Assembly: GCF_024730785.1 (NCBI RefSeq)
Contig: NZ_CP102830.1
Coordinates: forward strand, 2,480,001 to 2,544,000
DNA: 64,000 nucleotides
Direction: 5' to 3'
Source of the DNA: Pseudomonas sp. LS44
GTDB taxonomy: Bacteria; Pseudomonadota; Gammaproteobacteria; Pseudomonadales; Pseudomonadaceae
Shown here piece after piece: positions 1 through 64,000 of this stretch (position 1 is the stretch's first letter; every line of letters begins with the position of its first letter). The position numbers and the translations under genes were made by a program. The notes under the pieces were generated by a model. The model did not search any database, was not told the origin of the DNA, and worked only from the letters and a program-made list of their open reading frames with translations.

Positions 1-467
1 GGCGGGTGGACTGCGATCAGATCGTCCCATTGCGCATAGTTGCCTGCCGGCGCCAAGGGCAAGGCTATGACCGGCATACCCGCCGGAAGCATGTCGTGGA
101 TGTTGCTGCCGGCCTCCATCCTGCCGAGGAACAGCAGCCGGACGCTGGCATGCTCGATGACGTAGCGCAGGGCGTCCTCACTCATCGTCGGATACAGCGG
201 GACGGAGACATGACCGGCCATCCAGATCGCCAGGTCGGCGATGATCCAGTGCGCGCTATTCTTGCCAATGATCGCGATGGTGCTGCCGGCAGGCAGCGCC
301 AGCGAATTCAGGTAGGTCGCCATCCGACGCGCCTGGTCACCGACCTCGCGCCAGCTGTAGTCGGCAACGCCACCGGGCACAGGCTGGGTCAGGTAGATGG
401 CATCGGGCCGGGTTTCTTCCCAGTGCAGGAAGCGATGGAGCAAAGTCGTCGAATTATTGTTGTTCAT
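1..467 (-). CDS. Acyl-CoA synthetase (AMP-binding), N-terminal part only
   Basis: This is the first ~155 residues of an AMP-dependent acyl-CoA synthetase; the rest lies beyond the left edge of the window. Translation from the ATG at 465-467 reads MNNNNSTTLLHRFLHWEE and continues without a stop to base 1. It contains the typical start of the family: a D-Y-S-W-R-E-V segment, then a segment reading IAIIGKNSAHWIIADLAIW, then SVPLYPT, as in long-chain fatty-acid CoA ligases that activate a carboxylate through an acyl-adenylate. The ATP-binding signature is outside the window. It is the last gene of a minus-strand run of acyl-CoA genes, so it probably activates the acid that the neighbours degrade. 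The chain length of the substrate cannot be told. Confidence 0.85.
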   Translation of the reverse strand, partial: MNNNNSTTLLHRFLHWEETRPDAIYLTQPVPGGVADYSWREVGDQARRMATYLNSLALPAGSTIAIIGKNSAHWIIADLAIWMAGHVSVPLYPTMSEDALRYVIEHASVRLLFLGRMEAGSNIHDMLPAGMPVIALPLAPAGNYAQWDDLIAVHP

Positions 468-550
468 GCAATGTTCCCTTCCAGGCTATTTCAAGTCGTC
501 ACGCTCTAGGACCAATCATGCTTGTCAGCCGCCAATACGGCTGCCCCGAT

Positions 551-1663
551 TCATGCGCCGCACCAATCGTGCAATACCCTCTTTGTGTCCTGGCCGCGAG
601 CCGGTATGGCGCCGGGCGAAGCGGTCGAGGTGACTGAGAAGCGTGGTGCCGGGCCGGCCTGCAGGACGCCGTCAACCCGACTGTAGATGCCCCGCTCCCG
701 CATATGCGGATGCGCCGCCGCCTCGTCGACATTGAGCACCGGCGCAAAGCAGGCGTCGGAACCTTCCAGCAGCGCACACCACTCGTCACGTGTCCTTGTC
801 GCGAACAGGGCAGCGAAGCCGTCATGCAGGCGCGGCCAGTGGGCCGGATCGGCGCTTTGCACGTAGTCCGGATCATCGTTCAGCCCAAGCTTCTCCAGCA
901 ACAGCCTGTAGAAGCGTGGCTCCACCGCGCCTACGGAAATGAACTGGCCGTCGGAACACCTGTACGTGCGGTACCACTGCGGCCCATCCAGAATGCTCTT
1001 GCCACGCTCATTGCTCATCTGGCCCGCCGATTTCAGACTGAGCAGCAGGTTCAGCATGTGGGCGCTGCCATCGACGATGGCGGCATCCACCACCTGCCCT
1101 TGTCCGGTGGTGCGCGCGTTCATGATGCCAGCGAGTACGCCTATCGTCAGATAGAGCGCACCCCCACCGACATCGCCCACCAGGCTCGGCGGGACAATCG
1201 GCGTCTCACCGGGCTGGCCGGACCACCACAGGGCGCCGGAGAGAGCGACGTAGTTCAGATCATGCCCCGCGGCCTGGGCCAACGGCCCGCTCTGGCCCCA
1301 GCCGGTCATGCGGCCATAAATCAGTCTCGGATTGCGCGCCAGGCACACTTCTGGCCCGAGCCCCAGGCGCTCCATCACACCGGGACGCATGCCTTCGATC
1401 AGGGCGTCGCAGCTTTGCGCCAGCTGCAGCACGGTGTCGATGCCTTCCTGGCTCTTGAGATCGACTGCTATCGAGCGCTTGCCGCGGTTGAAGACCGCAT
1501 GCTTGCCGAAGTCGACATCTTCCGGCCCCGTCTCTAGCCGATCCACCAGCACGACATCCGCTCCTAGGTCTGCGAGCAACATGCCGCAGAACGGCGCTGG
1601 CCCGAGTCCCGCGATTTCCAGAATTCTCAGTCCAGCCAGAGGACCGCTGCGATCTTGCGTCAT
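551..1663 (-). CDS. CaiB/BaiF family enzyme, alpha-methylacyl-CoA racemase type
   Basis: A 370-residue class III CoA-transferase fold protein that looks more like alpha-methylacyl-CoA racemase than like a true CoA transferase. The start reads GPLAGLRILEIAGLGPAPF, the classic N-terminus of that group. His134 (in GHDLNY) and Asp164 (in LVGDVGGG) are 30 residues apart, matching the catalytic His126/Asp156 pair known from the mycobacterial racemase Mcr. Its likely role is to convert 2R-methylacyl-CoA to the 2S form so that beta-oxidation can proceed. I chose the ATG at 1661-1663, which has a GGGAG-type ribosome site; an in-frame ATG at 1723, 60 bases upstream, also has a GGGAG and cannot be excluded. 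It lies 72 bases after the thiolase gene on the same strand. Confidence 0.88.
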   Translation of the reverse strand: MTQDRSGPLAGLRILEIAGLGPAPFCGMLLADLGADVVLVDRLETGPEDVDFGKHAVFNRGKRSIAVDLKSQEGIDTVLQLAQSCDALIEGMRPGVMERLGLGPEVCLARNPRLIYGRMTGWGQSGPLAQAAGHDLNYVALSGALWWSGQPGETPIVPPSLVGDVGGGALYLTIGVLAGIMNARTTGQGQVVDAAIVDGSAHMLNLLLSLKSAGQMSNERGKSILDGPQWYRTYRCSDGQFISVGAVEPRFYRLLLEKLGLNDDPDYVQSADPAHWPRLHDGFAALFATRTRDEWCALLEGSDACFAPVLNVDEAAAHPHMRERGIYSRVDGVLQAGPAPRFSVTSTASPGAIPARGQDTKRVLHDWCGA

Positions 1664-1735
1664 GAAATCTACTCTCCCTTCCTGTTGGAACGCCTCGAGG
1701 CCGGCATCGGGTTGAAAGTCCATGGCGGGCTCCCG

Positions 1736-2923
1736 TCAGTCTTTGCGGTACATGGTGACCACGGCCGCACCACCGATACCGATGTTGTGCTGCAAGGCGA
1801 TGCGCGCACCCTCGACCTGACGCTGCTCGGCCTGGCCGCGCAACTGCAGGACCAGCTCGGTGCACTGTGCGAGGCCGGTGGCGCCGATCGGGTGGCCCTT
1901 GCAGAGCAGGCCGCCGGAAGGGTTGACCACAAATTTACCGCCGTAGGTGTTGTCGCCGTCGTCGACAAACTTCTGCGCGCCGCCTTCTGGGCACAGGCCT
2001 AGCGATTCGTAGGTGAGCAGCTCGTTCTGTGCGAAGCAGTCGTGCAGCTCCACGACATCGACATCCGCAGCGCCCACGCCAGCCATCTCGTAGACTTTGT
2101 TGGCCGCCGCGCGGGACATGGAGTAACCAGCGAGATCACGCATGTCGCCGGAGGTGAAGGTTTCCGCGCCGTCAGTGGTCAGTGCCTGACCAGCAATGGA
2201 CACGCTGCGGTCGAGGCCGTGTTTCTTCGCGTAGGACTCGCTGCACAGCACCACAGCGCCGGCACCACAGGTCGGCGGGCAGGCCATCGAGCGGGTCATC
2301 ACGCCCGGCCACATCATCTGCTCGGCGAGCACGTCTTCGACGGTGACGATCTTGCGGAATACTGCCTTGGGGTTGTTCGCCGCATGGCGGCTGGCCTTGG
2401 CGCGGATCTTGGCGAAGGTCTCCAGCGGGGTGCCGAAGCGCTTCATGTGCTCGATCCCGGCACAGCCGAAGATGCGCAGAGCGGCGGGGATTTCTGCCGC
2501 ACCGGCAACGCCTTTGTCGCACTGATCGAGGAACAGCTCCAGCGGGCTGGGACGGTCGGCGAAGGCGCTGGGAATCGCACCGGGGACCATCTGTTCGAAG
2601 CCGAAGGCCAGCACGATGTCGACCATGCCGCTGGCGATCGCCTGGTTGGCCAGGAACAGCGCGGTCGAGCCGCTGGCGCAGTTGTTGTTGACGTTGATCA
2701 CCGGGATGCCAGTCATGCCGACGTTGTAGAGCACGCGCTGACCGGAGGTGGAATCGCCGAAGACATAGCTGGCGTAAGCCTGCTGGATCGACTCGTAGCC
2801 GACCCCGGCGTCAGCCAGGGCGATGCGCACCGCCTGCTCGCCCATCACCGGATAGGTTTCGCTCTGGCCGGGCTTGGTGAATGGAATCATGCCGACACCG
2901 GCGACCACGATTTTTTGACTCAT
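1736..2923 (-). CDS. Thiolase family protein (SCP-x / lipid-transfer type)
   Basis: A 395-residue thiolase-fold enzyme, probably cleaving a 3-ketoacyl-CoA to acetyl- or propionyl-CoA and a shortened acyl-CoA. The nucleophile is Cys82 in NNNCASGSTAL. The C-terminal half has HDCFAQNE and the GHPIGATG active-site loop, which replace the usual bacterial FadA motifs and point to the sterol-carrier-protein-x group acting on branched or sterol-like chains. The chosen start at 2923 is preceded by GAGGAG at good spacing; an upstream in-frame ATG at 2947 lacks this. The gene sits between the crotonase and racemase genes in one minus-strand group. The substrate is inferred from the family only. Confidence 0.9.
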   Translation of the reverse strand: MSQKIVVAGVGMIPFTKPGQSETYPVMGEQAVRIALADAGVGYESIQQAYASYVFGDSTSGQRVLYNVGMTGIPVINVNNNCASGSTALFLANQAIASGMVDIVLAFGFEQMVPGAIPSAFADRPSPLELFLDQCDKGVAGAAEIPAALRIFGCAGIEHMKRFGTPLETFAKIRAKASRHAANNPKAVFRKIVTVEDVLAEQMMWPGVMTRSMACPPTCGAGAVVLCSESYAKKHGLDRSVSIAGQALTTDGAETFTSGDMRDLAGYSMSRAAANKVYEMAGVGAADVDVVELHDCFAQNELLTYESLGLCPEGGAQKFVDDGDNTYGGKFVVNPSGGLLCKGHPIGATGLAQCTELVLQLRGQAEQRQVEGARIALQHNIGIGGAAVVTMYRKD

Positions 2924-3091
2924 TTGCTTCTCCTCAAAATCACTCATCCCAGCCGAGGTGCCATAGCAGCCACGGAAAGCCGTTTCGAGCTTCAGGAATA
3001 TTCACGTTGCGGGAGCTGCCGCCCCTCAGGACCTAGATAGAAAACGGCGGCCATGGCGACATCCGCCAACACCACTCCAAGCCAGGCGGAC

Positions 3092-3889
3092 TCAGGACAT
3101 GAATCGCGCCGTGCCGCGGTACAGCAGCCCTTCCTTGTCCCGGAAACGTCTCACCGCCTCGCTGTTGTAGCGGCTGCCTACGCAGAGCGACTGCGCCATC
3201 GCCTCGAACTGGGTCATGGTTTCGCGGTCACTTTCGAAGCTGCGGTTCAGCAGGGTCTTCACCAGGCCAAGGGCCTGCAGCGGCGCATCATCGAACTGCC
3301 GGGCATACTCCAGCGCCCGTTCAACCAATTGTTCGGCTGGCACCTGCACCTGGGCTAGGCCCAGCTCAAGCGCCTCCTCCGCGCCGACAGGGCGGGCCGA
3401 GAACAGGATTTCCTTGGCACGCGACAGACCAATCAGGCGTGGCAGCCAGTGGAGCAGCGATAGATCCGGTACCAGGCCCAGGCAGAGAAAGCTCGATTGC
3501 AACCGGGCTTTAGGAGTGACGAAGACGAAATCCGCCATCAGCGCGAGGGAGAAGCCGGCGCCCGCTGCTGCACCATCCACCGCAGCGATCACCGGCTTCT
3601 CCAGCTCCTGCAGCTCACGGAGCCAGCGGTGAAAATCCAGCACGGCTTCGCGCCCTGCGAAGACGGGTTCGTCACTACTCACCGATCCGTCCAGATCGAA
3701 ACCGGAGCAGAACGCCCCACCTGCGCCAGTCAGCACCACCGAACGCACCGTGCGGTCGGTGCGCGCGGCGCGCAGCACCTCCGGCAGCGCCTGGCAGATT
3801 GCCTGATCGAGGGCGTTCTTCTTCTGCGGTCGGTTCAGGGTGATGACCGCGGTCTTGCCGACCTTTTCAAACAACACTGCGTCGTTCAT
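3092..3889 (-). CDS. Enoyl-CoA hydratase/isomerase (crotonase) family protein
   Basis: A 265-residue crotonase. The oxyanion-hole segments are visible as AGGAFCSGFDLDG (about 56-68) and VDGAAAGAGFSLALMADF (104-121). The first catalytic glutamate of true enoyl-CoA hydratases (normally in GGGCELA) is not present: the region reads GAGFSLA. An Asp lies at position 142 in GLVPD, where isomerases of the PaaG/ECI type keep their single acid. An enoyl-CoA isomerase role, moving a double bond so that beta-oxidation can continue, is therefore as likely as hydration. The start at 3889 has GAGAGAAG just upstream; the frame is open further upstream to 4069, but that stretch does not resemble the family. 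Confidence 0.87.
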   Translation of the reverse strand: MNDAVLFEKVGKTAVITLNRPQKKNALDQAICQALPEVLRAARTDRTVRSVVLTGAGGAFCSGFDLDGSVSSDEPVFAGREAVLDFHRWLRELQELEKPVIAAVDGAAAGAGFSLALMADFVFVTPKARLQSSFLCLGLVPDLSLLHWLPRLIGLSRAKEILFSARPVGAEEALELGLAQVQVPAEQLVERALEYARQFDDAPLQALGLVKTLLNRSFESDRETMTQFEAMAQSLCVGSRYNSEAVRRFRDKEGLLYRGTARFMS

Positions 3890-4050
3890 TGCGCTTCTCT
3901 CTCCAGTTACGCGGCGGAAGCCCAGCGGGCTCTCCATGGCTGCAGCATGCGAGGAGGGTGGACGGGACACGCCTATCTTCAGGGTAGGGGTAGGTAGTGG
4001 GCGAGGACATGGTGCCGCTGGCCAAGGGCGGGGCGCAGCAGCCACAACAC

Positions 4051-4080
4051 AAAACGCCCGATGCGGCACATCGGGCGTTT
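4051..4080 (-). terminator. Rho-independent terminator of the LuxR-type regulator gene
   Basis: A 12-base inverted repeat (arms 4052-4063 and 4069-4080) is followed on the minus strand by a short T-run. It lies 46 bases past the stop codon of the regulator at 4126-6837 and separates it from the crotonase gene. Confidence 0.7.
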
Positions 4081-4125
4081 GGTCGGCGGGGAGGTCGGAG
4101 CGGGGCCTTGCAGGCCAGCACTACT

Positions 4126-6837
4126 TCAACGAAGCAGCCCCTGCTGGCGCGCCATGGACACGGCGGCGTAGCGGCTGGGCACGCCCAGCTTGGTGAGGAT
4201 GTTATTCACATTCCATTTCACCGTTCCCAGAGTGAGATTGAGCGTGAGGGCAATGCGCTTGTTGGACATTGTCTCGGCCATCAGCCGCAGCACCTCCATC
4301 TCGCGTGGCGTCAGGCTGACCGGGTGGCCGCCGGCGAGCAGGCGGTTGAGCGGCGGCGTTTCCGCGGTTTCCGCGGCTGGCCCGGCCGGCGCATCGCTGC
4401 GCCACATTTCGGTGAGGTAACGATGGCAGCGCTCATCCAGCGTCTGTGTCTCGCTTAAGCGCTGCAGCAGGCCGGCCAGACGTGGGCCTTCGTCCAGCAG
4501 GGTACGGCGCAAGCCGCACTGTACGGCGTCGTCCACTGCCTCGCGTAGGCACGCCATGGCCGAGTCCTCCTGGCCCAGGTCGGTATGGGCGAGCGCCGCG
4601 AGGAGACGCGCCTGGACGTGGGTCTGGCGCCGCCCATAACGCTCAGCGAAGCGGCCGACCAGGGCCAAGGATTCGAGCGCACGCGCCGGTTCGTGCTGCG
4701 CCAGGGCCAATCGGGCACGGGCCAAGGCGAGGATGATCACGACTTCATCCTGGCAATCGCCGCGAAAGCGCTCGACCAGCCCTTCCAGCCGCTCCAGGCG
4801 TTCGGCGGCGTGGCGGATCTTGCTTTGGGCCAGCCAGGCCTTGACCTGCTCGGCCAGCATGAGCGCCTGCAGCCGGTCCAGGCCCAGTTGCTGAAAGTGC
4901 GCCGCCTGGGATTCGAGGAAGTTCAGCAGCACCTGGGGGGGCTCGCGCAGCGCGGCGATGCGGGCGCGGCACAGCGAGGCGAGGATCATCACGTCGGGCA
5001 TGGCCGCCTGCAGGATGCTACCGCGGTTGACCAGCACCGCCAGGGCATCGTCGATACGGTCCAGTTCGTAGTACGCAGTACACAGCGGGCCGGCGCACAC
5101 GTTGGCCGCAACCGAGCCCCGCCCGTAGCCCGCTTCGGCACGCGCAAGCAGAGCCGCTCCCAGCCGCGTCACCTCGTCGACGTCGCCATTGCGCATCTTG
5201 GCCAGAATCAGGGTGCTCTCATAGACCAGGGCCATGTCGCTCGCGTGGTCCTCGCCGGCGATGGGGTATTCCACGTGCAGCCGCTGCACATCCGCCACTC
5301 GGCCCACCAACAGGTAGGCACAGGCCAGCGTCGTCAGACTGATGTAACGCAGCGGGCGGTTGGCCAGCACCGCCTGCAACGACGGTTCCAGCAGGCTGAT
5401 GACCCGCCGCGGGTTGTCGCGTTGCAGGGCGACGGTGGCGTCGACCAGGGCAAAACTTGAGGACAACGCCGGAATGCGCGCCGCCTCGGTGCGGCGGATC
5501 TGTTCCATCCAGCGGGCGGCCTGCTCCGGGCGGGCGGTGAAGGCATAGGTTAGGCAGCCGAGGATGAACAGCCGAGGATGGGCGAACAGGGTCTCCTGAG
5601 GCAACAGTTCGAGCAGGGTCAGCATCGGGCTGATATAGGCCATGCTCCATTGCGCGTTGCCGACGCGTTCCATGGCGGCGACGGCGAAATCCAGGTCGTG
5701 GCACAGGTTGGCGTGACGCAACGCCTCGACCAACAGCTCGCGCTCGGCAAACCATTGGCTGGCGCGCCGGTGTAGCGCGTCCACCGCCGCCGCTTCGCGC
5801 TTGGCCAGGCGCTTCGCGAGGAACTCACTGAACAGCGGATGCAGGCGGTACCAGGGCAGATTGTCCGCCGAGTCCACCCGATAGATCAGCAGGTTTTCCA
5901 GCTCGGCCCGCCGTATCAGCTCCGCGGCCTGATCGTTGCCCGTCACGAATGCGGTCAGATCAGCGTTGAAGCGGCGAAAGGGCGACAGCTGTTCCAGCAG
6001 CTGGATCAGCTCCGGCGCCAGGCAGGCGAGCACATCCTCTTCCAGGTACGCGTGCAGATCACTCGATTTCAGCACTTCGCGCAGCCGGGTCCGCGACGCC
6101 GGGCGAATACGCAGCGCGGTGGCAATCGGCTGCAGACTGGCCGGCCAGCCGCCGGTGAGCGTGTGAATCTGCTGTTCCTCGTCGGCGCTCAGCTCCAGGC
6201 CCGCCAGGTTGCGCTCGAAGAACACCCGCGTCTCGGCCACGTCGAACGGCAGTTCGGCAAAGTTGATCTCCGCCGCCTGCCCTTGCATGCGCAGCCGGCC
6301 GAGGCTCAATGGCAGCGCGCTACGCGAGGCGACGACCAGGTGCAGGTTGGCTGGGCCGTGGTCCAGCAGTTTCTGCAACAGGCGGTGCGCCAGCGGGGAC
6401 TCGACATTCTGGTAATCGTCGATCAGCAAATACAGCTCGCGCATGGCCTGCTCAGCCAGGCGCGTGACCGCCGCGACCAGGATGTTGAGCGAGTACTCGC
6501 TGGGTTCGCCGTCGACCAGGCCGCTCTCCACCGCGATGCCCAGGCGCTGCAAGGCCGCCACCAAGTAGGCGCTGAATCCGGGGTAGTCGCGATCCTCCTG
6601 GCTGAGCGATAGCCAGACCACGTCGAGCCCCTCCTTGAGCAACATCTGGCGCCACTGCGCAAGCAACAGGGTCTTGCCGAAGCCGGCAGCGCCGGAGATC
6701 AGCGTGAGCTTGCCCTGGCGCACCTCGTTCAGCCGCTCCAACAGCTGAGTGCGCGGGATATGCCGGGCGTTCAGCCGCGGCGGAGAAAACTTGGTCACGA
6801 TCAGCAGATCGTCGGAGTTCATCGGAGACGCTTGCAT
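4126..6837 (-). CDS. Large ATP-binding LuxR-family regulator (MalT/AlkS type)
   Basis: A 903-residue transcriptional activator of the LAL/MalT class. A P-loop GAAGFGKT lies at residues 49-56 and a Walker B-like hydrophobic stretch LYLLIDDYQ follows. The middle is a long helical TPR-like sensor region. The last ~60 residues form a LuxR helix-turn-helix with LTPREMEVLRLMAETMSNK and LGTVKWNVNNIL. Family members such as MalT and AlkS bind an inducer and ATP, then activate catabolic operons, so this one most likely controls the acyl-CoA genes on either side. I start it at the ATG at 6835-6837; a second in-frame ATG at 6822 is possible and neither has a strong ribosome site. It is transcribed divergently from the SDR gene at 7133. 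Confidence 0.88.
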   Translation of the reverse strand: MQASPMNSDDLLIVTKFSPPRLNARHIPRTQLLERLNEVRQGKLTLISGAAGFGKTLLLAQWRQMLLKEGLDVVWLSLSQEDRDYPGFSAYLVAALQRLGIAVESGLVDGEPSEYSLNILVAAVTRLAEQAMRELYLLIDDYQNVESPLAHRLLQKLLDHGPANLHLVVASRSALPLSLGRLRMQGQAAEINFAELPFDVAETRVFFERNLAGLELSADEEQQIHTLTGGWPASLQPIATALRIRPASRTRLREVLKSSDLHAYLEEDVLACLAPELIQLLEQLSPFRRFNADLTAFVTGNDQAAELIRRAELENLLIYRVDSADNLPWYRLHPLFSEFLAKRLAKREAAAVDALHRRASQWFAERELLVEALRHANLCHDLDFAVAAMERVGNAQWSMAYISPMLTLLELLPQETLFAHPRLFILGCLTYAFTARPEQAARWMEQIRRTEAARIPALSSSFALVDATVALQRDNPRRVISLLEPSLQAVLANRPLRYISLTTLACAYLLVGRVADVQRLHVEYPIAGEDHASDMALVYESTLILAKMRNGDVDEVTRLGAALLARAEAGYGRGSVAANVCAGPLCTAYYELDRIDDALAVLVNRGSILQAAMPDVMILASLCRARIAALREPPQVLLNFLESQAAHFQQLGLDRLQALMLAEQVKAWLAQSKIRHAAERLERLEGLVERFRGDCQDEVVIILALARARLALAQHEPARALESLALVGRFAERYGRRQTHVQARLLAALAHTDLGQEDSAMACLREAVDDAVQCGLRRTLLDEGPRLAGLLQRLSETQTLDERCHRYLTEMWRSDAPAGPAAETAETPPLNRLLAGGHPVSLTPREMEVLRLMAETMSNKRIALTLNLTLGTVKWNVNNILTKLGVPSRYAAVSMARQQGLLR

Positions 6838-7132
6838 CCTAGTTATTTCGCTCTTTCTCGCCCGTCGGCCAGTCCGACATCGTGCAGCACCGGCGACAAC
6901 TTCTGCCAGCGGTCGGCAACACGCTTTACTGACTCCTGCCCCATCCTCCACCAGCCAGCGGAGCCGCGCAACGGCCGAAAAGATAGGGAGCAACCGCGTC
7001 GGCATCCGGTAAGTTCCAGGTGGACTACTGCAGCGCCGCAGCCTGAGCTGGACAACGCATCGACGAGCAGGGCACGGACGCCCGCAACAGGCGCTCAGCC
7101 ATTCGCCACACTAAAAACCTGAGGAACAAGAC

Positions 7133-8050
7133 ATGACCATTCGCTTCGATGACCGCGTCGCCATCGTCACCGGCTCCGGCAACGGCCTGGGCCGCATCCA
7201 CGCCCTGGAACTCGCCAAGCGCGGTGCCAAGGTGGTAATCAACGATTTCGGTGGCAGCCGTGACGGCATCGGCAGCTCTTCCGAGGCCGCACTAGCGGTG
7301 GTCGAGGAAATCCGTCAGGCCGGCGGCACCGCCATCGCCAACGGCGCCAACGTTGCCGACTACGAACAGGTTCAGGCTATGGTCAGGCAGGCCGTCGAGG
7401 CCTTCGGCCGCGTCGACATCCTGATCAACAACGCCGGCATCCTGCGCGACAAGTCCTTCGCTAAGCTGGAACTGGACGACATCCACGCGGTGATCAACGT
7501 CCATCTGATGGGGGCAATGTATTGCTCGAAGGCTGTCTGGGACCTGATGAAAGAGCAGAACTACGGCCGCATCCTGATGACCACATCGGCCGCCGGCCTG
7601 TTCGGCAACTTCGGCCAGGCCAACTATGGTGCGGCCAAGATGGGCCTGGTGGGCCTAATGAATATGCTGGCCGTCGAAGGCCGCAAGAACAACGTGCACG
7701 TCAACACCCTGGCACCAATGGCCGCCACTCGCATGACCCAAGACGTGCTGCCCGCGGATCTTCTGAAAATCACTGGCCCCGAACTCGCCACGCCGGCGGC
7801 ACTGTTCCTGGTCAGTGAACATGCTCCCACCAAGCTGCTGCTGAGCGCCGGCGCCGGCGTATTCTCCGGTGCCCGTATGGAAGAGACCGCACCGGTATTC
7901 CTCAGCACCGAGCCGACTCCGGAAGACGTGGAAGAACATCTGGCGCGAATCACCGACTGGAACAGCGCGGCGCCACGCACCGACGCTGGCCAGCAGGTAG
8001 GCATGTTCGTCGAGACCGCGCTCAAAGGCATTCAGGCCGGCAACAACTGA
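7133..8050 (+). CDS. SDR family dehydrogenase, 3-hydroxyacyl-CoA dehydrogenase-like
   Basis: A 305-residue classical short-chain dehydrogenase. The nucleotide-binding motif TGSGNGLG is at residues 13-20, INNAG at about 98-102, and the catalytic triad is Ser152, Tyr165 and Lys169 (YGAAK). The extended C-terminus and the segment NDFGGSRDGIGSS resemble the dehydrogenase domain of peroxisomal multifunctional enzyme type 2, which oxidises 3-hydroxyacyl-CoAs. That supplies the step missing from the minus-strand cluster. AGGAAC lies ahead of the ATG. It is divergent from the MalT-like regulator, which probably controls it. No hotdog hydratase or SCP2 domain is attached. Confidence 0.88.
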   Translation: MTIRFDDRVAIVTGSGNGLGRIHALELAKRGAKVVINDFGGSRDGIGSSSEAALAVVEEIRQAGGTAIANGANVADYEQVQAMVRQAVEAFGRVDILINNAGILRDKSFAKLELDDIHAVINVHLMGAMYCSKAVWDLMKEQNYGRILMTTSAAGLFGNFGQANYGAAKMGLVGLMNMLAVEGRKNNVHVNTLAPMAATRMTQDVLPADLLKITGPELATPAALFLVSEHAPTKLLLSAGAGVFSGARMEETAPVFLSTEPTPEDVEEHLARITDWNSAAPRTDAGQQVGMFVETALKGIQAGNN

Positions 8051-8154
8051 GACATATTCCGGTTCAGGGCTGCTACTAAGTGACGCCAACTGTTGCCGCG
8101 GTGGCAGCCGCCTTGATTGCTTCTGAAATTATGGGCTGTTGATAACCGTGGCTG

Positions 8155-8169
8155 GCCGGATAGCGACGG
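8155..8169 (+). repeat. Left 15-bp terminal inverted repeat of the mini-integrase element
   Basis: GCCGGATAGCGACGG, an exact inverted match to 10635-10649. The following bases (to about 8183) resemble the sequence found just downstream of both integrase copies. Confidence 0.6.
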
Positions 8170-8259
8170 CTTGAATTCGACCGCACCTGTGCAAGCATGG
8201 TCATAGAAAGCATTGTGCGTGAGCCCGCCATGAACTGCCGGTGAGGGATGTCCGCCTCT

Positions 8260-8280
8260 GGCCCAGACTGTGTAAAAACG
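8260..8280 (+). repeat. IS terminal inverted repeat, left
   Basis: 21 bp, matching 20 of 21 positions of the reverse complement of 9909-9929. Confidence 0.85.
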
Positions 8281-8332
8281 TTGGCACCGACCTTGCTGTG
8301 ATTTGATGGATTCAAATCAGCGGAGGATGCCG

Positions 8333-9756
8333 ATGAAGCGTTTTATCCAGGGAGAGCATCGAGGCCAAAGCGTGCTGCTCCCCGAGAGCCTGGATGACTA
8401 CGTAGCGGACACCAACCCGGTACGGGTGGTCGATGTTTTCGTCGATGAACTCGACCTCGGCCCGCTTGGTTTCGACGGTGTCGTCCCGGCGGAAACTGGC
8501 AGACCTGCTTACCATCCTGCCGATCTCCTGAAGATCTACATCTACGGCTATCTCAATCGCATCCAATCCAGTCGCCGGCTGGAGCGAGAGGCGCAGCGCA
8601 ATGTCGAATTGATGTGGCTGACCGGACGTCTGATGCCGGACTTCAAGACCATCGCCAATTTTCGCAAGGATAACGGCAAGGCAATCCGCGGCGTCTGTCG
8701 GCAGTTCGTGGTGCTGTGCCAGCAGCTTGGTCTGTTCTCTGAAGCGCTGGTGGCCATCGATGGCAGCAAGTTCAAGGCGGTCAACAATCGCGACCGCAAT
8801 TTCACCAGCGCCAAGCTTCAACGGCGAATGGCTGAGATCGAGTCAACCGCTACCTGACGGCGCTGGACACCGCAGATCGTCAGGAGCCTGCCGTGGCGCA
8901 GGTCAAAGCTGAGCGCCTTCACGACAAGATTGCGACCTTGAAAGCCAAGATGCAGGAGCTCAAGGAAATCGAGGTTCAGCTCAACGAAACACCGGATAAA
9001 CAGATCTCCCTGACCGATCCCGATGCCCGCTCAATGAAGACGCGTGGCACCGGAATGGTCGGCTACAACGTGCAGGCGGCGGTCGACGCGAAGCACCACC
9101 TGATCGTGACGCATGAGGTCACGAACGACGGAGTCGATCGAGACCAACTAAGTTCAATGGCCAAGCAAGCCCGAGAAGCCATGGGCGTCGAGGAACTCTC
9201 GGCGGTCGCAGACAGGGGGTATTTCAAAGGCGAAGAAATCCTGGCTTGCCATGAAGCTGGAATCACTGTTTTCGTACCCAAGACGCTGACCTCGGGAGCG
9301 ACAGCGGCTGGCCGCTTTGGCAAAGGTGATTTCATCTACGACGCAGCAAAGAACGAGTACCAATGCCCTGCTGGGCAACGCCTGATCTGGCGTTTCTCAA
9401 GCATCGAGAAAGGCCTGAAGCTGCACCGTTACTGGAGTTCGCATTGCCAAGGTTGCGCGTTGAAAGAGCACTGTACGCCTAGCCCCGAGCGACGAGTGAG
9501 CCGCTGGGAGCATGAGTCCGTACTCGAGGCGATGCAGAATCGTCTGGATCAAGCTCCTGAGATGATGCGAATCCGCCGTCAGACGGTCGAGCACCCGTTC
9601 GGCACGCTGAAGTCCTGGATGGGCGCCACCCATTTCCTCACCAGAACGCTCGACCGGGTGAGTACCGAGATGAGCCTGCATGTGCTCGCCTACAATCTCA
9701 AACGCATACTGCGCTTGATGGGTAGCGATGCCTTGATGGCGGCGATGAAGGCCTGA
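8333..9756 (+). pseudogene. IS1182-family transposase, frameshifted
   Basis: The first part (8333-8857) starts MKRFIQGEHRGQS after a GGAGG site and carries the DUF772-like N-terminal region and the first catalytic Asp in VAIDGSKFKA. It runs into a premature TGA at 8855-8857. The second part continues in another frame to 9756 with the second Asp in VADRGYFKGEE and the catalytic Glu in VEHPFGTLKSW. Reading across 8841-8846, loss of one base (or four) after the codons for EIE restores S-N-R-Y-L-T-A-L and joins the two halves. The full protein would be about 475 residues, normal for the family. Unless this is a programmed shift, the transposase is inactive. Confidence 0.85.
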
Positions 9757-9908
9757 GGCCTGTTTTACGACTCTTGCCGCCCTCCAGCAGGCGCGCCGAA
9801 GCCGAAAGTACCATAACAACCAGAATCATCGATTGCGCTTGATTGGGCCTCCGGCGGCCTCCTGAACACTGAGAAAATCCGCCGACAGTTAATTGCCATC
9901 ACTCGCTA

Positions 9909-9929
9909 CGTTTTTACACGGTCTGGGCC
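9909..9929 (-). repeat. IS terminal inverted repeat, right
   Basis: 21 bp, partner of 8260-8280. Confidence 0.85.
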
Positions 9930-9987
9930 GATAGCGACCACCACATCCAACGACCATCCTTGTTCTCCCTCATGTGGAGGACAAGCC

Positions 9988-10607
9988 ATGAACATCACTA
10001 CTACCCACAACCATCAGCCCTGGAACAAGGGAAAGCTGGTCGGGCAGAAACCCCGCTCCGGCTCAGAGATATTTGGGCAATCCGGGTAAGGCTACAAATT
10101 GCGGAGAGAACCCGGGATCTGGCTATTTTCGATCTGGCCATCGATAGTAAGCTGCGAGCCTGTGACTTAACCAAGCTTCGTGTGCGAGATGTATCGCATG
10201 GAGAGCACGTGTCGTCGCGAGCAATCGTGATGCAGCAGAAAACCCAGCGACCGGTGCAGTTTGAGATCACAGAGCAAACTCGGGTGGCCTTGGAAACCTG
10301 GATACATCAGGCCAAGCTCAGCAGCGAGGAGTGCCTCTTTCCGAGTCGGTTGCATAGTTCAGATCATCTCTCCACCAGGCAATACGCTCGGATCGTCAAA
10401 TCCTGGGTGAGAGTCATTGGCCTTGATCCGGCCATGTACGGCACACACACGATGCGCCGCACGAAAGCATCCCTGATCTACCGCAGGACGAAGAACCTGA
10501 GAGCGGTACAACTCCTACTCGGCCATACAAAGCTTGAAAGCACTGTCCGATACCTAGGAATTGAGGTCGATGACGCCTTGGAAATGTCGGAACAGACCGA
10601 GGTCTGA
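9988..10607 (+). pseudogene. Small tyrosine recombinase/integrase, copy 1, frameshifted near its start
   Basis: A catalytic-domain-only tyrosine recombinase of about 206 residues. The catalytic set is visible: Arg in SKLRACDLTKLRV, HxxR in GTHTMRRTKAS, His in LLLGHTKLEST and the nucleophile Tyr in VRYLGIEVDD. It lacks the usual N-terminal SAM-like DNA-binding domain. The natural start is the ATG at 9988 (GGAGGACAAGCC just upstream, identical to copy 2). One base is missing at about 10050: copy 2 has AAAGCCCC where this copy has AAACCCC, so the frame breaks after residue ~21. An alternative start at 9960 in the downstream frame would read the catalytic part, but with an unrelated N-terminus. 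Confidence 0.8.
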
Positions 10608-10611
10608 CCCT

Positions 10612-10649
10612 GCATGGCGACGGCCGAAATCGGACCGTCGCTATCCGGC
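10612..10649 (+). repeat. Palindrome and right terminal repeat downstream of integrase copy 1
   Basis: Arms at 10612-10623 and 10635-10646 (GCATGGCGACGG against CCGTCGCTATCC). The right arm contains the 15-bp terminal repeat of the element. The same arrangement follows integrase copy 2 at 16351-16399. Confidence 0.6.
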
Positions 10650-10699
10650 TAAAAGCGAGCGTTCAGGGTAGGCAAAATTAATCTGCCACCTTTCCAGTC

Positions 10700-10921
10700 C
10701 TACTTCTTGCTGCCTCTGATATTGCCCACCACGCCACCGGCGACGGCACCGACCGCGGCGCCGGTCCAGCCGCTACCGCCAGCGATGGCAGCAATGCCGG
10801 CGCCAGCGGCGGCACCAATAGCAGCACCGCTCAAGGTGCCCTGCTGCTGGGAACTCATCGAGGTGCAGCCGATCAGGCCCGCTGCGACGAGGACGGCGGC
10901 AAACGCTAGGAACCCTTTCAT
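10700..10921 (-). CDS. Small glycine-zipper lipoprotein
   Basis: A 73-residue outer-membrane-type lipoprotein. It starts MKGFLAFAAVLVAAGLIGC, a signal peptide with a lipobox ending in Cys19. It continues with glycine/alanine zipper repeats (SGAAIGAAAGAGIAA, GAAVGAVAGGVVG), a pattern known from YMGG/SlyB-like membrane-packing proteins. GGAGATGAAC precedes the chosen ATG at 10921; the ATG two codons earlier (10927) is too close to the ribosome site. It sits 11 bases downstream of the 10933-11304 gene and is probably cotranscribed. Function unknown. Confidence 0.75.
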   Translation of the reverse strand: MKGFLAFAAVLVAAGLIGCTSMSSQQQGTLSGAAIGAAAGAGIAAIAGGSGWTGAAVGAVAGGVVGNIRGSKK

Positions 10922-10932
10922 GTTCATCTCCG

Positions 10933-11304
10933 CTACTTGTTCTGCTGCAAGCCGGGCACGACCATCTCGAACCAGATGGTCTCGATGACCGGCCGGTTCA
11001 CGCGGTCGGGGTTGGCGGCATACCACTGGTCGAGCCCATCGCGCACGGTGTCGAGCGTGTGGCCCTTCAGGCCCCTGCCGAAACGGGGAATCAGGCTCTG
11101 CTCATCGGACGGCGGTTTGATTGCGTGGTAGGCCGCCTCCACGTGGAACGCGTTGGCGATACCGATGAGATAGGCTTTCTTGAGTTCCAGCGATGATTGC
11201 GTCCATTGCTCGCCGGTAATCATGGGCACCTCGTCAGCACCCCAAGCCGTCGCCAGGGTCACGCTCAGCGCCAATGCCAGCATGCCCATTCGAACTGTCT
11301 TCAT
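10933..11304 (-). CDS. Hypothetical exported protein
   Basis: A 123-residue protein with a clear Sec signal peptide (MKTVRMGMLALALSVTLATAWG, cleavage probably after AWG). No Cys remains in the mature part. The mature region, with ELKKAYLIGIANAFHVE and LDQWYAANPDRVNRPVIETIW, belongs to no family I can name. It reads into the lipoprotein gene at 10921, suggesting a two-gene operon for envelope proteins. GAGGAGA lies upstream of the ATG. Confidence 0.7.
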   Translation of the reverse strand: MKTVRMGMLALALSVTLATAWGADEVPMITGEQWTQSSLELKKAYLIGIANAFHVEAAYHAIKPPSDEQSLIPRFGRGLKGHTLDTVRDGLDQWYAANPDRVNRPVIETIWFEMVVPGLQQNK

Positions 11305-11666
11305 CGTCTCCTCTCCTCGTCAGGCTGAACCTCACGTCGTGGCACGGCCTCCATGCCCGACCACTGGCAGGGAGGCCGTATCGATGACTCAGTAAGTGTA
11401 GGTGGCGGGATGCAAACCGCCGCAGCCTTCATTCAGACCATTCCCGGCCGTCACTTCCGGGTCGATCAGTTGAGTCCGCAACCCAAAGCTGCCGGTGGCG
11501 AAAGGCAGCAACCGGATGAATCCGCAGCTGTCATTGAAAAACACTCCCGTGAGCTGGTTAAAGCTGAAGTCGAACAAAACAAACAAGCGCTAGCGGTCTG
11601 CAAACAGGCGCGCCAGCACCACTCCCGCAGTGTCTCGTACCGAGCATTGCAGGCAGTGGTGCATTG
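11305..11666. other. Stretch without a supported gene
   Basis: The reading frames crossing this interval (11353-11670 on plus, 11389-11586 on minus) have no ribosome site, no recognisable family and poor starts. I see no terminator or clear repeat. It probably holds decayed sequence downstream of cadR. Confidence 0.5.
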
Positions 11667-12119
11667 TTAATGGCGGTGGCTTTTACCAACATGGGTGTGG
11701 CCAACATCTGGAAGCACACTGACACCGCCAGTCGTGTTCAGGCGCTGAAGGATTCCACACTCATCTACACCCCGCCCAAAGGCGCAGCGGTGTCGCAACT
11801 CAACCAACTGTTGTTGCAGTGCCAGCAGGTTGGTCACGCGCTCTTTTACATGCTCGATGTGCTCATCCACTAAGCTATTCACACCCTCACAGTTTTCCTC
11901 TGGCCGATCCATCAGCGCCAGCAAGCTTCTGATCTCGTCCAGGGTCATGTCCAGTGTTCGGCAGTTACGAATAAACGTAAGCCTCTCAAGATGTTCACTG
12001 CTGTACAGGCGGTAATTACCCTCGCTGCGAGCCGGGGCCGGCAATAGCTCCTCACGCTCGTAGTAGCGAACCGTTTCAACCTGGCAATCGGCAAGCTTGG
12101 CCAGCTCTCCAATTCTCAT
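11667..12119 (-). CDS. cadR: MerR-family Cd(II)/Pb(II)-responsive regulator CadR
   Basis: A 150-residue MerR-type metal sensor. The helix-turn-helix is at the N-terminus (MRIGELAKLADCQVETVRYY). The metal-site cysteines are Cys77 (NCEGVNS), Cys112 (RHRCAFG) and Cys121 (DECGILQ), and the tail is His-rich (HTHVGKSHRH), as in CadR of pseudomonads. The loop between the last two cysteines (eight residues) may be slightly longer than the six I remember in the reference protein, where the cysteines are numbered 77, 112 and 119. It is divergent from cadA, and the spaced dyad between them is its expected operator. Confidence 0.9.
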   Translation of the reverse strand: MRIGELAKLADCQVETVRYYEREELLPAPARSEGNYRLYSSEHLERLTFIRNCRTLDMTLDEIRSLLALMDRPEENCEGVNSLVDEHIEHVKERVTNLLALQQQLVELRHRCAFGRGVDECGILQRLNTTGGVSVLPDVGHTHVGKSHRH

Positions 12120-12141
12120 GAATTACCTCTTCGACAAACGC

Positions 12142-12172
12142 TTGACCCTGTAGTGGCTTCAGGGTGTTCACT
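12142..12172 (+). promoter_or_regulatory. CadR-controlled cadA promoter with MerR-type operator
   Basis: A -35 box TTGACC at 12142-12147 and a weak -10 TTCACT at 12167-12172 are separated by 19 bp, the overlong spacer typical of MerR-controlled promoters. The dyad ACCCTGTAG...TTCAGGGT (12145-12165) fills the spacer. MerR-family activators untwist such promoters when metal is bound. Confidence 0.7.
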
Positions 12173-12201
12173 CTGCATAACTGATCAATGAGGATACCCC
12201 C

Positions 12202-14637
12202 ATGGCTGGCTGCTGCGGTGACGAACACAAATCTGAAGCGGTTCCAACGGATGTCTGCTGTGACCCCAGCGAGACGATTCAGTGCTCCGCCACAGCCGCC
12301 TCAACGGGAAGTGTCCTAGCCGGCTCCAGGCTCAGCAGCTTTCGCATTGAGCAAATGGACTGCCCTACCGAACAAACGCTGATTCAGGACAAACTGAGCA
12401 AGCTCGCAGGCGTAGATAAGCTCGACTTCAACCTGATCAATCGCATTCTTGGGGTATGGCACAGCTTGCCCTCGACCTCGCCTATCGAAGCGGCGATCTC
12501 GTCTCTGGGCATGCAAGCAGAACCACTATCTGCTGACGGGCAAGCCCGCATCAATATTGAACAGATGGACTGCCCAACGGAAGAAAAGCTGATTCGCGAC
12601 AAGCTGTCCTCACTACCGGGCATCAGTGAGTTGGAATTCAACCTGCTTCAGCGCGTACTGACGCTTCGTCACACAGCAGATGCACTGCCAGTAGCGCTGG
12701 CAGCTATTCGCGGCCTTGGTTTCGCTCCGGTGGTTGAGGGTTCAGGAACACCAAACGAAGAAGTGCAAGGGGCCCCTAGCAAGAAGACCTGGTGGCCTTT
12801 GGCACTATCGGGCGTAGCCGCCGTATTGGCTGAATTGTTGCACTTCGCCGAGCTTGCTCCCGAATGGGTTGTGGCTGGCGTGGCACTGCTCGCCATTCTG
12901 CTGTGCGGCCTGACGACCTATAAAAAGGGTTGGATCGCCCTGAAGAACCGAAACCTGAACATTAATGCGCTGATGAGCATCGCGGTAACCGGTGCGGTAC
13001 TGATTGGGCAATGGCCAGAAGCGGCCATGGTCATGTTCCTCTTTGCTGTCGCCGAGCTGATCGAAGCGAAGTCGCTGGATCGGGCTCGCAACGCCATCCG
13101 TGGCCTGATGGATCTGACCCCGGAGCGCGCCACGGTGCAGCAGGCCGACGGCTCGTGGCTTGAAGTTGACGTCAAAACCATCGCCGTAGGCGCGTTGGTC
13201 AGGGTTCGACCTGGCGAGCGAATCGGCCTCGATGGCGAGGTAACTTCCGGCAACTCCACCATCAACCAAGCGCCCATCACAGGGGAAAGCCTGCCCGTAG
13301 AGAAAACCATCGGCGCCCCGGTTTTTGCTGGAACCATCAATGAAGCCGGCTCGCTGGAATACCGCGTCGTGGCCGCCGCTGCCAACACCACCCTGGCCCG
13401 AATAATTCACGCGGTCGAAGAGGCGCAGGGCTCACGCGCGCCGACCCAACGCTTTGTCGATCAATTCGCCAAGGTATACACCCCTGTCGTATTCCTATTC
13501 GCCCTGGCTGTCGCCATAGTGCCACCGCTGTTTATGGCCGAGCCCTGGTACGACTGGATCTATCGCGCTTTGGTACTGTTGGTTGTCGCCTGCCCTTGCG
13601 CCTTGGTCATCTCGACCCCCGTCACCATCGTCAGTGGCCTGGCTGCGGCTGCGCGCAAAGGCATCCTGATCAAAGGCGGTGTCTACCTGGAAATCGGCGG
13701 CAAGCTTGGCTTCCTGGCACTCGACAAGACCGGAACCATTACCCACGGCAAGCCGGTGCAGACCGATTACATGCCGTTGGTTGAGCAGGACTCAGAACTC
13801 TACCGCGCACATTCCGCCAGCCTCGCCAGTCGGTCTGACCATCCGGTTTCGCAAGCGATAGCCAAGCATGCCACTGAGAATGGGCTGACGTTTGCCGCCG
13901 TTGAGGGGTTCGAAGCCCTACTGGGTCGAGGTGTACGAGGCACCATCGAAGGCATGGATTTCCACCTGGGTAACCACCGCCTGGTGGAAGAGCTTGGCCT
14001 CTGCTCACCAGAGCTGGAAGCGATACTCGAACGCCTTGAACGCCAAGGTAAAACAGTGGTGGTGCTGTGCAGTCCACAGCGTGCCATTGCCATGTTCGCA
14101 GTTGCCGATACCGTAAAAGACTCCAGCTGCAAGGCAATTGAGGAGCTTCACGCGCTCGGGGTGAAGACTACGATGTTGACCGGCGATAACCCGCACACCG
14201 CAGAAGCCATCGCAAAGCAGGTAGGTATCGACGAGGCACGCGGCAACCTCCTCCCGGTTGATAAGTTGCAAGCCATTGAAGCATTGCAGGCGCGCGGCTA
14301 TGTCGTCGGAATGGTCGGCGATGGCATCAACGATGCACCGGCGCTGGCAAAGTCTGAAATCGGTTTCGCCATGGCCGCCGCCGGCACGGACACCGCCATC
14401 GAAACTGCGGATGTAGCGTTGATGGACGACGACCTGCGCAAGATCCCGGCCTTCATCCGCCTATCCCAACAAACCGCAGCCATCCTCAAGCAGAACATCG
14501 TGCTGGCGTTAGGGATCAAGGCCCTGTTTCTCGCCATTACCCTAACGGGTCAGGCCACCATGTGGATGGCCGTCTTTGCAGACATGGGCGTAAGCCTACT
14601 GGTGGTGTTCAACGGCCTGCGCCTTCTTAAAAAGTAG
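12202..14637 (+). CDS. cadA: Cadmium/zinc/lead-exporting P1B-type ATPase CadA
   Basis: An 811-residue heavy-metal translocating ATPase of the inner membrane that pumps Cd(II), Zn(II) or Pb(II) out of the cytoplasm. Two N-terminal HMA-like domains (about 45-110 and 110-175) each carry EQMDCPTE instead of the canonical GMTCxxC. The transmembrane metal motif CPCALVIS, the phosphorylation motif DKTGTIT, the MLTGDN nucleotide loop and the hinge MVGDGINDAPAL follow in order. The N-terminus also has Cys-rich MAGCCGDEH and DVCCDPS. GAGGAT precedes the ATG. It is controlled by the adjacent CadR and followed 16 bases later by a DUF3703 gene. Confidence 0.95.
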   Translation: MAGCCGDEHKSEAVPTDVCCDPSETIQCSATAASTGSVLAGSRLSSFRIEQMDCPTEQTLIQDKLSKLAGVDKLDFNLINRILGVWHSLPSTSPIEAAISSLGMQAEPLSADGQARINIEQMDCPTEEKLIRDKLSSLPGISELEFNLLQRVLTLRHTADALPVALAAIRGLGFAPVVEGSGTPNEEVQGAPSKKTWWPLALSGVAAVLAELLHFAELAPEWVVAGVALLAILLCGLTTYKKGWIALKNRNLNINALMSIAVTGAVLIGQWPEAAMVMFLFAVAELIEAKSLDRARNAIRGLMDLTPERATVQQADGSWLEVDVKTIAVGALVRVRPGERIGLDGEVTSGNSTINQAPITGESLPVEKTIGAPVFAGTINEAGSLEYRVVAAAANTTLARIIHAVEEAQGSRAPTQRFVDQFAKVYTPVVFLFALAVAIVPPLFMAEPWYDWIYRALVLLVVACPCALVISTPVTIVSGLAAAARKGILIKGGVYLEIGGKLGFLALDKTGTITHGKPVQTDYMPLVEQDSELYRAHSASLASRSDHPVSQAIAKHATENGLTFAAVEGFEALLGRGVRGTIEGMDFHLGNHRLVEELGLCSPELEAILERLERQGKTVVVLCSPQRAIAMFAVADTVKDSSCKAIEELHALGVKTTMLTGDNPHTAEAIAKQVGIDEARGNLLPVDKLQAIEALQARGYVVGMVGDGINDAPALAKSEIGFAMAAAGTDTAIETADVALMDDDLRKIPAFIRLSQQTAAILKQNIVLALGIKALFLAITLTGQATMWMAVFADMGVSLLVVFNGLRLLKK

Positions 14638-14653
14638 GACAGGAGGATTGGAG

Positions 14654-15016
14654 ATGAACGCAGCACTGCAACTTGCGATTGAACAAGCCCTTCAACAGGC
14701 CGAGCACGCCATGCAGGAAAGACGCAGTGCAGATGCCTTTCGATGGCTAGAGCGCGCGCACATCCTGACCCAGCGCCAACCCTTGCTGCATGCCAGGTCA
14801 CACTGGCTGATGCTCGCGCTCGGCTGGCAGATCGGCGATTATCGCGAGGTCGCGGGGCAAATACCCCGCATTTTCGCGGCCCTGCTGTTCTCCAAAATTT
14901 GGGTGCCTATCGGCAATACAGGGCGTTCCAAGATCAGTGCTTTCAGGCCCATGCCGGTTCCTGAAGAATTACAGAAATTGCTTGTAAACGACGACCAAAA
15001 CCCATCCAGTCGGTGA
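14654..15016 (+). CDS. DUF3703 family protein
   Basis: A 120-residue soluble protein with the DUF3703 pattern: FRWLERAHILTQR, then ARSHWLMLALGWQIGDYREV, then PVGNTG-like and SAFRPMPVPEEL near the end. The family has no known biochemical function but recurs beside metal-efflux genes. It follows cadA by 16 bases with AGGAGG ahead of the ATG at 14654, so it belongs to the same transcript. Confidence 0.8.
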   Translation: MNAALQLAIEQALQQAEHAMQERRSADAFRWLERAHILTQRQPLLHARSHWLMLALGWQIGDYREVAGQIPRIFAALLFSKIWVPIGNTGRSKISAFRPMPVPEELQKLLVNDDQNPSSR

Positions 15017-15304
15017 TTGTGCCTATACAAATCGATCTCGCCACCCAGCCTCCTTGCTCACTTGCTTAGGTGATCGCCCAGTCCGAAGTGGTGATCTCCA
15101 TTAGCCCGTTCGTTGAAGCGCGTGATTCAAGATAGGTCTCTGTCGCTGTAGCCCGAGTACCAGTGAGCCGCTGCGCTAGTCAGGTTGGCTTGGTCAGGTG
15201 CTGCCGTTTAAGGTCCGTATATGGACTCCCCTCATTGCAAGCCCCCTTCGCTTTGGCGCCCGTGGCAGTGGGTCGCCCACACGCAAGAGATCCGCGACTA
15301 CAAC
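15017..15304. other. Intergenic stretch between DUF3703 and CAP-domain genes
   Basis: About 290 bases between convergent genes. I see no gene, no RNA gene and no strong terminator hairpin. Confidence 0.5.
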
Positions 15305-16165
15305 TCAGGGCGCGCCGAACAGCATCGTCCAATATATTCCCGCGGCGCTACGCGATTGCGCTGCATAGGCCGCGCCAACCTGGGTAAACAGCGGGGTCAT
15401 CAGGTTGGCGCAATGCCCGGGGCTGGCCAGCCAGCCTTCCAGCGCCTGGCTCGATGAGCCTTGTCCGGCGGCGATGTTCTCGCCGATCTGCCGGCCACGG
15501 TAGCCGGCGGCCCGCGCCCGATCCGCCGGCGAATCACCGTCGGGGTCCTGGTGTGCGAAGTAGTTGCCGTTGGCCATCGCCCGACTGTGTTCCTGGGCCG
15601 CCGCCCCCAGGGCGGAATTCCAGGTCAATGGCCGTGCGGCGGCGAAGCGCCGACGACCACACAGGCGCGGCTTCGCCCGTGCCGCGTTGACCTGGACCAG
15701 CAAGGCCTTGCCCGCCGCCCTCCAATCGCCCAGATGGTTATCGAACAAGGGCCGTGCCAGTACCACCCGCCACTTGCTTCTTGTGCGACTGACGCCGATA
15801 TCGGCGAATTGCGTATCGAGCAGGGCCCTGCAGTAACCGCGCCGGAGCATGGCAAAGGCTGCCTCGGCATCCTCCGCCCCGACCAGGCGGATGGTCCGCA
15901 CCGTCATCGTCTGATAGCCGGAAGCCTTCAACGCTTCCCGCAAACCGCCGTTAAAGCCGACCGGCAAGGCCAGGCTCGACTTCAGCGCCAGCGGCGCCAA
16001 CGCCTGGACCGTGCGTCTCTCGCAGCGCTGGGGTTGGGCGCGGTAATCGTTGATGGCCGCCAGCAATTGCCTTTCCCCGCTGGCATGGGCGGGACTGGCG
16101 AACAGAGGGAGCAACGAAATGAGGCAAAACGAGACAATGCGGGAGGTACGGGCGGATTGGCGCAT
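15305..16165 (-). CDS. Secreted CAP-domain (SCP/PR1-like) protein
   Basis: A 286-residue exported protein. The signal peptide is MRQSARTSRIVSFCLISLLP through SPAHA (about 27 residues). The C-terminal ~125 residues form a CAP domain with LTWNSALGAAAQEHSRAMA, the His in NYFAHQDPDG, IGENIAAG and the closing ASPGHCANLM. The first half (about 28-150) has no family I can name. Bacterial CAP proteins of this sort are often called YkwD-like and are envelope or secreted proteins of unclear activity. The start at 16165 was chosen because of the signal peptide; upstream codons are open but unlike the family, and the ribosome site is weak. Confidence 0.82.
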   Translation of the reverse strand: MRQSARTSRIVSFCLISLLPLFASPAHASGERQLLAAINDYRAQPQRCERRTVQALAPLALKSSLALPVGFNGGLREALKASGYQTMTVRTIRLVGAEDAEAAFAMLRRGYCRALLDTQFADIGVSRTRSKWRVVLARPLFDNHLGDWRAAGKALLVQVNAARAKPRLCGRRRFAAARPLTWNSALGAAAQEHSRAMANGNYFAHQDPDGDSPADRARAAGYRGRQIGENIAAGQGSSSQALEGWLASPGHCANLMTPLFTQVGAAYAAQSRSAAGIYWTMLFGAP

Positions 16166-16350
16166 GAACGGCGAACAGCTCTGATGGGATGACGACGGCA
16201 TTGGCGATAAAGGCGAGGCAGAAGACCGGGGAAGCGCCTTGCTGAAGTTGCTGGCAACTGGACTTCGAGACCGGGCTAAGACTGCGGGCCGCAACGCAAG
16301 GTTCACGGGCAAAGGGGACAAATTTGCGATTGGAGCGGTGTGTCCGTTTC

Positions 16351-16399
16351 TGACCCTGCATAGCGACGGTCTGGCTTCAACCGTCACTATGCATGGTCA
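16351..16399. repeat. 49-bp near-perfect palindrome at the end of integrase copy 2
   Basis: Arms of 19 bases (16351-16369 and 16381-16399) pair with two mismatches; the core arm is GCATAGCGACGG. The stop codon of the small integrase lies inside the right arm. The equivalent palindrome follows integrase copy 1 at 10605-10649. Confidence 0.65.
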
Positions 16400-17016
16400 G
16401 GCCTCGGTCTGCTCCGCTATTTCCAAGGCGTCATCGACCTCAATTTTTAGGTATCGGACGGTGCTTTCAAGCTTCGTATGGCCGAGCAGGAGTTGGACTG
16501 CCCTCAGGTTCTTCGTTCTGCGATAGATCAGTGATGCCTTCGTACGCCGCAGCGTGTGGGTGCCATACATGGCTGGATCAAGGCCAATGGCTGTCACCCA
16601 GGCTTTGACGATTCGAGCGTATTGCCTGGAGGAGAGATGATCTGAGCCGTGCAGCCGGCTCGGAAATAGGCAGTCCTCGCTGCGGAGCTGGGCCTGATGT
16701 ATCCAGGCCTCCAAAGCCGCCCGGGTTGCTCAGTGATCTCAAATTGCACTGGGCGCTGAGTTTTCTGCTGCATCACGATGGCTCGCGACGACACATGGTC
16801 TCCATGGGCTATGTCCCGCACACGAAGCTTGGTTAAGTCGCAGGCTCGCAGCTTGCTGTCGATCGCCAGGTCGAATAGAGCAAGATCCCGGGTTCGCTCC
16901 GCGATCTGGAGCCTTACCCGGATGGCCCAAATATCTCTGAGCCGCAGTGGGGCTTTCTGCCCGACTAGCTTTCCCTTGTTCCAAGGGCAATGGTTGTAGA
17001 TGGCGCTGGATTTCAT
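16397..17016 (-). pseudogene. Small tyrosine recombinase/integrase, copy 2, frameshifted mid-gene
   Basis: Second copy of the 206-residue recombinase, on the opposite strand. The start MKSSAIYNHCPWNKGKLVG at 17016 has the same GGAGGACAAGCC site as copy 1. Near 16732 one base is missing relative to copy 1 (GAGCAAACTCGG there, GAGCAACCCGGG here). The frame therefore breaks before the catalytic HxxR, His and Tyr; these are intact in the next frame down to 16397 (THTLRRTKAS, LLLGHTKLEST, VRYLKIEVDD). The two copies thus carry different single-base deletions. Confidence 0.8.
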
Positions 17017-17208
17017 GGCTTGTCCTCCGTGTTGAGGGAGGGCAAGGGTGGATCAGCCACGGCACATGGTCGCTAACCGGCCATGAACTGCCCTTCGAGT
17101 CGCCTCATCAGCACCTCACGCGACATTGAGGGCGCTGGCTAGCAGTCACTCGCGCACTTTGCCGGTGACTGGATTGATTGGGCGACTCGATGCCGAGCGC
17201 GAGTGACT

Positions 17209-17718
17209 TTAATCCACGATCTGTTCTGCAGCGGTATCGGCGGCGGGGTCCTGTACACGCTCTTTCGGCTTTGACTGAATACGTCGCGCTTGTCCGCGCT
17301 GCCGCTTTGCCTGCTGCTTCGCATGCAGCACCTGAGCCGCCGTCACCGCGCCAACTGCCTGGCCGCTCAAGTCCAAGCGCGGCGCATTCTCCGTCATGCT
17401 TGCCCAGTATCGACTCCCCCGGCACCAGGTCGCGATGCCCAGTTTGAGCTGCTCGCTGGAGATTCCGAGCAGCTCCAGGTGTTGCTCGGCATCCTTGAAA
17501 ATGCCCTCCTTGAGCGGAACCTTAGGGGCTGGATTGACCGGGAAGGCTAATGGAAAGTGCTTCTGTAATCGCCAGATCGCTTCAACCGCAGGATCTTGCT
17601 CACGAGGCTTCGCTTGCAGGGAGGACTTCCGTTTGCGCGGCTTCGTGCTATCAGTCTTTACCTGCTCATTTTCAGCCCGCAGGCGGTCACGTAGCTCAGC
17701 TAGTTGTTCAAAACCCAT
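17209..17718 (-). CDS. ProQ/FinO-family RNA-binding protein
   Basis: A 169-residue protein with a ProQ/FinO domain at about 45-130: EAIWRLQKHFPLAF, PLKEGIFKDAEQHL, then GIATWCRGSRYWASM and a basic Q/K/R-rich segment (AKQQAKRQRGQARR). Such proteins bind structured RNAs and act as RNA chaperones, on chromosomes or on mobile elements. The N-terminal 40 residues are charged (KPRKRKSSLQAKPRE) and probably disordered. The ribosome site before the ATG at 17718 is weak. It stands alone between decayed mobile genes, so it may be either a core or a mobile-element ProQ homologue. Confidence 0.82.
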   Translation of the reverse strand: MGFEQLAELRDRLRAENEQVKTDSTKPRKRKSSLQAKPREQDPAVEAIWRLQKHFPLAFPVNPAPKVPLKEGIFKDAEQHLELLGISSEQLKLGIATWCRGSRYWASMTENAPRLDLSGQAVGAVTAAQVLHAKQQAKRQRGQARRIQSKPKERVQDPAADTAAEQIVD

Positions 17719-17969
17719 CGTTCAGTTCGCAGTTTCATGGTTGATTCGTTGCGCAAGATTATCCCATGCAGTCTTTGGGATCAGCCTAATCAGGCCGGCG
17801 CCTCGCCTGGGAACGCCGGCAGCCCGTACGTCAACGCAAGTTCCAAGGCCAGTTACAAGGGGTATAACTACCAGAACAAAAGGCGGGTCACCCAGAATAG
17901 GCCCTCCAAAGACAGCGCCCGGGCTAGGCGGCCCAGGCCTGATCGGCGCCTGCGGCGCGGAGCGATGTG

Positions 17970-18761
17970 ATGAGTTTCAGAGCATGGCGATGGGCTCGCA
18001 AGAGTCTTCTTGGCTGCATCGAGCTGGCCTTGCTGGTCGCGCCACTGTGCGCCAGCGCCATGTTCAAGTGCCAAGCCAGGGACGGAGCCATCAGCTACAC
18101 CAGCCAAGCCATCGCCAGCGGCCGCTGCACTCGCCTGAATGGCATGGCGGGTGTCGGCGCCAAGGCAATGGCCCTGCCACGGCTTGTGCGGGACGACAAC
18201 TCAAGCGCGATGCGGATTCGGGTGTACACCTTCGTCCACAAGGGTATTCGTCAATATGTGAGCCGGCGCCCAGTCGGGATCTCCGCACGGGTCGATATCC
18301 TTGAGCTCTATTACATCAAGGGCTGCTATCTGTGCATGGCGCCGAAGGATTTCAAGGTCGCCTCACTGCGCCTGGACACCCATTCCTATCGTCGGGAGAT
18401 TGAAGCCGCTTCGGGTCATTATGGTGTCGACAGGGCGCTGGTCCGCGCAGTGATCCATGCCGAATCGGCGTTTCGCCCCAACACCATTTCCGAAGCCGGC
18501 GCCCAGGGGCTGATGCAGTTGATGCCAGCCACCGCCGAGCGCTTCGCCGTGGACGATCCGTTCGACGCACGACAGAACATTCGTGGCGGCGTGCGCTACC
18601 TGGCCTGGCTGCTCAAGCGCTTCAACGGCAACCAGGTGCTGGCGTTGGCAGGTTACAACGCCGGAGTACAACGGGGTGCCTCCCTACGCCGAGACGCAAT
18701 CCTACGTCACCCTCGTGCAGTCCTTGACCGAACGCTATCGCAACCATCGCTAGTACCGTAG
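17970..18761 (+). CDS. Lytic transglycosylase (SLT domain), C-terminus frameshifted
   Basis: A 263-residue exported protein with a signal peptide, a short DUF4124-like region (FKCQARDGAISY) and a Slt-type transglycosylase domain at about 140-235. The catalytic Glu is in VIHAESAFRP, followed by AGAQGLMQLMPATAERF and LALAGYNAG. Right after YNAG the frame changes: the expected YNGVPPYAETQSYVTLVQSL is present in another frame ending at 18753. About 17 bases seem to be missing near 18664-18668. The product therefore ends in about 27 unrelated residues. The catalytic centre is kept but the last helix is lost, so activity is doubtful. GGAG precedes the ATG at 17970; a GTG at 17967 is also in frame. 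Confidence 0.8.
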   Translation: MSFRAWRWARKSLLGCIELALLVAPLCASAMFKCQARDGAISYTSQAIASGRCTRLNGMAGVGAKAMALPRLVRDDNSSAMRIRVYTFVHKGIRQYVSRRPVGISARVDILELYYIKGCYLCMAPKDFKVASLRLDTHSYRREIEAASGHYGVDRALVRAVIHAESAFRPNTISEAGAQGLMQLMPATAERFAVDDPFDARQNIRGGVRYLAWLLKRFNGNQVLALAGYNAGVQRGASLRRDAILRHPRAVLDRTLSQPSLVP

Positions 18762-18870
18762 GGCGCATAACCCGGTACGCGAAATGTGCGAAAGTTATCC
18801 GAGCTAGCTTGCATAGGACTCGAGAGAGAGCACCAGATTTGATCGTTGATTGTTCGGCGCTTGGCACTCG

Positions 18871-18900
18871 AAACGCTTTCACACAGCCTGGGCCGATTGC
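18871..18900 (-). repeat. Solo sequence resembling the right end of the IS1182-like element
   Basis: The bases CTTTCACACAGCCTGGGCC followed by GATTGC resemble the right terminus of the IS at 9909-9940 (TTTTTACACGGTCTGGGCC then GATAGC). No transposase is nearby. It may be a relic of a related IS. Confidence 0.3.
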
Positions 18901-18982
18901 AGCCGGTCGTTACTACGGTGTGACTGGTTAAACCGCATGCAAGCGGATGGTCGACACGAATGCAAATACTTGGTCAGGAGGG

Positions 18983-19486
18983 ATGCAATCGGGTGGTCAA
19001 GTCAGTGCAATTACGCAGGCTGCCGACGAAATCACTTTCAAGGTCGTCAAGACCGGCACCCTCAGCCACGAACGATTAACCATGGAAACCGGTGCTCGAG
19101 GCGTCTAGTACCAGGCCGCTACCCTTCTCTACGACGCCCGGGCCTTGAGTTACAACCAGGCTGAGCTGGGGGACCTGCTGATGGTGGCGCTGCCAAATCG
19201 ACCGTCCACCAGCATTCTCCGCAAGATTATCGAGGCGCGCCGGGTGAAAGAATGCGACTACCGCTTGTTCCGCTCGGCGTGCGACGAACACGGCCAGCGC
19301 TACCCAAAAGACAAACTCCCCCTGGTCTTGCAGCGCATCACCGACAAGAAAATACGAACTATTCAGCCGTTCCCCGCCCTGGCTGCGAATATGGCTAAAG
19401 AAGCTGAGCAACGCGGTACTACGTACAACTTCTCAAAACCACAAAACCCAGCAATTCCGGGGCCTCCAGAGCAGTTCTCAGAGTAG
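18983..19486 (+). pseudogene. Unrecognised gene interrupted by an amber codon
   Basis: An open frame of about 167 codons from the ATG at 18983 is interrupted once, by TAG at 19106-19108. Before it the frame reads MQSGGQVSAITQAADEITF and onwards; after it come YQAATLLYDARALSYNQ and LLMVALPNRPSTSILRK, then DKLPLVLQRITDKKIR. The amino-acid content looks protein-like on both sides. I do not recognise the family. An AGGAGG lies only one base before the ATG, so the true start may differ. It sits near the PrtN-like gene and the phage-type integrase and is probably a degraded phage or island gene. Confidence 0.5.
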
Positions 19487-19709
19487 TTTTAAGCAGAAAA
19501 TCAGGAGCTGGTTAATACTTAAATCGTAGGACTGATTACAGGTGACCGCCCCAGACGAGAGGGCGGGAGTCAGAATTAGCGGCTTGTCCGGGCCTTTTTC
19601 CTCTCTTTTGTACCAGGAACTTCGGCCCTTGGTTTTCAGGGGTACGACTAGGGCGCCCAATGAAAAATAAGAATCGTCCCTGCACCACCCACCAGCAGCG
19701 GGTGGCTGC

Positions 19710-19916
19710 ATGAGCACAACACAAACAGACGACGAACTATGGCAAACCCGAGTGCATCATATGGGCAACCTCAACTTGATACGCTCCGCCAGCAAAAACT
19801 GGAACGAGGCTACCCGTGGATGCGGCGAGCACACCCAGGTCAACCTGATGCAGCAGATCGATGCCCTTGACGACGAACTGGCCATGGCCGGAAAGTCTAT
19901 GGCAGGTGCGGCATGA
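19710..19916 (+). CDS. Small hypothetical protein upstream of the PrtN-like gene
   Basis: A 68-residue frame starting MSTTQTDDELWQTRVHHMG with no recognisable family. Its stop overlaps the start of the next gene by four bases (ATGA at 19913-19916), which supports translation coupling. It is most likely a small accessory gene of the dusA-adjacent island. Confidence 0.55.
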   Translation: MSTTQTDDELWQTRVHHMGNLNLIRSASKNWNEATRGCGEHTQVNLMQQIDALDDELAMAGKSMAGAA

Positions 19917-20194
19917 ATACTGCCTTCCTACTGATGGCCCAGTACAACGGCCAAGCAATCATCCCGCTTGAGCGCGTCTGTGCTGACTATTTCAGCCACC
20001 TGACGCCAGAGAAAATGAAACTCAAGGTCGCCGCCGGACAAATCGACCTGACACTGGTACCGATGGAGAGCAGCCAGAAGTCAGCGCGAGGCGTTCACCT
20101 GTCTGATCTGGCTACTTACCTCGACACCCAGCACAGCAAGGCCAAGGCGGAGCACGACAAATTGATGGGGCGAGGCATACGTCGAGTGTCCTAA
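19913..20194 (+). CDS. Pyocin activator PrtN family protein
   Basis: A 93-residue protein that matches the PrtN pattern: MNTAFLLMAQYNGQAIIPLE, then DYFSHLTPEKMKLKVAAGQI, then ESSQKSARGVHLSDLATYLD. In P. aeruginosa PrtN activates pyocin genes, and small homologues are common in prophages and islands next to their integrase. No pyocin or tail genes are visible here, so its target is unknown. Its stop overlaps the convergent integrase stop by four bases. Confidence 0.8.
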   Translation: MNTAFLLMAQYNGQAIIPLERVCADYFSHLTPEKMKLKVAAGQIDLTLVPMESSQKSARGVHLSDLATYLDTQHSKAKAEHDKLMGRGIRRVS

Positions 20195-21303
20195 CCCAAC
20201 ACGGCCCCAATCACGGGGCCCGTTACAACCCTCTCCAGCCATGGCCAATCCTTGTACGGATCGCCATTCCCCCGTAGGTGCGTGTAGCGCCGCATCGAGT
20301 TCCAATCCCGATGGCCCGACACGCTGGCCGCTTTCGGAATATCCCAACCCATTTCAAAAAGCCGACTCACGCCGTCATGGCGCAGGTCGTGAAAATGCAG
20401 ATCGTCAATCTCCAGAAAACTGCAGGCACGTGTAAACGACGCGGACACTGATCTGGCGTTATAGGGGAATACCTCGTCAGCAACCCGAGGCATTGACTGC
20501 AGGATGCGCCAAGCCTCATCTGGAACCAGGCACCACACGTCATTGCCGTGCTTCTGGCCTGGATTCTTCATATCGGTGATCAGCACCCGCTGGCCTGGCT
20601 CATCCATAGCACCCCAGCGAATGCGCGTGATCTCCTCTTGCCGGCGCGTTGAGAACAGCGCGAACACGGTTACTCGCACCATGTCGATCTGTTGCTTGCG
20701 GCGGTCGCGCATCTCGGAGAAGTAAGCCAGCAGCTTGTCCAGTTCATCCAACGTGGGCCGGCGCGTCCTTTCCTTGCTCTTGGTCACGGCACCCATCTTG
20801 CGCAGGACCCGGCGCGCGTCAGGCATCGCCATCGGGTCAATGTCATAACCCCATGCTGGCCTTGCTACAGAGAACACTGCGCCCAGGTGAGCCAGGTCAT
20901 TGCCGAGCGTCTGCGCCTGAATGCCGTCCTCTTGCATCCGGCGATTGCCGTACTCGACCAACCGCTGGCTGGTGATGTGCGAGTCTTCAAGTTCGCCCAG
21001 CCATGTCTCGCTGATGGCCTTGAGCGTGGCGCGCTTGGTCTTGCCCAGCGGCTTGATCTTTTCATACTCATCAAGGTAGCGCTTGATCATTTCCTTGACC
21101 GTCACGCCCTTGCGATTTGCTTTAGCAATGGCGCCTGGCTCAGCCAATTCCGTCTCGCGCCGCTTGACCCAGGCCTGCGCGGTGGCCTTGCGGTCGAAGG
21201 TCTGGCTTTCCTGATAAACTGTTGCGCCCTGCTGCATGATCCTGATTTGCGCGGTATACCGTGCAGACCCGTCCTTGCGCTTGCGGATAGTTATAGAGCC
21301 CAT
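20191..21303 (-). CDS. Phage-type tyrosine integrase next to dusA
   Basis: A 370-residue tyrosine recombinase with an N-terminal arm-type region (ITIRKRKDGSARYTAQI), a SAM-like core-binding region (about 75-160) and a catalytic domain. Visible active-site residues are Arg in ALFSTRRQEEITRIRW, HxxR in LHFHDLRHDGVSRL, His in VSGHRDWNSM and Tyr in RRYTHLRG. I chose the ATG at 21303 because the upstream extension to 21561 runs backward through dusA. The position, with the integrase 5' end facing the 5' end of dusA, is that of the known class of islands integrating in dusA. Its partner genes are mostly decayed. Confidence 0.88.
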   Translation of the reverse strand: MGSITIRKRKDGSARYTAQIRIMQQGATVYQESQTFDRKATAQAWVKRRETELAEPGAIAKANRKGVTVKEMIKRYLDEYEKIKPLGKTKRATLKAISETWLGELEDSHITSQRLVEYGNRRMQEDGIQAQTLGNDLAHLGAVFSVARPAWGYDIDPMAMPDARRVLRKMGAVTKSKERTRRPTLDELDKLLAYFSEMRDRRKQQIDMVRVTVFALFSTRRQEEITRIRWGAMDEPGQRVLITDMKNPGQKHGNDVWCLVPDEAWRILQSMPRVADEVFPYNARSVSASFTRACSFLEIDDLHFHDLRHDGVSRLFEMGWDIPKAASVSGHRDWNSMRRYTHLRGNGDPYKDWPWLERVVTGPVIGAVLG

Positions 21304-21388
21304 GATTTTGCTACACGACTGATTTGCGTTGCTACATTGTAGCAACGCACTCTCAGAAACGAGCAAAAATAAGCGAAAACGGTAGCAA

Positions 21389-22414
<1,026 letters not shown>

Positions 22415-22430
22415 CCACACACGTAGTTCC

Positions 22431-22554
22431 GTAGGGTGGAAGGCCACCCCGTGGAAAACCGCGAAGCGTTTTCCACCCACTCTCCACGGGCGGATGAGCA
22501 GACTGCGGAGAGGGCTCGACCCGCGGTGGATGTGCTGCGCGACATCCACCCTAC
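22431..22554. repeat. GTAGG-type intergenic hairpin repeat R1
   Basis: Outer arms GTAGGGTGGA (22431-22440) and its exact reverse complement (22545-22554) enclose two smaller hairpins built on GTGGAAAAC/GTTTTCCAC and GGTGGATGT/ACATCCACC. It lies between the convergent dusA and mexS genes. It is one of four related repeats in the window. Confidence 0.75.
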
Positions 22555-22576
22555 AAGATCGAGCTGCCCCCCGGAA

Positions 22577-23590
22577 CTATGGAACCAGTACCACTCGCCC
22601 GCCCTTCGGGCAGCCTTCCATATAACGGTGGGCTTCGGCGGCGGCTTCCAGTGGCAAGACTTTCCCGACTTCGGTGGTCAGCAGTCCGTCGCGGGTCATC
22701 TGGTTAATTGCCACCAGCGCGCGCTGCAACGCCACTTCGTCCTGAGGAATGCTCAGCTCCGGCTTGCCGGTGAAATTGCCCAGACAATGGACGAAGAACT
22801 GAATGTTCTTCTGGAACGCTGCACAGGCCGGGAACGGCGTTTCGTTGCCGCCCTGCAATCCGTACAGGACCAAGCGACCACGCGGGGCGAGCACATCTCC
22901 GAGCAGACACATCTGCGGGCCACCGAGGCCATCGAGGACGATATCCACGCCGCGGCCATCAGTGATCTTGGCGATGCGGCCGACCAAGTCTTCTTCCTCG
23001 GTGACGATCACCTTATCGGCGCCCAGCGCGAGTAGGGCTTCGCGGTCATCCGCATCCTTGGTGGCGGCGATCATCCGCAAACCGAGCGCCTTGCCGAGCT
23101 GCAACATGGCCGGACCGCCACAGTGCGCGGCATCGGTGAGCAGTACGCTTTGCCCGGTTTCTGCACGAGCCAGGTCGACATAGGCGAAATAACCAGTCAG
23201 CAGAGCGGTGTAATGCACCGCGGCTTGCTGGGCGCTGAGCTGTTCGGGGTAGCGGGTCAGCGAACTGCGCGGCATGACCAGTTGTTCGCCATACGCCGGA
23301 TAGTCGTTGGCGCTGTGTGCCGGGAAGCTGGCGACCTTATCGCCTACCGACAGATCATCAACACCCTCGCCCACCGCCAGCACCTCACCGGCCAATTCGT
23401 GGCCGATGCCGGCTGGCAAGCGAGCCTGGCTAGGTGCCAGGTTCTGCCGCCAGAGCACGTCATGCCAGCTCACGCCAATCGCTTCGACGTGCAGCAATAC
23501 TTCGCCCGGGCCAGGTTGGCCGGACTCTACCTGTTCTATCTTGAGGACTTCGGCAGGACCAAATTGGTGAAAGCGAATCATGCGGGACAT
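22577..23590 (-). CDS. mexS: MDR-family oxidoreductase MexS
   Basis: A 337-residue zinc-independent medium-chain dehydrogenase of the quinone-oxidoreductase group. It has GIGHELAGEVLAVGEG, VGDKVASFP, a Rossmann region starting QSVLLTDAAHCGG and VDIVLDGLGG. Its place next to and divergent from a mexT-like LysR gene followed by mexEF-oprN is exactly that of P. aeruginosa mexS. There, loss of MexS activates MexT and the pump, probably by letting electrophilic metabolites build up. The ATG at 23590 is preferred over the GTG one codon upstream. The intergenic region with mexT is 165 bp. Confidence 0.88.
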   Translation of the reverse strand: MSRMIRFHQFGPAEVLKIEQVESGQPGPGEVLLHVEAIGVSWHDVLWRQNLAPSQARLPAGIGHELAGEVLAVGEGVDDLSVGDKVASFPAHSANDYPAYGEQLVMPRSSLTRYPEQLSAQQAAVHYTALLTGYFAYVDLARAETGQSVLLTDAAHCGGPAMLQLGKALGLRMIAATKDADDREALLALGADKVIVTEEEDLVGRIAKITDGRGVDIVLDGLGGPQMCLLGDVLAPRGRLVLYGLQGGNETPFPACAAFQKNIQFFVHCLGNFTGKPELSIPQDEVALQRALVAINQMTRDGLLTTEVGKVLPLEAAAEAHRYMEGCPKGGRVVLVP

Positions 23591-23755
23591 CACGAACCTC
23601 GCCGGTTATTTCTAATGGCCCGGACTTTATCCGGGCTTTGAGATTAAGACTACCCGCTGCCATCGATAGTGCACATAGACAGCGATGATGCAGCGACTTG
23701 ACGTGACCAACCCGCCGCTTCAATCCTATTCGCCTGCGAAACCGAGGCCAGCCGA

Positions 23756-24670
23756 ATGAACCGTAACGATCTACGTCGCGTCGACCTCAACCTGTTGATC
23801 GTCTTCGAGACGCTGATGCACGAGCGCAGCGTCACCCGCGCGGCGGAAAAACTGTTCCTCGGTCAGCCGGCGATCAGTGCCGCCCTCGCCCGTCTGCGCA
23901 GCCTGTTCGACGACCCGCTGTTCGTCCGCACCGGCCGCAGCATGGAGCCTTCGGCGCGCGCCGTGGAGATCTTCGCGCTGCTTTCGCCGGCGCTCGACTC
24001 GATTTCCACCGCCGTCAGCCGCGCCGCCGACTTCGATCCGGCCACCAGCACCGCGGTGTTTCGCATCGGCCTCTCCGACGACGTCGAGTTTGCCCTGCTG
24101 CCGGCGCTGCTCAAGCGTCTGCGCGCCGAAGCCCCAGGGGTGGTGCTGGTCGTGCGCCGGGCCAACTATCTGCTGACGCCTAGCCTGCTGGCGTCCGGGG
24201 AAATTTCCGTGGGGGTCGGCTATACCATCGAACTGCCGGCCAACGCCAAGCGCAAGGTGCTGCGCCGCAATAAACCCAAGCTGCTGCGCGCCGATAGCGC
24301 GCCAGGCGCGCTCAGCCTCGACGACTATTGCGCGCGGCCGCATGCGCTGGTGTCCTTCGCCGGTGACCTCAGCGGCTTCATCGACGAAGAGCTGGCCAAG
24401 CTCGGCCGCAGCCGCCATGTGGTGCTGGCCGTGCCGCAGTTCAACGGCCTCGGCACCCTGCTGGCCGGTACCGACATCGTCGCCACAGTGCCGGACTACA
24501 CCGCCGCTGCCCTCACCGCCGCCGGCGGTCTGCGCGCCGAGGACCTGCCGCTGGAGACCGGCAGCTTCGAACTGCACATGGCCTGGCGCGGCGCGCAGGA
24601 CAACGATCCGGCCGAACGCTGGTTGCGCTCGCGCATCCAGATGTTCTTCGGCGATCCCGACAGCCTGTAG
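23756..24670 (+). CDS. mexT: LysR-family regulator MexT
   Basis: A 304-residue LysR regulator. The helix-turn-helix is at about 9-65 (LRRVDLNLLIVFETLMHERS, SVTRAAEKLFLGQPAISAAL) and the substrate-binding domain follows. Gene order (mexS divergent, mexE downstream) identifies it as the MexT activator of mexEF-oprN, which responds to redox or nitrosative and chloramphenicol-type stress. The frame is intact across the helix-turn-helix; the 8-bp insertion that silences mexT in some P. aeruginosa strains is not apparent. The ATG is weakly supported by an upstream GAGG. Confidence 0.88.
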   Translation: MNRNDLRRVDLNLLIVFETLMHERSVTRAAEKLFLGQPAISAALARLRSLFDDPLFVRTGRSMEPSARAVEIFALLSPALDSISTAVSRAADFDPATSTAVFRIGLSDDVEFALLPALLKRLRAEAPGVVLVVRRANYLLTPSLLASGEISVGVGYTIELPANAKRKVLRRNKPKLLRADSAPGALSLDDYCARPHALVSFAGDLSGFIDEELAKLGRSRHVVLAVPQFNGLGTLLAGTDIVATVPDYTAAALTAAGGLRAEDLPLETGSFELHMAWRGAQDNDPAERWLRSRIQMFFGDPDSL

Positions 24671-24756
24671 GATGGGTTGAGCGCAGCGATACCCATCAAT
24701 CCGATCCCGCATGGGTATCGCCTACGGCTCAGACTACGCGTCCCGACCCATCCTAC
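24667..24756. repeat. GTAGG-type intergenic hairpin repeat R2
   Basis: Outer arms GTAGGATGGGT (24667-24677) and ACCCATCCTAC (24746-24756); inner arms GCGATACCCAT (24686-24696) and its complement (24711-24721). It starts inside the stop codon region of mexT and may act as a terminator or attenuator between mexT and mexE. Confidence 0.75.
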
Positions 24757-24850
24757 GTCCACGTCGATACAACACCGCCTTCCATCATTCAGATTGATAT
24801 TCAACTTCGCCCGGTTCGATTCGTCCTCGACAAACCCGCGTCGCAGACTG

Positions 24851-24875
24851 CGCCAATCCTAAAAAACGATTGGCG
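24851..24875. promoter_or_regulatory. Perfect 8-bp inverted repeat upstream of mexE
   Basis: CGCCAATC (24851-24858) and GATTGGCG (24868-24875) flank a 9-base A-rich loop; the ribosome site GGAG of mexE overlaps the right arm. It could be an operator, or a hairpin that limits translation of mexE. Confidence 0.45.
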
Positions 24876-24884
24876 GAGTCACCC

Positions 24885-26120
24885 ATGGAACAGTCATCCA
24901 AGGCCTTGCGTTATCCCCTCGCCGCGCTTTCCCTGCTGATTCTTGCGGCCTGTGGGCGCGCACCGGAACAGGCCGCGGCCACCCTGCCCGCCAAGGTCAG
25001 CGTCGCTACCGTGATTGAGCAACCGATCAACGAGTGGGACGAGCTCACCGGCCGCCTGGAAGCGCCGGAATCGGTGGTGGTTCGCCCGCGGGTGTCCGGC
25101 TACATCGACCAGGTGGCCTTCAGCGAAGGGTCGCTGGTGAAGAAAGGCGATCTGCTGTTCCAGATCGACCCGCGCCCGTTCGAGGCCGAAGTCCGCCGCC
25201 TGGAAGCTCAGCTCCAGCAAGTCCGCGCCAACCTCAGCCGCACCGAGAACGAAGCTCGCCGCGGCGAGCGTCTGCGCGCCAGCAACGCGATCTCCGCCGA
25301 ACTGGCCGATGCCCGTGCCAGCGCAGCGCTGCAGGCCCGTGCCGAAGTCGCGGCGATCCAGGCTGGCCTGGAAGCGGCGCGCCTGAACCTCAGTTTCACC
25401 CGCGTCAGCGCGCCGATCGACGGCCGCGTCAGCCGCGCCGATGTGACCACCGGCAACCTGGTCAACGCCGGCGAAACCCGCCTGACCAGCCTGGTCTCCA
25501 CCGACAAGGTGTACGCCTACTTCGACGCCGACGAGCGTGTGTTCCTCAAGTACAACCAGCTGGCCCGCCAGGGCAGCCGCGGCGACACCACCCCGGTATA
25601 CCTCGGCCTGTCCGACGAGGACGGTTTCCCGCACCTGGGGCAGATGGACTTCATCGACAACCAGGTCGATCCAAAGACCGGCACCATCCGCGGCCGCGCG
25701 GTGTTCGACAACCGCAACGGCGAGTTCACCCCGGGCCTCTACGCGCGCTTGAAGCTGGTCGGCAGCGCCACCTACGACGCCGCGCTGATCAAGGATTCGG
25801 CCGTCGGCACCGACCTCGGCAAGAAGTTCGTCTTGGTCCTCGCCGAGGACGACAAGGTCGCCTACCGCGCCATCGAACTCGGTCCCAAGCTGGAAGGCCT
25901 GCGCATCGTGCGCAGCGGCCTGGCCAAGGGCGAGAAGATCGTGGTCAACGGCCTGCAGCGCGCCCGCCCGGGCATGCCGGTCAGCCCGGATGCGGTGCCG
26001 ATGGCAGATGCGGCCACCCTCGCCGCCCTCGCCGAACAACGCAACGCCGTGGCCGCCAGCAATCCGCCCCGAGTTGCCGAACGCCAGCCCGTCAACCGCC
26101 CAACCACGCCGCGCGGCTAA
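24885..26120 (+). CDS. mexE: RND efflux periplasmic adaptor MexE
   Basis: A 411-residue membrane-fusion protein linking MexF to OprN. The N-terminus is a lipoprotein signal ending LLILAAC (Cys23). A biotinyl/lipoyl half VVVRPRVSGYIDQVAFSEGS, a coiled-coil hairpin (about 100-165, LEAQLQQVRANLSRTENEA) and the second lipoyl half LNLSFTRVSAPIDGRVSRA follow, then the beta-barrel. GGAG is seven bases before the ATG at 24885. It is first in the mexE-mexF-oprN operon, downstream of mexT. Known substrates of the homologous pump are chloramphenicol, fluoroquinolones and trimethoprim. Confidence 0.93.
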   Translation: MEQSSKALRYPLAALSLLILAACGRAPEQAAATLPAKVSVATVIEQPINEWDELTGRLEAPESVVVRPRVSGYIDQVAFSEGSLVKKGDLLFQIDPRPFEAEVRRLEAQLQQVRANLSRTENEARRGERLRASNAISAELADARASAALQARAEVAAIQAGLEAARLNLSFTRVSAPIDGRVSRADVTTGNLVNAGETRLTSLVSTDKVYAYFDADERVFLKYNQLARQGSRGDTTPVYLGLSDEDGFPHLGQMDFIDNQVDPKTGTIRGRAVFDNRNGEFTPGLYARLKLVGSATYDAALIKDSAVGTDLGKKFVLVLAEDDKVAYRAIELGPKLEGLRIVRSGLAKGEKIVVNGLQRARPGMPVSPDAVPMADAATLAALAEQRNAVAASNPPRVAERQPVNRPTTPRG

Positions 26121-26196
26121 AACCAGCCCGTCTTCCAGCCCCGTTTCGGCGGGGCGACGGGACGGTTTTGCCTGAGAATCCTGAGGGACCCAGACG

Positions 26197-29100
26197 ATGA
26201 ACTTCTCGCAATTCTTCATTTCGCGGCCGATCTTCGCCGCCGTGCTGTCACTGCTGATCCTGATCGGCGGCGCGATCTCGCTGTTCCAGCTGCCGATCAG
26301 CGAATACCCGGAAGTGGTGCCGCCCACCGTGGTGGTGCGCGCCAACTTCCCCGGTGCCAACCCCAAGGTGATCGGCGAAACCGTCGCCTCGCCGCTGGAG
26401 CAGGCGATCACCGGGGTCGAGGGCATGCTGTACATGTCGTCGCAGGGCACCGCCGACGGCAAGATGACCCTGACCATCACCTTCGCTCTCGGCACCGACC
26501 TGGACAACGCCCAGGTGCAGGTGCAGAACCGCGTGACGCGCACCATGCCGACCCTGCCCACCGAAGTGCAGCGTCTCGGCGTGACCGTCGACAAGGCCTC
26601 GCCCGACCTGACCATGGTCGTGCACCTGACCTCGCCGGATAACCGCTACGACATGCTCTACCTGTCCAACTACGCCGCCTTGAACATCAAGGACGAACTG
26701 GCGCGCCTGGACGGCGTGGGCGACGTGCAACTGTTCGGCCTCGGTAACTACTCGCTGCGCGTGTGGCTCGATCCGAACAAGGTGGCCTCGCGCAATCTCA
26801 CCGCCAGCGACGTGGTCAACGCCATTCGCGAGCAGAACCGCCAGGTCGCCGCCGGCTCCCTAGGCGCGCCGCCGGCACCGGGCGATACCAGCTTCCAGCT
26901 GTCGATCAACACCCAGGGCCGGCTGATCAACGAGGAAGAGTTCGAGAACATCATCATCCGTGCCGGTGAAGATGGCGAAATCACTCGCCTGAAAGACATC
27001 GCGCGCATCGAGTTGGGCTCCAGCCAGTACGCCCTGCGCTCGCTGCTCAACAACCAGCCGGCGGTGGCCATCCCGGTGTTCCAGCGCCCCGGCTCGAATG
27101 CCATCGAAATCTCCGATGCGGTGCGCAAGCGCATGGGCGAGCTGAAGCAGAGCTTCCCGCAGGGCGTCGACTACGAAATCGTCTACGACCCGACCATCTT
27201 CGTGCGCGGCTCCATCGAAGCGGTGGCACACACCCTGCTCGAAGCCATCGTCCTGGTGGTGCTGGTGGTGATCCTGTTCCTGCAGACCTGGCGCGCCTCG
27301 ATCATCCCGCTGGCCGCCGTGCCGGTGTCGCTGATCGGCACCTTCGCCGTGATGCACATGTTCGGTTTCTCGCTCAACGCGCTGTCGCTGTTCGGCCTGG
27401 TGCTGGCCATCGGCATCGTGGTGGACGACGCCATCGTCGTGGTAGAGAACGTCGAACGGAACATCGGCCTCGGCAAATCACCGGTGGAAGCCACCAAGCA
27501 GGCGATGAAGGAAGTCACCGGGCCGATCGTTGCCACGGCCCTGGTGCTCTGCGCGGTGTTCGTGCCGACCGCGTTCATCTCCGGGCTCACCGGGCAGTTC
27601 TACCAGCAGTTCGCGCTGACCATCGCGATCTCCACGGTGATCTCCGCGCTCAACTCGCTGACCCTGTCGCCGGCCCTGGCCGCGGTGCTGCTGCGCGAGC
27701 ATGACGCGCCGAAAGACCGCTTCTCACGGGCCCTCGACAAGCTGTTCGGCGGCTGGCTGTTCCGTCCGTTCAACCGCGCGTTCGAACGTGCCGGCAAGGG
27801 CTACGTCGGCGTGGTACGCCGCGTGCTGCGCGGCAGCTCGGTGGCGCTGGTGGTCTACGCCGGGTTGATGGGCCTGACTTACCTTGGTTTCTCCAGCACC
27901 CCGACCGGCTTCGTGCCACCGCAGGACAAGCAGTACCTGGTGGCCTTCGCCCAGTTGCCGGACGCCGCCACCCTCGACCGTACCGAGGCGGTGATCAAGC
28001 GCATGTCGGAGATCGCCGGCAAGCACCCGGGCGTGGAGAACACCGTGGCCTTCCCCGGCCTGTCGATTAACGGCTTCACCAACAGCCCGAACAGCGGCAT
28101 CGTCTTCACCCCGCTCAAGCCCTTCGACCAGCGCAAGGACCCGGCGCTGTCCGCCAACGCCATCGCCGAAGACCTCAACGCGCAGTTCGGCGAAATCCAG
28201 GACGCCTTCATCGCCATCTTCCCGCCGCCGCCCGTGCAGGGCCTCGGCACCATCGGCGGCTTCCGCGTGCAGGTGCAGGACCGCGGCAACCTCGGCTATG
28301 AGGAGCTCTACACCCAGGTGCAGAACGTCATCGCCAAGAGCCAGAACGTGCCGGAGCTGGCCGGGCTGTTCACCAGCTACCAGGTCAACGTGCCGCAGGT
28401 GGATGCCGATATCGACCGCGAGAAGGCCAAGACCCACGGCGTGGCGATCAGCGACATCTTCGACACCATGCAGGTCTACCTCGGCTCGCTGTACGCCAAC
28501 GACTTCAACCGCTTCGGCCGTACCTATCAGGTCAACGTGCAGGCCGAGCAGAAGTTCCGCCTCGCGCCTGAGCAGATCGGTCAACTGAAGGTGCGCAACA
28601 ACCGTGGCGAGATGGTGCCACTGTCGACCTTCGTTAAGGTCAGCGACAGCGCCGGTCCCGACCGGGTGATGCACTACAACGGCTTCCTCACCGCCGAGAT
28701 CAACGGCGCCGCCGCCCCGGGCTACAGCTCAGGGCAGGCCGAGGCGGCGATGGAGAAGCTGCTGAAGGAAGAGCTGCCCAACGGCATGAGCTACGAGTGG
28801 ACCGAACTGACCTACCAGCAGATCCTCGCCGGCAACTCCGCGATCTTCGTCTTCCCGCTCTGCGTGCTGCTCGCCTTCCTGGTGCTGGCCGCGCAGTACG
28901 AGAGCTGGAGCCTGCCGCTGGCGGTGATCCTGATCGTGCCGATGACCCTGCTGTCGGCCATCACCGGGGTGATTCTGGCCGGTGGCGACAACAACATCTT
29001 CACCCAGATCGGTTTGATCGTCCTGGTCGGCCTGGCGTGCAAGAACGCCATCCTCATCGTCGAGTTCGCCAAGGACAAACAGGAGGAAGGCATGGACCGC

Positions 29101-29379
29101 GTCGCCGCGGTACTGGAAGCCTGCCGCCTGCGGCTGCGGCCGATCCTGATGACCAGCTTCGCCTTCATCATGGGCGTGGTGCCGCTGGTGCTCTCCTCCG
29201 GCGCCGGTGCGGAGATGCGCCACGCCATGGGCGTCGCGGTGTTCAGCGGGATGATCGGGGTGACATTCTTCGGCCTGCTGCTAACCCCGGTGTTCTATGT
29301 GCTGATCCGCGGTTTCGTGGAGAAACGCGAGGCGCGCAAGGCCGCGAAAGTCGAGTCACTCAAGGAGCTGCACGCATGA
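26197..29379 (+). CDS. mexF: RND efflux transporter MexF
   Basis: A 1060-residue inner-membrane drug/proton antiporter, the usual length of the HAE1 family. It starts MNFSQFFISRPIFAAVLSLL and has twelve membrane segments in two halves. The proton-relay Asp pair is in VVDDAIVVVENVERN, the FGFSLNALSLFGLVLAIGI segment precedes it, and the second half ends TPVFYVLIRGFVEK. It forms the trimeric pump core with MexE and OprN. The gap to mexE is 76 bases and the stop overlaps the oprN start by four bases (ATGA). Confidence 0.95.
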   Translation: MNFSQFFISRPIFAAVLSLLILIGGAISLFQLPISEYPEVVPPTVVVRANFPGANPKVIGETVASPLEQAITGVEGMLYMSSQGTADGKMTLTITFALGTDLDNAQVQVQNRVTRTMPTLPTEVQRLGVTVDKASPDLTMVVHLTSPDNRYDMLYLSNYAALNIKDELARLDGVGDVQLFGLGNYSLRVWLDPNKVASRNLTASDVVNAIREQNRQVAAGSLGAPPAPGDTSFQLSINTQGRLINEEEFENIIIRAGEDGEITRLKDIARIELGSSQYALRSLLNNQPAVAIPVFQRPGSNAIEISDAVRKRMGELKQSFPQGVDYEIVYDPTIFVRGSIEAVAHTLLEAIVLVVLVVILFLQTWRASIIPLAAVPVSLIGTFAVMHMFGFSLNALSLFGLVLAIGIVVDDAIVVVENVERNIGLGKSPVEATKQAMKEVTGPIVATALVLCAVFVPTAFISGLTGQFYQQFALTIAISTVISALNSLTLSPALAAVLLREHDAPKDRFSRALDKLFGGWLFRPFNRAFERAGKGYVGVVRRVLRGSSVALVVYAGLMGLTYLGFSSTPTGFVPPQDKQYLVAFAQLPDAATLDRTEAVIKRMSEIAGKHPGVENTVAFPGLSINGFTNSPNSGIVFTPLKPFDQRKDPALSANAIAEDLNAQFGEIQDAFIAIFPPPPVQGLGTIGGFRVQVQDRGNLGYEELYTQVQNVIAKSQNVPELAGLFTSYQVNVPQVDADIDREKAKTHGVAISDIFDTMQVYLGSLYANDFNRFGRTYQVNVQAEQKFRLAPEQIGQLKVRNNRGEMVPLSTFVKVSDSAGPDRVMHYNGFLTAEINGAAAPGYSSGQAEAAMEKLLKEELPNGMSYEWTELTYQQILAGNSAIFVFPLCVLLAFLVLAAQYESWSLPLAVILIVPMTLLSAITGVILAGGDNNIFTQIGLIVLVGLACKNAILIVEFAKDKQEEGMDRVAAVLEACRLRLRPILMTSFAFIMGVVPLVLSSGAGAEMRHAMGVAVFSGMIGVTFFGLLLTPVFYVLIRGFVEKREARKAAKVESLKELHA

Positions 29380-30836
29380 CCATCCAGAGCCGATCGTTGC
29401 CACGCTCCCGCGTGGCAATGCAGCCCAGGACGCTCCGCGTCCGCCCCCTGAAAGCCTTCGGCATCAGCCTCTTGGCCCTGGCCATCAGCGCTTGCGCGGT
29501 CGGCCCGGACTATCAGGCGCCGCAGACCGAAGCCGCCCGCGTGACCAGCGCCGATAGCGGCAACTATGACCGCGCACGCTTTGAGACGCTGTGGTGGCAA
29601 CAGTTCGACGACCCGACCCTGAACCAGCTGGTCAGCCAGTCGCTGCAGGGCAACCGCGAGCTGCGCGTGGCTTTCGCCCGCCTGAAAGCGGCGCGCTCGA
29701 TCCGTGACGATGTCGCCAACGATCAGTTGCCCACGGCCACCAGCCGCGCCAGCAGCGAAATTGGTAAAGCGCAACAGCCCGGCGTCACCGAAGACCGCGT
29801 CAATATCGAACGCTACGACCTCGGCCTGGACATGGCCTGGGAGCTCGACCTGTTCGGCCGCATCCAACGGCAGATAGAGGCCAGCGACGCCGACATCGGC
29901 ACCGTCGAGGCCGAGTTGCAGCAATTGCAAGTCAGCCTGATTGCCGAACTGGTCGATGCCTACGGCGAACTGCGCGGCGCCCAACTGCGCGAACGCATCG
30001 CCCGCAGCAACCTGCAGAACCAGCAGGACTCGCGCAACCTCACCGAGCGCCTGCGCGAGGCCGGAGTCGGCAACGAACTCGACGTCCTGCGCGCCGACGC
30101 CCGCCTGGCCGCCACCGAAGCCAGCCTGCCGCAGTTGCAGGCGCAGGAAGTGCGCGCCCGTAACCGCATCGCCACCCTGCTCGGCCAGCGTCCGGAACAG
30201 TTGCAGGTCGATCTCAGTCCGCGCGAACTGCCGGCCATCAGCAAGGCCCTGCCGATTGGCGACCCGAGTGAGTTGCTGCGCCGCCGCCCGGATATCCGCA
30301 GCGCCGAACGCCGGCTGGCGGCGGCCACCGCGAATGTCGGGGTGGCCACGGCGGACCTGTTTCCACGGGTCAGCCTCAGTGGTTTCCTCGGCTTCACCGC
30401 CGGGCGCGGCTCGCAACTGGGCTCCTCGGCCGCACGCGCCTGGGCCATCGCCCCGACTATCAGCTGGGCGGCGTTCGACCTGGGCAGCGTGCGCGCCCGT
30501 CTGCGCGGTGCCGAGGCCGACGCCGATGGCGCCCTGGCCAGCTACGAGCAGCAGGTGCTGCTGGCCCTGGAAGAGTCGGAGAATGCCTTCAGCGACTATG
30601 GCAAGCGCCAGCAGCGCCTGCTCTCGCTGGTGCGCCAGAGCGAGGCCAGCCGTGCCGCGGCCGAACAGGCGGCGATCCGCTATCGCGAGGGCACGGTGGA
30701 CTTCCTCGTGCTGCTCGACGCCGAGCGCGAACGCCTGGCCGCCGAGGATGCCCAGGCGCTGGCCGAGGTCGAGGTGTATCGCGGCATAGTCGCCATCTAC
30801 AAGGCGCTGGGCGGTGGCTGGCAACCAGCGGCCTGA
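29376..30836 (+). CDS. oprN: Outer-membrane efflux channel OprN
   Basis: A 486-residue TolC-type outer-membrane factor of the NodT family. The signal peptide ends in a lipobox LAISAC, followed by VGPDYQAP. Two OEP repeats give the beta-barrel and the helical tunnel; the conserved WWQQFDDPTLNQLV and LLRRRPDIRSAERRLAAA are present. The start at 29376 overlaps the mexF stop. An internal ATG 14 codons later would give a more usual signal peptide, because the first residues (MTIQSRSLPRSRVA) are long and basic. The frame is also open for 193 codons upstream inside mexF, but that is only a shadow. Confidence 0.92.
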   Translation: MTIQSRSLPRSRVAMQPRTLRVRPLKAFGISLLALAISACAVGPDYQAPQTEAARVTSADSGNYDRARFETLWWQQFDDPTLNQLVSQSLQGNRELRVAFARLKAARSIRDDVANDQLPTATSRASSEIGKAQQPGVTEDRVNIERYDLGLDMAWELDLFGRIQRQIEASDADIGTVEAELQQLQVSLIAELVDAYGELRGAQLRERIARSNLQNQQDSRNLTERLREAGVGNELDVLRADARLAATEASLPQLQAQEVRARNRIATLLGQRPEQLQVDLSPRELPAISKALPIGDPSELLRRRPDIRSAERRLAAATANVGVATADLFPRVSLSGFLGFTAGRGSQLGSSAARAWAIAPTISWAAFDLGSVRARLRGAEADADGALASYEQQVLLALEESENAFSDYGKRQQRLLSLVRQSEASRAAAEQAAIRYREGTVDFLVLLDAERERLAAEDAQALAEVEVYRGIVAIYKALGGGWQPAA

Positions 30837-30841
30837 CAACC

Positions 30842-30986
30842 TAGGTTCTGTACGAAAAGTCGCCGAGCGAAGGTCAGGCAAGGCAAAAAGTGGCGAGGAC
30901 GCGGAGTTTACGAGTTGTAAATGAGCAGTCCGAACCACTTTTTAACGCAGCATCACCGAGCGCAGGCAGTTTTCGTACAGAACCTA
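30842..30986. repeat. Covarying double-stem intergenic element, copy A
   Basis: Outer arms are a perfect 17-bp inverted repeat (30842-30858 and 30970-30986, TAGGTTCTGTACGAAAA). Inner arms AAAAAGTGG (30885-30893) and CCACTTTTT (30935-30943) pair too. The centre, AGTTTACG...TGTAAATGAGCA (30905-30927), is shared with copies B (49780-49921) and C (52524-52659), although the arm sequences differ between copies. AACCTA occurs as a direct repeat at both ends. Confidence 0.75.
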
Positions 30987-30999
30987 ATGCTCCCCTCGC

Positions 31000-31032
31000 C
31001 CGCGGTTCAGACTCCTGACCGCGGTTTTTTTT
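31000..31032 (+). terminator. Rho-independent terminator after oprN
   Basis: Stem CCGCGGTTCAG/CTGACCGCGG with one bulged T, loop ACTC, followed by eight T. It ends the mexEF-oprN transcript before the convergent MFS gene. Confidence 0.8.
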
Positions 31033-31044
31033 ACCTTGCTCGCG

Positions 31045-32271
31045 CTACTCCGCGACTGGCCGCTGCATGGCGCGCGCGTAGCCGTGCGGGGCGAAGCGCA
31101 GCGTCACGCCGAGCATCAGCACGATGGACACCGCGAGCAGCAGCCAGGACGTCTGGAAGCTGCCGGTGACATCGCGCAGCCAGCCGGTCACGTAGGGAAT
31201 GATGCCGGTGATGATGAAGCCGATGCCTTGGACGAATGCGGCCAAGCGGCCGGCGGCGCCGGGGTCAGGTAAGTGGTCGAGGGTGAGCGTCAGGCTGAGC
31301 GCGAAGCAGGCGCCCAGGCCATAGCCGATCAAGGCCACCCACAGGCCCGGCAAGTACAGCGGCGCCAGCAGCAGGCCGGCGAAGCCGCCAAGCTGCACCA
31401 GCAGCGCCAGGCAGAGCCAGGGGCGGCGGTCCGCCGAGCGACGGCTGAGGATCGGCATGCTCAAGGCGGCGAGAACCTGGAAGATGGTCATCAAACCGAT
31501 CAGTTGGCCACTCGCCTCGGCGCTCCAGTCCAGCTGCCGGTAATAGACCGGCAGCCAGGCAACCATGCTGGTATAGCCACCGTTGATCAGGCCGAAATAG
31601 ATCGCCAATAACCAGGCCCGGCGGCTGGCGAAGAAATGCCCGCCGGCCTGCGCCTGCACGCCCGCAGCCGGCTCTCGTGGCCGCCCCAGCCCCCATAGCA
31701 GCAGGCCGAACAGCGCCGGCAGCAGCCAGATGCCGAGGCCGCTCTGCCAGCGCCCAAAATGCTCGGCGACGACCGGCGCCAGCACAGCGGCACTGCCGCC
31801 ACCGGCCATCAAGGACGCCGAATACAGGCCCATCGCGGCCGGCACGCGTTGCGGAAACCAGCGCTTGATCACTCCCGGCACCAGCGCCTGGATGATCGCC
31901 ACGCCGGTACCGGCCAGCACCGCGCTGGCCACCAGCGCCAGGCCGCTGTCTAGCAGCAGGCGCCATAGGCAGGCGACGGCAATCGCCAGCAGCCCGCAGA
32001 CCATGCCCCGCCCCTCGCCGAGCCGAGGTCCGAGCCAGGGCAGCGCCAAGGCGAACAGGCCCATGCACAGCACCGGCAAGACGGTCAGCATCGACGCACC
32101 CTGGAAGCCCAGGCCAGTCGCCTGGCGAATCTCGGTGAGCAAGGGGCCAATCGAGGTCAGCATCGGCCGCAGGTTGATGCCCAGCGCGACTATCACCAGC
32201 AGGCCCAGCGAGCCCACCTGGGCGCGCGTTCCGCTCTCGCGTAGCGCCGACTCGCAACCGCCGCCACTCAT
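31045..32271 (-). CDS. MFS transporter, CynX/NimT-like
   Basis: A 408-residue twelve-helix major facilitator protein. It has LGLLVIVALGINLRPMLTSI in helix 1, GPRLGEGRGM in the 2-3 loop, SLMAGGGSAAVLAPVVAEHF, and a second half starting AWLLAIYFGLINGGYTSMVA. This pattern fits the cyanate/2-nitroimidazole transporter group, which handles small anions or heterocycles. The ATG at 32271 overlaps the stop of the deaminase gene by four bases, so the two are translationally coupled. The substrate is not known; coupling to a deaminase suggests a nucleobase-like compound. Confidence 0.85.
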   Translation of the reverse strand: MSGGGCESALRESGTRAQVGSLGLLVIVALGINLRPMLTSIGPLLTEIRQATGLGFQGASMLTVLPVLCMGLFALALPWLGPRLGEGRGMVCGLLAIAVACLWRLLLDSGLALVASAVLAGTGVAIIQALVPGVIKRWFPQRVPAAMGLYSASLMAGGGSAAVLAPVVAEHFGRWQSGLGIWLLPALFGLLLWGLGRPREPAAGVQAQAGGHFFASRRAWLLAIYFGLINGGYTSMVAWLPVYYRQLDWSAEASGQLIGLMTIFQVLAALSMPILSRRSADRRPWLCLALLVQLGGFAGLLLAPLYLPGLWVALIGYGLGACFALSLTLTLDHLPDPGAAGRLAAFVQGIGFIITGIIPYVTGWLRDVTGSFQTSWLLLAVSIVLMLGVTLRFAPHGYARAMQRPVAE

Positions 32272-32723
32272 CCCCGAGTCGCTTGCCAGAAGGAGTACAA
32301 CCCCTGCTCGCCCTGGGGCAACAGTGGCCGCAAGGGTAGCGACTGCTCCTGCGGCGGGTGCGCCATCTGCACGTAAACCGCCGCGGTCGACAGCCCGAAG
32401 GCCGCGCCGTCCTCGTTCGAATAGGCGAAATAGGCCGCGCTCACCCCGCACAGGTGCATGGCCGCCAGGCACATCGGGCACGGATGGCCGCTGGCGTAGA
32501 TCACGCAGCCGTCCAACCGGGGACTGCCGAGCACCTGGCTGGCCCGGCGGATCGCCAACAACTCGGCGTGGCCGGTCGGGTCCTGATCGAGGTGGATTTC
32601 GTTGGCGGCGCGCGCGATGACCCGGCCATCGCGGACCAGCACGGCGCCGAACGGTCGCCCGCCAGCGTCGACATTGGCACGGGCCAAGGCCACGGCTTCG
32701 CGCATGAAATCTTCGTGTTGCAT
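32268..32723 (-). CDS. Nucleoside/guanine deaminase-like zinc hydrolase
   Basis: A 151-residue cytidine-deaminase-fold enzyme. The zinc site is His-Ala-Glu in PTGHAELLAIRRA with PCPMCLAAMHLCG, and RPFGAVLVRDGRVIARAAN forms the N-terminal strand. It is closest in pattern to guanine deaminase or small-heterocycle deaminases; TadA is less likely because the context is catabolic. The start at 32723 is preceded by GGTGA; a GTG three codons upstream is possible. It is the first gene of a two-gene unit with the MFS transporter and divergent from a LysR gene. Confidence 0.82.
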   Translation of the reverse strand: MQHEDFMREAVALARANVDAGGRPFGAVLVRDGRVIARAANEIHLDQDPTGHAELLAIRRASQVLGSPRLDGCVIYASGHPCPMCLAAMHLCGVSAAYFAYSNEDGAAFGLSTAAVYVQMAHPPQEQSLPLRPLLPQGEQGLYSFWQATRG

Positions 32724-32818
32724 GAATGTCACCGACTCTGCTGCAAGTCAGAAAATTATGCCCAGGCGGCCTAGTATGTTGAAATTAAATGGTGAAATGC
32801 TTTCCAGTGGGAATCAGA

Positions 32819-33685
32819 ATGCTCGACCCGACTTTGCTGCGCAGTTTCGTCATGGTGGTGGATGCCGGCAATTTCACCCGCGCCGCCGAACACCTGCACC
32901 TGACCCAATCCACCGTCAGCCAGCAGATTCTCCGTCTGGAACAGAGCCTGGATTGCCGCCTGCTCGACCGCAGCCAGCGCCAGATCCTGCCCACCGAGGA
33001 AGGCGAACGTCTGCTCGGTTATGCCCGGCGCATCCTGCAGCTGGGCGAGGAAGCCCGCGTAGCGCTGAACATGGAACACAGCGAAGGCGTGCTGCGCCTG
33101 GGCATGCCCGAGGACTTCGCCGGCGAACGCATGATGCCGCTGCTCGCCGCGTTCAGCGCCCAACGCCCGCGCCTGCGTCTGGAGATTTCCAGCGGCCTCA
33201 GCCATGAACTGCTGCGCCAGTATCGCAACGGCGAGCTGGACCTGTTGCTGGTCAAGCAGTGGGGCGCCGACAGCGACTGCCTGGCACGCTGGCCCGAACC
33301 TCTGTGCTGGCTGGACAGCGCTGCGCAGCCCAGCGCCGGGCGCGATCCCCTGCCACTGGTGGTATTTCCGCTGGGCGCCCTGTATCGCCAGGAGATGATC
33401 CACGCACTGGAGGGCAACGGTCGCCGCTGGCGAATCAGCTATTGCAGCGCCAGCCTGGCCAGCCTCGCCGCGGCGGCGGGCGCCGGCATGGGCGTGAGCC
33501 TGTTGCCGCTGCGCTGCCAGCAGCCTTCGCATCAGGTGCTGACGGCCGAGGAAGGTTTCCCGTCGATCGACGGGCTGGAACTGGTGCTCTATGCGCGCGC
33601 CGAGCTGGGCAGCGCCGGCCGCAGCCTGTGCGACCAGCTCCGTGCGCTGTGCGGGCAGACGGCAGCCGACCAACTGCGCGAATAA
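32819..33685 (+). CDS. LysR-family transcriptional regulator
   Basis: A 288-residue LysR protein. The helix-turn-helix reads LLRSFVMVVDAGNFTRAAEH and LTQSTVSQQILRLEQSLDCR at residues 6-45; the effector domain follows with LRLGMPEDFAGERMMPLL. It starts at the ATG at 32819 (GGGAATC upstream) and faces the deaminase-transporter pair across 95 bp, so it probably regulates that pair. The inducer is unknown. Confidence 0.85.
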   Translation: MLDPTLLRSFVMVVDAGNFTRAAEHLHLTQSTVSQQILRLEQSLDCRLLDRSQRQILPTEEGERLLGYARRILQLGEEARVALNMEHSEGVLRLGMPEDFAGERMMPLLAAFSAQRPRLRLEISSGLSHELLRQYRNGELDLLLVKQWGADSDCLARWPEPLCWLDSAAQPSAGRDPLPLVVFPLGALYRQEMIHALEGNGRRWRISYCSASLASLAAAAGAGMGVSLLPLRCQQPSHQVLTAEEGFPSIDGLELVLYARAELGSAGRSLCDQLRALCGQTAADQLRE

Positions 33686-33776
33686 CGGCTTATTGCCACT
33701 GCTGGCAGAAAGCTCCCGTTGAGGGGCAGATTCAGCTCGGGTAAGGTCATGGCATCCGCCACGATAAGGCTTCGCC

Positions 33777-34703
33777 ATGACCTCCAAGCTGGATCAACTT
33801 AAAGCTTTCACCACCGTGGTCGCCGACACCGGCGATATCGACGCCATCGCCCGCCTCAAGCCGGTCGACGCCACCACCAATCCCTCGCTGCTGCTCAAGG
33901 CCGCCGCCCTGCCGCGTTATGCGCAACTGCTCGACGATGCGGTAGCCGGCTGCGACGGCGATCTCGGCCTGGCCTGCGACCGCTTCGGCGTCGCGGTCGG
34001 CGGGGAAATCCTCAAGGTGATTCCCGGGCGCATCTCCACCGAGGTGGACGCCCGTTTGTCCTTCGATACCCAGGCCACCCTGCAACGCGCCGAACGCCTG
34101 ATCGGCCTCTACGAGCAGGCCGGCATCGGCCGCGAGCGGGTGCTGATCAAGATCGCCGCCACCTGGGAAGGCATCCGCGCCGCCGAACAGCTGGGAAAAG
34201 CTGGCATCCAGACCAATCTGACCCTGCTGTTCGCCTTCGCCCAGGCCGCCGCCTGCGCCGACGCCGGCGTGTTCCTGATCTCGCCCTTCGTCGGGCGCAT
34301 CTACGACTGGTACAAGAAGGCCGAGGGCCGCGATTTCGTCGGTGCCGAAGACCCTGGCGTGCGCTCGGTGGCACGCATCTACGACTACTACAAGGCCAAC
34401 GGCTACCAGACCGTGGTGATGGGTGCGAGCTTCCGCAACCTCGGCCAAATCGAGCAACTAGCGGGTTGCGACCGTCTGACCATCAGCCCCGAGTTGCTAC
34501 AGCAACTGGCTGATGACCAGGGCTCGCTGGCGCGCAAACTGGCACCTGGCAAAACTGGCGAGGCACGCCAATCGCTCGATGAAAGCCGCTTTCGCTGGGG
34601 CATGAACGAGGATCCCATGGCCACCGAGAAACTTGCTGAAGGTATCCGCCTGTTCGCCCGCGATCAGGAAAAACTCGAAGCGCTCCTCGCCAGCAAGGCG
34701 TGA
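33777..34703 (+). CDS. tal: Transaldolase
   Basis: A 308-residue class I aldolase-type enzyme of the pentose phosphate pathway that moves a dihydroxyacetone unit between sedoheptulose-7-phosphate and glyceraldehyde-3-phosphate. It has [13 protein letters not shown] near the start, the Schiff-base Lys in [12 protein letters not shown] and [17 protein letters not shown], and [11 protein letters not shown]. Length fits the TalB group. The ATG at 33777 lacks a strong ribosome site. It ends at a shared bidirectional terminator. Confidence 0.95.
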
Positions 34704-34716
34704 AGTCGCCCAACAA

Positions 34717-34744
34717 AAAACGCGCGCCCTAGGGCGCGCGTTTT
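34717..34744. terminator. Bidirectional terminator between tal and the STAS gene
   Basis: A perfect 28-bp palindrome (AAAACGCGCGCCCT and its complement) with A-run and T-run flanks between convergent genes. Confidence 0.88.
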
Positions 34745-34766
34745 CATTTGAAGCAAACCGATCGAA

Positions 34767-35252
34767 TCAGTGGCGCTCGAGCGCGTTGACCAGATCATGG
34801 AAAGCCTCGCGATTGGATTCATTGAGACCCATGAGGATCTTATGGGCTTCCAATACCTTGGCTTTGACGATGTCTTCGGATTGCTCTTGCGACGGCAAAT
34901 CATCCAGGCAATCCGGACACGGAATTCCTGGGCGATCGACAATATTGAATACCTGATCGAAGCCCATCGACTGCAGCAAGCGCGTAATGTCTTCGTGAGT
35001 GGTAACCACAGTTGGCAGCAATCCGACTTTCTGCCGCGAAAGAATCGACAGTTTGGCCAACAAGCCCAGGGTGGTGCTGTCGATGCTGCGGGTTTCGGTG
35101 AGATCGATGATGATCGCGGAAAAATTCAGCGCGGAAAAAATCTTCTCGATCGTGGCGTCCAGTGCCGAACATAGGGTCAGACGGACTTCACCAACGAATT
35201 TGAGGATGAAAGTGCCATCCTGCTCGGCGAATTGAATTCTACCGGTACTCAT
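34767..35252 (-). CDS. STAS-domain anti-anti-sigma factor, RssC-like
   Basis: A 161-residue partner-switch protein. The STAS core is residues 4-105, with TFILKFVGEVRL, SAIIIDLTETRSIDSTTLGLL and VGLLPTVVTTHED. Ser59 in DSTTLG sits where SpoIIAA-type proteins are phosphorylated and where a PP2C phosphatase acts. The C-terminal ~55 residues (CPDCLDDLPSQEQSEDIVKA) are an extension with a CxxC-like pair. The gene follows the RssB-like phosphatase gene by 22 bp on the same strand, and the pair probably tunes sigma-factor or stress signalling. GAGAGGCG precedes the ATG. Confidence 0.85.
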   Translation of the reverse strand: MSTGRIQFAEQDGTFILKFVGEVRLTLCSALDATIEKIFSALNFSAIIIDLTETRSIDSTTLGLLAKLSILSRQKVGLLPTVVTTHEDITRLLQSMGFDQVFNIVDRPGIPCPDCLDDLPSQEQSEDIVKAKVLEAHKILMGLNESNREAFHDLVNALERH

Positions 35253-35274
35253 GCCACGCCTCTCATGCTGTTGC

Positions 35275-36459
35275 TCACGCAAGGTTCCTGCTCAATACCA
35301 GCAGGGCAATATCGTCAGGCATATCGCCCAAATCGCCCAGCCCAAGCACCTGGCGTAGCCCTTCCAGGCTTCCGCCTGCCTGACTTACCAGCTCAGGCAA
35401 CGCTAGCTCTTTCTCTTTGAGTGTGTCGCCCGGCAAAAGGTCCAGAATGCCATCGGACAACAGGGTGAGACTGAAGGAAGCAGGCAAATCCATCACCTGG
35501 TCCGAGTATTCAGCCTCGTCGAATAATCCCACCGGCAAGCCCTTACCGTTCAGGTAGTGGGCTTTTCCTTCGCTAAACATGACCGGTAGCGGCAAATGCC
35601 CGCCAATGCTGTAGGTCAGCGTGCCCTCGACCTGGTCGATAACGCCGCCAAGCATGGTCACATGCTTACCGAGCTTGCAGTTGATCAGCCCACGGTTGAT
35701 GTGCCCGAGTACGTCCGACGGTTTGAACGCCGGCAAACGTCCACCACGGCGCGACTCATACAACAGCCGGGTGGTCATGAACTTGAGCAGCACAGTCACG
35801 AACGCGGAAGACGCGCCGTGTCCAGAGACATCGGCCAAATAAAACGCCACCCGCCGCTCATCAATGCGGAAGTAATCGACGAAATCGCCCGAGAGATATA
35901 AAGAAGGAATGATCTGATGAGCGAACTGCAGGTCATCGGCAACCCAAGGCGTCACCGGCAGCATATTCATCTGTACCTGGCGACCGGCGTTCTGGTCCTC
36001 CTGCAACAAGTGCAGACTGGCCTCCAGCTCGCGATTGGCCGCTTCCAGCTTCTCGCGATAACGGCGGTTTTCCAGGCGCAGGTGCGCACGATCCAGCGCG
36101 CGGCGCACCGAATGCTCGAGCACCGCAAGGTCTTCCAACGGCTTGATCAGGTAATCGGCAGCCCCGAGACGCAGGGCTTCGACAACATCGCCCATGACGC
36201 CGGCGCCAGAAACGACGATTACCGGCACTTCGACTTCCAAGGCGTTAATTCGACGAATCAGCTCAAGGCCATCGACCTGAGGCATGCGCAGATCACAAAC
36301 GACAATATCGGGCTTTTCTCGCTCGAATACCTGCAATCCCTGAAGGCCATTACTGGCTTGCAGCACATGGAAACCGCTGTCTTCCAGATAGGCCGCAAGG
36401 CTTGCGCGCACTACGTCGTCGTCATCAATTATCAGCAGCGAGGCACTGGAATTGTGCAT
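35275..36459 (-). CDS. rssB: Response regulator with PP2C phosphatase output, RssB-like
   Basis: A 394-residue protein. The receiver domain (1-120) has acidic IDDDD, the phosphoacceptor Asp56 in DIVVCDLRMP and the conserved Lys in DYLIKPLED. A coiled-coil linker (about 125-160) leads to a PP2C-type SpoIIE phosphatase domain (about 175-390) with GDFVDYFRID, FYLADVSGHGASSAFV and LLSDGILD. It probably dephosphorylates the adjacent STAS protein when signalled. The gene order with the STAS gene and tal is as I recall for P. aeruginosa rssB. Confidence 0.88.
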   Translation of the reverse strand: MHNSSASLLIIDDDDVVRASLAAYLEDSGFHVLQASNGLQGLQVFEREKPDIVVCDLRMPQVDGLELIRRINALEVEVPVIVVSGAGVMGDVVEALRLGAADYLIKPLEDLAVLEHSVRRALDRAHLRLENRRYREKLEAANRELEASLHLLQEDQNAGRQVQMNMLPVTPWVADDLQFAHQIIPSLYLSGDFVDYFRIDERRVAFYLADVSGHGASSAFVTVLLKFMTTRLLYESRRGGRLPAFKPSDVLGHINRGLINCKLGKHVTMLGGVIDQVEGTLTYSIGGHLPLPVMFSEGKAHYLNGKGLPVGLFDEAEYSDQVMDLPASFSLTLLSDGILDLLPGDTLKEKELALPELVSQAGGSLEGLRQVLGLGDLGDMPDDIALLVLSRNLA

Positions 36460-36667
36460 GGGGTACCAGGCAAACGGCGCCAGGGAATTGGCTTAAGCGT
36501 TGAGCGTGAGATCCTGAACGCGTGTACTCGGCTCACATTAAGGCGCAGACGGTACTCCCATCCGTGCCCTGATTCAAGCTTGGCCCGATTGGCGCGCCCG
36601 GCACCTTTACACCCGAAAACGGTGGGGACTATAAGAGGCAAACACGTCATAACAAGAGGATCAAGGC

Positions 36668-36967
36668 ATGACCCAAAACGATCGGGACTACAGTGAGAAA
36701 CGCGACTTCATCCGAATGCGCCTTGAGGCCCCGGTCACTTTGGTGCACGGCGGGAGGGAGCTCGGAGCCATCTGCCTGGACCTTTCGAGCAACGGCATGC
36801 ACCTCGAAGCGCCTACCGCACTGAAGATGGGCGACCGCGTGCGAGTGTTGATCCCCTCCTCCCATCGCGAACTCAAAGGTCTGGACGTAGAGGCGGAAGT
36901 GGTTCGCGTCAGCTCGCTGGACGAGGGTGGTCAAGCACTCGGGCTGTCCATCGTGGCGATGAACTAA
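36668..36967 (+). CDS. PilZ-domain c-di-GMP binding protein
   Basis: A 99-residue single-domain PilZ protein. Both nucleotide-binding motifs are complete: RDFIR (RxxxR) near residue 13 and DLSSNG (DxSxxG) near residue 38. It has no fused output domain, so it should act by docking on a partner protein. An AGAGGATCAAGGC site precedes the ATG. It is divergent from the rssB-like gene and ends at a strong terminator. Confidence 0.88.
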   Translation: MTQNDRDYSEKRDFIRMRLEAPVTLVHGGRELGAICLDLSSNGMHLEAPTALKMGDRVRVLIPSSHRELKGLDVEAEVVRVSSLDEGGQALGLSIVAMN

Positions 36968-36987
36968 CCGCGTTCTGAATCAAACAT

Positions 36988-37015
36988 GACAAAGGCGGCC
37001 TAGGCCGCCTTTGTC
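36988..37015. terminator. Bidirectional terminator between the PilZ gene and mlaA
   Basis: A 13-bp perfect stem (GACAAAGGCGGCC and complement) around a TA loop, between convergent genes. Confidence 0.85.
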
Positions 37016-37041
37016 ACATCTGGAAGCAAGTTCGACAGCTT

Positions 37042-37743
37042 TTAAAAGTCGTCTTCGACCTGGCCGTCCTGCACTTTGAATTCGCGGTTCTGCAGGTAGA
37101 CGTTGCGGATGAACACGTATTTATCGCCGTTGATCATTTTCTCCGCCGACAACAGGTTCGCCCGGGTATCGATCACGTCCACACCGCGGGTCACGTTACG
37201 GGTCGGCACATGATCGATGTACGGATACGGGCCGAGGTAACTATCCGGAATCATTGCCGGCGCATCACGCACGGTGCTCGGACCGAAGAACGGCAGCATC
37301 AGGTACGGACCGCTACCTATGCCCCAGGCGCCGAGAGTCTGGCCGAAGTCTTCATCGTTGCGGTTCAGCCCCATTGAGGTGCCGACATCGAAGAAACCAA
37401 GCAACCCGAACGTGGTGTTGAAAATCAGTCGGCTGCTATCAACACCGGCATCATGAATCTTGCCTTGCAGCAGGTTGTTGGCCAGGTTGCCCACGTCGCC
37501 AACGTTGTTGAAGACGTTATGCACGCCATCTTCGAGAAATTGCGGGGTGATCGTCTGATAACCCTGCGCAAGCGGCTTCAGCGCATAGGTATCGAGGGTA
37601 TCGTTGAATCGGAAAATTGCCCGATTGAAACCTTCCCATGGGTCTTCTTCTGCGGCCTGTGCAGCCAATGGCACCAGTGCCAGACTGGCGAACGCCATAA
37701 GGCATACCAGACCCTCGATCCACTTTGCAGCGAAAACACGCAT
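37042..37743 (-). CDS. mlaA: Outer-membrane lipid asymmetry protein MlaA (VacJ)
   Basis: A 233-residue MlaA-family protein that removes misplaced phospholipids from the outer leaflet and passes them to the MlaC shuttle. The conserved start DPWEGFNRAIFRFNDTLD is at about 34-51, and FFDVGTSMGL, DFGQTLGAWGIGSGPYLMLP and GPSTVRDA are all present. The signal peptide ends LAAQA and has no lipobox cysteine, unlike E. coli MlaA, which is a lipoprotein. It is divergent from the thioesterase gene. Confidence 0.92.
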   Translation of the reverse strand: MRVFAAKWIEGLVCLMAFASLALVPLAAQAAEEDPWEGFNRAIFRFNDTLDTYALKPLAQGYQTITPQFLEDGVHNVFNNVGDVGNLANNLLQGKIHDAGVDSSRLIFNTTFGLLGFFDVGTSMGLNRNDEDFGQTLGAWGIGSGPYLMLPFFGPSTVRDAPAMIPDSYLGPYPYIDHVPTRNVTRGVDVIDTRANLLSAEKMINGDKYVFIRNVYLQNREFKVQDGQVEDDF

Positions 37744-37850
37744 TGCAGTTTCTCCATGAGAAAAAGTACTTTGGCGAGCAGGCGACCGCCATTTGGCTGC
37801 GCAGTATAAAGCCTCGACCCCACTATTTCGGCAGCATAGCGAAACCTTTT

Positions 37851-38249
37851 ATGACAGAAAAACGCTTAGTTTTCACCGCGCGGATTCCAGTGCGCTGGGG
37901 CGACATGGATAGCCGCCAACACGTCAACAACACCACCTATATTCAGTACACGGAAGAGGCGCGAGTACAGTGGTTCCGCCAACTGGGCCTGGATTTCAGC
38001 GAAGTCGGGCCGGTGGTATTGCAAAACATGCATACCTACCTGAAGGCGGTGGTTTATCCGGCGACGGTGGTCGTCGAGCTATATCTCGGTGCAGCGGGCC
38101 GCAGCAGTTTGACCCTCGAACATCGCATGACCACCCTGGAAAACCCGCAAACAGTCTACGGAGAAGGCTTTTGCAAAGTCGTCTGGATCAATCATCGTGA
38201 GGAGCGCAGCGTGCCGATTCCCGACTCGGTGCGCCAACTATTTGCCTGA
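37851..38249 (+). CDS. Acyl-CoA thioesterase, 4HBT hotdog family
   Basis: A 132-residue YbgC-like thioesterase. The motif WGDMDSRQHVNNTTYIQYTE (about 17-36) holds the catalytic Asp and the HVNN turn of the family; the rest alternates strands of a hotdog fold. The ATG at 37851 overlaps no other gene and the open frame upstream is a shadow of mlaA's leader. The substrate acyl chain is unknown. Confidence 0.87.
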   Translation: MTEKRLVFTARIPVRWGDMDSRQHVNNTTYIQYTEEARVQWFRQLGLDFSEVGPVVLQNMHTYLKAVVYPATVVVELYLGAAGRSSLTLEHRMTTLENPQTVYGEGFCKVVWINHREERSVPIPDSVRQLFA

Positions 38250-38355
38250 TGCGCGCAATGAATATGCCCGGATGTTGGCGTAACCTGTCAGTGAGGCGTG
38301 GACCTTTCGCCAGCCTGGCAGGTCAATGCCTGTAATTACTATGGAGGGATACCCC

Positions 38356-38619
38356 ATGCCTGCTCGTGAATTGCAGCAGCAATTGAATGAACTGCGCGAA
38401 CAACTCGATAGCGGTACCACATTGACCGCCGAAGAGCAGACGCATCTGCAGGATTTGATCAGTCAAATCGAACTGAAACTCGAACTGGAAGCCGTCACCC
38501 CGGACACGGGGTTGGTGGATGGCGTTAATCTCGCGGTGGAACGCTTCGAGGTCGAGCATCCGACGCTGGCCGGCACATTGCGCAACATCGTGCAAAGTCT
38601 CGCCAACATGGGTATTTGA
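38356..38619 (+). CDS. DUF4404 family protein
   Basis: An 87-residue acidic, helical protein (ELQQQLNELREQLDSG, HLQDLISQIELKLELE) fitting DUF4404, a small Pseudomonas family of unknown function. A clear GGAGGG lies before the ATG at 38356. It ends at a terminator shared with queF. Confidence 0.78.
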   Translation: MPARELQQQLNELREQLDSGTTLTAEEQTHLQDLISQIELKLELEAVTPDTGLVDGVNLAVERFEVEHPTLAGTLRNIVQSLANMGI

Positions 38620-38633
38620 GCCCTGTACAACTA

Positions 38634-38661
38634 AAAAGCCCCGGCATCGACCGGGGCTTTT
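38634..38661. terminator. Bidirectional terminator between DUF4404 and queF
   Basis: Arms AAAAGCCCCGG and CCGGGGCTTTT around a CATCGA loop. Confidence 0.88.
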
Positions 38662-38664
38662 GCG

Positions 38665-39498
38665 TTACTGGCGGACCAGTCGGCGATTGTCCGGCGTAAT
38701 CGGCGCCGTACTGCGATACGGATTGATATCCAACCCGCCGCGGCGCACATAGCGCGCATAGACAGTGAGCTTGGTCGGCGCGAGCAATCGCTGCAGATCG
38801 AGGAAAATCCGCTCCACGCATTGCTCGTGAAAATCGACGTGCTGACGAAAGCTCACCAGATAAGCCAGAAAACTGGCGGGATCTAGCCGCGCAGCGCCCT
38901 GATACTCCAGCGTCACACTGCCCCAGTCAGGCTGACCGGTGACCGGGCAATTGGATTTAAGCAAATGGCTGTGCAACGCCTCATCTACCGAGCCGCACGG
39001 TTCGCAACGCAGCAATTCGGCTTGCGGATGCTCGTAGCGCGACACCTGGATATCCAGTTCGTCGATGCACACGCCAGGCAGCGGCGCCACGCCTTGCGCC
39101 TGCACATCGGCCAGGCTGCGCACCCGTACTGCCACCGGAGCACCAGCGGCAGCCGAGAGATCCCGAGTCATGACTGTTTCAAGCGCGGCAGCATCGCTGA
39201 AGGTGCTCTGGTTCAGCGAGTTGAGATACAGCTTGAAGGACTTGGATTCGATGATATTCGGCGAGTCTGCGGGAATCGCGAATTCGCCAATTGCTACTAC
39301 TGGCTTACCAGACGGCAGCAGCCAGGACAGCTCATAGCAATTCCAATAATCGACGCCCTGATAGGGCAGGGTTTGCGCGGTCAGGCCCAGCTCCGCCCAC
39401 TTGGTCGCGCGGGCAATGGGGAACAGCAGTTCCGGGCTGTAAGTGGCGATGTATTCGCTGGATTTACCTAGCGGCGAATGTTCGGCAGGGTGCTGCAT
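38665..39498 (-). CDS. queF: NADPH-dependent 7-cyano-7-deazaguanine reductase QueF
   Basis: A 277-residue enzyme of queuosine biosynthesis that reduces the nitrile of preQ0 to the amine preQ1. The NADPH signature [15 protein letters not shown] and the active-site Cys in [16 protein letters not shown] are present, followed by [13 protein letters not shown]. Length matches the two-domain E. coli type. The ATG at 39498 has an AGG upstream; the longer frame to 39642 is not family-like. It lies downstream of copB on the same strand with a 113-bp gap. Confidence 0.95.
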
Positions 39499-39611
39499 GG
39501 CGAAAACCTGGAAGGAGAAAAACGCGGCAAGTGTATACAGTTTCCTCGGTGCTTTCAGGGCCCCTGGACCACTGGCGCGCGCATTTCCGCCCCCAAAAGT
39601 ATGGATACGCC

Positions 39612-40319
39612 TTACAACCAGAATCGCAGGCCGACCACCCAAGCACCCTCCTCGTCATCCTCGCCCGCCTCACGTAGCCAGTCGCTGCTGCGGCCGTAGG
39701 TCTTTTCCCACTGGTAGCCGACATAGGGAGAGAACGCCGGGGTGATCCGATAGTGCAGGCGCAAGCCGGCTTCCAGGGTGCTGCCCCCGGCGCCAATGTC
39801 CAGATCGCGGTCGTCGGCCATGGCCAGGTCGTATTCCAGCTTCGGTTCGAGCACCCAGCGCTGACTCAACAGCCACTCGTATTCGGCCTCCACCCGTAGC
39901 GAAGGATCGCCCTGCTCGCTGACGAACAGGTTGGCGTCCAGCTCAATCCACTGTGGCGCCAGCCCCTTGAGACCGAGCACCGCGTAGCTGCGTTGCGGCC
40001 CTGACTGGTCGTCATAACGAAGGCCGGCCTGCCAGTCGAAGAACGTGCTGGCCTCCCGACGGTAGAGCAATTGCGTCTGGCTCGACTGGGTCGGACCGCC
40101 GGCATCGCGTTCGCCCTCGCTTTTGAGCACCAGCTTGTGACGATCGTTGCCGTACCAGCCCTCGGCCTCCCAGGCCAGTTGCTGATCGTCGCCGTGAAAA
40201 CGCTGTTCCAGACGATCGACAGCGAAATGGCCGACCGGCATGTCGTCCATCTCCATGGCCAAAGCCGATAACGGTAAGCCGATCAGCACACCGGCTAGCA
40301 CTCGTTCATTAATGCGCAT
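39612..40319 (-). CDS. copB: Copper resistance outer-membrane protein CopB
   Basis: A 235-residue CopB/PcoB-type beta-barrel. A signal peptide ([20 protein letters not shown]) is followed by a short Met/Asp segment [10 protein letters not shown]. The barrel contains [31 protein letters not shown] and the closing GLRFWL. The Met-rich N-terminal region found in longer homologues is reduced here. The start at 40319 overlaps copA by 11 bases with GGAGG inside copA, so it is coupled to copA. Confidence 0.9.
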
Positions 40320-41985
40320 GGCCGCCCTCCTCCCGAGCCGCGGGATAGAACGGCTGGCTGCCGCCATCCGGCGCCTCGACGATGACCTTGCGGAACATGC
40401 CGCTGGCCATGTGGTAGATCAGGTGGCAGTGGAAGGCCCACTCGCCCTTGGCATCCGCCGGCACGTCGACTTCCAGGGTCTGCCCCGGTGCGACGTTGAC
40501 CACATGCTTGAGCGGATTGAATCGACCGTTGCCTTTGTCCAGCTGCATCCACATGCCGTGCAGGTGCATCGGGTGGTTCATCATGGTCTGGTTGACGAAG
40601 CGGATGCGCACCCGCTCGCCATACTTCAAGCGGACCGGCTCGGCCTCCGAGTATTTCTTGCCGTCGAATGACCAGTAATAGCGCTCCATGTTGCCGGTCA
40701 GCTTCAGCTCGATAGTGCGGTCCGGCGCGCGATAGTCAGCGAACGGACGCATCGCTTTGAGATCGCCATAGACCAGCACCCGACCACCATCAACCGGCTC
40801 GGGCGCGATACCACTGCCAGCGGCGTAGTCTGGGTTGCCGACAGGCATGGCGTGACCCATCGCCGCGTGATCCATGCCGGCCATCTGGTCGTGATTCATT
40901 CCAGCCATGTCGCCATGCCCCATCCCCTCATGAGTCATGCCCGCATGGCTGGCCCCCATGTCCGCCATGTTCAGCAGGCGCGGCTCACGCAGCTTTGGCA
41001 CCTCGGCCTGCATTCCCGCACGCGGGGCCAGCGTGGCGCGGGCATATCCGCGACGGTCCATCGACTCGGCGAACAGGGTGTAGGCTTTGTCCTCCTTGGG
41101 CTGGACGATCACGTCATAGGTTTCGGCGACGGCAATGCGCAACTGGTCGACGGTCACCGGTTGTACGTCGTTGCCGTCGGCCTGCACCACGGTCATCGAC
41201 AGACCGGGGATCCGCAGGTCGAAATAGCTCATTCCCGAACCGTTGATGATGCGCAGGCGCACCCGCTCGCCGGGCTTGAACAGTGCCGTCCAGTTCTGCT
41301 CGACATCCTTGCCGTTGACCAGGAAGCGGAAGCCGCTGACATCGGCGATATCGGTCTTGCTCATGCGCATGTCGCCCCAGGCCCAGCGGTCCTTGACCGT
41401 TGCCCAGAAGCCGTCGCGGCCCGCATCACGGAAGAAATCACCCGCCGTCTGCTGCTGGTCGTTGTAGTAATCAGCCTGTTTTTTCAGATTGCTGAGGGTG
41501 CGTTCGGGCTTTTCGTCCTGCCAGTCGAACAGCAGCACCGTGTACTCGCGGTCGTAGCGGTACGGTTCGCGGCCCTTGGGCTCGATGATCAGCGGGCCGT
41601 ACAGTCCTTCTTGCTCCTGGAAACCGCTGTGCGCGTGATACCAGTAAGTGCCGGCCTGCTGAATGCGGAAGCGGTAGGTAAAGGTTTCACCCGGCTTGAT
41701 CCCGGGAAAGCTGATGCCCGGCACACCGTCCTGGGTGTAGGGCAGCAGGATGCCGTGCCAGTGCAGCGAGGTGTCGCGATCCAGGCGATTGGTGACGTTG
41801 AGCACCACCTCTTCGCCTTCCTGGAAGCGCAGCTCCGGCGCCGGGGTCTGGCCATTGACGGTCAGCGCCGCACGACTGCCGTCGCTCAGGTGCAACTCAC
41901 CCTCGTCGATCACCAAGTCATAGGTGCCGGCGTGCACGGAGAGGCTACCGCACAGCAAGCCGGCAGCCAGCCACAGGCGGGTCAC
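40309..41985 (-). CDS. copA: Periplasmic multicopper oxidase CopA
   Basis: A 558-residue CopA/PcoA multicopper oxidase that oxidises or sequesters copper in the periplasm. Copper ligand motifs are all present: SLHWHGILLP, TYWYHAHSGFQ, HPMHLHGMW and AFHCHLIYHMASGMF. A Met/His-rich segment (about residues 350-395, with MTHEGMGHGDMAGM) lies before the last domain. The start is GTG at 41985, overlapping the stop of the cupredoxin gene by four bases. The signal peptide (VTRLWLAAGLLCGSLSVHAG) has no twin arginine, whereas most homologues use the Tat pathway. Confidence 0.92.
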   Translation of the reverse strand: MTRLWLAAGLLCGSLSVHAGTYDLVIDEGELHLSDGSRAALTVNGQTPAPELRFQEGEEVVLNVTNRLDRDTSLHWHGILLPYTQDGVPGISFPGIKPGETFTYRFRIQQAGTYWYHAHSGFQEQEGLYGPLIIEPKGREPYRYDREYTVLLFDWQDEKPERTLSNLKKQADYYNDQQQTAGDFFRDAGRDGFWATVKDRWAWGDMRMSKTDIADVSGFRFLVNGKDVEQNWTALFKPGERVRLRIINGSGMSYFDLRIPGLSMTVVQADGNDVQPVTVDQLRIAVAETYDVIVQPKEDKAYTLFAESMDRRGYARATLAPRAGMQAEVPKLREPRLLNMADMGASHAGMTHEGMGHGDMAGMNHDQMAGMDHAAMGHAMPVGNPDYAAGSGIAPEPVDGGRVLVYGDLKAMRPFADYRAPDRTIELKLTGNMERYYWSFDGKKYSEAEPVRLKYGERVRIRFVNQTMMNHPMHLHGMWMQLDKGNGRFNPLKHVVNVAPGQTLEVDVPADAKGEWAFHCHLIYHMASGMFRKVIVEAPDGGSQPFYPAAREEGGHAH

Positions 41986-42527
41986 GGCGTGATCTCGATG
42001 TTGCCGACCATGCCGGCCTGATAATGGCCGGGGATATTGCAAGCGAACTCCAGGCCGGTGGCCTGACTGAAGGTCCAAGTCAGCTCGGCAGTCTTGCCTG
42101 GCTCGACCAGCACGCTGTTGGCGTCGTCGTGTTTGATCATTGCCGCATGGTCCGCGCTGCCCATGTCGTGCCCCATCTGACTGTGGTCCATCGCGCCCAT
42201 GTCATGCTTCATCCCGGTTGGAGTGAGCATGCCCATCTGCTGCATCATCAACATCCGCTTCTGGTGCTCGGCATGCATGCCGGCGTCGCCGAGGTTGATC
42301 TCGTGCAGCAGGCTGCCTTCGTTCTTCAGCACGAAACGTACGGTTTCACCGGCCTTGACCTGTACGCTGGCCGGCTCGAAGTACATGTCGCCCATGACGA
42401 TCTCCACCGTCCGGGTGGCGCCTGCGGATTTGGCCGGATGGCCGAAGGAGTAACCGCCTGCCGGGGTATCGGCGAGCACGGGAAGGGTAAAAACAGCGGC
42501 CAGGAGCGGCAGGATGCGCAAGGACAT
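41982..42527 (-). CDS. Cupredoxin-domain periplasmic copper protein
   Basis: A 181-residue secreted copper protein. After a signal peptide (MSLRILPLLAAVFTLPVLA) the cupredoxin fold shows the type 1 site: His in GSLLHEINLG and Cys-His-Met in FACNIPGHYQAGM. A Met/His-rich insert (MLMMQQMGMLTPTGMKHDMG and onwards) may bind extra copper. It is the first gene of the cupredoxin-copA-copB operon behind a cop box, comparable to PA2807/CopI-type proteins. The ATG at 42527 is chosen; a GTG two codons upstream is possible. Confidence 0.88.
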   Translation of the reverse strand: MSLRILPLLAAVFTLPVLADTPAGGYSFGHPAKSAGATRTVEIVMGDMYFEPASVQVKAGETVRFVLKNEGSLLHEINLGDAGMHAEHQKRMLMMQQMGMLTPTGMKHDMGAMDHSQMGHDMGSADHAAMIKHDDANSVLVEPGKTAELTWTFSQATGLEFACNIPGHYQAGMVGNIEITP

Positions 42528-42597
42528 GAACACGATTCCAGTTGTGGTCTAGGCCGCCATCCTACGAACCGGCAACTGGCATCCAGCTGACCGGTAG

Positions 42598-42613
42598 ATT
42601 ACAAATCTGTCAG
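42598..42613. promoter_or_regulatory. cop box (CopR operator)
   Basis: ATTACAAATCTGTCAG is the reverse complement of the known CTGACAnnnnnGTAAT operator of CopR-type regulators. A second dyad CAGGAA/TTCCTG overlaps it at 42611-42626. It lies in the 163-bp divergent region between the cupredoxin operon and copR. Confidence 0.75.
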
Positions 42614-42690
42614 GAAGACATTCCTGACAATCAGGCCCGGGTATAAATGCGCCCTTTATAGGAGCGCGACACAGTGCTGATGGAAAACCC

Positions 42691-43368
42691 ATGAAATTGC
42701 TGATCGTCGAAGACGAACCCAAGACCGGCCACTACCTGCAACAGGGACTGGGCGAAGCAGGTTTCAGCGTCGAGCTGGCGCGTGACGGCATCGAGGGCCA
42801 GCATCTGGCCCTTTCCGGCGACTATGACCTGCTGATCCTCGACATCATGCTGCCCGGCCTCGACGGCTGGCAGATCCTCGCCCGCGTGCGTGCGCAGGGA
42901 TTGCCGCTCCCGGTGCTAATCCTTACCGCCCGTGATGCGGTGGACGATCGGGTTCGCGGCCTGGAGTCGGGGGCCGACGATTACCTGGTCAAGCCCTTTG
43001 CCTTCACCGAGCTGCTTGCCCGGGTACGCAGCCTGCTGCGACGCAGCCAGTCCGGCCCGCAGGAAACCCAGCTGCAACTGGCCGACCTGCACCTCGATCT
43101 GCTGCGTCGCCGCGTCGAACGCGACGGCCGGCGCATCGACCTGACCGCCAAGGAGTTCGCCCTGCTCGAACTGCTCCTGCGCCGCCAGGGCGAGGTACTG
43201 CCAAAAACGCTGATCGCCTCGCAGGTCTGGGACATGAATTTCGACAGCGACACCAACGTCATCGAGGTCGCCATCCGCCGCCTGCGCGCCAAGGTCGACG
43301 AAGGTTTCGCCGCGCCATTGATCCATACCGTGCGCGGCATGGGCTACGTGCTGGAGGTGCGCGAGTGA
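42691..43368 (+). CDS. copR: Copper response regulator CopR
   Basis: A 225-residue OmpR-type regulator. The receiver has Asp51 in [13 protein letters not shown] and Lys in [12 protein letters not shown]; the winged helix follows with [16 protein letters not shown] and [16 protein letters not shown]. In pseudomonads and E. coli such proteins activate copper resistance through cop boxes. It overlaps copS by four bases (GTGA). Confidence 0.93.
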
Positions 43369-44735
43369 CCCCCCGCCTGTCCCTGGCCAATCGCCTCGGT
43401 CTACTGTTCGCCGCCTGCACGGCGGCGGTCTCGCTGCTGGCCGGAGTCCTGTTCAACCGCGCCAGCGAGGCGCACTTCATCGAACTGGACCAGCAACTGC
43501 TGAACAGCCGCGTCGCGGTATTTCGCAGCCTGCTGAAAAACGTCGACAGCCCGAACGCACTGAACGCCCATCGGCCGGCACTAGACGTCGAACTGCGTCA
43601 CCACCCGGACCTCAGCCTGCAAATTCTGGGGCATGACGGCAGTACCTGGTTCGCCAGCAGCGCCGCGCAAGTCGAACTGCCCGCATTGCACACCGGCCTG
43701 CACGACCTGAAAGCCAATGCCACCGACTACCGCGTGCTGGATACCCCGTTGCACGAGGGCCAGCGCGACTCGCCGCGCCTGCGCCTGCTGCTCGACATCA
43801 CCCATCACCAGCACTTTCTGCAACGCATGCAGCAACTGATCTGGCTAACCGTCGGCCTCAGCGCACTGGCCACCGCCCTTCTCGGCGCCTGGGTAGCCCG
43901 GCGCGGCCTGCGCCCGTTACGGCAGATGACCGAACTAGCGAGCAGCATGTCCGCCTCATCGCTGACCCATCGCCTGGACGAGCACGACGCGCCGGTCGAG
44001 CTGACCGAGCTGATCCGCGCCTTCAATGCCATGCTCGCCCGCCTGGACTATGCCTTCGTGCGGCTGTCGGCCTTTTCCGCCGACATCGCCCACGAGCTGC
44101 GCACGCCGCTCTCCAACCTGTTGACCCAGACGCAGGTAACCCTCAGCCAGCCGCGCGACCTCCCGAGCTACCGCGAAGCCCTGCACTCCAACCTCGAAGA
44201 GCTTCAGCACCTGGCCCAGATGGTGGGCGACATGCTGTTCCTGGCGAAAGCCGAACACGGTCTGCTGCCCACCCGCCGCGAACCGCTGGACATGGGCCCG
44301 GAGCTGCAGGCGGTGGCCGATTACTTCACACCGCTGGCCGAGGAAACCGGCGTCGGCCTGCGCGTCTCTGGCTCGGCGCCGCTGCAAGCCGACCGCAGCT
44401 TGTTGCGCCGGGCCTTGTCCAACCTGCTGGACAATGCGTTGCGCTTCACTCCCGCTGGCGGCGAAATCCATCTGACAGCGGAAACCGGCCCCGACGGCAT
44501 CCGCCTGATCGTCGCCAACCAGGGTGAATCCATTCCCGCCGAGTCGCTACCGCGCCTGTTCGATCGCTTCTTCCGCGCCGATCCGGCCCGCCGCGAAGGC
44601 CAAGCCGAACATGCCGGCCTGGGCCTGGCGATCACCCGCTCGATCGTCCATGCCCATGGCGGCAAGATCCGCTGCCTGTCAGCCGATGGCTGGACGCGGT
44701 TCATCTTGGAGTTTCCCTCCAGCGCCAACTATTGA
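43365..44735 (+). CDS. copS: Copper sensor histidine kinase CopS
   Basis: A 456-residue heavy-metal sensor kinase. Membrane segments at about 10-28 and 160-180 enclose a ~130-residue periplasmic domain with several His ([25 protein letters not shown]). A HAMP domain, the phosphoacceptor His in [14 protein letters not shown] and the ATPase boxes ([29 protein letters not shown]) follow. The start is GTG at 43365, overlapping the copR stop. Confidence 0.92.
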
Positions 44736-44778
44736 TCAGGCCCGCTGAAGTTTGAGCTTTCAGCCGGCACTCCGCAGT

Positions 44779-44882
44779 CGTAGGGAGGGTTAGCCGCGTA
44801 GCGGCGTAACCCGCCATGGATGTCGGCAGGCATCCCTGAGGCCGGCCGGTGGGTTACGGCCTGCGGCCTAACCCACCCTACG
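44779..44882. repeat. GTAGG-type intergenic hairpin repeat R3
   Basis: Outer arms CGTAGGGAGGGTTA (44779-44792) and TAACCCACCCTACG (44869-44882) pair with one mismatch; a second hairpin lies inside. It sits between copS and the EF-G2 gene. Confidence 0.72.
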
Positions 44883-45026
44883 AAAATGAAGACATCAAAG
44901 GGCCGGATCAATAAACGCCGCTTCTCCGGCCACCGGCCGTCACCTGGACGGCAGTAAACCGGCGCATCGTCCGGGCCCAAAACCTCGGCTACCTATACTG
45001 CAGAAATTCTGCAAGCGGAGGTGCTC

Positions 45027-47072
45027 ATGGCGAACTATTCAACCGATGCCATCCGAACAGTCGCCCTGGTCGGTCAGGGCGACAGCGGCAAGACCAGCCT
45101 GGCCGAGGCGCTGCTGCACCGCAGCGGCGCGATCACCAGCATGGGCACGTTGGAGCGCGGCGATACGGTCTGCGACTTCGACCCCATGGAGCGCGAATAC
45201 CACCACTCCCTATCCTCGGCGCTGGCGCATTGCAGTTACGCTGGCGCCGAGATCAACCTGATCGACACTCCCGGCTTTCCTGACTTTATCGGCCAAGCCA
45301 TCGCCGCGCTGGCGGCGGTGGAAACCGCACTGGTGGTGGTCAATGCGCAGAGCGGCATCGAACTCACCACCCGACGGATGATGGATCTGGCCGCCGAGCG
45401 CGGGTTGTGCCGACTGTTGGTGGTCAACAAGATCGATGCCGAGCGCGTCGACCTGCCCACGTTGCTCGCCGAGCTGCGCGCCACCTTCGGCAAGGAAGTG
45501 CTGCCGCTCAATCTGCCGGCCGACGGCGCCAGCCGGGTGGTCGACTGTTTCTTCGAGCCCGCCGGCAATGCCGACTTTTCCTCGGTGGAAGACGCCCATC
45601 AGGCCCTGGTCGACCAAGTCGTGGAAGTCGACGAGGAGCTGATGGCGCGCTATCTCGACCAGGGCGAAATCAGCCCCGAAGAGCTGCACGAGCCCTTCGA
45701 ACGGGCGCTACGCGAAGGTCATCTGATTCCGCTGTGCTTCGTCTCGGCGCGCACTGGCGCCGGTGTGACGGAACTGCTGGATATCCTCGCCAAGCTGGCG
45801 CCGAACCCGAGCGAGGGCAACCCGCCGCTGTTCATCAAGGGCGAAGGCGCCGAAGCGCAGCCATTTCGCGCCCAGCCTGATCCGCAACAACACGCGCTGG
45901 CCCACGTGTTCAAAGTGGTGATGGACCCCTTTGTCGGCAAACTCGGCATCTTCCGCGTCTATCAAGGCACCTTGCAGCGCGACATGCAGCTGTTCGTCGG
46001 TGATGGCCGCAAGCCGTTCAAACTCGGTCATCTACTACGCCTGCAAGGCAAACGCCACGAAGAAGTCGGGCAACTGATTCCCGGTGACTTTGGTGCCCTG
46101 ACCAAGGTCGATGAAGTCGAATTCGGCGCGGTCTTGCATGACTCCCACGATGAAGACCAGATCCACCTCAAGCCGCTGGACTTCCCCGAGCCGATGCTCG
46201 GCTTGGCCATCGAGGCCAAGCGGCGCGGCGACGAGCAGCGGATTGCCGAGGTCCTTGCTCGTCTGCAAGCCGAAGACCCCTGCGTCAAGCTCGACTACCA
46301 CCCCGCCACCCAGGAAACCGTGCTGCGCGGCATGGGCGAGTTGCACTTGCGCTACCTGCTCGATCGCCTGGCCGGCAACTACAAGCTGGAAGTCGAAACC
46401 CGCCCGCCGCGCGTGCCGTATCAGGAAACCATCACCCGAGCCGCCGAAGGCCATAGCCGGCACAAGAAGCAGACCGGCGGCGCCGGCCAGTTCGGCGAGG
46501 TATTCCTGCGCGTCGAACCGCTACCGCGCGGCGCCGGCTTCGAGTTCACCGACGAGGTCAAGGGCGGGGTGATTCCCGGCCAGTTCATTCTCTCCGTAGA
46601 GAAAGGCGTGCGTTCGGTGCTCGACAGCGGCCCGCTGGCCGGCTATCCGGTAGCCGATGTGAAAGTCACCGTGTATGACGGCAAGAGCCACGCGGTCGAC
46701 TCCAAGGACGTGGCGTTCCAGGCGGCAGGCCGCAAAGCCATGCTCGACGGTTTGCGCGCCGCCGGCTGCATTGCCCTGGAACCGATCATGACGATTGAGA
46801 TCACTGCCCCCGAAGCCAAGCTGGGCGACATCACCACCGACCTGATCGGTCGGCGCGGCCAGGTGCTCGGCACCGAGTCGCTATCGCAGGGGGTGACGCT
46901 GATTCGCGGCCAAGTACCGCTGGCCGAGCTGGAAGGCTATGCCGGCCGGCTCAAGTCGATCACTGCCGGCCAGGGCGCGTACGGTATGCAGCTCAGCCAC
47001 TACAACAACGTGCCGCAAGAGGTGCAGCAACGGCTGAAGGCCAGCTACAAGGCGGTGCTGGAGGAAGACTGA
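45027..47072 (+). CDS. fusA2: Elongation factor G-like GTPase (EF-G2)
   Basis: A 681-residue EF-G paralogue with all five domains. The G1 motif is GQGDSGKTSLAEALL (canonical EF-G has GHVDHGKT), the G3 motif is DTPGFPDF rather than DTPGH, and G4 is NKID. Loss of the His in DTPGH, which is needed for ribosome-stimulated GTP hydrolysis, suggests a specialised role rather than routine translocation. GGAG lies six bases before the ATG at 45027; a GTG two codons earlier is in frame. It stands alone between two GTAGG repeats. Confidence 0.87.
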   Translation: MANYSTDAIRTVALVGQGDSGKTSLAEALLHRSGAITSMGTLERGDTVCDFDPMEREYHHSLSSALAHCSYAGAEINLIDTPGFPDFIGQAIAALAAVETALVVVNAQSGIELTTRRMMDLAAERGLCRLLVVNKIDAERVDLPTLLAELRATFGKEVLPLNLPADGASRVVDCFFEPAGNADFSSVEDAHQALVDQVVEVDEELMARYLDQGEISPEELHEPFERALREGHLIPLCFVSARTGAGVTELLDILAKLAPNPSEGNPPLFIKGEGAEAQPFRAQPDPQQHALAHVFKVVMDPFVGKLGIFRVYQGTLQRDMQLFVGDGRKPFKLGHLLRLQGKRHEEVGQLIPGDFGALTKVDEVEFGAVLHDSHDEDQIHLKPLDFPEPMLGLAIEAKRRGDEQRIAEVLARLQAEDPCVKLDYHPATQETVLRGMGELHLRYLLDRLAGNYKLEVETRPPRVPYQETITRAAEGHSRHKKQTGGAGQFGEVFLRVEPLPRGAGFEFTDEVKGGVIPGQFILSVEKGVRSVLDSGPLAGYPVADVKVTVYDGKSHAVDSKDVAFQAAGRKAMLDGLRAAGCIALEPIMTIEITAPEAKLGDITTDLIGRRGQVLGTESLSQGVTLIRGQVPLAELEGYAGRLKSITAGQGAYGMQLSHYNNVPQEVQQRLKASYKAVLEED

Positions 47073-47099
47073 GCCGATCTGGCGAGTCCCAGCGGCTTT

Positions 47100-47185
47100 G
47101 TAGGTTGGTGGGGGCCGCCTAGGCTGAGCGCAGCGATACCCAACAGGGCTCCCGATGGGTATCGCTGCGCTCAACCGTTTCCTAC
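47100..47185. repeat. GTAGG-type intergenic hairpin repeat R4
   Basis: An 18-bp perfect stem (TGAGCGCAGCGATACCCA at 47125-47142 and its complement at 47156-47173) lies between outer GTAGG and CCTAC ends. The stem sequence is shared with R2 at 24.67 kb. It separates the convergent fusA2 and ABC transporter genes. Confidence 0.75.
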
Positions 47186-47207
47186 GGTCGAGCGATAGTT
47201 GGGCAGA

Positions 47208-48002
47208 CTACTGACGCATCCCGCGCCCGCTGATCAACAGGCGGATGCATACGACGTAAAGCACCGCGGTGGCGACCAGCATGAAGCTGATGGCGATCCC
47301 GATACGGATATCCGACACCCCCAGAATGCCGTAACGGAAGGCGTTGACCATGTGCAGAATCGGGTTGGCCAGCGACACCGTCTGCCAGAACGGCGGCAGC
47401 AGGCTGATCGAATAGAACACCCCGCCCAGATAGGTCAGCGGCGTCAGCACGAAGGTCGGGATGATCGAAATGTCGTCAAAGTTGCGCGCATACACCGCGT
47501 TGACGAAACCGCCGAGCGAGAAGATCGTCGCCGTCAGCAGCACCACCAGCACGGTGACGCCCAGGTGATGCACTTGCAGCTTGGTGAAGAACAGCGACAG
47601 CAAGGTGACGATGAAGCCCACCGCCAACCCGCGCAACACGCCGCCGATGGTGTAGCCGAGCAGAATGGTGTGCGGCGACACCGGCGACACCAGCAACTCC
47701 TCGACCGAACGCTGGAACTTGCTGCCGAAGAAACTCGACACCACGTTGCCGTAGGCGTTGGTAATCACCGACATCATGATCAGCCCCGGCACGATGTACT
47801 GCATGTAGGTGAAGCCGCCCATGTCGCCAATCTGCCGACCGATCAGGTTGCCGAAGATGACGAAGTACAAAACCATGGTGATCGCCGGCGGCAGCAGGGT
47901 TTGCGGCCAGATGCGCACGAAACGGCGAATCTCGCGGTAGACGATGGTGTTCAGCGCTACCCAGTTGGCGCGCAGCTCGGAATTGATCAGCTCGGTGTTC
48001 AT
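47208..48002 (-). CDS. ABC-2 type transporter permease
   Basis: A 264-residue inner-membrane permease with about six hydrophobic segments and the ABC-2 signature in the region SFFGSKFQRSVEELLVSPVS. It resembles YadH/NodJ-type exporters. Its ATG overlaps the stop of the ATPase gene by four bases. With that ATPase it should form a dimeric exporter of unknown substrate. Confidence 0.88.
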   Translation of the reverse strand: MNTELINSELRANWVALNTIVYREIRRFVRIWPQTLLPPAITMVLYFVIFGNLIGRQIGDMGGFTYMQYIVPGLIMMSVITNAYGNVVSSFFGSKFQRSVEELLVSPVSPHTILLGYTIGGVLRGLAVGFIVTLLSLFFTKLQVHHLGVTVLVVLLTATIFSLGGFVNAVYARNFDDISIIPTFVLTPLTYLGGVFYSISLLPPFWQTVSLANPILHMVNAFRYGILGVSDIRIGIAISFMLVATAVLYVVCIRLLISGRGMRQ

Positions 48003-48931
48003 ACGGCCACCTTCGCCAGGTTCTTCTCGACCAAAGACACGAACAGCTCCTCCAGGCGGTTGCTTTTGTTGCGCAGGCTGAGCACTTCGATGTTCAGCAG
48101 CGCCAATTGGCGGAACAACTCGGTCAAGCCAAGGCTTTTCTCCACCTGCACCTCAAGGGTGTGATGGTCGAGCATCTGCGTCGGGTAGCCGTTCAATTGC
48201 GGCGCTACCGGCAGCGAATCCTTGAGGTCGAGCAGGAAGGTTTCCACGTGCAGCTTCTTCAGCAGCTCCTTCATGCTGGTGTTCTCGACGATTCGCCCGT
48301 GGTCGATGATGCCGATGTTGCGGCACAGCTGTTCGGCCTCTTCCAGGTAATGGGTGGTGAGGATGATGGTGATGCCCTGCTGATTCAGATCGGTCAGGAA
48401 GCTCCACATCGAGCGGCGCAGCTCGATGTCCACCCCGGCGGTTGGCTCATCGAGAATCAGCAAGCGCGGCTGGTGGACCAGCGCGCGGGCAATCATCAGG
48501 CGACGTTTCATGCCGCCGGACAATTCGCGCGAGGCGTTATTACGCTTGTCCCATAGGCCGAGTTGGGTGAGGTACTGCTCAGCGCGTTCCTTGGCCAGCT
48601 TCGGCGGGATGCCGTAGTAGCCGGCCTGGGTCACGACGATGTCGAAAACCTTCTCGAACTGGTTGAAGTTGAACTCCTGCGGGACCACGCCGAGGCAGCG
48701 CTTGAGCGCATAGGGTTCTTTGTCGAGGTCGTGACCGAACACGTTGACCGTGCCGCTGGACTTGTTCACCAGGGTGGACAGGATGCCGATAGTGGTGGAT
48801 TTGCCGGCGCCGTTGGGGCCGAGCAAGGCGAAGAAATCACCTTCGGCGACATCCAGATCGATGCCGTGCAGCGCTTGGAAGCCGTTACCGTAGGTCTTGG
48901 TCAGCTGCCGGATGGACAAGGCGGAACTCAT
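47999..48931 (-). CDS. ABC transporter ATP-binding protein (YadG-like)
   Basis: A 310-residue ATPase. Walker A GPNGAGKST, signature LSGGMKRRLMIARAL, Walker B LLILDEPTAGVD and the switch His in ILTTHYLEEAE are all intact. The C-terminal ~80 residues form the extension seen in DrrA/NodI/YadG proteins. The start at 48931 (MSSALSIRQLTKTYG) fits the family; the frame is open 25 codons further upstream. It energises the permease encoded immediately downstream. Confidence 0.9.
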   Translation of the reverse strand: MSSALSIRQLTKTYGNGFQALHGIDLDVAEGDFFALLGPNGAGKSTTIGILSTLVNKSSGTVNVFGHDLDKEPYALKRCLGVVPQEFNFNQFEKVFDIVVTQAGYYGIPPKLAKERAEQYLTQLGLWDKRNNASRELSGGMKRRLMIARALVHQPRLLILDEPTAGVDIELRRSMWSFLTDLNQQGITIILTTHYLEEAEQLCRNIGIIDHGRIVENTSMKELLKKLHVETFLLDLKDSLPVAPQLNGYPTQMLDHHTLEVQVEKSLGLTELFRQLALLNIEVLSLRNKSNRLEELFVSLVEKNLAKVAV

Positions 48932-49091
48932 GGGAGGCAGGTACTCAGCGAAATGAAGGTGGCTTTGATAAAGCTTGGGCCGGCCAATTGCAACGGTCTG
49001 TTTCAAAGTGATGCTGTAGGAGCGATGGCGAACGAGCTCTGACCTGCACCCTAGCAGGTGCGGCTCAGGAGAAAAGCCACAAATCCCGATA

Positions 49092-49766
49092 TCAGCTATC
49101 GACGGCTTTCATACGCAGGGCTTCGGCCAGCAGGTCGCCGCCGAGGAATGGCGAGTCGGCCGTGAACAGATGCGGGTAGCTCTGTTCCAGATGGCCGAAG
49201 AACAGCGCCTCGGGGAGATCGGCGAACTGGCCGTGATCGGCGAGGTATTCCATATAGAGCTCGCCGTTGTCGTTGAACCGATGAAACACGCTGTCGTGCA
49301 AACCATCGAACTCCAGCGGCGCCACCTGGAAAGCGCGGCACAGCTCGCGGTTGAACGCCGGCGTGGCCTTGACCCAGCGCCCACGCAGGTACAGCTCGGT
49401 GTAGCCGTGCATGGCGAAGATCTCGCTGCGCAGCATTTCCAGCAAGCGTGGGGTAGCCAGGTGATTGCGCACGTCAGCCAGGCCGATACGCGCGGGAACC
49501 CCGCAATGCCGGGCGCAGGCGGCCAGCAACAGGGCCTTGGGCACGCAATAGGATTCGCCGGCCTGCAAGGCGTGACTGGCGGTCAGATGGTCCAGATCGA
49601 TGCTGAAGCTGTAGGGGTTGTAGCGGATCTCATCGCGCACCGCGAAGTACAGACTGACCGCCTGGTCGAGTGGATCGGCGCTAGCGCCACGCCATAGTTC
49701 GGCGAACTCCACCACCCGTGGGTGGTCACTATCGATGAAGCGGCCGGGCTCGAGGTATTCGCGCAT
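49092..49766 (-). CDS. Transglutaminase-like domain protein
   Basis: A 224-residue cytoplasmic protein with a transglutaminase/protease-like core: the catalytic Cys in GESYCVPKALLLAACARHCG and the His in FAMHGYTELYLRGRW. The Asp of the usual Cys-His-Asp triad is not obvious (the segment reads WVKATPAFN). AGGAGAATCCTC precedes the ATG at 49766. The covarying element copy B begins only 14 bases upstream of this start, so the transcript leader probably contains that hairpin. Substrate unknown. Confidence 0.8.
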   Translation of the reverse strand: MREYLEPGRFIDSDHPRVVEFAELWRGASADPLDQAVSLYFAVRDEIRYNPYSFSIDLDHLTASHALQAGESYCVPKALLLAACARHCGVPARIGLADVRNHLATPRLLEMLRSEIFAMHGYTELYLRGRWVKATPAFNRELCRAFQVAPLEFDGLHDSVFHRFNDNGELYMEYLADHGQFADLPEALFFGHLEQSYPHLFTADSPFLGGDLLAEALRMKAVDS

Positions 49767-49779
49767 GAGGATTCTCCTG

Positions 49780-49921
49780 AGAGCCTGTTTACGATCTAGC
49801 GAGCTAGAGCCATGCAAGATAAAAACAGGCGAAGAAGCGGAGTTTACGGGCTGTAAATGAGCATTCTGAGCCTGTTCTTAACGCAGCAGGGCCGACGCGC
49901 AGCAGATCGTAAACAGGTTCT
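49780..49921. repeat. Covarying double-stem intergenic element, copy B
   Basis: Outer arms CCTGTTTACGATCT (49784-49797) and its exact complement (49904-49917), extended by three further pairs including a G-T. Inner arms AAAAACAGGC (49821-49830) and GCCTGTTCTT (49870-49879). The core AGTTTACG...TGTAAATGAGCATT is as in copies A and C. CTGAG is repeated directly at 49777-49781 and 49920-49924. Confidence 0.75.
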
Positions 49922-50073
49922 GAGGCTCGCCGGCCAGTCTATCGAGACCGCCACCGCATCGCTCACGACGTTTCGGCCAAGCTCACCGCCCATGTCGCCA
50001 TCTTGCTGAATGCAGTTGGCTACGCTCTTCAGTAAGCCGCAAGGCTTGCCGTCATATCCACGGAGGAATGCGC

Positions 50074-52521
50074 ATGCTGCTCGTGTGGTTACTGGTGCTA
50101 GTTCTCGGCGTGGCCTTTTTGGCCCATCGCCGCACCGCCCCCTTGCCAGCCTTTGGGGTGGTCGCGGTCTTTCTGATCGCGATGATCGTGTTTGGTCACG
50201 CGCCAGGTTGGCTGATGCTCATCCTCGGTCTGCTGTGGCTCGCCGTGGCCCTGCCGCTGGCGCTTCCCCAGCTGCGTCGCCAACTGATCAGTGCCCCGCT
50301 GTTCCGCTGGTTTCAGAACGTCCTGCCGCCGATGTCGGACACCGAACGGGAAGCCATCGAGGCCGGTACGGTGTGGTGGGATGGCGAACTGTTCAGCGGC
50401 CGGCCGGACTGGAATACCCTGCTGAACTATCCCAAGGCGCAGCTCAGCGAGGAGGAAAAGGCCTTTATCGATGGCCCGACTGAAGAGCTCTGCGCAATGG
50501 TCAGCGACTGGGAGATCGGCCAACAGATGGACCTGCCCGAGCAGGCCTGGCAGTTCATCAAGGACAACGGTTTCTTCGCCCTGATCATTCCCAAGGAATA
50601 CGGCGGCAAGGGCTTCTCCGCCTACGCCCACTCGCAGGTGGCGATGAAACTGGCGACCCGCAGCGGCGATCTCGCCTCCACGGTGATGGTGCCCAACTCG
50701 CTCGGCCCGGCCGAACTGTTGCTGCACTACGGCACGGATGAGCAGCGCAAGCATTACCTGCCGCGCCTGGCCCGCGGCGAAGACATCCCCTGCTTCGCCC
50801 TGACCGGCCCGCTCGCCGGCTCCGACGCTGGAGCTATGCCGGACACCGGCATCATCTGCAAGGGCGACTGGCAAGGCGATCAAGTGCTCGGCCTGCGCCT
50901 CAACTGGGAGAAGCGCTATATCACCCTCGGCCCGGTCGCCACCCTGCTGGGCCTGGCGTTCAAGGCCTACGACCCGGAACATCTGTTGGGCGACGAGGAA
51001 GATCTGGGCATCAGTCTCGCGCTGATTCCTACCGATACCCCCGGCGTGGATATCGGCCGGCGCCACCTGCCGCTCGGGGCGGCCTTCATGAACGGGCCAA
51101 ACTGGGGGAAAGACGTGTTTGTGCCGCTCGAATACTTGATAGGCGGCCCGGAATACCTCGGCAAGGGCTGGATGATGCTGATGAACTGCCTGTCGGTGGG
51201 CCGCTCGATTTCTCTGCCCGCTGTGGGCACCGGCGCGGCCAAGTACACCAGCTTGGTCACCGGCCAATACACGCAGATCCGCGAGCAATTCAATGTGCCG
51301 CTGGCCGCGTTCGAGGGCATCCAGGAAGCCCTGGCGCGGATCGGTGGCAATGCCTGGCTGATGGACAGCGCGCGCATCCTCACCGCCAGCGCGGTGGATC
51401 TGGGCGAGAAACCCTCGGTGCTGTCGGCGATCCTCAAATACCACCTGACTGAACGGGGCCGCGAATGCATCAGCCACGCCATGGACGTGCATGGCGGCAA
51501 GGGCATCATCCTGGGCCCCAACAATTATCTGGGCCGTTCATGGCAGGGTGCACCGATTTTCATCACGGTCGAGGGCGCCAACATTCTTTCGCGCAACCTG
51601 ATGATCTTCGGTCAGGGCGCAATCCGCTGCCATCCCTACGTACTCCAGGAAATGGCCCTGGCCAGCCGCGAGGATCGCAATCAGGCCCTGGTCGAATTCG
51701 ACGATCTGCTCATGCGCCATGTTGGCTTCGCCGTCGGCAATGCCGCCAGCAGCCTGATCCTCAGCCTATCGCTGGGCCTGTTCGGAAACGTGCCTGGGGA
51801 CAATTTGAGCCGACCGTACTTCCGCGCGCTGAATCGCCTGGCAGCGGCCTTCGCCCTGCTCGCCGACTTCAGCATGATGCTGCTCGGCGGCGAGCTGAAG
51901 CGCCGGGAACGTCTGTCCGCGCGTTTAGGCGACGTGCTCAGCCATCTTTACCTGGCATCGGCCGCGCTCAAGCGCTATCACGACCTCGATTATCCCGAGC
52001 ATCTGCAACCCTCGGTGCAGTGGGCACTGGAGGAAAGCCTCGGTAAGGCCGAGCAGGCGCTGAACGATCTGCTACACAACTTCCCCAATCGCCTGTTCGG
52101 CTGCCTGCTGCGCATCGTCGTGTTCCCGCTCGGGCGCCGCCACAAAGGCCCGTCAGATCGACTGGACGCCGATGTCGCCAAGATTCTCGGCCGTGCCAAA
52201 GGCGACCCGGCCCTCGAGGCGCTACTAGAAGGCTGCTACCGACCCACCGATCCCGATGACCCGGTCGGCGCGCTACAACACGCCGCGACCTTGTTGGCGG
52301 ACAGCCAGACAGAGCAACAGAAACTGCACAGCGCATTGAAGTCCGGGCAAATCCACCCGGCTCCCGGCCAGTCGCTGCTGGATGCCGCGCTGGCTGGCGG
52401 CGTCTTGCAAGCCGAGGAGGTACAAAAGCTACGCGCCGCGGAAAACGCGCGCCGCAAAGTGATCGATGTCGATGATTTCGCCAAGGAAGAGCTGACCGTG
52501 AATCTGGGTAAAGTTCGCTAG
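50074..52521 (+). CDS. fadE: Acyl-CoA dehydrogenase FadE
   Basis: An 815-residue FadE-type dehydrogenase that performs the first oxidation of fatty acid beta-oxidation. Two N-terminal membrane segments (about 1-70, MLLVWLLVLVLGVAFLAHR) anchor it. The flavin domain has WQFIKDNGFFALIIPKEYGG, CFALTGPLAGSDAGAMPDTG and MDVHGGKGIILGPNNYLG. Length matches E. coli FadE (about 814). GGAGG lies seven bases before the ATG at 50074; the ATG at 50068 is too close to it. The stop codon lies inside the direct repeat flanking element copy C. Confidence 0.94.
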   Translation: MLLVWLLVLVLGVAFLAHRRTAPLPAFGVVAVFLIAMIVFGHAPGWLMLILGLLWLAVALPLALPQLRRQLISAPLFRWFQNVLPPMSDTEREAIEAGTVWWDGELFSGRPDWNTLLNYPKAQLSEEEKAFIDGPTEELCAMVSDWEIGQQMDLPEQAWQFIKDNGFFALIIPKEYGGKGFSAYAHSQVAMKLATRSGDLASTVMVPNSLGPAELLLHYGTDEQRKHYLPRLARGEDIPCFALTGPLAGSDAGAMPDTGIICKGDWQGDQVLGLRLNWEKRYITLGPVATLLGLAFKAYDPEHLLGDEEDLGISLALIPTDTPGVDIGRRHLPLGAAFMNGPNWGKDVFVPLEYLIGGPEYLGKGWMMLMNCLSVGRSISLPAVGTGAAKYTSLVTGQYTQIREQFNVPLAAFEGIQEALARIGGNAWLMDSARILTASAVDLGEKPSVLSAILKYHLTERGRECISHAMDVHGGKGIILGPNNYLGRSWQGAPIFITVEGANILSRNLMIFGQGAIRCHPYVLQEMALASREDRNQALVEFDDLLMRHVGFAVGNAASSLILSLSLGLFGNVPGDNLSRPYFRALNRLAAAFALLADFSMMLLGGELKRRERLSARLGDVLSHLYLASAALKRYHDLDYPEHLQPSVQWALEESLGKAEQALNDLLHNFPNRLFGCLLRIVVFPLGRRHKGPSDRLDADVAKILGRAKGDPALEALLEGCYRPTDPDDPVGALQHAATLLADSQTEQQKLHSALKSGQIHPAPGQSLLDAALAGGVLQAEEVQKLRAAENARRKVIDVDDFAKEELTVNLGKVR

Positions 52522-52523
52522 AC

Positions 52524-52659
52524 GGCCGTTGAAAAATGTAGCCGAGGCAGCCGAGACAAGGCAAAAACGGCCGAAAAAGCGCAGTTTACGCGCTGTAAAT
52601 GAGCATTTTGAGGCCGTTTTTAACGCCGTACCGGCAACGCAGGTAGTTTTTCAACGGCC
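52524..52659. repeat. Covarying double-stem intergenic element, copy C
   Basis: Outer arms GGCCGTTGAAAAA (52524-52536) and TTTTTCAACGGCC (52647-52659) are perfect complements. Inner arms AAAAACGGCC and GGCCGTTTTT also pair. The core AGTTTACG...TGTAAATGAGCATTTTGAG matches copies A and B. The 11-mer GCTAGACGGCC is repeated directly at 52517-52527 and 52661-52671. Confidence 0.78.
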
Positions 52660-52738
52660 TGCTAGACGGCCTGCGGACGACAGCGGCTGTGGGGGGATTT
52701 ATACTCCCGCGCCCGTTTTGCTTTTCAGGATCATCATC

Positions 52739-53149
52739 ATGGCCACAGCCTACCTCGACCATCACCTCGCCCTGCTCAACCACCTGCGCGGCATCCTGGT
52801 CGCGCTGGGCGAAGCCGAACAAGTGGAAGACGATACCCACGCGCTCTTCCTCGAGCGTTTCGACGAGCTGCTCCACGAGCTACCCAAGGATCCGGAAAGC
52901 AATCTGTATCTGGGCCAGGACCTGATCAGCCAGATCTTCCACCGCTATCCGCAGATCGCCCATCTGGTGCCGCGCGACCTGCTGTGGTTCTTTGGTGGCG
53001 ACTGCCTGCATTTCATGCCGGACGAAGAGATCGAACTGTTCCAGCGCCTCGACGAGCGCCGCTACGAAGCCGAAGAGAATGATGAACCGTTCGATTGGAG
53101 TCAGGAAAAGCAACTGTTGTCGTTGCCGCAGGCAAGCAGCAAACACTGA
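52739..53149 (+). CDS. Conserved Pseudomonas hypothetical protein (PA2817-like)
   Basis: A 136-residue acidic, helical protein starting MATAYLDHHLALLNHLRGIL, with RDLLWFFGGDCLHFMPDEEI in the middle. As I recall, it belongs to a family restricted to pseudomonads and close relatives without known function. AGGA lies eight bases before the ATG. It is followed by a terminator shared with the tRNA cluster. Confidence 0.72.
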   Translation: MATAYLDHHLALLNHLRGILVALGEAEQVEDDTHALFLERFDELLHELPKDPESNLYLGQDLISQIFHRYPQIAHLVPRDLLWFFGGDCLHFMPDEEIELFQRLDERRYEAEENDEPFDWSQEKQLLSLPQASSKH

Positions 53150-53206
53150 TACGAAAGGCCCGTCGATACCGTGCGGGCCTTGTTTTGAGGCTTTTCCAAC
53201 ACAAAC

Positions 53207-53235
53207 AAAAACGCCGCTCAATGAGCGGCGTTTTT
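53207..53235. terminator. Bidirectional terminator of the tRNA cluster and the upstream gene
   Basis: Arms AAAAACGCCGCTCA and TGAGCGGCGTTTTT around one base, directly after the last tRNA on the minus strand. Confidence 0.88.
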
Positions 53236-53242
53236 GTTTATT

Positions 53243-53318
<76 letters not shown>

Positions 53319-53340
53319 ATACAACTTGGTGCAACCAAAA

Positions 53341-53416
53341 TGGCGTCCCCTAGGGGACTCGAACCCCTGTTACCGCCGTGAAAGGGCGGTGTCCTAGGCC
53401 ACTAGACGAAGGGGAC
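53341..53416 (-). tRNA. tRNA-Glu (TTC), second copy in transcript order
   Basis: 76 nt with encoded CCA. It starts GTCCCCTTCGTCTAG, with anticodon loop CCTTTCACG. It is identical to 53545-53620. Confidence 0.97.
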
Positions 53417-53447
53417 AAACAACGCACTTAAGCATCGCTTATTAAAC

Positions 53448-53523
<76 letters not shown>

Positions 53524-53544
53524 AATACAACTTGGCAACCGAAA

Positions 53545-53620
53545 TGGCGTCCCCTAGGGGACTCGAACCCCTGTTACCGCCGTGAAAGGGCGGTGTCCTA
53601 GGCCACTAGACGAAGGGGAC
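53545..53620 (-). tRNA. tRNA-Glu (TTC), first copy in transcript order
   Basis: 76 nt, the first tRNA of the cluster after the promoter; identical to 53341-53416. Confidence 0.97.
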
Positions 53621-53693
53621 TCAGGCACAACAGCTTGACGCCTATTTCGGCTTTCGATGCGGGCTGTTTGCCTTAGCATTGAAAGTGGCGCGC

Positions 53694-53722
53694 ATTCTAT
53701 GAAGGCTTTTAAAGTCCGTCAA
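53694..53722 (-). promoter_or_regulatory. Sigma-70 promoter of the tRNA cluster
   Basis: On the minus strand, -35 TTGACG (53717-53722) and -10 TAGAAT (53694-53699) are 17 bp apart. They are followed by a GC-rich discriminator (GCGCGCC), as expected for stringently controlled stable-RNA promoters. Confidence 0.85.
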
Positions 53723-53838
53723 CCCTCAATCAATTTTTTTTCAAAATCAAAGACTTCTGAGCGAAAACCGGGCTTCCTCTATGAGCCAGGAGTGGATGTC
53801 TCTACACTCGCGAGAAACAACAATATCCGAGGTGCCCG

Positions 53839-54606
53839 GTGTCTTCACTTCTAATTACCCTACTGATTGTAGGCGGCATCGTTATCTTGATCGCCATCGG
53901 TTATATCAACCACATTGTTGAACACAACAAACTCGAGAAAGCGCGACGCAGGGCTGACCTTTCGGACCGCGTGAGGCGCTGTAGCGAGATTTCTGAAGCG
54001 CTTCCCGGCCAGCTGATGTCGCCGCAGCTCAAGCTCCTACTGGCGCGCCTGCAACTGCATGGCAGCGAGCGATTGCTGCCGCTGGACAAACACAACAACG
54101 CCCTCAAGGTGCGCATCGCAGAGCTACGCGGCTTGATCGACAATGGCGAATCGATTGCGATCAGCAACCCACCACAAAAAGTCCTCAGCGAAGCCCAAGC
54201 CAAAGACATTCGCTATCTGCTGGAAAACCTTCACGGCCAGCTGAGCCGTGCGGTAAAAGAAGGCGTACTGCCCGAACAGCAAGGCAAATATTGGGCAAAC
54301 GAGATTCGTCAGATGCTGGTGAATACCAACATCGATCTATTCAACAACCTTGGCCAGCAAGCCCTGCTGCAGAACCAGCCCGGCCAGGCGCGCTTGGCTT
54401 TCGAACGCGGCGTGCAATATCTGCGCAAGCAGACTGACCCCACGCCTTACCAGGCAGCCTTGAAGCAATTGGAAATGCAGCTGGCCCGAGCCAACTCGAT
54501 GGTGCTGGATACCATCAAGCCGGCGGAAGAAGAATCATACGAGCTGAATGACGGCCTCAAGTCGCTAGACGAAGAGGACTGGAAGAAAAAGCAGATCTAC
54601 GACTGA
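53839..54606 (+). CDS. Membrane-anchored hypothetical protein (PA2820-like)
   Basis: A 255-residue protein with one N-terminal membrane helix (LLITLLIVGGIVILIAIGYI). A long, charged, mainly helical cytoplasmic region follows, including QARLAFERGVQYLRKQTDP, which resembles a TPR-like hairpin, and ending with an acidic tail. The start is GTG at 53839 with GAGG upstream. It precedes a GST gene by 32 bases and may share its transcript. Function unknown. Confidence 0.75.
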   Translation: MSSLLITLLIVGGIVILIAIGYINHIVEHNKLEKARRRADLSDRVRRCSEISEALPGQLMSPQLKLLLARLQLHGSERLLPLDKHNNALKVRIAELRGLIDNGESIAISNPPQKVLSEAQAKDIRYLLENLHGQLSRAVKEGVLPEQQGKYWANEIRQMLVNTNIDLFNNLGQQALLQNQPGQARLAFERGVQYLRKQTDPTPYQAALKQLEMQLARANSMVLDTIKPAEEESYELNDGLKSLDEEDWKKKQIYD

Positions 54607-54638
54607 CCCCAAAACACCAATATCAGGACAATTTTCAT

Positions 54639-55313
54639 ATGAGCCTTATTGTGTATGGCGCGCCATTGTCACCCTTTGTCCGTAAGTTACGGCTTTACCT
54701 CGCCGAAAAGGGCCTCGACTACCAACTCGAAGTGGTCATGCCTGGCGATCGCTCCGAGAGCTTCCGGGCAATCAGTCCGCTGGGGCGTATTCCTGCTTTT
54801 CGCGACGACTCGGTGGAGCTTGCCGACTCCAGCGTCATCTGCCAGTACCTGGAAGATAAGCATGCCGAGCGCCCGCCCTTGTACGGCCAAGGAGCGGAGC
54901 AGCGCTCCAAGGTGCGCTGGCTGGAAAAGTACGCCGACTATGAACTTGCACCTCTGACCACGTTTACCGTGTTCCGCAACCGCATCGTCAAGGCAACTCT
55001 CGGCCAGCAGTGCGACGAGTCCGCCGTGCAAAGCGCCTTGCATGACCGCCTGCCGCAGCACTTCGATTATCTGGAAAAGACCCTCGGCCAAGCCGAATAC
55101 TTTGTAGGCGGCAGCCTGAGCCTGGCCGACCTCGCCATTGCCTCGCAGTTGATCAACATGGAGCACGGTGGCGAGCACCTGGATGAACAGCGCTGGCCAA
55201 GCTTGAGTGCGTTTCTGGTCCGAATCAAAGCCCGCCCTTCGGTGCTGGCAGTGCTACCCGCCGAACAGGCCACGGTTGCCAAAATGCGCGAACGGGCAAA
55301 AGTCGAACAGTGA
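54639..55313 (+). CDS. Glutathione S-transferase family protein
   Basis: A 224-residue GST. The thioredoxin-like N-terminal domain (1-80) has IVYGAPLSPFVRKLRLYLAE and the glutathione-site segment VELADSSVICQYLEDKH. The all-helical C-terminal domain has GGSLSLADLAIASQLINMEH. It is likely to conjugate or reduce electrophiles with glutathione. It ends at a strong terminator. Confidence 0.9.
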   Translation: MSLIVYGAPLSPFVRKLRLYLAEKGLDYQLEVVMPGDRSESFRAISPLGRIPAFRDDSVELADSSVICQYLEDKHAERPPLYGQGAEQRSKVRWLEKYADYELAPLTTFTVFRNRIVKATLGQQCDESAVQSALHDRLPQHFDYLEKTLGQAEYFVGGSLSLADLAIASQLINMEHGGEHLDEQRWPSLSAFLVRIKARPSVLAVLPAEQATVAKMRERAKVEQ

Positions 55314-55316
55314 AAG

Positions 55317-55344
55317 AAAAAGCCCGGCAAATGCCGGGCTTTTT
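55317..55344 (+). terminator. Terminator after the GST gene
   Basis: Arms AAAAAGCCCGGCA and TGCCGGGCTTTT around AA, starting three bases after the stop codon. Confidence 0.88.
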
Positions 55345-55412
55345 CATACAGCGCATGCCAGTTGCAGAAATGTCATCTGCATTCGCTGCCGGCCTCGCGC
55401 TCGAAAATTTGC

Positions 55413-56306
55413 TTATCCGCGCACATCCAGCAAGCAAAGGCCAACCCAGTAACGCGCGAATTGGTAGGCGCAGCGGCCGTTACGATTGCCCCGCCCCGTC
55501 GCCCAGCGGATCGCCTCTTTTTCCAGCGCCTCATCCCAGTCCCAGGTCAGCTTGGCCGATGCAGCGAGCACCTCGATCCAATGCCGCACGACATCGAGGA
55601 AGTGTTCTTGAGTGAACGGATAAAACGACAGCCACAGCCCAAACCGGTCGGACAGCGCGATCTTGTCTTCCACTGCCTCGTTGGGATGGAGTTCGCCGTC
55701 AACCCTCTGCCAGTTTTCGTTATCGCTCTGCTTCTCCGGCACCAGATGGCGGCGGTTGGAAGTCGCATACAACAGGACATTATCAGGCGCCCGCTCCAGA
55801 GAGCCATCGAGAACGCTCTTCAGCACTCGGTAGTCGCCCTCGCCCGCTTCAAACGACAAGTCGTCGCAAAACAACACGAATCGCTGCGGCAACTTGGCCA
55901 GCTGCTCGACCACTCGCGGCAGATCAGCCAGATGGTCCCGCTCGATTTCGATCAGGCGCAATCCGGCGGCCGCATGCTCGGAGAGCAAAGCGCGCACCAG
56001 CGACGACTTGCCGGTCCCCCGCGCCCCCCAAAGCAAGGCATGGTTGGCCGGCAAGCCATCGACGAACTGCCGGGTATTGCGTGCTAGTTGATCGCGCTGC
56101 CTATCCACGCCAATCAAATCGTCGAGGCCGGTATCCAAGCTGACTTCCAGAGCCTGCAGATACCCACTGCGCCCTTCGCGATGCCAGCGCGATGCCAGGC
56201 TACGACTCCAATCGATGTCGACCCGCAGCGTCGGCAACAACGGCTCCAGACGAGCCAATACACTCTCGGCACGTTCGAGAAAAGCATTCAGACGGGAATC
56301 CACCAT
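55413..56306 (-). CDS. DUF815 AAA-type ATPase
   Basis: A 297-residue P-loop ATPase of the DUF815 family. Walker A is in LLWGARGTGKSSLVRALLSE (about 95-115), Walker B in RFVLFCDDLSFEAGE and a sensor-1-like segment in NVLLYATSNRRHLVPE. Members are conserved but of unknown role. The start at 56306 has AGGAG only three bases away; a GTG at 56303 is better spaced and almost equivalent. Confidence 0.83.
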   Translation of the reverse strand: MVDSRLNAFLERAESVLARLEPLLPTLRVDIDWSRSLASRWHREGRSGYLQALEVSLDTGLDDLIGVDRQRDQLARNTRQFVDGLPANHALLWGARGTGKSSLVRALLSEHAAAGLRLIEIERDHLADLPRVVEQLAKLPQRFVLFCDDLSFEAGEGDYRVLKSVLDGSLERAPDNVLLYATSNRRHLVPEKQSDNENWQRVDGELHPNEAVEDKIALSDRFGLWLSFYPFTQEHFLDVVRHWIEVLAASAKLTWDWDEALEKEAIRWATGRGNRNGRCAYQFARYWVGLCLLDVRG

Positions 56307-56415
56307 GTACTCCTGAGGGATAACTTCGGGTAAGCGCCGATTATGCCAGCGCACCACTGGCGGGCAATCGTTGATTACCTGCCGTTACGCACCAATCTCG
56401 GCGTACCGCTGACCG

Positions 56416-56892
56416 CTAAGGCATTAACGCGAGCCGGTCCAGCAAGCCGCCCACCGACGTGCGCAACTCACTTAGTTGCTGCGGATCGACCTGACTATCG
56501 CAGATCAGCCTGGCTTTGAGCGGCAGTACGCGGTCGCGCAACATCGAGCCGGCTTCCGTCAGCCCCAGGTGGACTTCACGCTCGTCCTCGATACCCCGCT
56601 GGCGCCGCACCAAGTCCAATTGCTGCAAGCGCTTGAGCAACGGTGTCAACGTCCCGGAATCCAGCGCCAAGCGCCGGCCCAGAGCTTTCACCGTAGGCTG
56701 CGCAGGCGGTACCTGCTGCCACTCCCACAGCACCAGCATCGCCAGGTACTGCGGGTAGGTCAGACCGAGATCGTCAAGCATCGGCTTGTAGGCGCGGATA
56801 ATTGCCCGCGAAGCCGCATACAACTTGAAGCACAGCTGCTCATCCAGCAGCAGCGAGCTCAGCTCAGCCGGCAGTGATGACTGCTCGCTCAT
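56416..56892 (-). CDS. ospR: MarR-family peroxide-sensing regulator OspR
   Basis: A 158-residue OhrR/MarR-type repressor. The redox-sensing Cys21 is in LLDEQLCFKLYAASRAI, and the winged helix has TVKALGRRLALDSGTLTPLL and RQRGIEDEREVHLGLT. In P. aeruginosa OspR represses gpx and senses peroxides. Its ATG overlaps the gpx stop by four bases. Two OhrR-like boxes upstream of gpx are its probable operators, giving autoregulation. Confidence 0.88.
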   Translation of the reverse strand: MSEQSSLPAELSSLLLDEQLCFKLYAASRAIIRAYKPMLDDLGLTYPQYLAMLVLWEWQQVPPAQPTVKALGRRLALDSGTLTPLLKRLQQLDLVRRQRGIEDEREVHLGLTEAGSMLRDRVLPLKARLICDSQVDPQQLSELRTSVGGLLDRLALMP

Positions 56893-57374
56893 CTCAGCAG
56901 TGCTTCGATCTCAGTAGTGAGATCTTCCGGTTTGGTGGTGGGCGCGAAACGCTTGATTTCCTTCCCGTCGGCGTCGAGGAGGAATTTGGTGAAGTTCCAC
57001 TTGATCCGCTTGCTGCCCAGCAGGCCCGGGGCGCGCTGCTTCAGCTTCACATACAGCGGATGGGTGGCGGTTCCGTTGACATCGATTTTCTTGAACAGCG
57101 GGAAGCTGACTCCGAAATTCAGCTCGCAGAATTCACTGATCGCCCCTTCATCGCCTGGCTCCTGACTACCGAACTGATTGCACGGGAAGCCCAGCACCAC
57201 CAGTCCTTTATCCTTGTACTGCTGCCAGAGGCTTTCCAGCCCCTTGTACTGAGGAGTAAAGCCGCACTTGCTGGCGGTATTGACCACCAAAAGCGCCTTG
57301 CCGCCGAAATCCGCTAGGGTCTTCTGCTCACCTTTAATGGTGGTGCACGGGATATCGAGAAGGGAGTCACTCAT
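56889..57374 (-). CDS. gpx: Glutathione peroxidase
   Basis: A 161-residue thiol peroxidase of the GPx family. The catalytic Cys37 is in NTASKCGFTPQYKGLE, followed by VLGFPCNQFGSQEPG with the Gln, and WNFTKFLLDADG with the Trp and Asn of the active site. It detoxifies hydrogen and organic peroxides in the cytoplasm. It is first in the gpx-ospR operon. Confidence 0.94.
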   Translation of the reverse strand: MSDSLLDIPCTTIKGEQKTLADFGGKALLVVNTASKCGFTPQYKGLESLWQQYKDKGLVVLGFPCNQFGSQEPGDEGAISEFCELNFGVSFPLFKKIDVNGTATHPLYVKLKQRAPGLLGSKRIKWNFTKFLLDADGKEIKRFAPTTKPEDLTTEIEALLR

Positions 57375-57416
57375 GCCTGTTCGCCTAATGAAGTTGGTTA
57401 GCTGACAAGATAGACA

Positions 57417-57445
57417 GCAATTAAATTGCGCACAATCTAATTACG
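57417..57445. promoter_or_regulatory. Two tandem OhrR/OspR-type operator boxes upstream of gpx
   Basis: GCAATTAAATTGC (57417-57429) is a perfect 6-bp dyad that matches the core of the OhrR box TACAATTnAATTGTA. Next to it CACAATCTAATTACG (57431-57445) is a weaker match. They lie 43-71 bp upstream of the gpx start. Confidence 0.65.
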
Positions 57446-57515
57446 GAAAACTTCCTCGCTCTACCCCGGACTTCTATGACAGGCAGCGCAAGCTAGCCTG
57501 CGCCCACACCGACGA

Positions 57516-57911
57516 CTAAGAACGCGGTTCCAGCTTCAACGACGCTGAGTTTATGCAATAACGCAGCCCCGTCGGGGCCGGCCCATCGGGAAACACATGG
57601 CCCAGATGCGCATCGCACTTGGCACAAGTGATTTCGATCCGCTGCATGCCGTGACTCGAATCGTTCTTACTGGCGATTACCTCAGCGGAAACCGGCTGGA
57701 AATAGCTTGGCCAGCCGCTGCCAGAGTCGTACTTGGCATCTGAATCGAACAGCGCCGTGCCGCAGCAGGCGCAGCGATAGACGCCGGGAGTTTTGGTGTC
57801 GTAGTACGCACCGGTAAAGGCGCGCTCCGTGCCACCCAACCGGCAGACCTGGAACTGCGTGTCGGAGAGCTCTTCGCGCCACGCTTCCAAGGGTTTATCG
57901 AGCTTGTCCAT
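57516..57911 (-). CDS. msrB: Peptide-methionine (R)-S-oxide reductase MsrB
   Basis: A 131-residue repair enzyme that reduces methionine-R-sulfoxide. Two CxxC zinc pairs ([10 protein letters not shown] and [14 protein letters not shown]) and the catalytic Cys in [10 protein letters not shown] are present, with [11 protein letters not shown]. It lies upstream of, and on the same strand as, gpx-ospR, with a 141-bp gap, in a group of oxidative-stress genes. Confidence 0.95.
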
Positions 57912-58089
57912 AGGCTACCTCAAGTTCAAAAAGCCGAGCGATCTCTCTTTTCCAAGAATCGGGCCACACGTATGATTGCGGCACTTTTCGACCCCAGTCT
58001 GTCACCCAGGTTGCAGGCTGCCAAGCGGCTCTCGGCGGACTCTTTTCCAGCCTTTTTCTGCGGCGTTCGCTCATTTCAGGACTTCATAT

Positions 58090-59301
58090 ATGCAGGTCAG
58101 CAAATCCAACAAGCTCGCCAACGTCTGCTATGACATCCGCGGCCCAGTACTCAAGCACGCCAAACGTTTGGAAGAAGAAGGCCATCGCATTCTCAAGCTG
58201 AACATCGGCAATCCAGCGCCGTTTGGCTTCGAAGCGCCGGATGAAATCCTTCAGGACGTGATCCGCAATCTGCCTACCGCCCAGGGCTACAGCGACTCCA
58301 AAGGCCTGTTTAGCGCACGCAAAGCGGTGATGCAGTACTACCAGCAGAAGCAGGTCGAAGGCGTTGGCATCGAGGACATCTATCTCGGCAACGGAGTATC
58401 CGAGCTGATCGTGATGGCCATGCAGGCACTGCTCAACAATGGCGACGAAGTGCTGATCCCGGCTCCTGATTACCCGCTGTGGACCGCATCCGTGGCCTTG
58501 GCCGGCGGCAAACCGGTGCATTACATGTGCGACGAGCAGGCCCACTGGTGGCCGGACCTCGAAGACATCAAGGCCAAGATCACCCCGAACACCAAGGCCA
58601 TGGTGATTATCAACCCCAACAACCCGACCGGCGCCGTCTATTCCAAAGAAGTCCTCGAAGGCATGGTCGAACTGGCCCGGCAGCACAATCTGGTGCTGTT
58701 CTCCGACGAGATCTACGACAAGATCCTCTACGACGAAGCCGTGCACATCTCCACCGCCTCGCTGGCGCCGGACGTGCTTTGCCTGACCTTCAATGGCTTG
58801 TCCAAATCCTACCGAGTGGCAGGCTTTCGCTCTGGCTGGGTGGCGATTTCCGGGCCGAAACACCGCGCGCAGAGCTACATCGAAGGCATCGACATCCTCG
58901 CCAACATGCGCCTGTGCGCCAACGTGCCGAGTCAGCATGCGATCCAGACCGCGCTGGGTGGCTACCAGAGCATCAACGATCTGGTATTGCCCAACGGTCG
59001 CCTGCTGGAGCAGCGCAACCGCACCTGGGAATTGCTCAACGACATCCCGGGCGTCAGCTGCGTCAAGCCGATGGGCGCGCTGTACGCCTTTCCGAAGATC
59101 GACCCGAAGGTCTGCCCCATCCACAACGACGAAAAATTCGTTCTCGATCTGTTGCTGTCCGAGAAACTGCTGATCGTCCAGGGCACCGCCTTCAACTGGC
59201 CGTGGCCGGATCACTTCCGCGTGGTCACCCTGCCGCGCGTGGATGAGCTGGAACAAGCCATCGGGCGCATCGGCAACTTCCTCAAGTCGTACAGCCAGTA
59301 A
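58090..59301 (+). CDS. alaA: Alanine-forming aminotransferase AlaA
   Basis: A 403-residue class I PLP aminotransferase making alanine from pyruvate and glutamate. It has MQVSKSNKLANVCYDIRGPV at the start, NIGNPAPFGFEAP, PAPDYPLWTASV, NPNNPTGAVYS and the PLP Lys in NGLSKSYRVAGFRSGW. The ATG at 58090 gives the family's normal N-terminus; the longer frame from 57976 is not family-like. AGGA lies just upstream. Confidence 0.94.
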   Translation: MQVSKSNKLANVCYDIRGPVLKHAKRLEEEGHRILKLNIGNPAPFGFEAPDEILQDVIRNLPTAQGYSDSKGLFSARKAVMQYYQQKQVEGVGIEDIYLGNGVSELIVMAMQALLNNGDEVLIPAPDYPLWTASVALAGGKPVHYMCDEQAHWWPDLEDIKAKITPNTKAMVIINPNNPTGAVYSKEVLEGMVELARQHNLVLFSDEIYDKILYDEAVHISTASLAPDVLCLTFNGLSKSYRVAGFRSGWVAISGPKHRAQSYIEGIDILANMRLCANVPSQHAIQTALGGYQSINDLVLPNGRLLEQRNRTWELLNDIPGVSCVKPMGALYAFPKIDPKVCPIHNDEKFVLDLLLSEKLLIVQGTAFNWPWPDHFRVVTLPRVDELEQAIGRIGNFLKSYSQ

Positions 59302-59318
59302 CCCCCGGCGGCGCCCGA

Positions 59319-59765
59319 ATGGACCTGCAGATCGACGACTTCTACAAGGATTGTGCGGCAGGCCTGCTGATGCTTTACCAGGCCTTCCCGCGCAAAGTCG
59401 GGTTGTACGTAGAAGACTTGATTGGTCGCGAAGAGCCGGATGAGTTCGGCCTACCCAGCAAGCGTCACCAGAGCTGCCTCGGCGCCCTGCTCTGGCTGGC
59501 GGATGAAGGTTACCTGCGCTACGAATCGACCATTCATTACGACGCACTCGATCAGGCAGTGCTCAGCGAGAAAGGCTTTTTGCGCCTGTCACGCGCTGTC
59601 CCACATGCACTGCAGACGGACGAGACGCTGCCACCAAGCGTACGCCGCGTACACGCCACCCTCGCCCATCAATTACGCGAAGCACTGGCCAGTCGCCACA
59701 GCGAGCGCACCGCACGACTGACTCGGCTGTTGTTCGAAGCCACTCCCGCAGGCCAAGCGACATAG
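59319..59765 (+). CDS. Conserved hypothetical protein (PA2829-like)
   Basis: A 148-residue soluble protein starting MDLQIDDFYKDCAAGLLMLY, with LGALLWLADEGYLRYES, which looks like a winged-helix-type segment. No named family is recognised. It begins 17 bases after alaA and is probably cotranscribed with it. Confidence 0.7.
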   Translation: MDLQIDDFYKDCAAGLLMLYQAFPRKVGLYVEDLIGREEPDEFGLPSKRHQSCLGALLWLADEGYLRYESTIHYDALDQAVLSEKGFLRLSRAVPHALQTDETLPPSVRRVHATLAHQLREALASRHSERTARLTRLLFEATPAGQAT

Positions 59766-59859
59766 TTTGAAATAGTCGCCAGGTTGAATAGGCCTGTAGC
59801 CCGCCCTTATATAGCCCGCATACTGAGTACATCTGTCTCGTAAGGAGAAGCTTTAAACC

Positions 59860-60732
59860 ATGATGCGCATTCTGTTGTTCCTGGCCACCAACTTGGCGGT
59901 ACTACTCATCGCCAGTATCACCCTCAAGCTGCTTGGGGTAGACCGCTTCACCGGCCAGAACTACGGCAACCTGCTGGTTTTCTGCGCCGTGTTCGGCTTT
60001 GCCGGCTCGCTGGTGTCGCTGTTCATCTCCAAGTGGATGGCGAAGATGAGCACTGGCACCCAGATCATCACCCAGCCGCGTACCCGCCACGAACAGTGGC
60101 TGCTGCAAACCGTTGAAGAGCTGTCGCGCGAAGCCGGGATCAAGATGCCCGAAGTCGGTATCTTCCCCGCTTACGAATCCAACGCCTTCGCCACCGGCTG
60201 GAACAAGAACGACGCGCTGGTTGCAGTCAGCCAGGGCCTGCTCGAGCGCTTTTCGCCAGATGAAGTGAAGGCCGTGCTGGCCCATGAAATCGGCCACGTC
60301 GCCAACGGCGACATGGTCACCCTGGCGCTGATTCAAGGCGTCGTGAACACCTTCGTGATGTTCTTCGCGCGGATCTTCGGCAACTTCGTCGACAAAGTCA
60401 TTCTGAAGAACGAAGAAGGCAACGGCATCGGTTTCTACGTCGCGACCTTCATCGCCGAAATGGTTCTGGGCATCCTCGCCAGCACCATCGTCATGTGGTT
60501 CTCGCGCAAACGCGAATTCCGCGCCGACGAAGCCGGCGCCCGCTTGGCCGGCACCAACGCAATGATCAGCGCCCTGCAGCGCTTGCGCTCCGAACAAGGC
60601 GTACCGGTGCACATGCCGGAAACCATGAGCGCTTTCGGCATCAACGGCGGCATCAAGACCGGACTGAAAAGCCTGTTTATGAGCCACCCGCCGCTTGAAG
60701 TGCGCATCGAAGCACTGCAACGCCGCGGTTGA
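59860..60732 (+). CDS. htpX: Membrane protease HtpX
   Basis: A 290-residue inner-membrane zinc metalloprotease of membrane-protein quality control. Two N-terminal helices ([18 protein letters not shown] and [20 protein letters not shown]) precede the active site [14 protein letters not shown], and two more membrane segments follow before the third zinc ligand region [18 protein letters not shown] precedes the paired ATG codons at 59860 and 59863. It ends at a strong terminator. Confidence 0.95.
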
Positions 60733-60738
60733 GCGATT

Positions 60739-60780
60739 GCCAATAAAAACGGGCGGCTTCGGCCGCCCGTTTTTATTGGC
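60739..60780. terminator. Terminator after htpX with 19-bp stem
   Basis: Perfect 19-bp arms (60739-60757 and 60762-60780) close on a TTCG tetraloop flanked by C and G, with A- and T-runs inside the stem. Confidence 0.9.
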
Positions 60781-60880
60781 TGAAAAGAACTACTAATTCG
60801 ATCAAATCGCTCGAAAATTTATACTGGTAGTCGATATGTCTCCGCCGGATGATGGCACCCGTCACCGGAGGAAACCCCTG

Positions 60881-61648
60881 ATGCTACCCAGCCTGTTTAT
60901 CTCGCACGGTTCACCGATGCTGGCCCTGCAACCGGGCGCCAGCGGACCCGCACTGGCTCGCCTGGCCGCCGAATTGCCAAAACCGCGCGCCATCCTGGTG
61001 GTATCCGCGCACTGGGAAAGCGACGATTTGCGACTCAGCAGCGCCGCCCAGCCAATCACCTGGCACGACTTTGGCGGCTTCCCTGCGGAACTCTATCGCC
61101 TCGATTACCCAGCCCCTGGCTCGCCGCAACTGGCCGAGCAGATTGCTGACTTGCTAGAAGAACACGGCCTCAGCGTCCGCCTTGATGACCAAAGACCGTT
61201 CGATCACGGCACCTGGGTGCCCCTGTCGCTGATGTATCCGGCGGCCGACATCCCGGTAGTGCAACTCTCGCTGCCCAGCCAGCGCGGCCCAGCATTCCAG
61301 ACTCGCGTTGGCCGCACCCTCGCCAGCCTGCGTGCGCAAGGCGTGCTGCTGATCGGCTCCGGCAGCATCACTCATAACCTCGGCGAACTCGACTGGCATG
61401 CGGGCCCGGAAGTCATCACACCCTGGGCTAAGGCCTTTCGCGACTGGATGGTGGAGCAGCTCGCCGGCAGCGACGAAGCCGCCCTGCATGACTACCGTCG
61501 CCAGGCACCTCACGCTGCGCGCAATCACCCCAGCGAAGAACACCTGCTGCCGCTGTATTTCGCCCGGGGCGCCGGCCAGCGCTTCAGTCTGGTACACGAA
61601 GGCTTCACCCTCGGCGCGCTGGGGATGGATATCTACCGCTTCGACTGA
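60881..61648 (+). CDS. LigB-family dioxygenase, YgiD/4,5-DOPA-dioxygenase-like
   Basis: A 255-residue extradiol ring-cleavage dioxygenase homologue. Metal-ligand histidines are in LFISHGSPM, VSAHWES and GSITHNLGEL, with FDHGTWVPLSLMYP holding another conserved His. Small homologues such as YgiD act on DOPA-like catechols with Zn or Fe; the natural substrate here is unknown. GGAGGAAACCCCTG precedes the ATG. It ends at a terminator shared with deaD. Confidence 0.87.
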   Translation: MLPSLFISHGSPMLALQPGASGPALARLAAELPKPRAILVVSAHWESDDLRLSSAAQPITWHDFGGFPAELYRLDYPAPGSPQLAEQIADLLEEHGLSVRLDDQRPFDHGTWVPLSLMYPAADIPVVQLSLPSQRGPAFQTRVGRTLASLRAQGVLLIGSGSITHNLGELDWHAGPEVITPWAKAFRDWMVEQLAGSDEAALHDYRRQAPHAARNHPSEEHLLPLYFARGAGQRFSLVHEGFTLGALGMDIYRFD

Positions 61649-61660
61649 GGCACCCAAACA

Positions 61661-61689
61661 AAAAAGCCCCGCACTAGGCGGGGCTTTTT
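61661..61689. terminator. Bidirectional terminator between the dioxygenase gene and deaD
   Basis: Arms AAAAAGCCCCGC and GCGGGGCTTTTT between convergent genes. Confidence 0.9.
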
Positions 61690-61711
61690 ATTTACGCGGC
61701 AACGGCGAGGA

Positions 61712-63370
61712 TTAATCTTCGCGATAACGGCGCAGCTTCAGTTGCTTACCACCGACGCGAGTGTCCTTGAGCTTGCCGAGCAGGCGCTCCAACCCCTCTT
61801 CCGGCAGCTCGACCAAGCTGAAGGATTCGCGCACTTGAATGCGACCGATCTCTTCGCGAGTCAGGCCACCTTCATTGAGGATGGCGCCAAGCAGGTTGCG
61901 TGCAGCAATCCCGTCACGAGTTCCCAGCGCGGTACGGCAGCGGGCGCGGCCTTCGGCCAATGGCACCGGAGCACGACGCTCACGGACTTCGCCAGAACGC
62001 TCGGTGCGCGGCGCACGCGGGGCGCTGCTCGGAACTAGCGGCTGCTCGCGCTCGACCTGGGCCAAGGTCAGCGACTGACCATTGGTTGCCTTGAGCAGCA
62101 GTGCAGCGGCCAGGGCGCGCGGGCTGCAGCCGATATCGGCGGTCAGGCGATCAAGCAGCTCGCCATGGCTGGCCTCGGCGTCAGCCACCAGCGGTTGCAG
62201 GCTGGTGGTGAGTTTCTTGATGCGCGCATCCAGCACTTGCTGGGCGTTGGGCAGACGAACTTCGTCGACCTTCTGGCCAGTTACGCGCTCGATCACTTGC
62301 AGCATGCGGCGCTCGCGCGGGGTTACCAGCAGCAGCGCACGACCGGTACGACCGGCACGGCCGGTACGGCCGATACGGTGGACGTAGGATTCCGGGTCAT
62401 ACGGCATGTCGACGTTGAAGACGTGGGTGATGCGCGGTACGTCGAGACCACGGGCGGCTACGTCAGTAGCAACCACGATGTCCAGGCGACCATCTTTGAG
62501 CGAGTCGATGACGCGCTCACGCTGGTTCTGAGCGATGTCGCCGTTCAGCGCAGCGGCTTTGTAGCCCGCAGCTTCCAGGGCGGAGGCCAGATCCAGAGTG
62601 GCTTGTTTGGTACGTACGAAGGCGATCAGCGCATCGAACTCTTCGACTTCCAGCAAACGCAGGACCGCCGAGTGCTTCTGGTCGGCGTGTACCAGCAGGT
62701 GCGCCTGCTCAATGGCGGTCACGGTCTGGGTCTTGGTTTCAATCTTGACGTGCTTCGGATTGCGCAGGTGCTTTTCAGCGATGGCGCGAATCGAATGCGG
62801 CAAGGTGGCCGAGAACAGCACGGTCTGACGGGTTTCCGGCATGGCGGCGAAGATGACTTCAAGGTCATCCATGAAGCCGAGTTTGAGCATTTCGTCGGCT
62901 TCGTCGAGCACCAGATGCTGAATGGTGGACAACACTTTCTCGTCACGACGCAGGTGGTCAACCAGACGGCCTGGGGTCGCCACGACAATCTGCGCGCCAT
63001 TGCGAATGGCTTTCAGCTGCGGGCCCATCGGCGCGCCGCCGTAAACGGCGATGACGTTCACGCCAGGCATTTGCTTGGCGTAGGTTTCAAACGCGGTGGC
63101 AACCTGCAGAGCCAGCTCGCGGGTCGGTGCCAGGATCAGGGCCTGCGGCTCGCGCTTGGCCGGGTCGATACGGCTGAGAATCGGCAGCGCGAAGGCGGCG
63201 GTCTTGCCGGTACCGGTCTGCGCCTGGCCGATCATGTCGTGGCCGGCGAGGATCACTGGGATCGACTGCAACTGAATCGCCGATGGCTCTTCGTAGCCAG
63301 TTGCAATAACAGCAGCAAGAATATTGGGATGAAGTTCGAGCGCGGCGAATCCGCCGGATACTTGGGTCAT
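61712..63370 (-). CDS. deaD: DEAD-box ATP-dependent RNA helicase DeaD
   Basis: A 552-residue RNA helicase for ribosome assembly and cold adaptation. Motifs in order are the Q motif EEPSAIQLQSIPVIL, AQTGTGKT, APTREL, DEAD, SAT, VATDVAARGLDVPRI and HRIGRTGR. The C-terminal ~75 residues form the DbpA/DeaD RNA-binding fold (GTRDGIAARNLLGAILNEGG). The basic linker before it (about 450-485) is shorter than in E. coli DeaD. The start at 63370 is followed by TQVSGGFAAL, as in the family. A ~390-bp non-coding region precedes it. Confidence 0.94.
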   Translation of the reverse strand: MTQVSGGFAALELHPNILAAVIATGYEEPSAIQLQSIPVILAGHDMIGQAQTGTGKTAAFALPILSRIDPAKREPQALILAPTRELALQVATAFETYAKQMPGVNVIAVYGGAPMGPQLKAIRNGAQIVVATPGRLVDHLRRDEKVLSTIQHLVLDEADEMLKLGFMDDLEVIFAAMPETRQTVLFSATLPHSIRAIAEKHLRNPKHVKIETKTQTVTAIEQAHLLVHADQKHSAVLRLLEVEEFDALIAFVRTKQATLDLASALEAAGYKAAALNGDIAQNQRERVIDSLKDGRLDIVVATDVAARGLDVPRITHVFNVDMPYDPESYVHRIGRTGRAGRTGRALLLVTPRERRMLQVIERVTGQKVDEVRLPNAQQVLDARIKKLTTSLQPLVADAEASHGELLDRLTADIGCSPRALAAALLLKATNGQSLTLAQVEREQPLVPSSAPRAPRTERSGEVRERRAPVPLAEGRARCRTALGTRDGIAARNLLGAILNEGGLTREEIGRIQVRESFSLVELPEEGLERLLGKLKDTRVGGKQLKLRRYRED

Positions 63371-63761
63371 GGGTCTGCCTCTAAATCCGCAAAGACCCAT
63401 GTTCCGAAGCTGCACATGCCATGAAAGACCCGAAGGTCACCCTGACAGCCTTGGTCGGCGGGGATTTGCGAAAACGTAAATGGATGATGGATCGTCAAGG
63501 GTAGTCCGCAGGGCGGACACGCTGCCGAAGGCTGGCTTCGGGGGAGATTGCATACCTCAAACGCGACCAGGTCACTGGCCGGCGCGCACTATACCGGAAA
63601 ATCCTGACCCTGGCGCGAGTTTTTCCCTGGGTCGAGTTGTCTGCCGCCAAACGGTAAGCCCCTGCGCGCTGCTCAAACCTGCGGATCGAATGACTTGGAC
63701 AAGCCATCATGCGCCGCGCTATACAAACCGTTCAGCCCACGCCAGCAGAAGGACTCTTGTC
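63371..63761. other. Long divergent intergenic region upstream of deaD
   Basis: About 390 bases between the divergent deaD and crotonase genes with no supported gene. Cold-shock helicase mRNAs often have long structured leaders, and a small hairpin GTCCGCAGGGCGGAC lies at about 63504-63518. No clear promoter was identified by eye. Confidence 0.5.
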
Positions 63762-64000
63762 ATGACTCAACGCTCCAGCAGCCGTGTCAGCCGTGAAAAA
63801 CAGGGCCACATCATGTTGATCGGCATCGATCGCTCCGCCAAGCGCAACGCCTTCGATCTCGACCTGCTGAACGACTTCTGCCTGGCTTACGGCGAGTTCG
63901 AGCGCGACAGCGATGCCCGCGTCGCGGTGGTATTCGCCCATGGCGAGCACTTCACCGCCGGCCTCGACCTCACGCAGATCGGCCCCAGCTTCGCCGCAGG
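63762..64000 (+). CDS. Enoyl-CoA hydratase/isomerase family protein, N-terminal part
   Basis: The first ~79 residues of a crotonase cut by the right edge of the window. It starts MTQRSSSRVSREKQGHIMLI after AAGGA and shows the family's strand IGIDRSAKRNAFDLDLLNDF and oxyanion-hole segment VFAHGEHFTAGLDL. The catalytic residues lie outside the window. It is divergent from deaD. Confidence 0.85.
   Translation, partial: MTQRSSSRVSREKQGHIMLIGIDRSAKRNAFDLDLLNDFCLAYGEFERDSDARVAVVFAHGEHFTAGLDLTQIGPSFAA

Follow-up and report, generated by a model that had tools for sequence, protein, structure and literature searches.

In the usual account, MITEs derive from a single IS by deletion and remain bound to its ends (PMC3189936, in the available portion of its text). 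A close described case is MITEPsy1 of Pseudomonas syringae, a 100-nt element with one type of TIR; in the same portion of that article, its transposition is shown by the authors, its TIR resembles that of ISPsy2, an IS5-family IS, and homologs are mentioned in P. stutzeri and others (PMC3189936). ERIC, RUP, BOX, SPRITE and Correia are likewise small hairpin elements, and TA is found at the ends of many of them; the TIR of RUP resembles that of IS630-Spn1, BOX is modular, and the pneumococcal repeats are over-represented between convergent genes (available sections of PMC2229807 and PMC3049150). The P. fluorescens repeats R0-R200 are intergenic, several have inverted repeats and their authors call them MITE-like (PMC2718517, available sections); they are likened to the present elements by description alone. 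Covarying mobile repeats are also a published kind: 250 “mobile/repeat sequence candidates” are given by Narunsky et al. 2024 (PMC11109978, as far as its available text extends), and for one of them, MRSC-65-2, the authors leave open whether RNA or DNA is involved.

Three elements that compare with these systems are present in the window, i.e. the whole 64,000-nt stretch of Pseudomonas sp. LS44 DNA that was analyzed. Element A (positions 30844–30984, + strand, 141 bp) has TIRs of type A (GGTTCTGTACGAAAA) and is flanked by target-site copies TA at positions 30842–30843 and 30985–30986, the same TA that stands beside ISPst8-family ISs; a covariance model matches it at positions 30871–30959 (97.6 bits). 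Element B (49781–49920, + strand, 140 bp) has TIRs of type B (GARCCTGTTTACGATCT), with the target TGA at 49778–49780 and 49921–49923 and a model match at 49807–49895 (92.4 bits). Element C (52522–52661, + strand, 140 bp) has TIRs of type C (CAGGCCGTTGAAAAA), of which the left one is degenerate, with the target CTAG at 52518–52521 and 52662–52665 and a model match at 52549–52637 (99 bits). The left CTAG of element C contains the stop codon of an upstream + strand gene, as predicted by a simple gene finder. About 0.6 kb past element C there are four consecutive tRNA genes on the minus strand (53246–53620).

A core pattern matches the core hairpin of each element, which in element A reads AGTTTACGAGTTGTAAATGAGCA (30905–30927, + strand) in element B occupies positions 49841–49863 (+ strand) and in element C positions 52583–52605 (+ strand). 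This pattern has three matches in the window, where 0.02 would be expected from shuffles, and the covariance model yields only elements A, B and C together with one weak match (E-value = 0.82). RNA fold z-scores on the + strand are −8.0 for A, −7.3 for B and −5.4 for C, with those of the minus strand close behind (−7.9, −7.4 and −4.3). The preliminary description had reported three copies here, with outer and inner arms that are self-complementary within each copy; the copies are present at those sites, with the exact limits given above, and both sets of arms do pair within each of the three.

Every copy forms a single long, imperfect hairpin some 140 bp in length, at times enlarged by extra hairpin modules. 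The canonical size is 139–141 bp (53 of 80 elements with recognized ends) and the full range is 127–254 bp. Moving inward from the outer arms, an element has a subterminal part with some pairing, then the middle stem, the AAGGC/AACGC internal loop and the inner stem; beyond the inner stem come the tandem G.A/A.G, four base pairs and a G-C clamp, and lastly the tip hairpin TTTAC-loop-GTAAA, with TGAGCA after it. In element A the middle stem is formed by a left arm at 30873–30879 (+ strand) and a right arm at 30950–30956 (pairs −32 to −26 with 45 to 51), and the inner stem by a left arm at 30885–30894 (+ strand) and a right arm at 30934–30943 (pairs −20 to −11 with 29 to 38). The tandem mismatch adjoining the inner stem (GA at 30895–30896, + strand, with its right side at 30932–30933 in element A) is kept as G.A in 123 and as A.G in 120 of 131 canonical copies, and another G.A, at −28/47, is kept in 89 of 131; these position-wise counts cover the 131 canonical elements among 211 extracted. 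The two stems described earlier are real, but that layout lacked an extra covarying stem and the conserved internal loops between the outer and inner arms. In distant genomes the tip stem is swapped for other complementary letters, e.g. CGTAC/GTACG, CATAC/GTATG or TTTAT/ATAAA, and GCGSAG and TGAGCA are mostly retained despite the changed tip stem.

Like MITEPsy1, the elements are small and TIR-bounded and include an IS5-type TIR, and the 4-nt target of MITEPsy1, CTAG or YTAA, resembles that of type C; in contrast to MITEPsy1 as given in the available text (100 nt, one TIR type), they measure 127–254 bp and carry other TIRs (PMC3189936). A MITEPsy1 pattern of fixed spacing gave 0 matches in 118 genomes. 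Two stretches bear the TIR of MITEPsy1 without a match to the core, one in P. syringae (L303, a unit of ~96 bp reached through the left TIR) and one in Citrobacter (L304, 99 bp, near-perfect TIRs); either of them may be something other than MITEPsy1. The 18-bp MITEPsy1 TIR is found in 764 plasmid records, 537 of them from Klebsiella. None of ERIC, RUP, BOX, SPRITE and Correia is described, in the available sections of PMC2229807 and PMC3049150, as a family with ends of different transposase families. The traits shared with MRSC-65-2 are multiple copies, inconsistent gene orientation, a single long covarying stem and a suspected selfish nature, but MRSC-65-2 has a conserved UYCCGG repeat, whereas TYCCGG is found in 3 of 240 elements of the present family and never twice in one (PMC11109978, available text). 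The comparison sets the family apart from MRSC-65-2 only, and it may already be listed among the other MRSC motifs of that article. Rfam 15 gave no convincing match for the whole window, for element A or for fifteen relatives (none on the elements); the best score of element A is with sX9, 18.8 bits against a gathering score of 44. Thus a catalogued RNA family with the same structure, which the preliminary description had named as a finding that would count against it, did not emerge from Rfam 15. In one relative (L245, positions 2619–2724) a sub-threshold match to RF02837 (anti-hemB; 42.1 against 49.5 bits) lies away from the element. Literature texts with core-like letters are, among the matches listed, unrelated by title.

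The preliminary description was based on three copies, and searching this and other genomes yields many more with complementary variable stems. The genome of Pseudomonas sp. LS44 (4.46 Mb) has 89 core copies at up to two mismatches, with 0 for the reversed pattern, and 87 at up to one mismatch. The covariance model gives 100 matches in this genome at E-value = 0.1 or less, a few of them short or partial (150 of 969 candidates scored). At up to one mismatch and with this genome included, the core is present in 59 of 119 genomes of the genus, in counts of 0 to 87 per genome, and in 39 of 369 genomes (32 of 272 genera) of the class. On the level of the phylum, the model matches 87 of 299 sampled genomes at E-value = 1e-4 or less, many of them outside the class, in a sample that is uneven across families and with 14 candidates scored per genome. 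The family is spread through Pseudomonadota. Hosts among the matches listed are Pseudomonas, Stutzerimonas, Azotobacter, Halomonas, Salinicola and Chromohalobacter, as well as MAGs labelled Nitrosomonas, Methylococcaceae and Thiotrichaceae; Fukatsuia is a further named host. One element of normal size with B ends in the LS44 genome (L214, G000:4309021-4309160) has its tip altered to GAGTTTACAAGTTGTAAACGACA and is found by the model and missed by the core pattern.

Recognized TIR pairs are present in 80 of the 89 copies, and these 80 measured elements (127–254 bp) have no transposase gene of their own. B ends are found in 41 copies, C ends in 37 and A ends in 2, with the other 9 outside these three patterns; the outer arms, which had been taken to be specific to each copy, are therefore subfamily-wide TIRs. 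In type B, the left and right 3-bp flanks agree in 29 of 41 copies, against 10.7 expected from shuffling, and the target TNA is seen on the left in 37 of 41 and on the right in 39 of 41. The flanks of type C (NTAR) are identical over 4 bp in 13 of 37, against 6.2 expected, and the target of type A is TA. With ends that are constant within subfamilies and targets that are duplicated, these are MITE-like elements, and the contrast drawn earlier with ordinary MITEs of constant ends is not supported in that form. Several sites in relatives are without the element, with flanks too diverged for exact duplications to be read.

At least 14 of 16 outer positions match within the same element in 186 of 240 elements, and with a random partner in 28 of 200. 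Clustering of 212 arms from the 240 elements, at 75–80% identity over overlaps of at least 10 letters, gives 19 to 29 single-linkage clusters, and 172 to 191 of the 212 arms are chained into one group. (A count of 122 distinct outer 10-mers was discarded as inflated by varying window starts.) Intermediates thus link most of the arms, and the ends may equally well have changed gradually as by discrete exchange. Cases of a kept interior with changed ends are pairs such as L089 with L139 or L104, same-TIR pairs in shifted windows having been excluded; with 85% interior identity, L089 and L139 have different terminal ~10 bp at both ends. The TIR variants TTTACGATC and TTTCGGATC (L010, L011) differ identically in the left and right arms. 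Genomes in and outside the class (L248, L324, L326) have the near-identical TIR CTAGGGCGTGTTGACA, or a form one letter shorter.

Two of the three end types of the window, A and B, match by sequence the TIRs of IS5-family ISs. The sequence GGTTCTGTACGAAAAGT opens element A, whose other end keeps its first 15 letters, and it stands at both ends of ISPst8-family IS5 elements on Pseudomonas plasmids (L299, L302) and, with one mismatch, in an ISPs1-family IS (L300). The TIR of ISPst8 equals type A over 15–17 bp, and the TA flank is common to both ISs and type A. ISPst8 and ISPs1 differ from the elements in being autonomous, with a transposase, and the 90 bases inside each of their ends are, by eye, dissimilar to the element interior. 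Matches in P. putida and DC3000 also bear the A TIR, at one end only in DC3000. The B end is identical at 18 of 18 positions with one end of an IS5-family IS annotated as ISStma16 on a Nitrosomonas stercoris plasmid; the other end has one mismatch, and TAA is present on both sides. The end of one relative (L252) is found, 18 of 18 positions at one end and with one mismatch at the other, in a Paraburkholderia IS701-family IS (NCBIfam NF049921, 412 bits). For each of the three traced autonomous ISs, the match extends to both ends and the bases alongside agree with the target; the 18-mer matches alone have an E-value of ~6, and they gain weight solely because an annotated IS is matched at its two ends. 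The interior has thus persisted under ends that belong to different transposase families.

Searches closer to the elements were negative. No IS with an A, B or C TIR was found in 20 regions of the LS44 genome around unpaired TIR matches, a set outside which there are a few weaker matches; by appearance, these regions are pieces of elements, isolated ends or derivatives shortened by deletion. Near the three PF01609 transposases of this genome, TIRs of types A, B and C gave no match. The window has a PF01609 (DDE) transposase domain in a 306-aa open reading frame (9022–9699), without an A, B or C TIR match nearby. Among 11 matches in 118 congeneric genomes, no IS with a C TIR was seen, using a pattern that misses ISs resembling the elements further in; C TIRs in plasmids belonged to element copies or were judged to be chance matches. 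Seven other element-bearing genomes have 25 PF01609 loci, and the element TIRs of four of these genomes match none of them; two of the seven (G205, G365) contain elements and no PF01609 match. A search of plasmids with the L248 TIR gave nothing useful. The match of the L240 TIR to ISL3 genes in Rhodococcus involves inner bases only and was judged to be chance, and a Legionella match (H40) has no transposase gene nearby.

The two sides of the hairpin change together. In 65 divergent representatives (cluster representatives of 163, out of 240 elements from many genomes), 92.6% of the pair cells are paired, compared with 74.5% after shuffling, which ignores common descent; 0 of 500 shuffles were as high. 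Double changes are found in 20 of the 27 pairs, with 342 double-changed cells against 104 in shuffles. With the partner slid by 1–3 columns, at most 43.6% are paired, a control that flatters the structure, as this was partly derived from the same sequences. When partners are shuffled between distinct canonical elements (141 of the 240), pairing among the 13 variable pairs falls to 8.69 (shuffle maximum 9.01), compared with 12.31 for the true partners. The compensatory change claimed for the stems is therefore strong and phylum-wide. With descent ignored throughout, G.U exceeds A.C 97 to 35 among interior mismatches of the 141 distinct canonical elements, 75 to 30 in the 65 clustered representatives, 147 to 71 for the outer arms when the window choice was unbiased (a choice favoring G.U gave 167 to 71 and was set aside), 46 to 17 in the LS44 TIRs placed by fixed pattern, and 12 to 6 within subfamilies, where the numbers are too few to decide. 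A constraint on double-stranded DNA only would make G.T and A.C about equal, so the excess of G.U points to one strand folding singly. The strand reading TGTAAATGAGCA seems to fold as a single strand, either RNA or ssDNA; the predicted energies are favorable for both strands. The preliminary description had posed selection for folding and a rebuilding of the ends by transposition as alternatives; selection is favored for the interior, and the ends are ordinary TIRs that would have been exchanged or changed stepwise.

The probable explanation is a MITE-like family that is mobilized in trans. Its interior would be conserved as a single-strand fold, and its TIRs would have changed from one transposase family to another. 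The transposases of the matching ISs would move the elements in trans by recognition of the TIRs, and the interior would be retained because the strand with TGTAAATGAGCA folds as RNA or ssDNA; the fold may serve the element or limit its cost. The TIRs would have shifted between transposase families with the interior kept, either by exchange or stepwise through intermediates. We consider the likeliest use of the fold to be that of a transcript hairpin, tolerated or useful, located directly after stop codons, RNA being more likely than ssDNA. If true, a constrained interior combined with ends of different transposase families would represent a hyperparasite of ISs, whose borrowed ends may let it ride on unrelated transposases, and the fold would be a conserved nucleic-acid structure absent from Rfam. 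The proposal is directly testable, with three TIR types in one genome and matching ISs known for two. A bolder reading, possible but doubtful, is a transposase-independent selfish lineage in which the inherited unit is the folded RNA or ssDNA domain (a GCGSAG-stem-UGAGCA tip, the tandem G.A/A.G and the AAGGC/AACGC loop). This domain would exchange its terminal repeats, perhaps through the copying of captured IS ends on a hairpin template, and thereby hijack unrelated transposases (IS5, IS701, probably others) across Pseudomonadota, with the fold taking part in capture or transposition.

As for the arms, the closest competing explanation is that replication copies one onto the other (quasipalindrome correction by template switching); the compensatory changes would then be mutational and would not reflect selection on a fold. 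We regard it as rather doubtful. Such copying should erase mismatches, but the tandem G.A and A.G (123 and 120 of 131) and the G.A at −28/47 (89 of 131) persist; it is also strand-symmetric and would not yield G.U over A.C, and G.U intermediates are frequent. It is disfavored for the interior for these reasons, but may well be the way new ends get installed: it would explain how an end captured on one side shows up on the other, and it is consistent with the simultaneous change of the terminal ~10 bp at the two ends between L089 and L139 (interiors 85% alike), with the identical change in both arms of the TIR variants (L010, L011) and with the existence of short derivatives resembling internal deletions. 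A plain MITE, with no functional interior and with stems alike by descent from one long palindrome, is very unlikely. The TIRs, target duplications, small size and absence of a gene fit any MITE, but the 342 double-changed cells against 104 already disfavor this explanation, pairing with shuffled partners is far worse than observed (8.69, maximum 9.01, against 12.31 of 13 variable pairs), and parts of the core and loops are retained in distant genomes while most stems differ. Long imperfect hairpins with conserved loops would also suit mobility by a hairpin-recognizing Y1 enzyme. In IS200/605, REPIN and RAYT, hairpin ends are recognized by a Y1 transposase. Y1 enzymes are not known to duplicate their targets, and membership in IS200/605, REPIN or RAYT is disfavored by the target duplications, which together with the IS5- or IS701-type TIRs fit DDE transposases; a Y1 mechanism (IS200/605 or RAYT type) is thus extremely unlikely.

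The genomic context, analyzed for 80 of the 89 copies with a simple codon-usage gene finder, bears on the last alternative, a domesticated regulatory RNA that the host keeps as a 3′-end device (terminator, mRNA stabilizer or RNase site). In 46 of the 80, the element is within 15 nt of a predicted stop codon; 8 predicted starts are equally close (15 nt or less) to an element end. Where the neighboring genes run in the same direction, type C is sense-oriented in 21 cases and antisense in 4 (p = 0.0009, with the split by type made post hoc). The stop codon proximity, the orientation of type C, the inner stem with its A and U tracts and the G.U excess could all be read as signs of a regulatory RNA; however, insertion at TNA/YTAR alone brings elements to stop codons, and the preference follows from these targets plus selection, so that it does not demonstrate a function. 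The orientation of B elements is balanced (12 vs 13), the copy number ranges from 0 to 87 across the 119 genomes of the genus, several sites are empty in relatives, and terminator-like matches at the elements are not enriched (5 vs 3.2). Host domestication is therefore considered unlikely. A replication-strand bias was not significant (p = 0.29, with the contig start assumed to be the origin).

Returning to the MITE-like family with a folded interior, the larger elements (154–156, 168, 185–198, 213 and 253–254 bp) display extra hairpin modules at recurrent joints. Such modules are seen at the joints of L013, L015, L034, L093, L094 and others. Short derivatives (L208, L211, L213, L220, L287) consist of little beyond both TIRs, by apparent internal deletion. 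From one species to another, similar modules are found at other joints, as though the modules were mobile in their own right.
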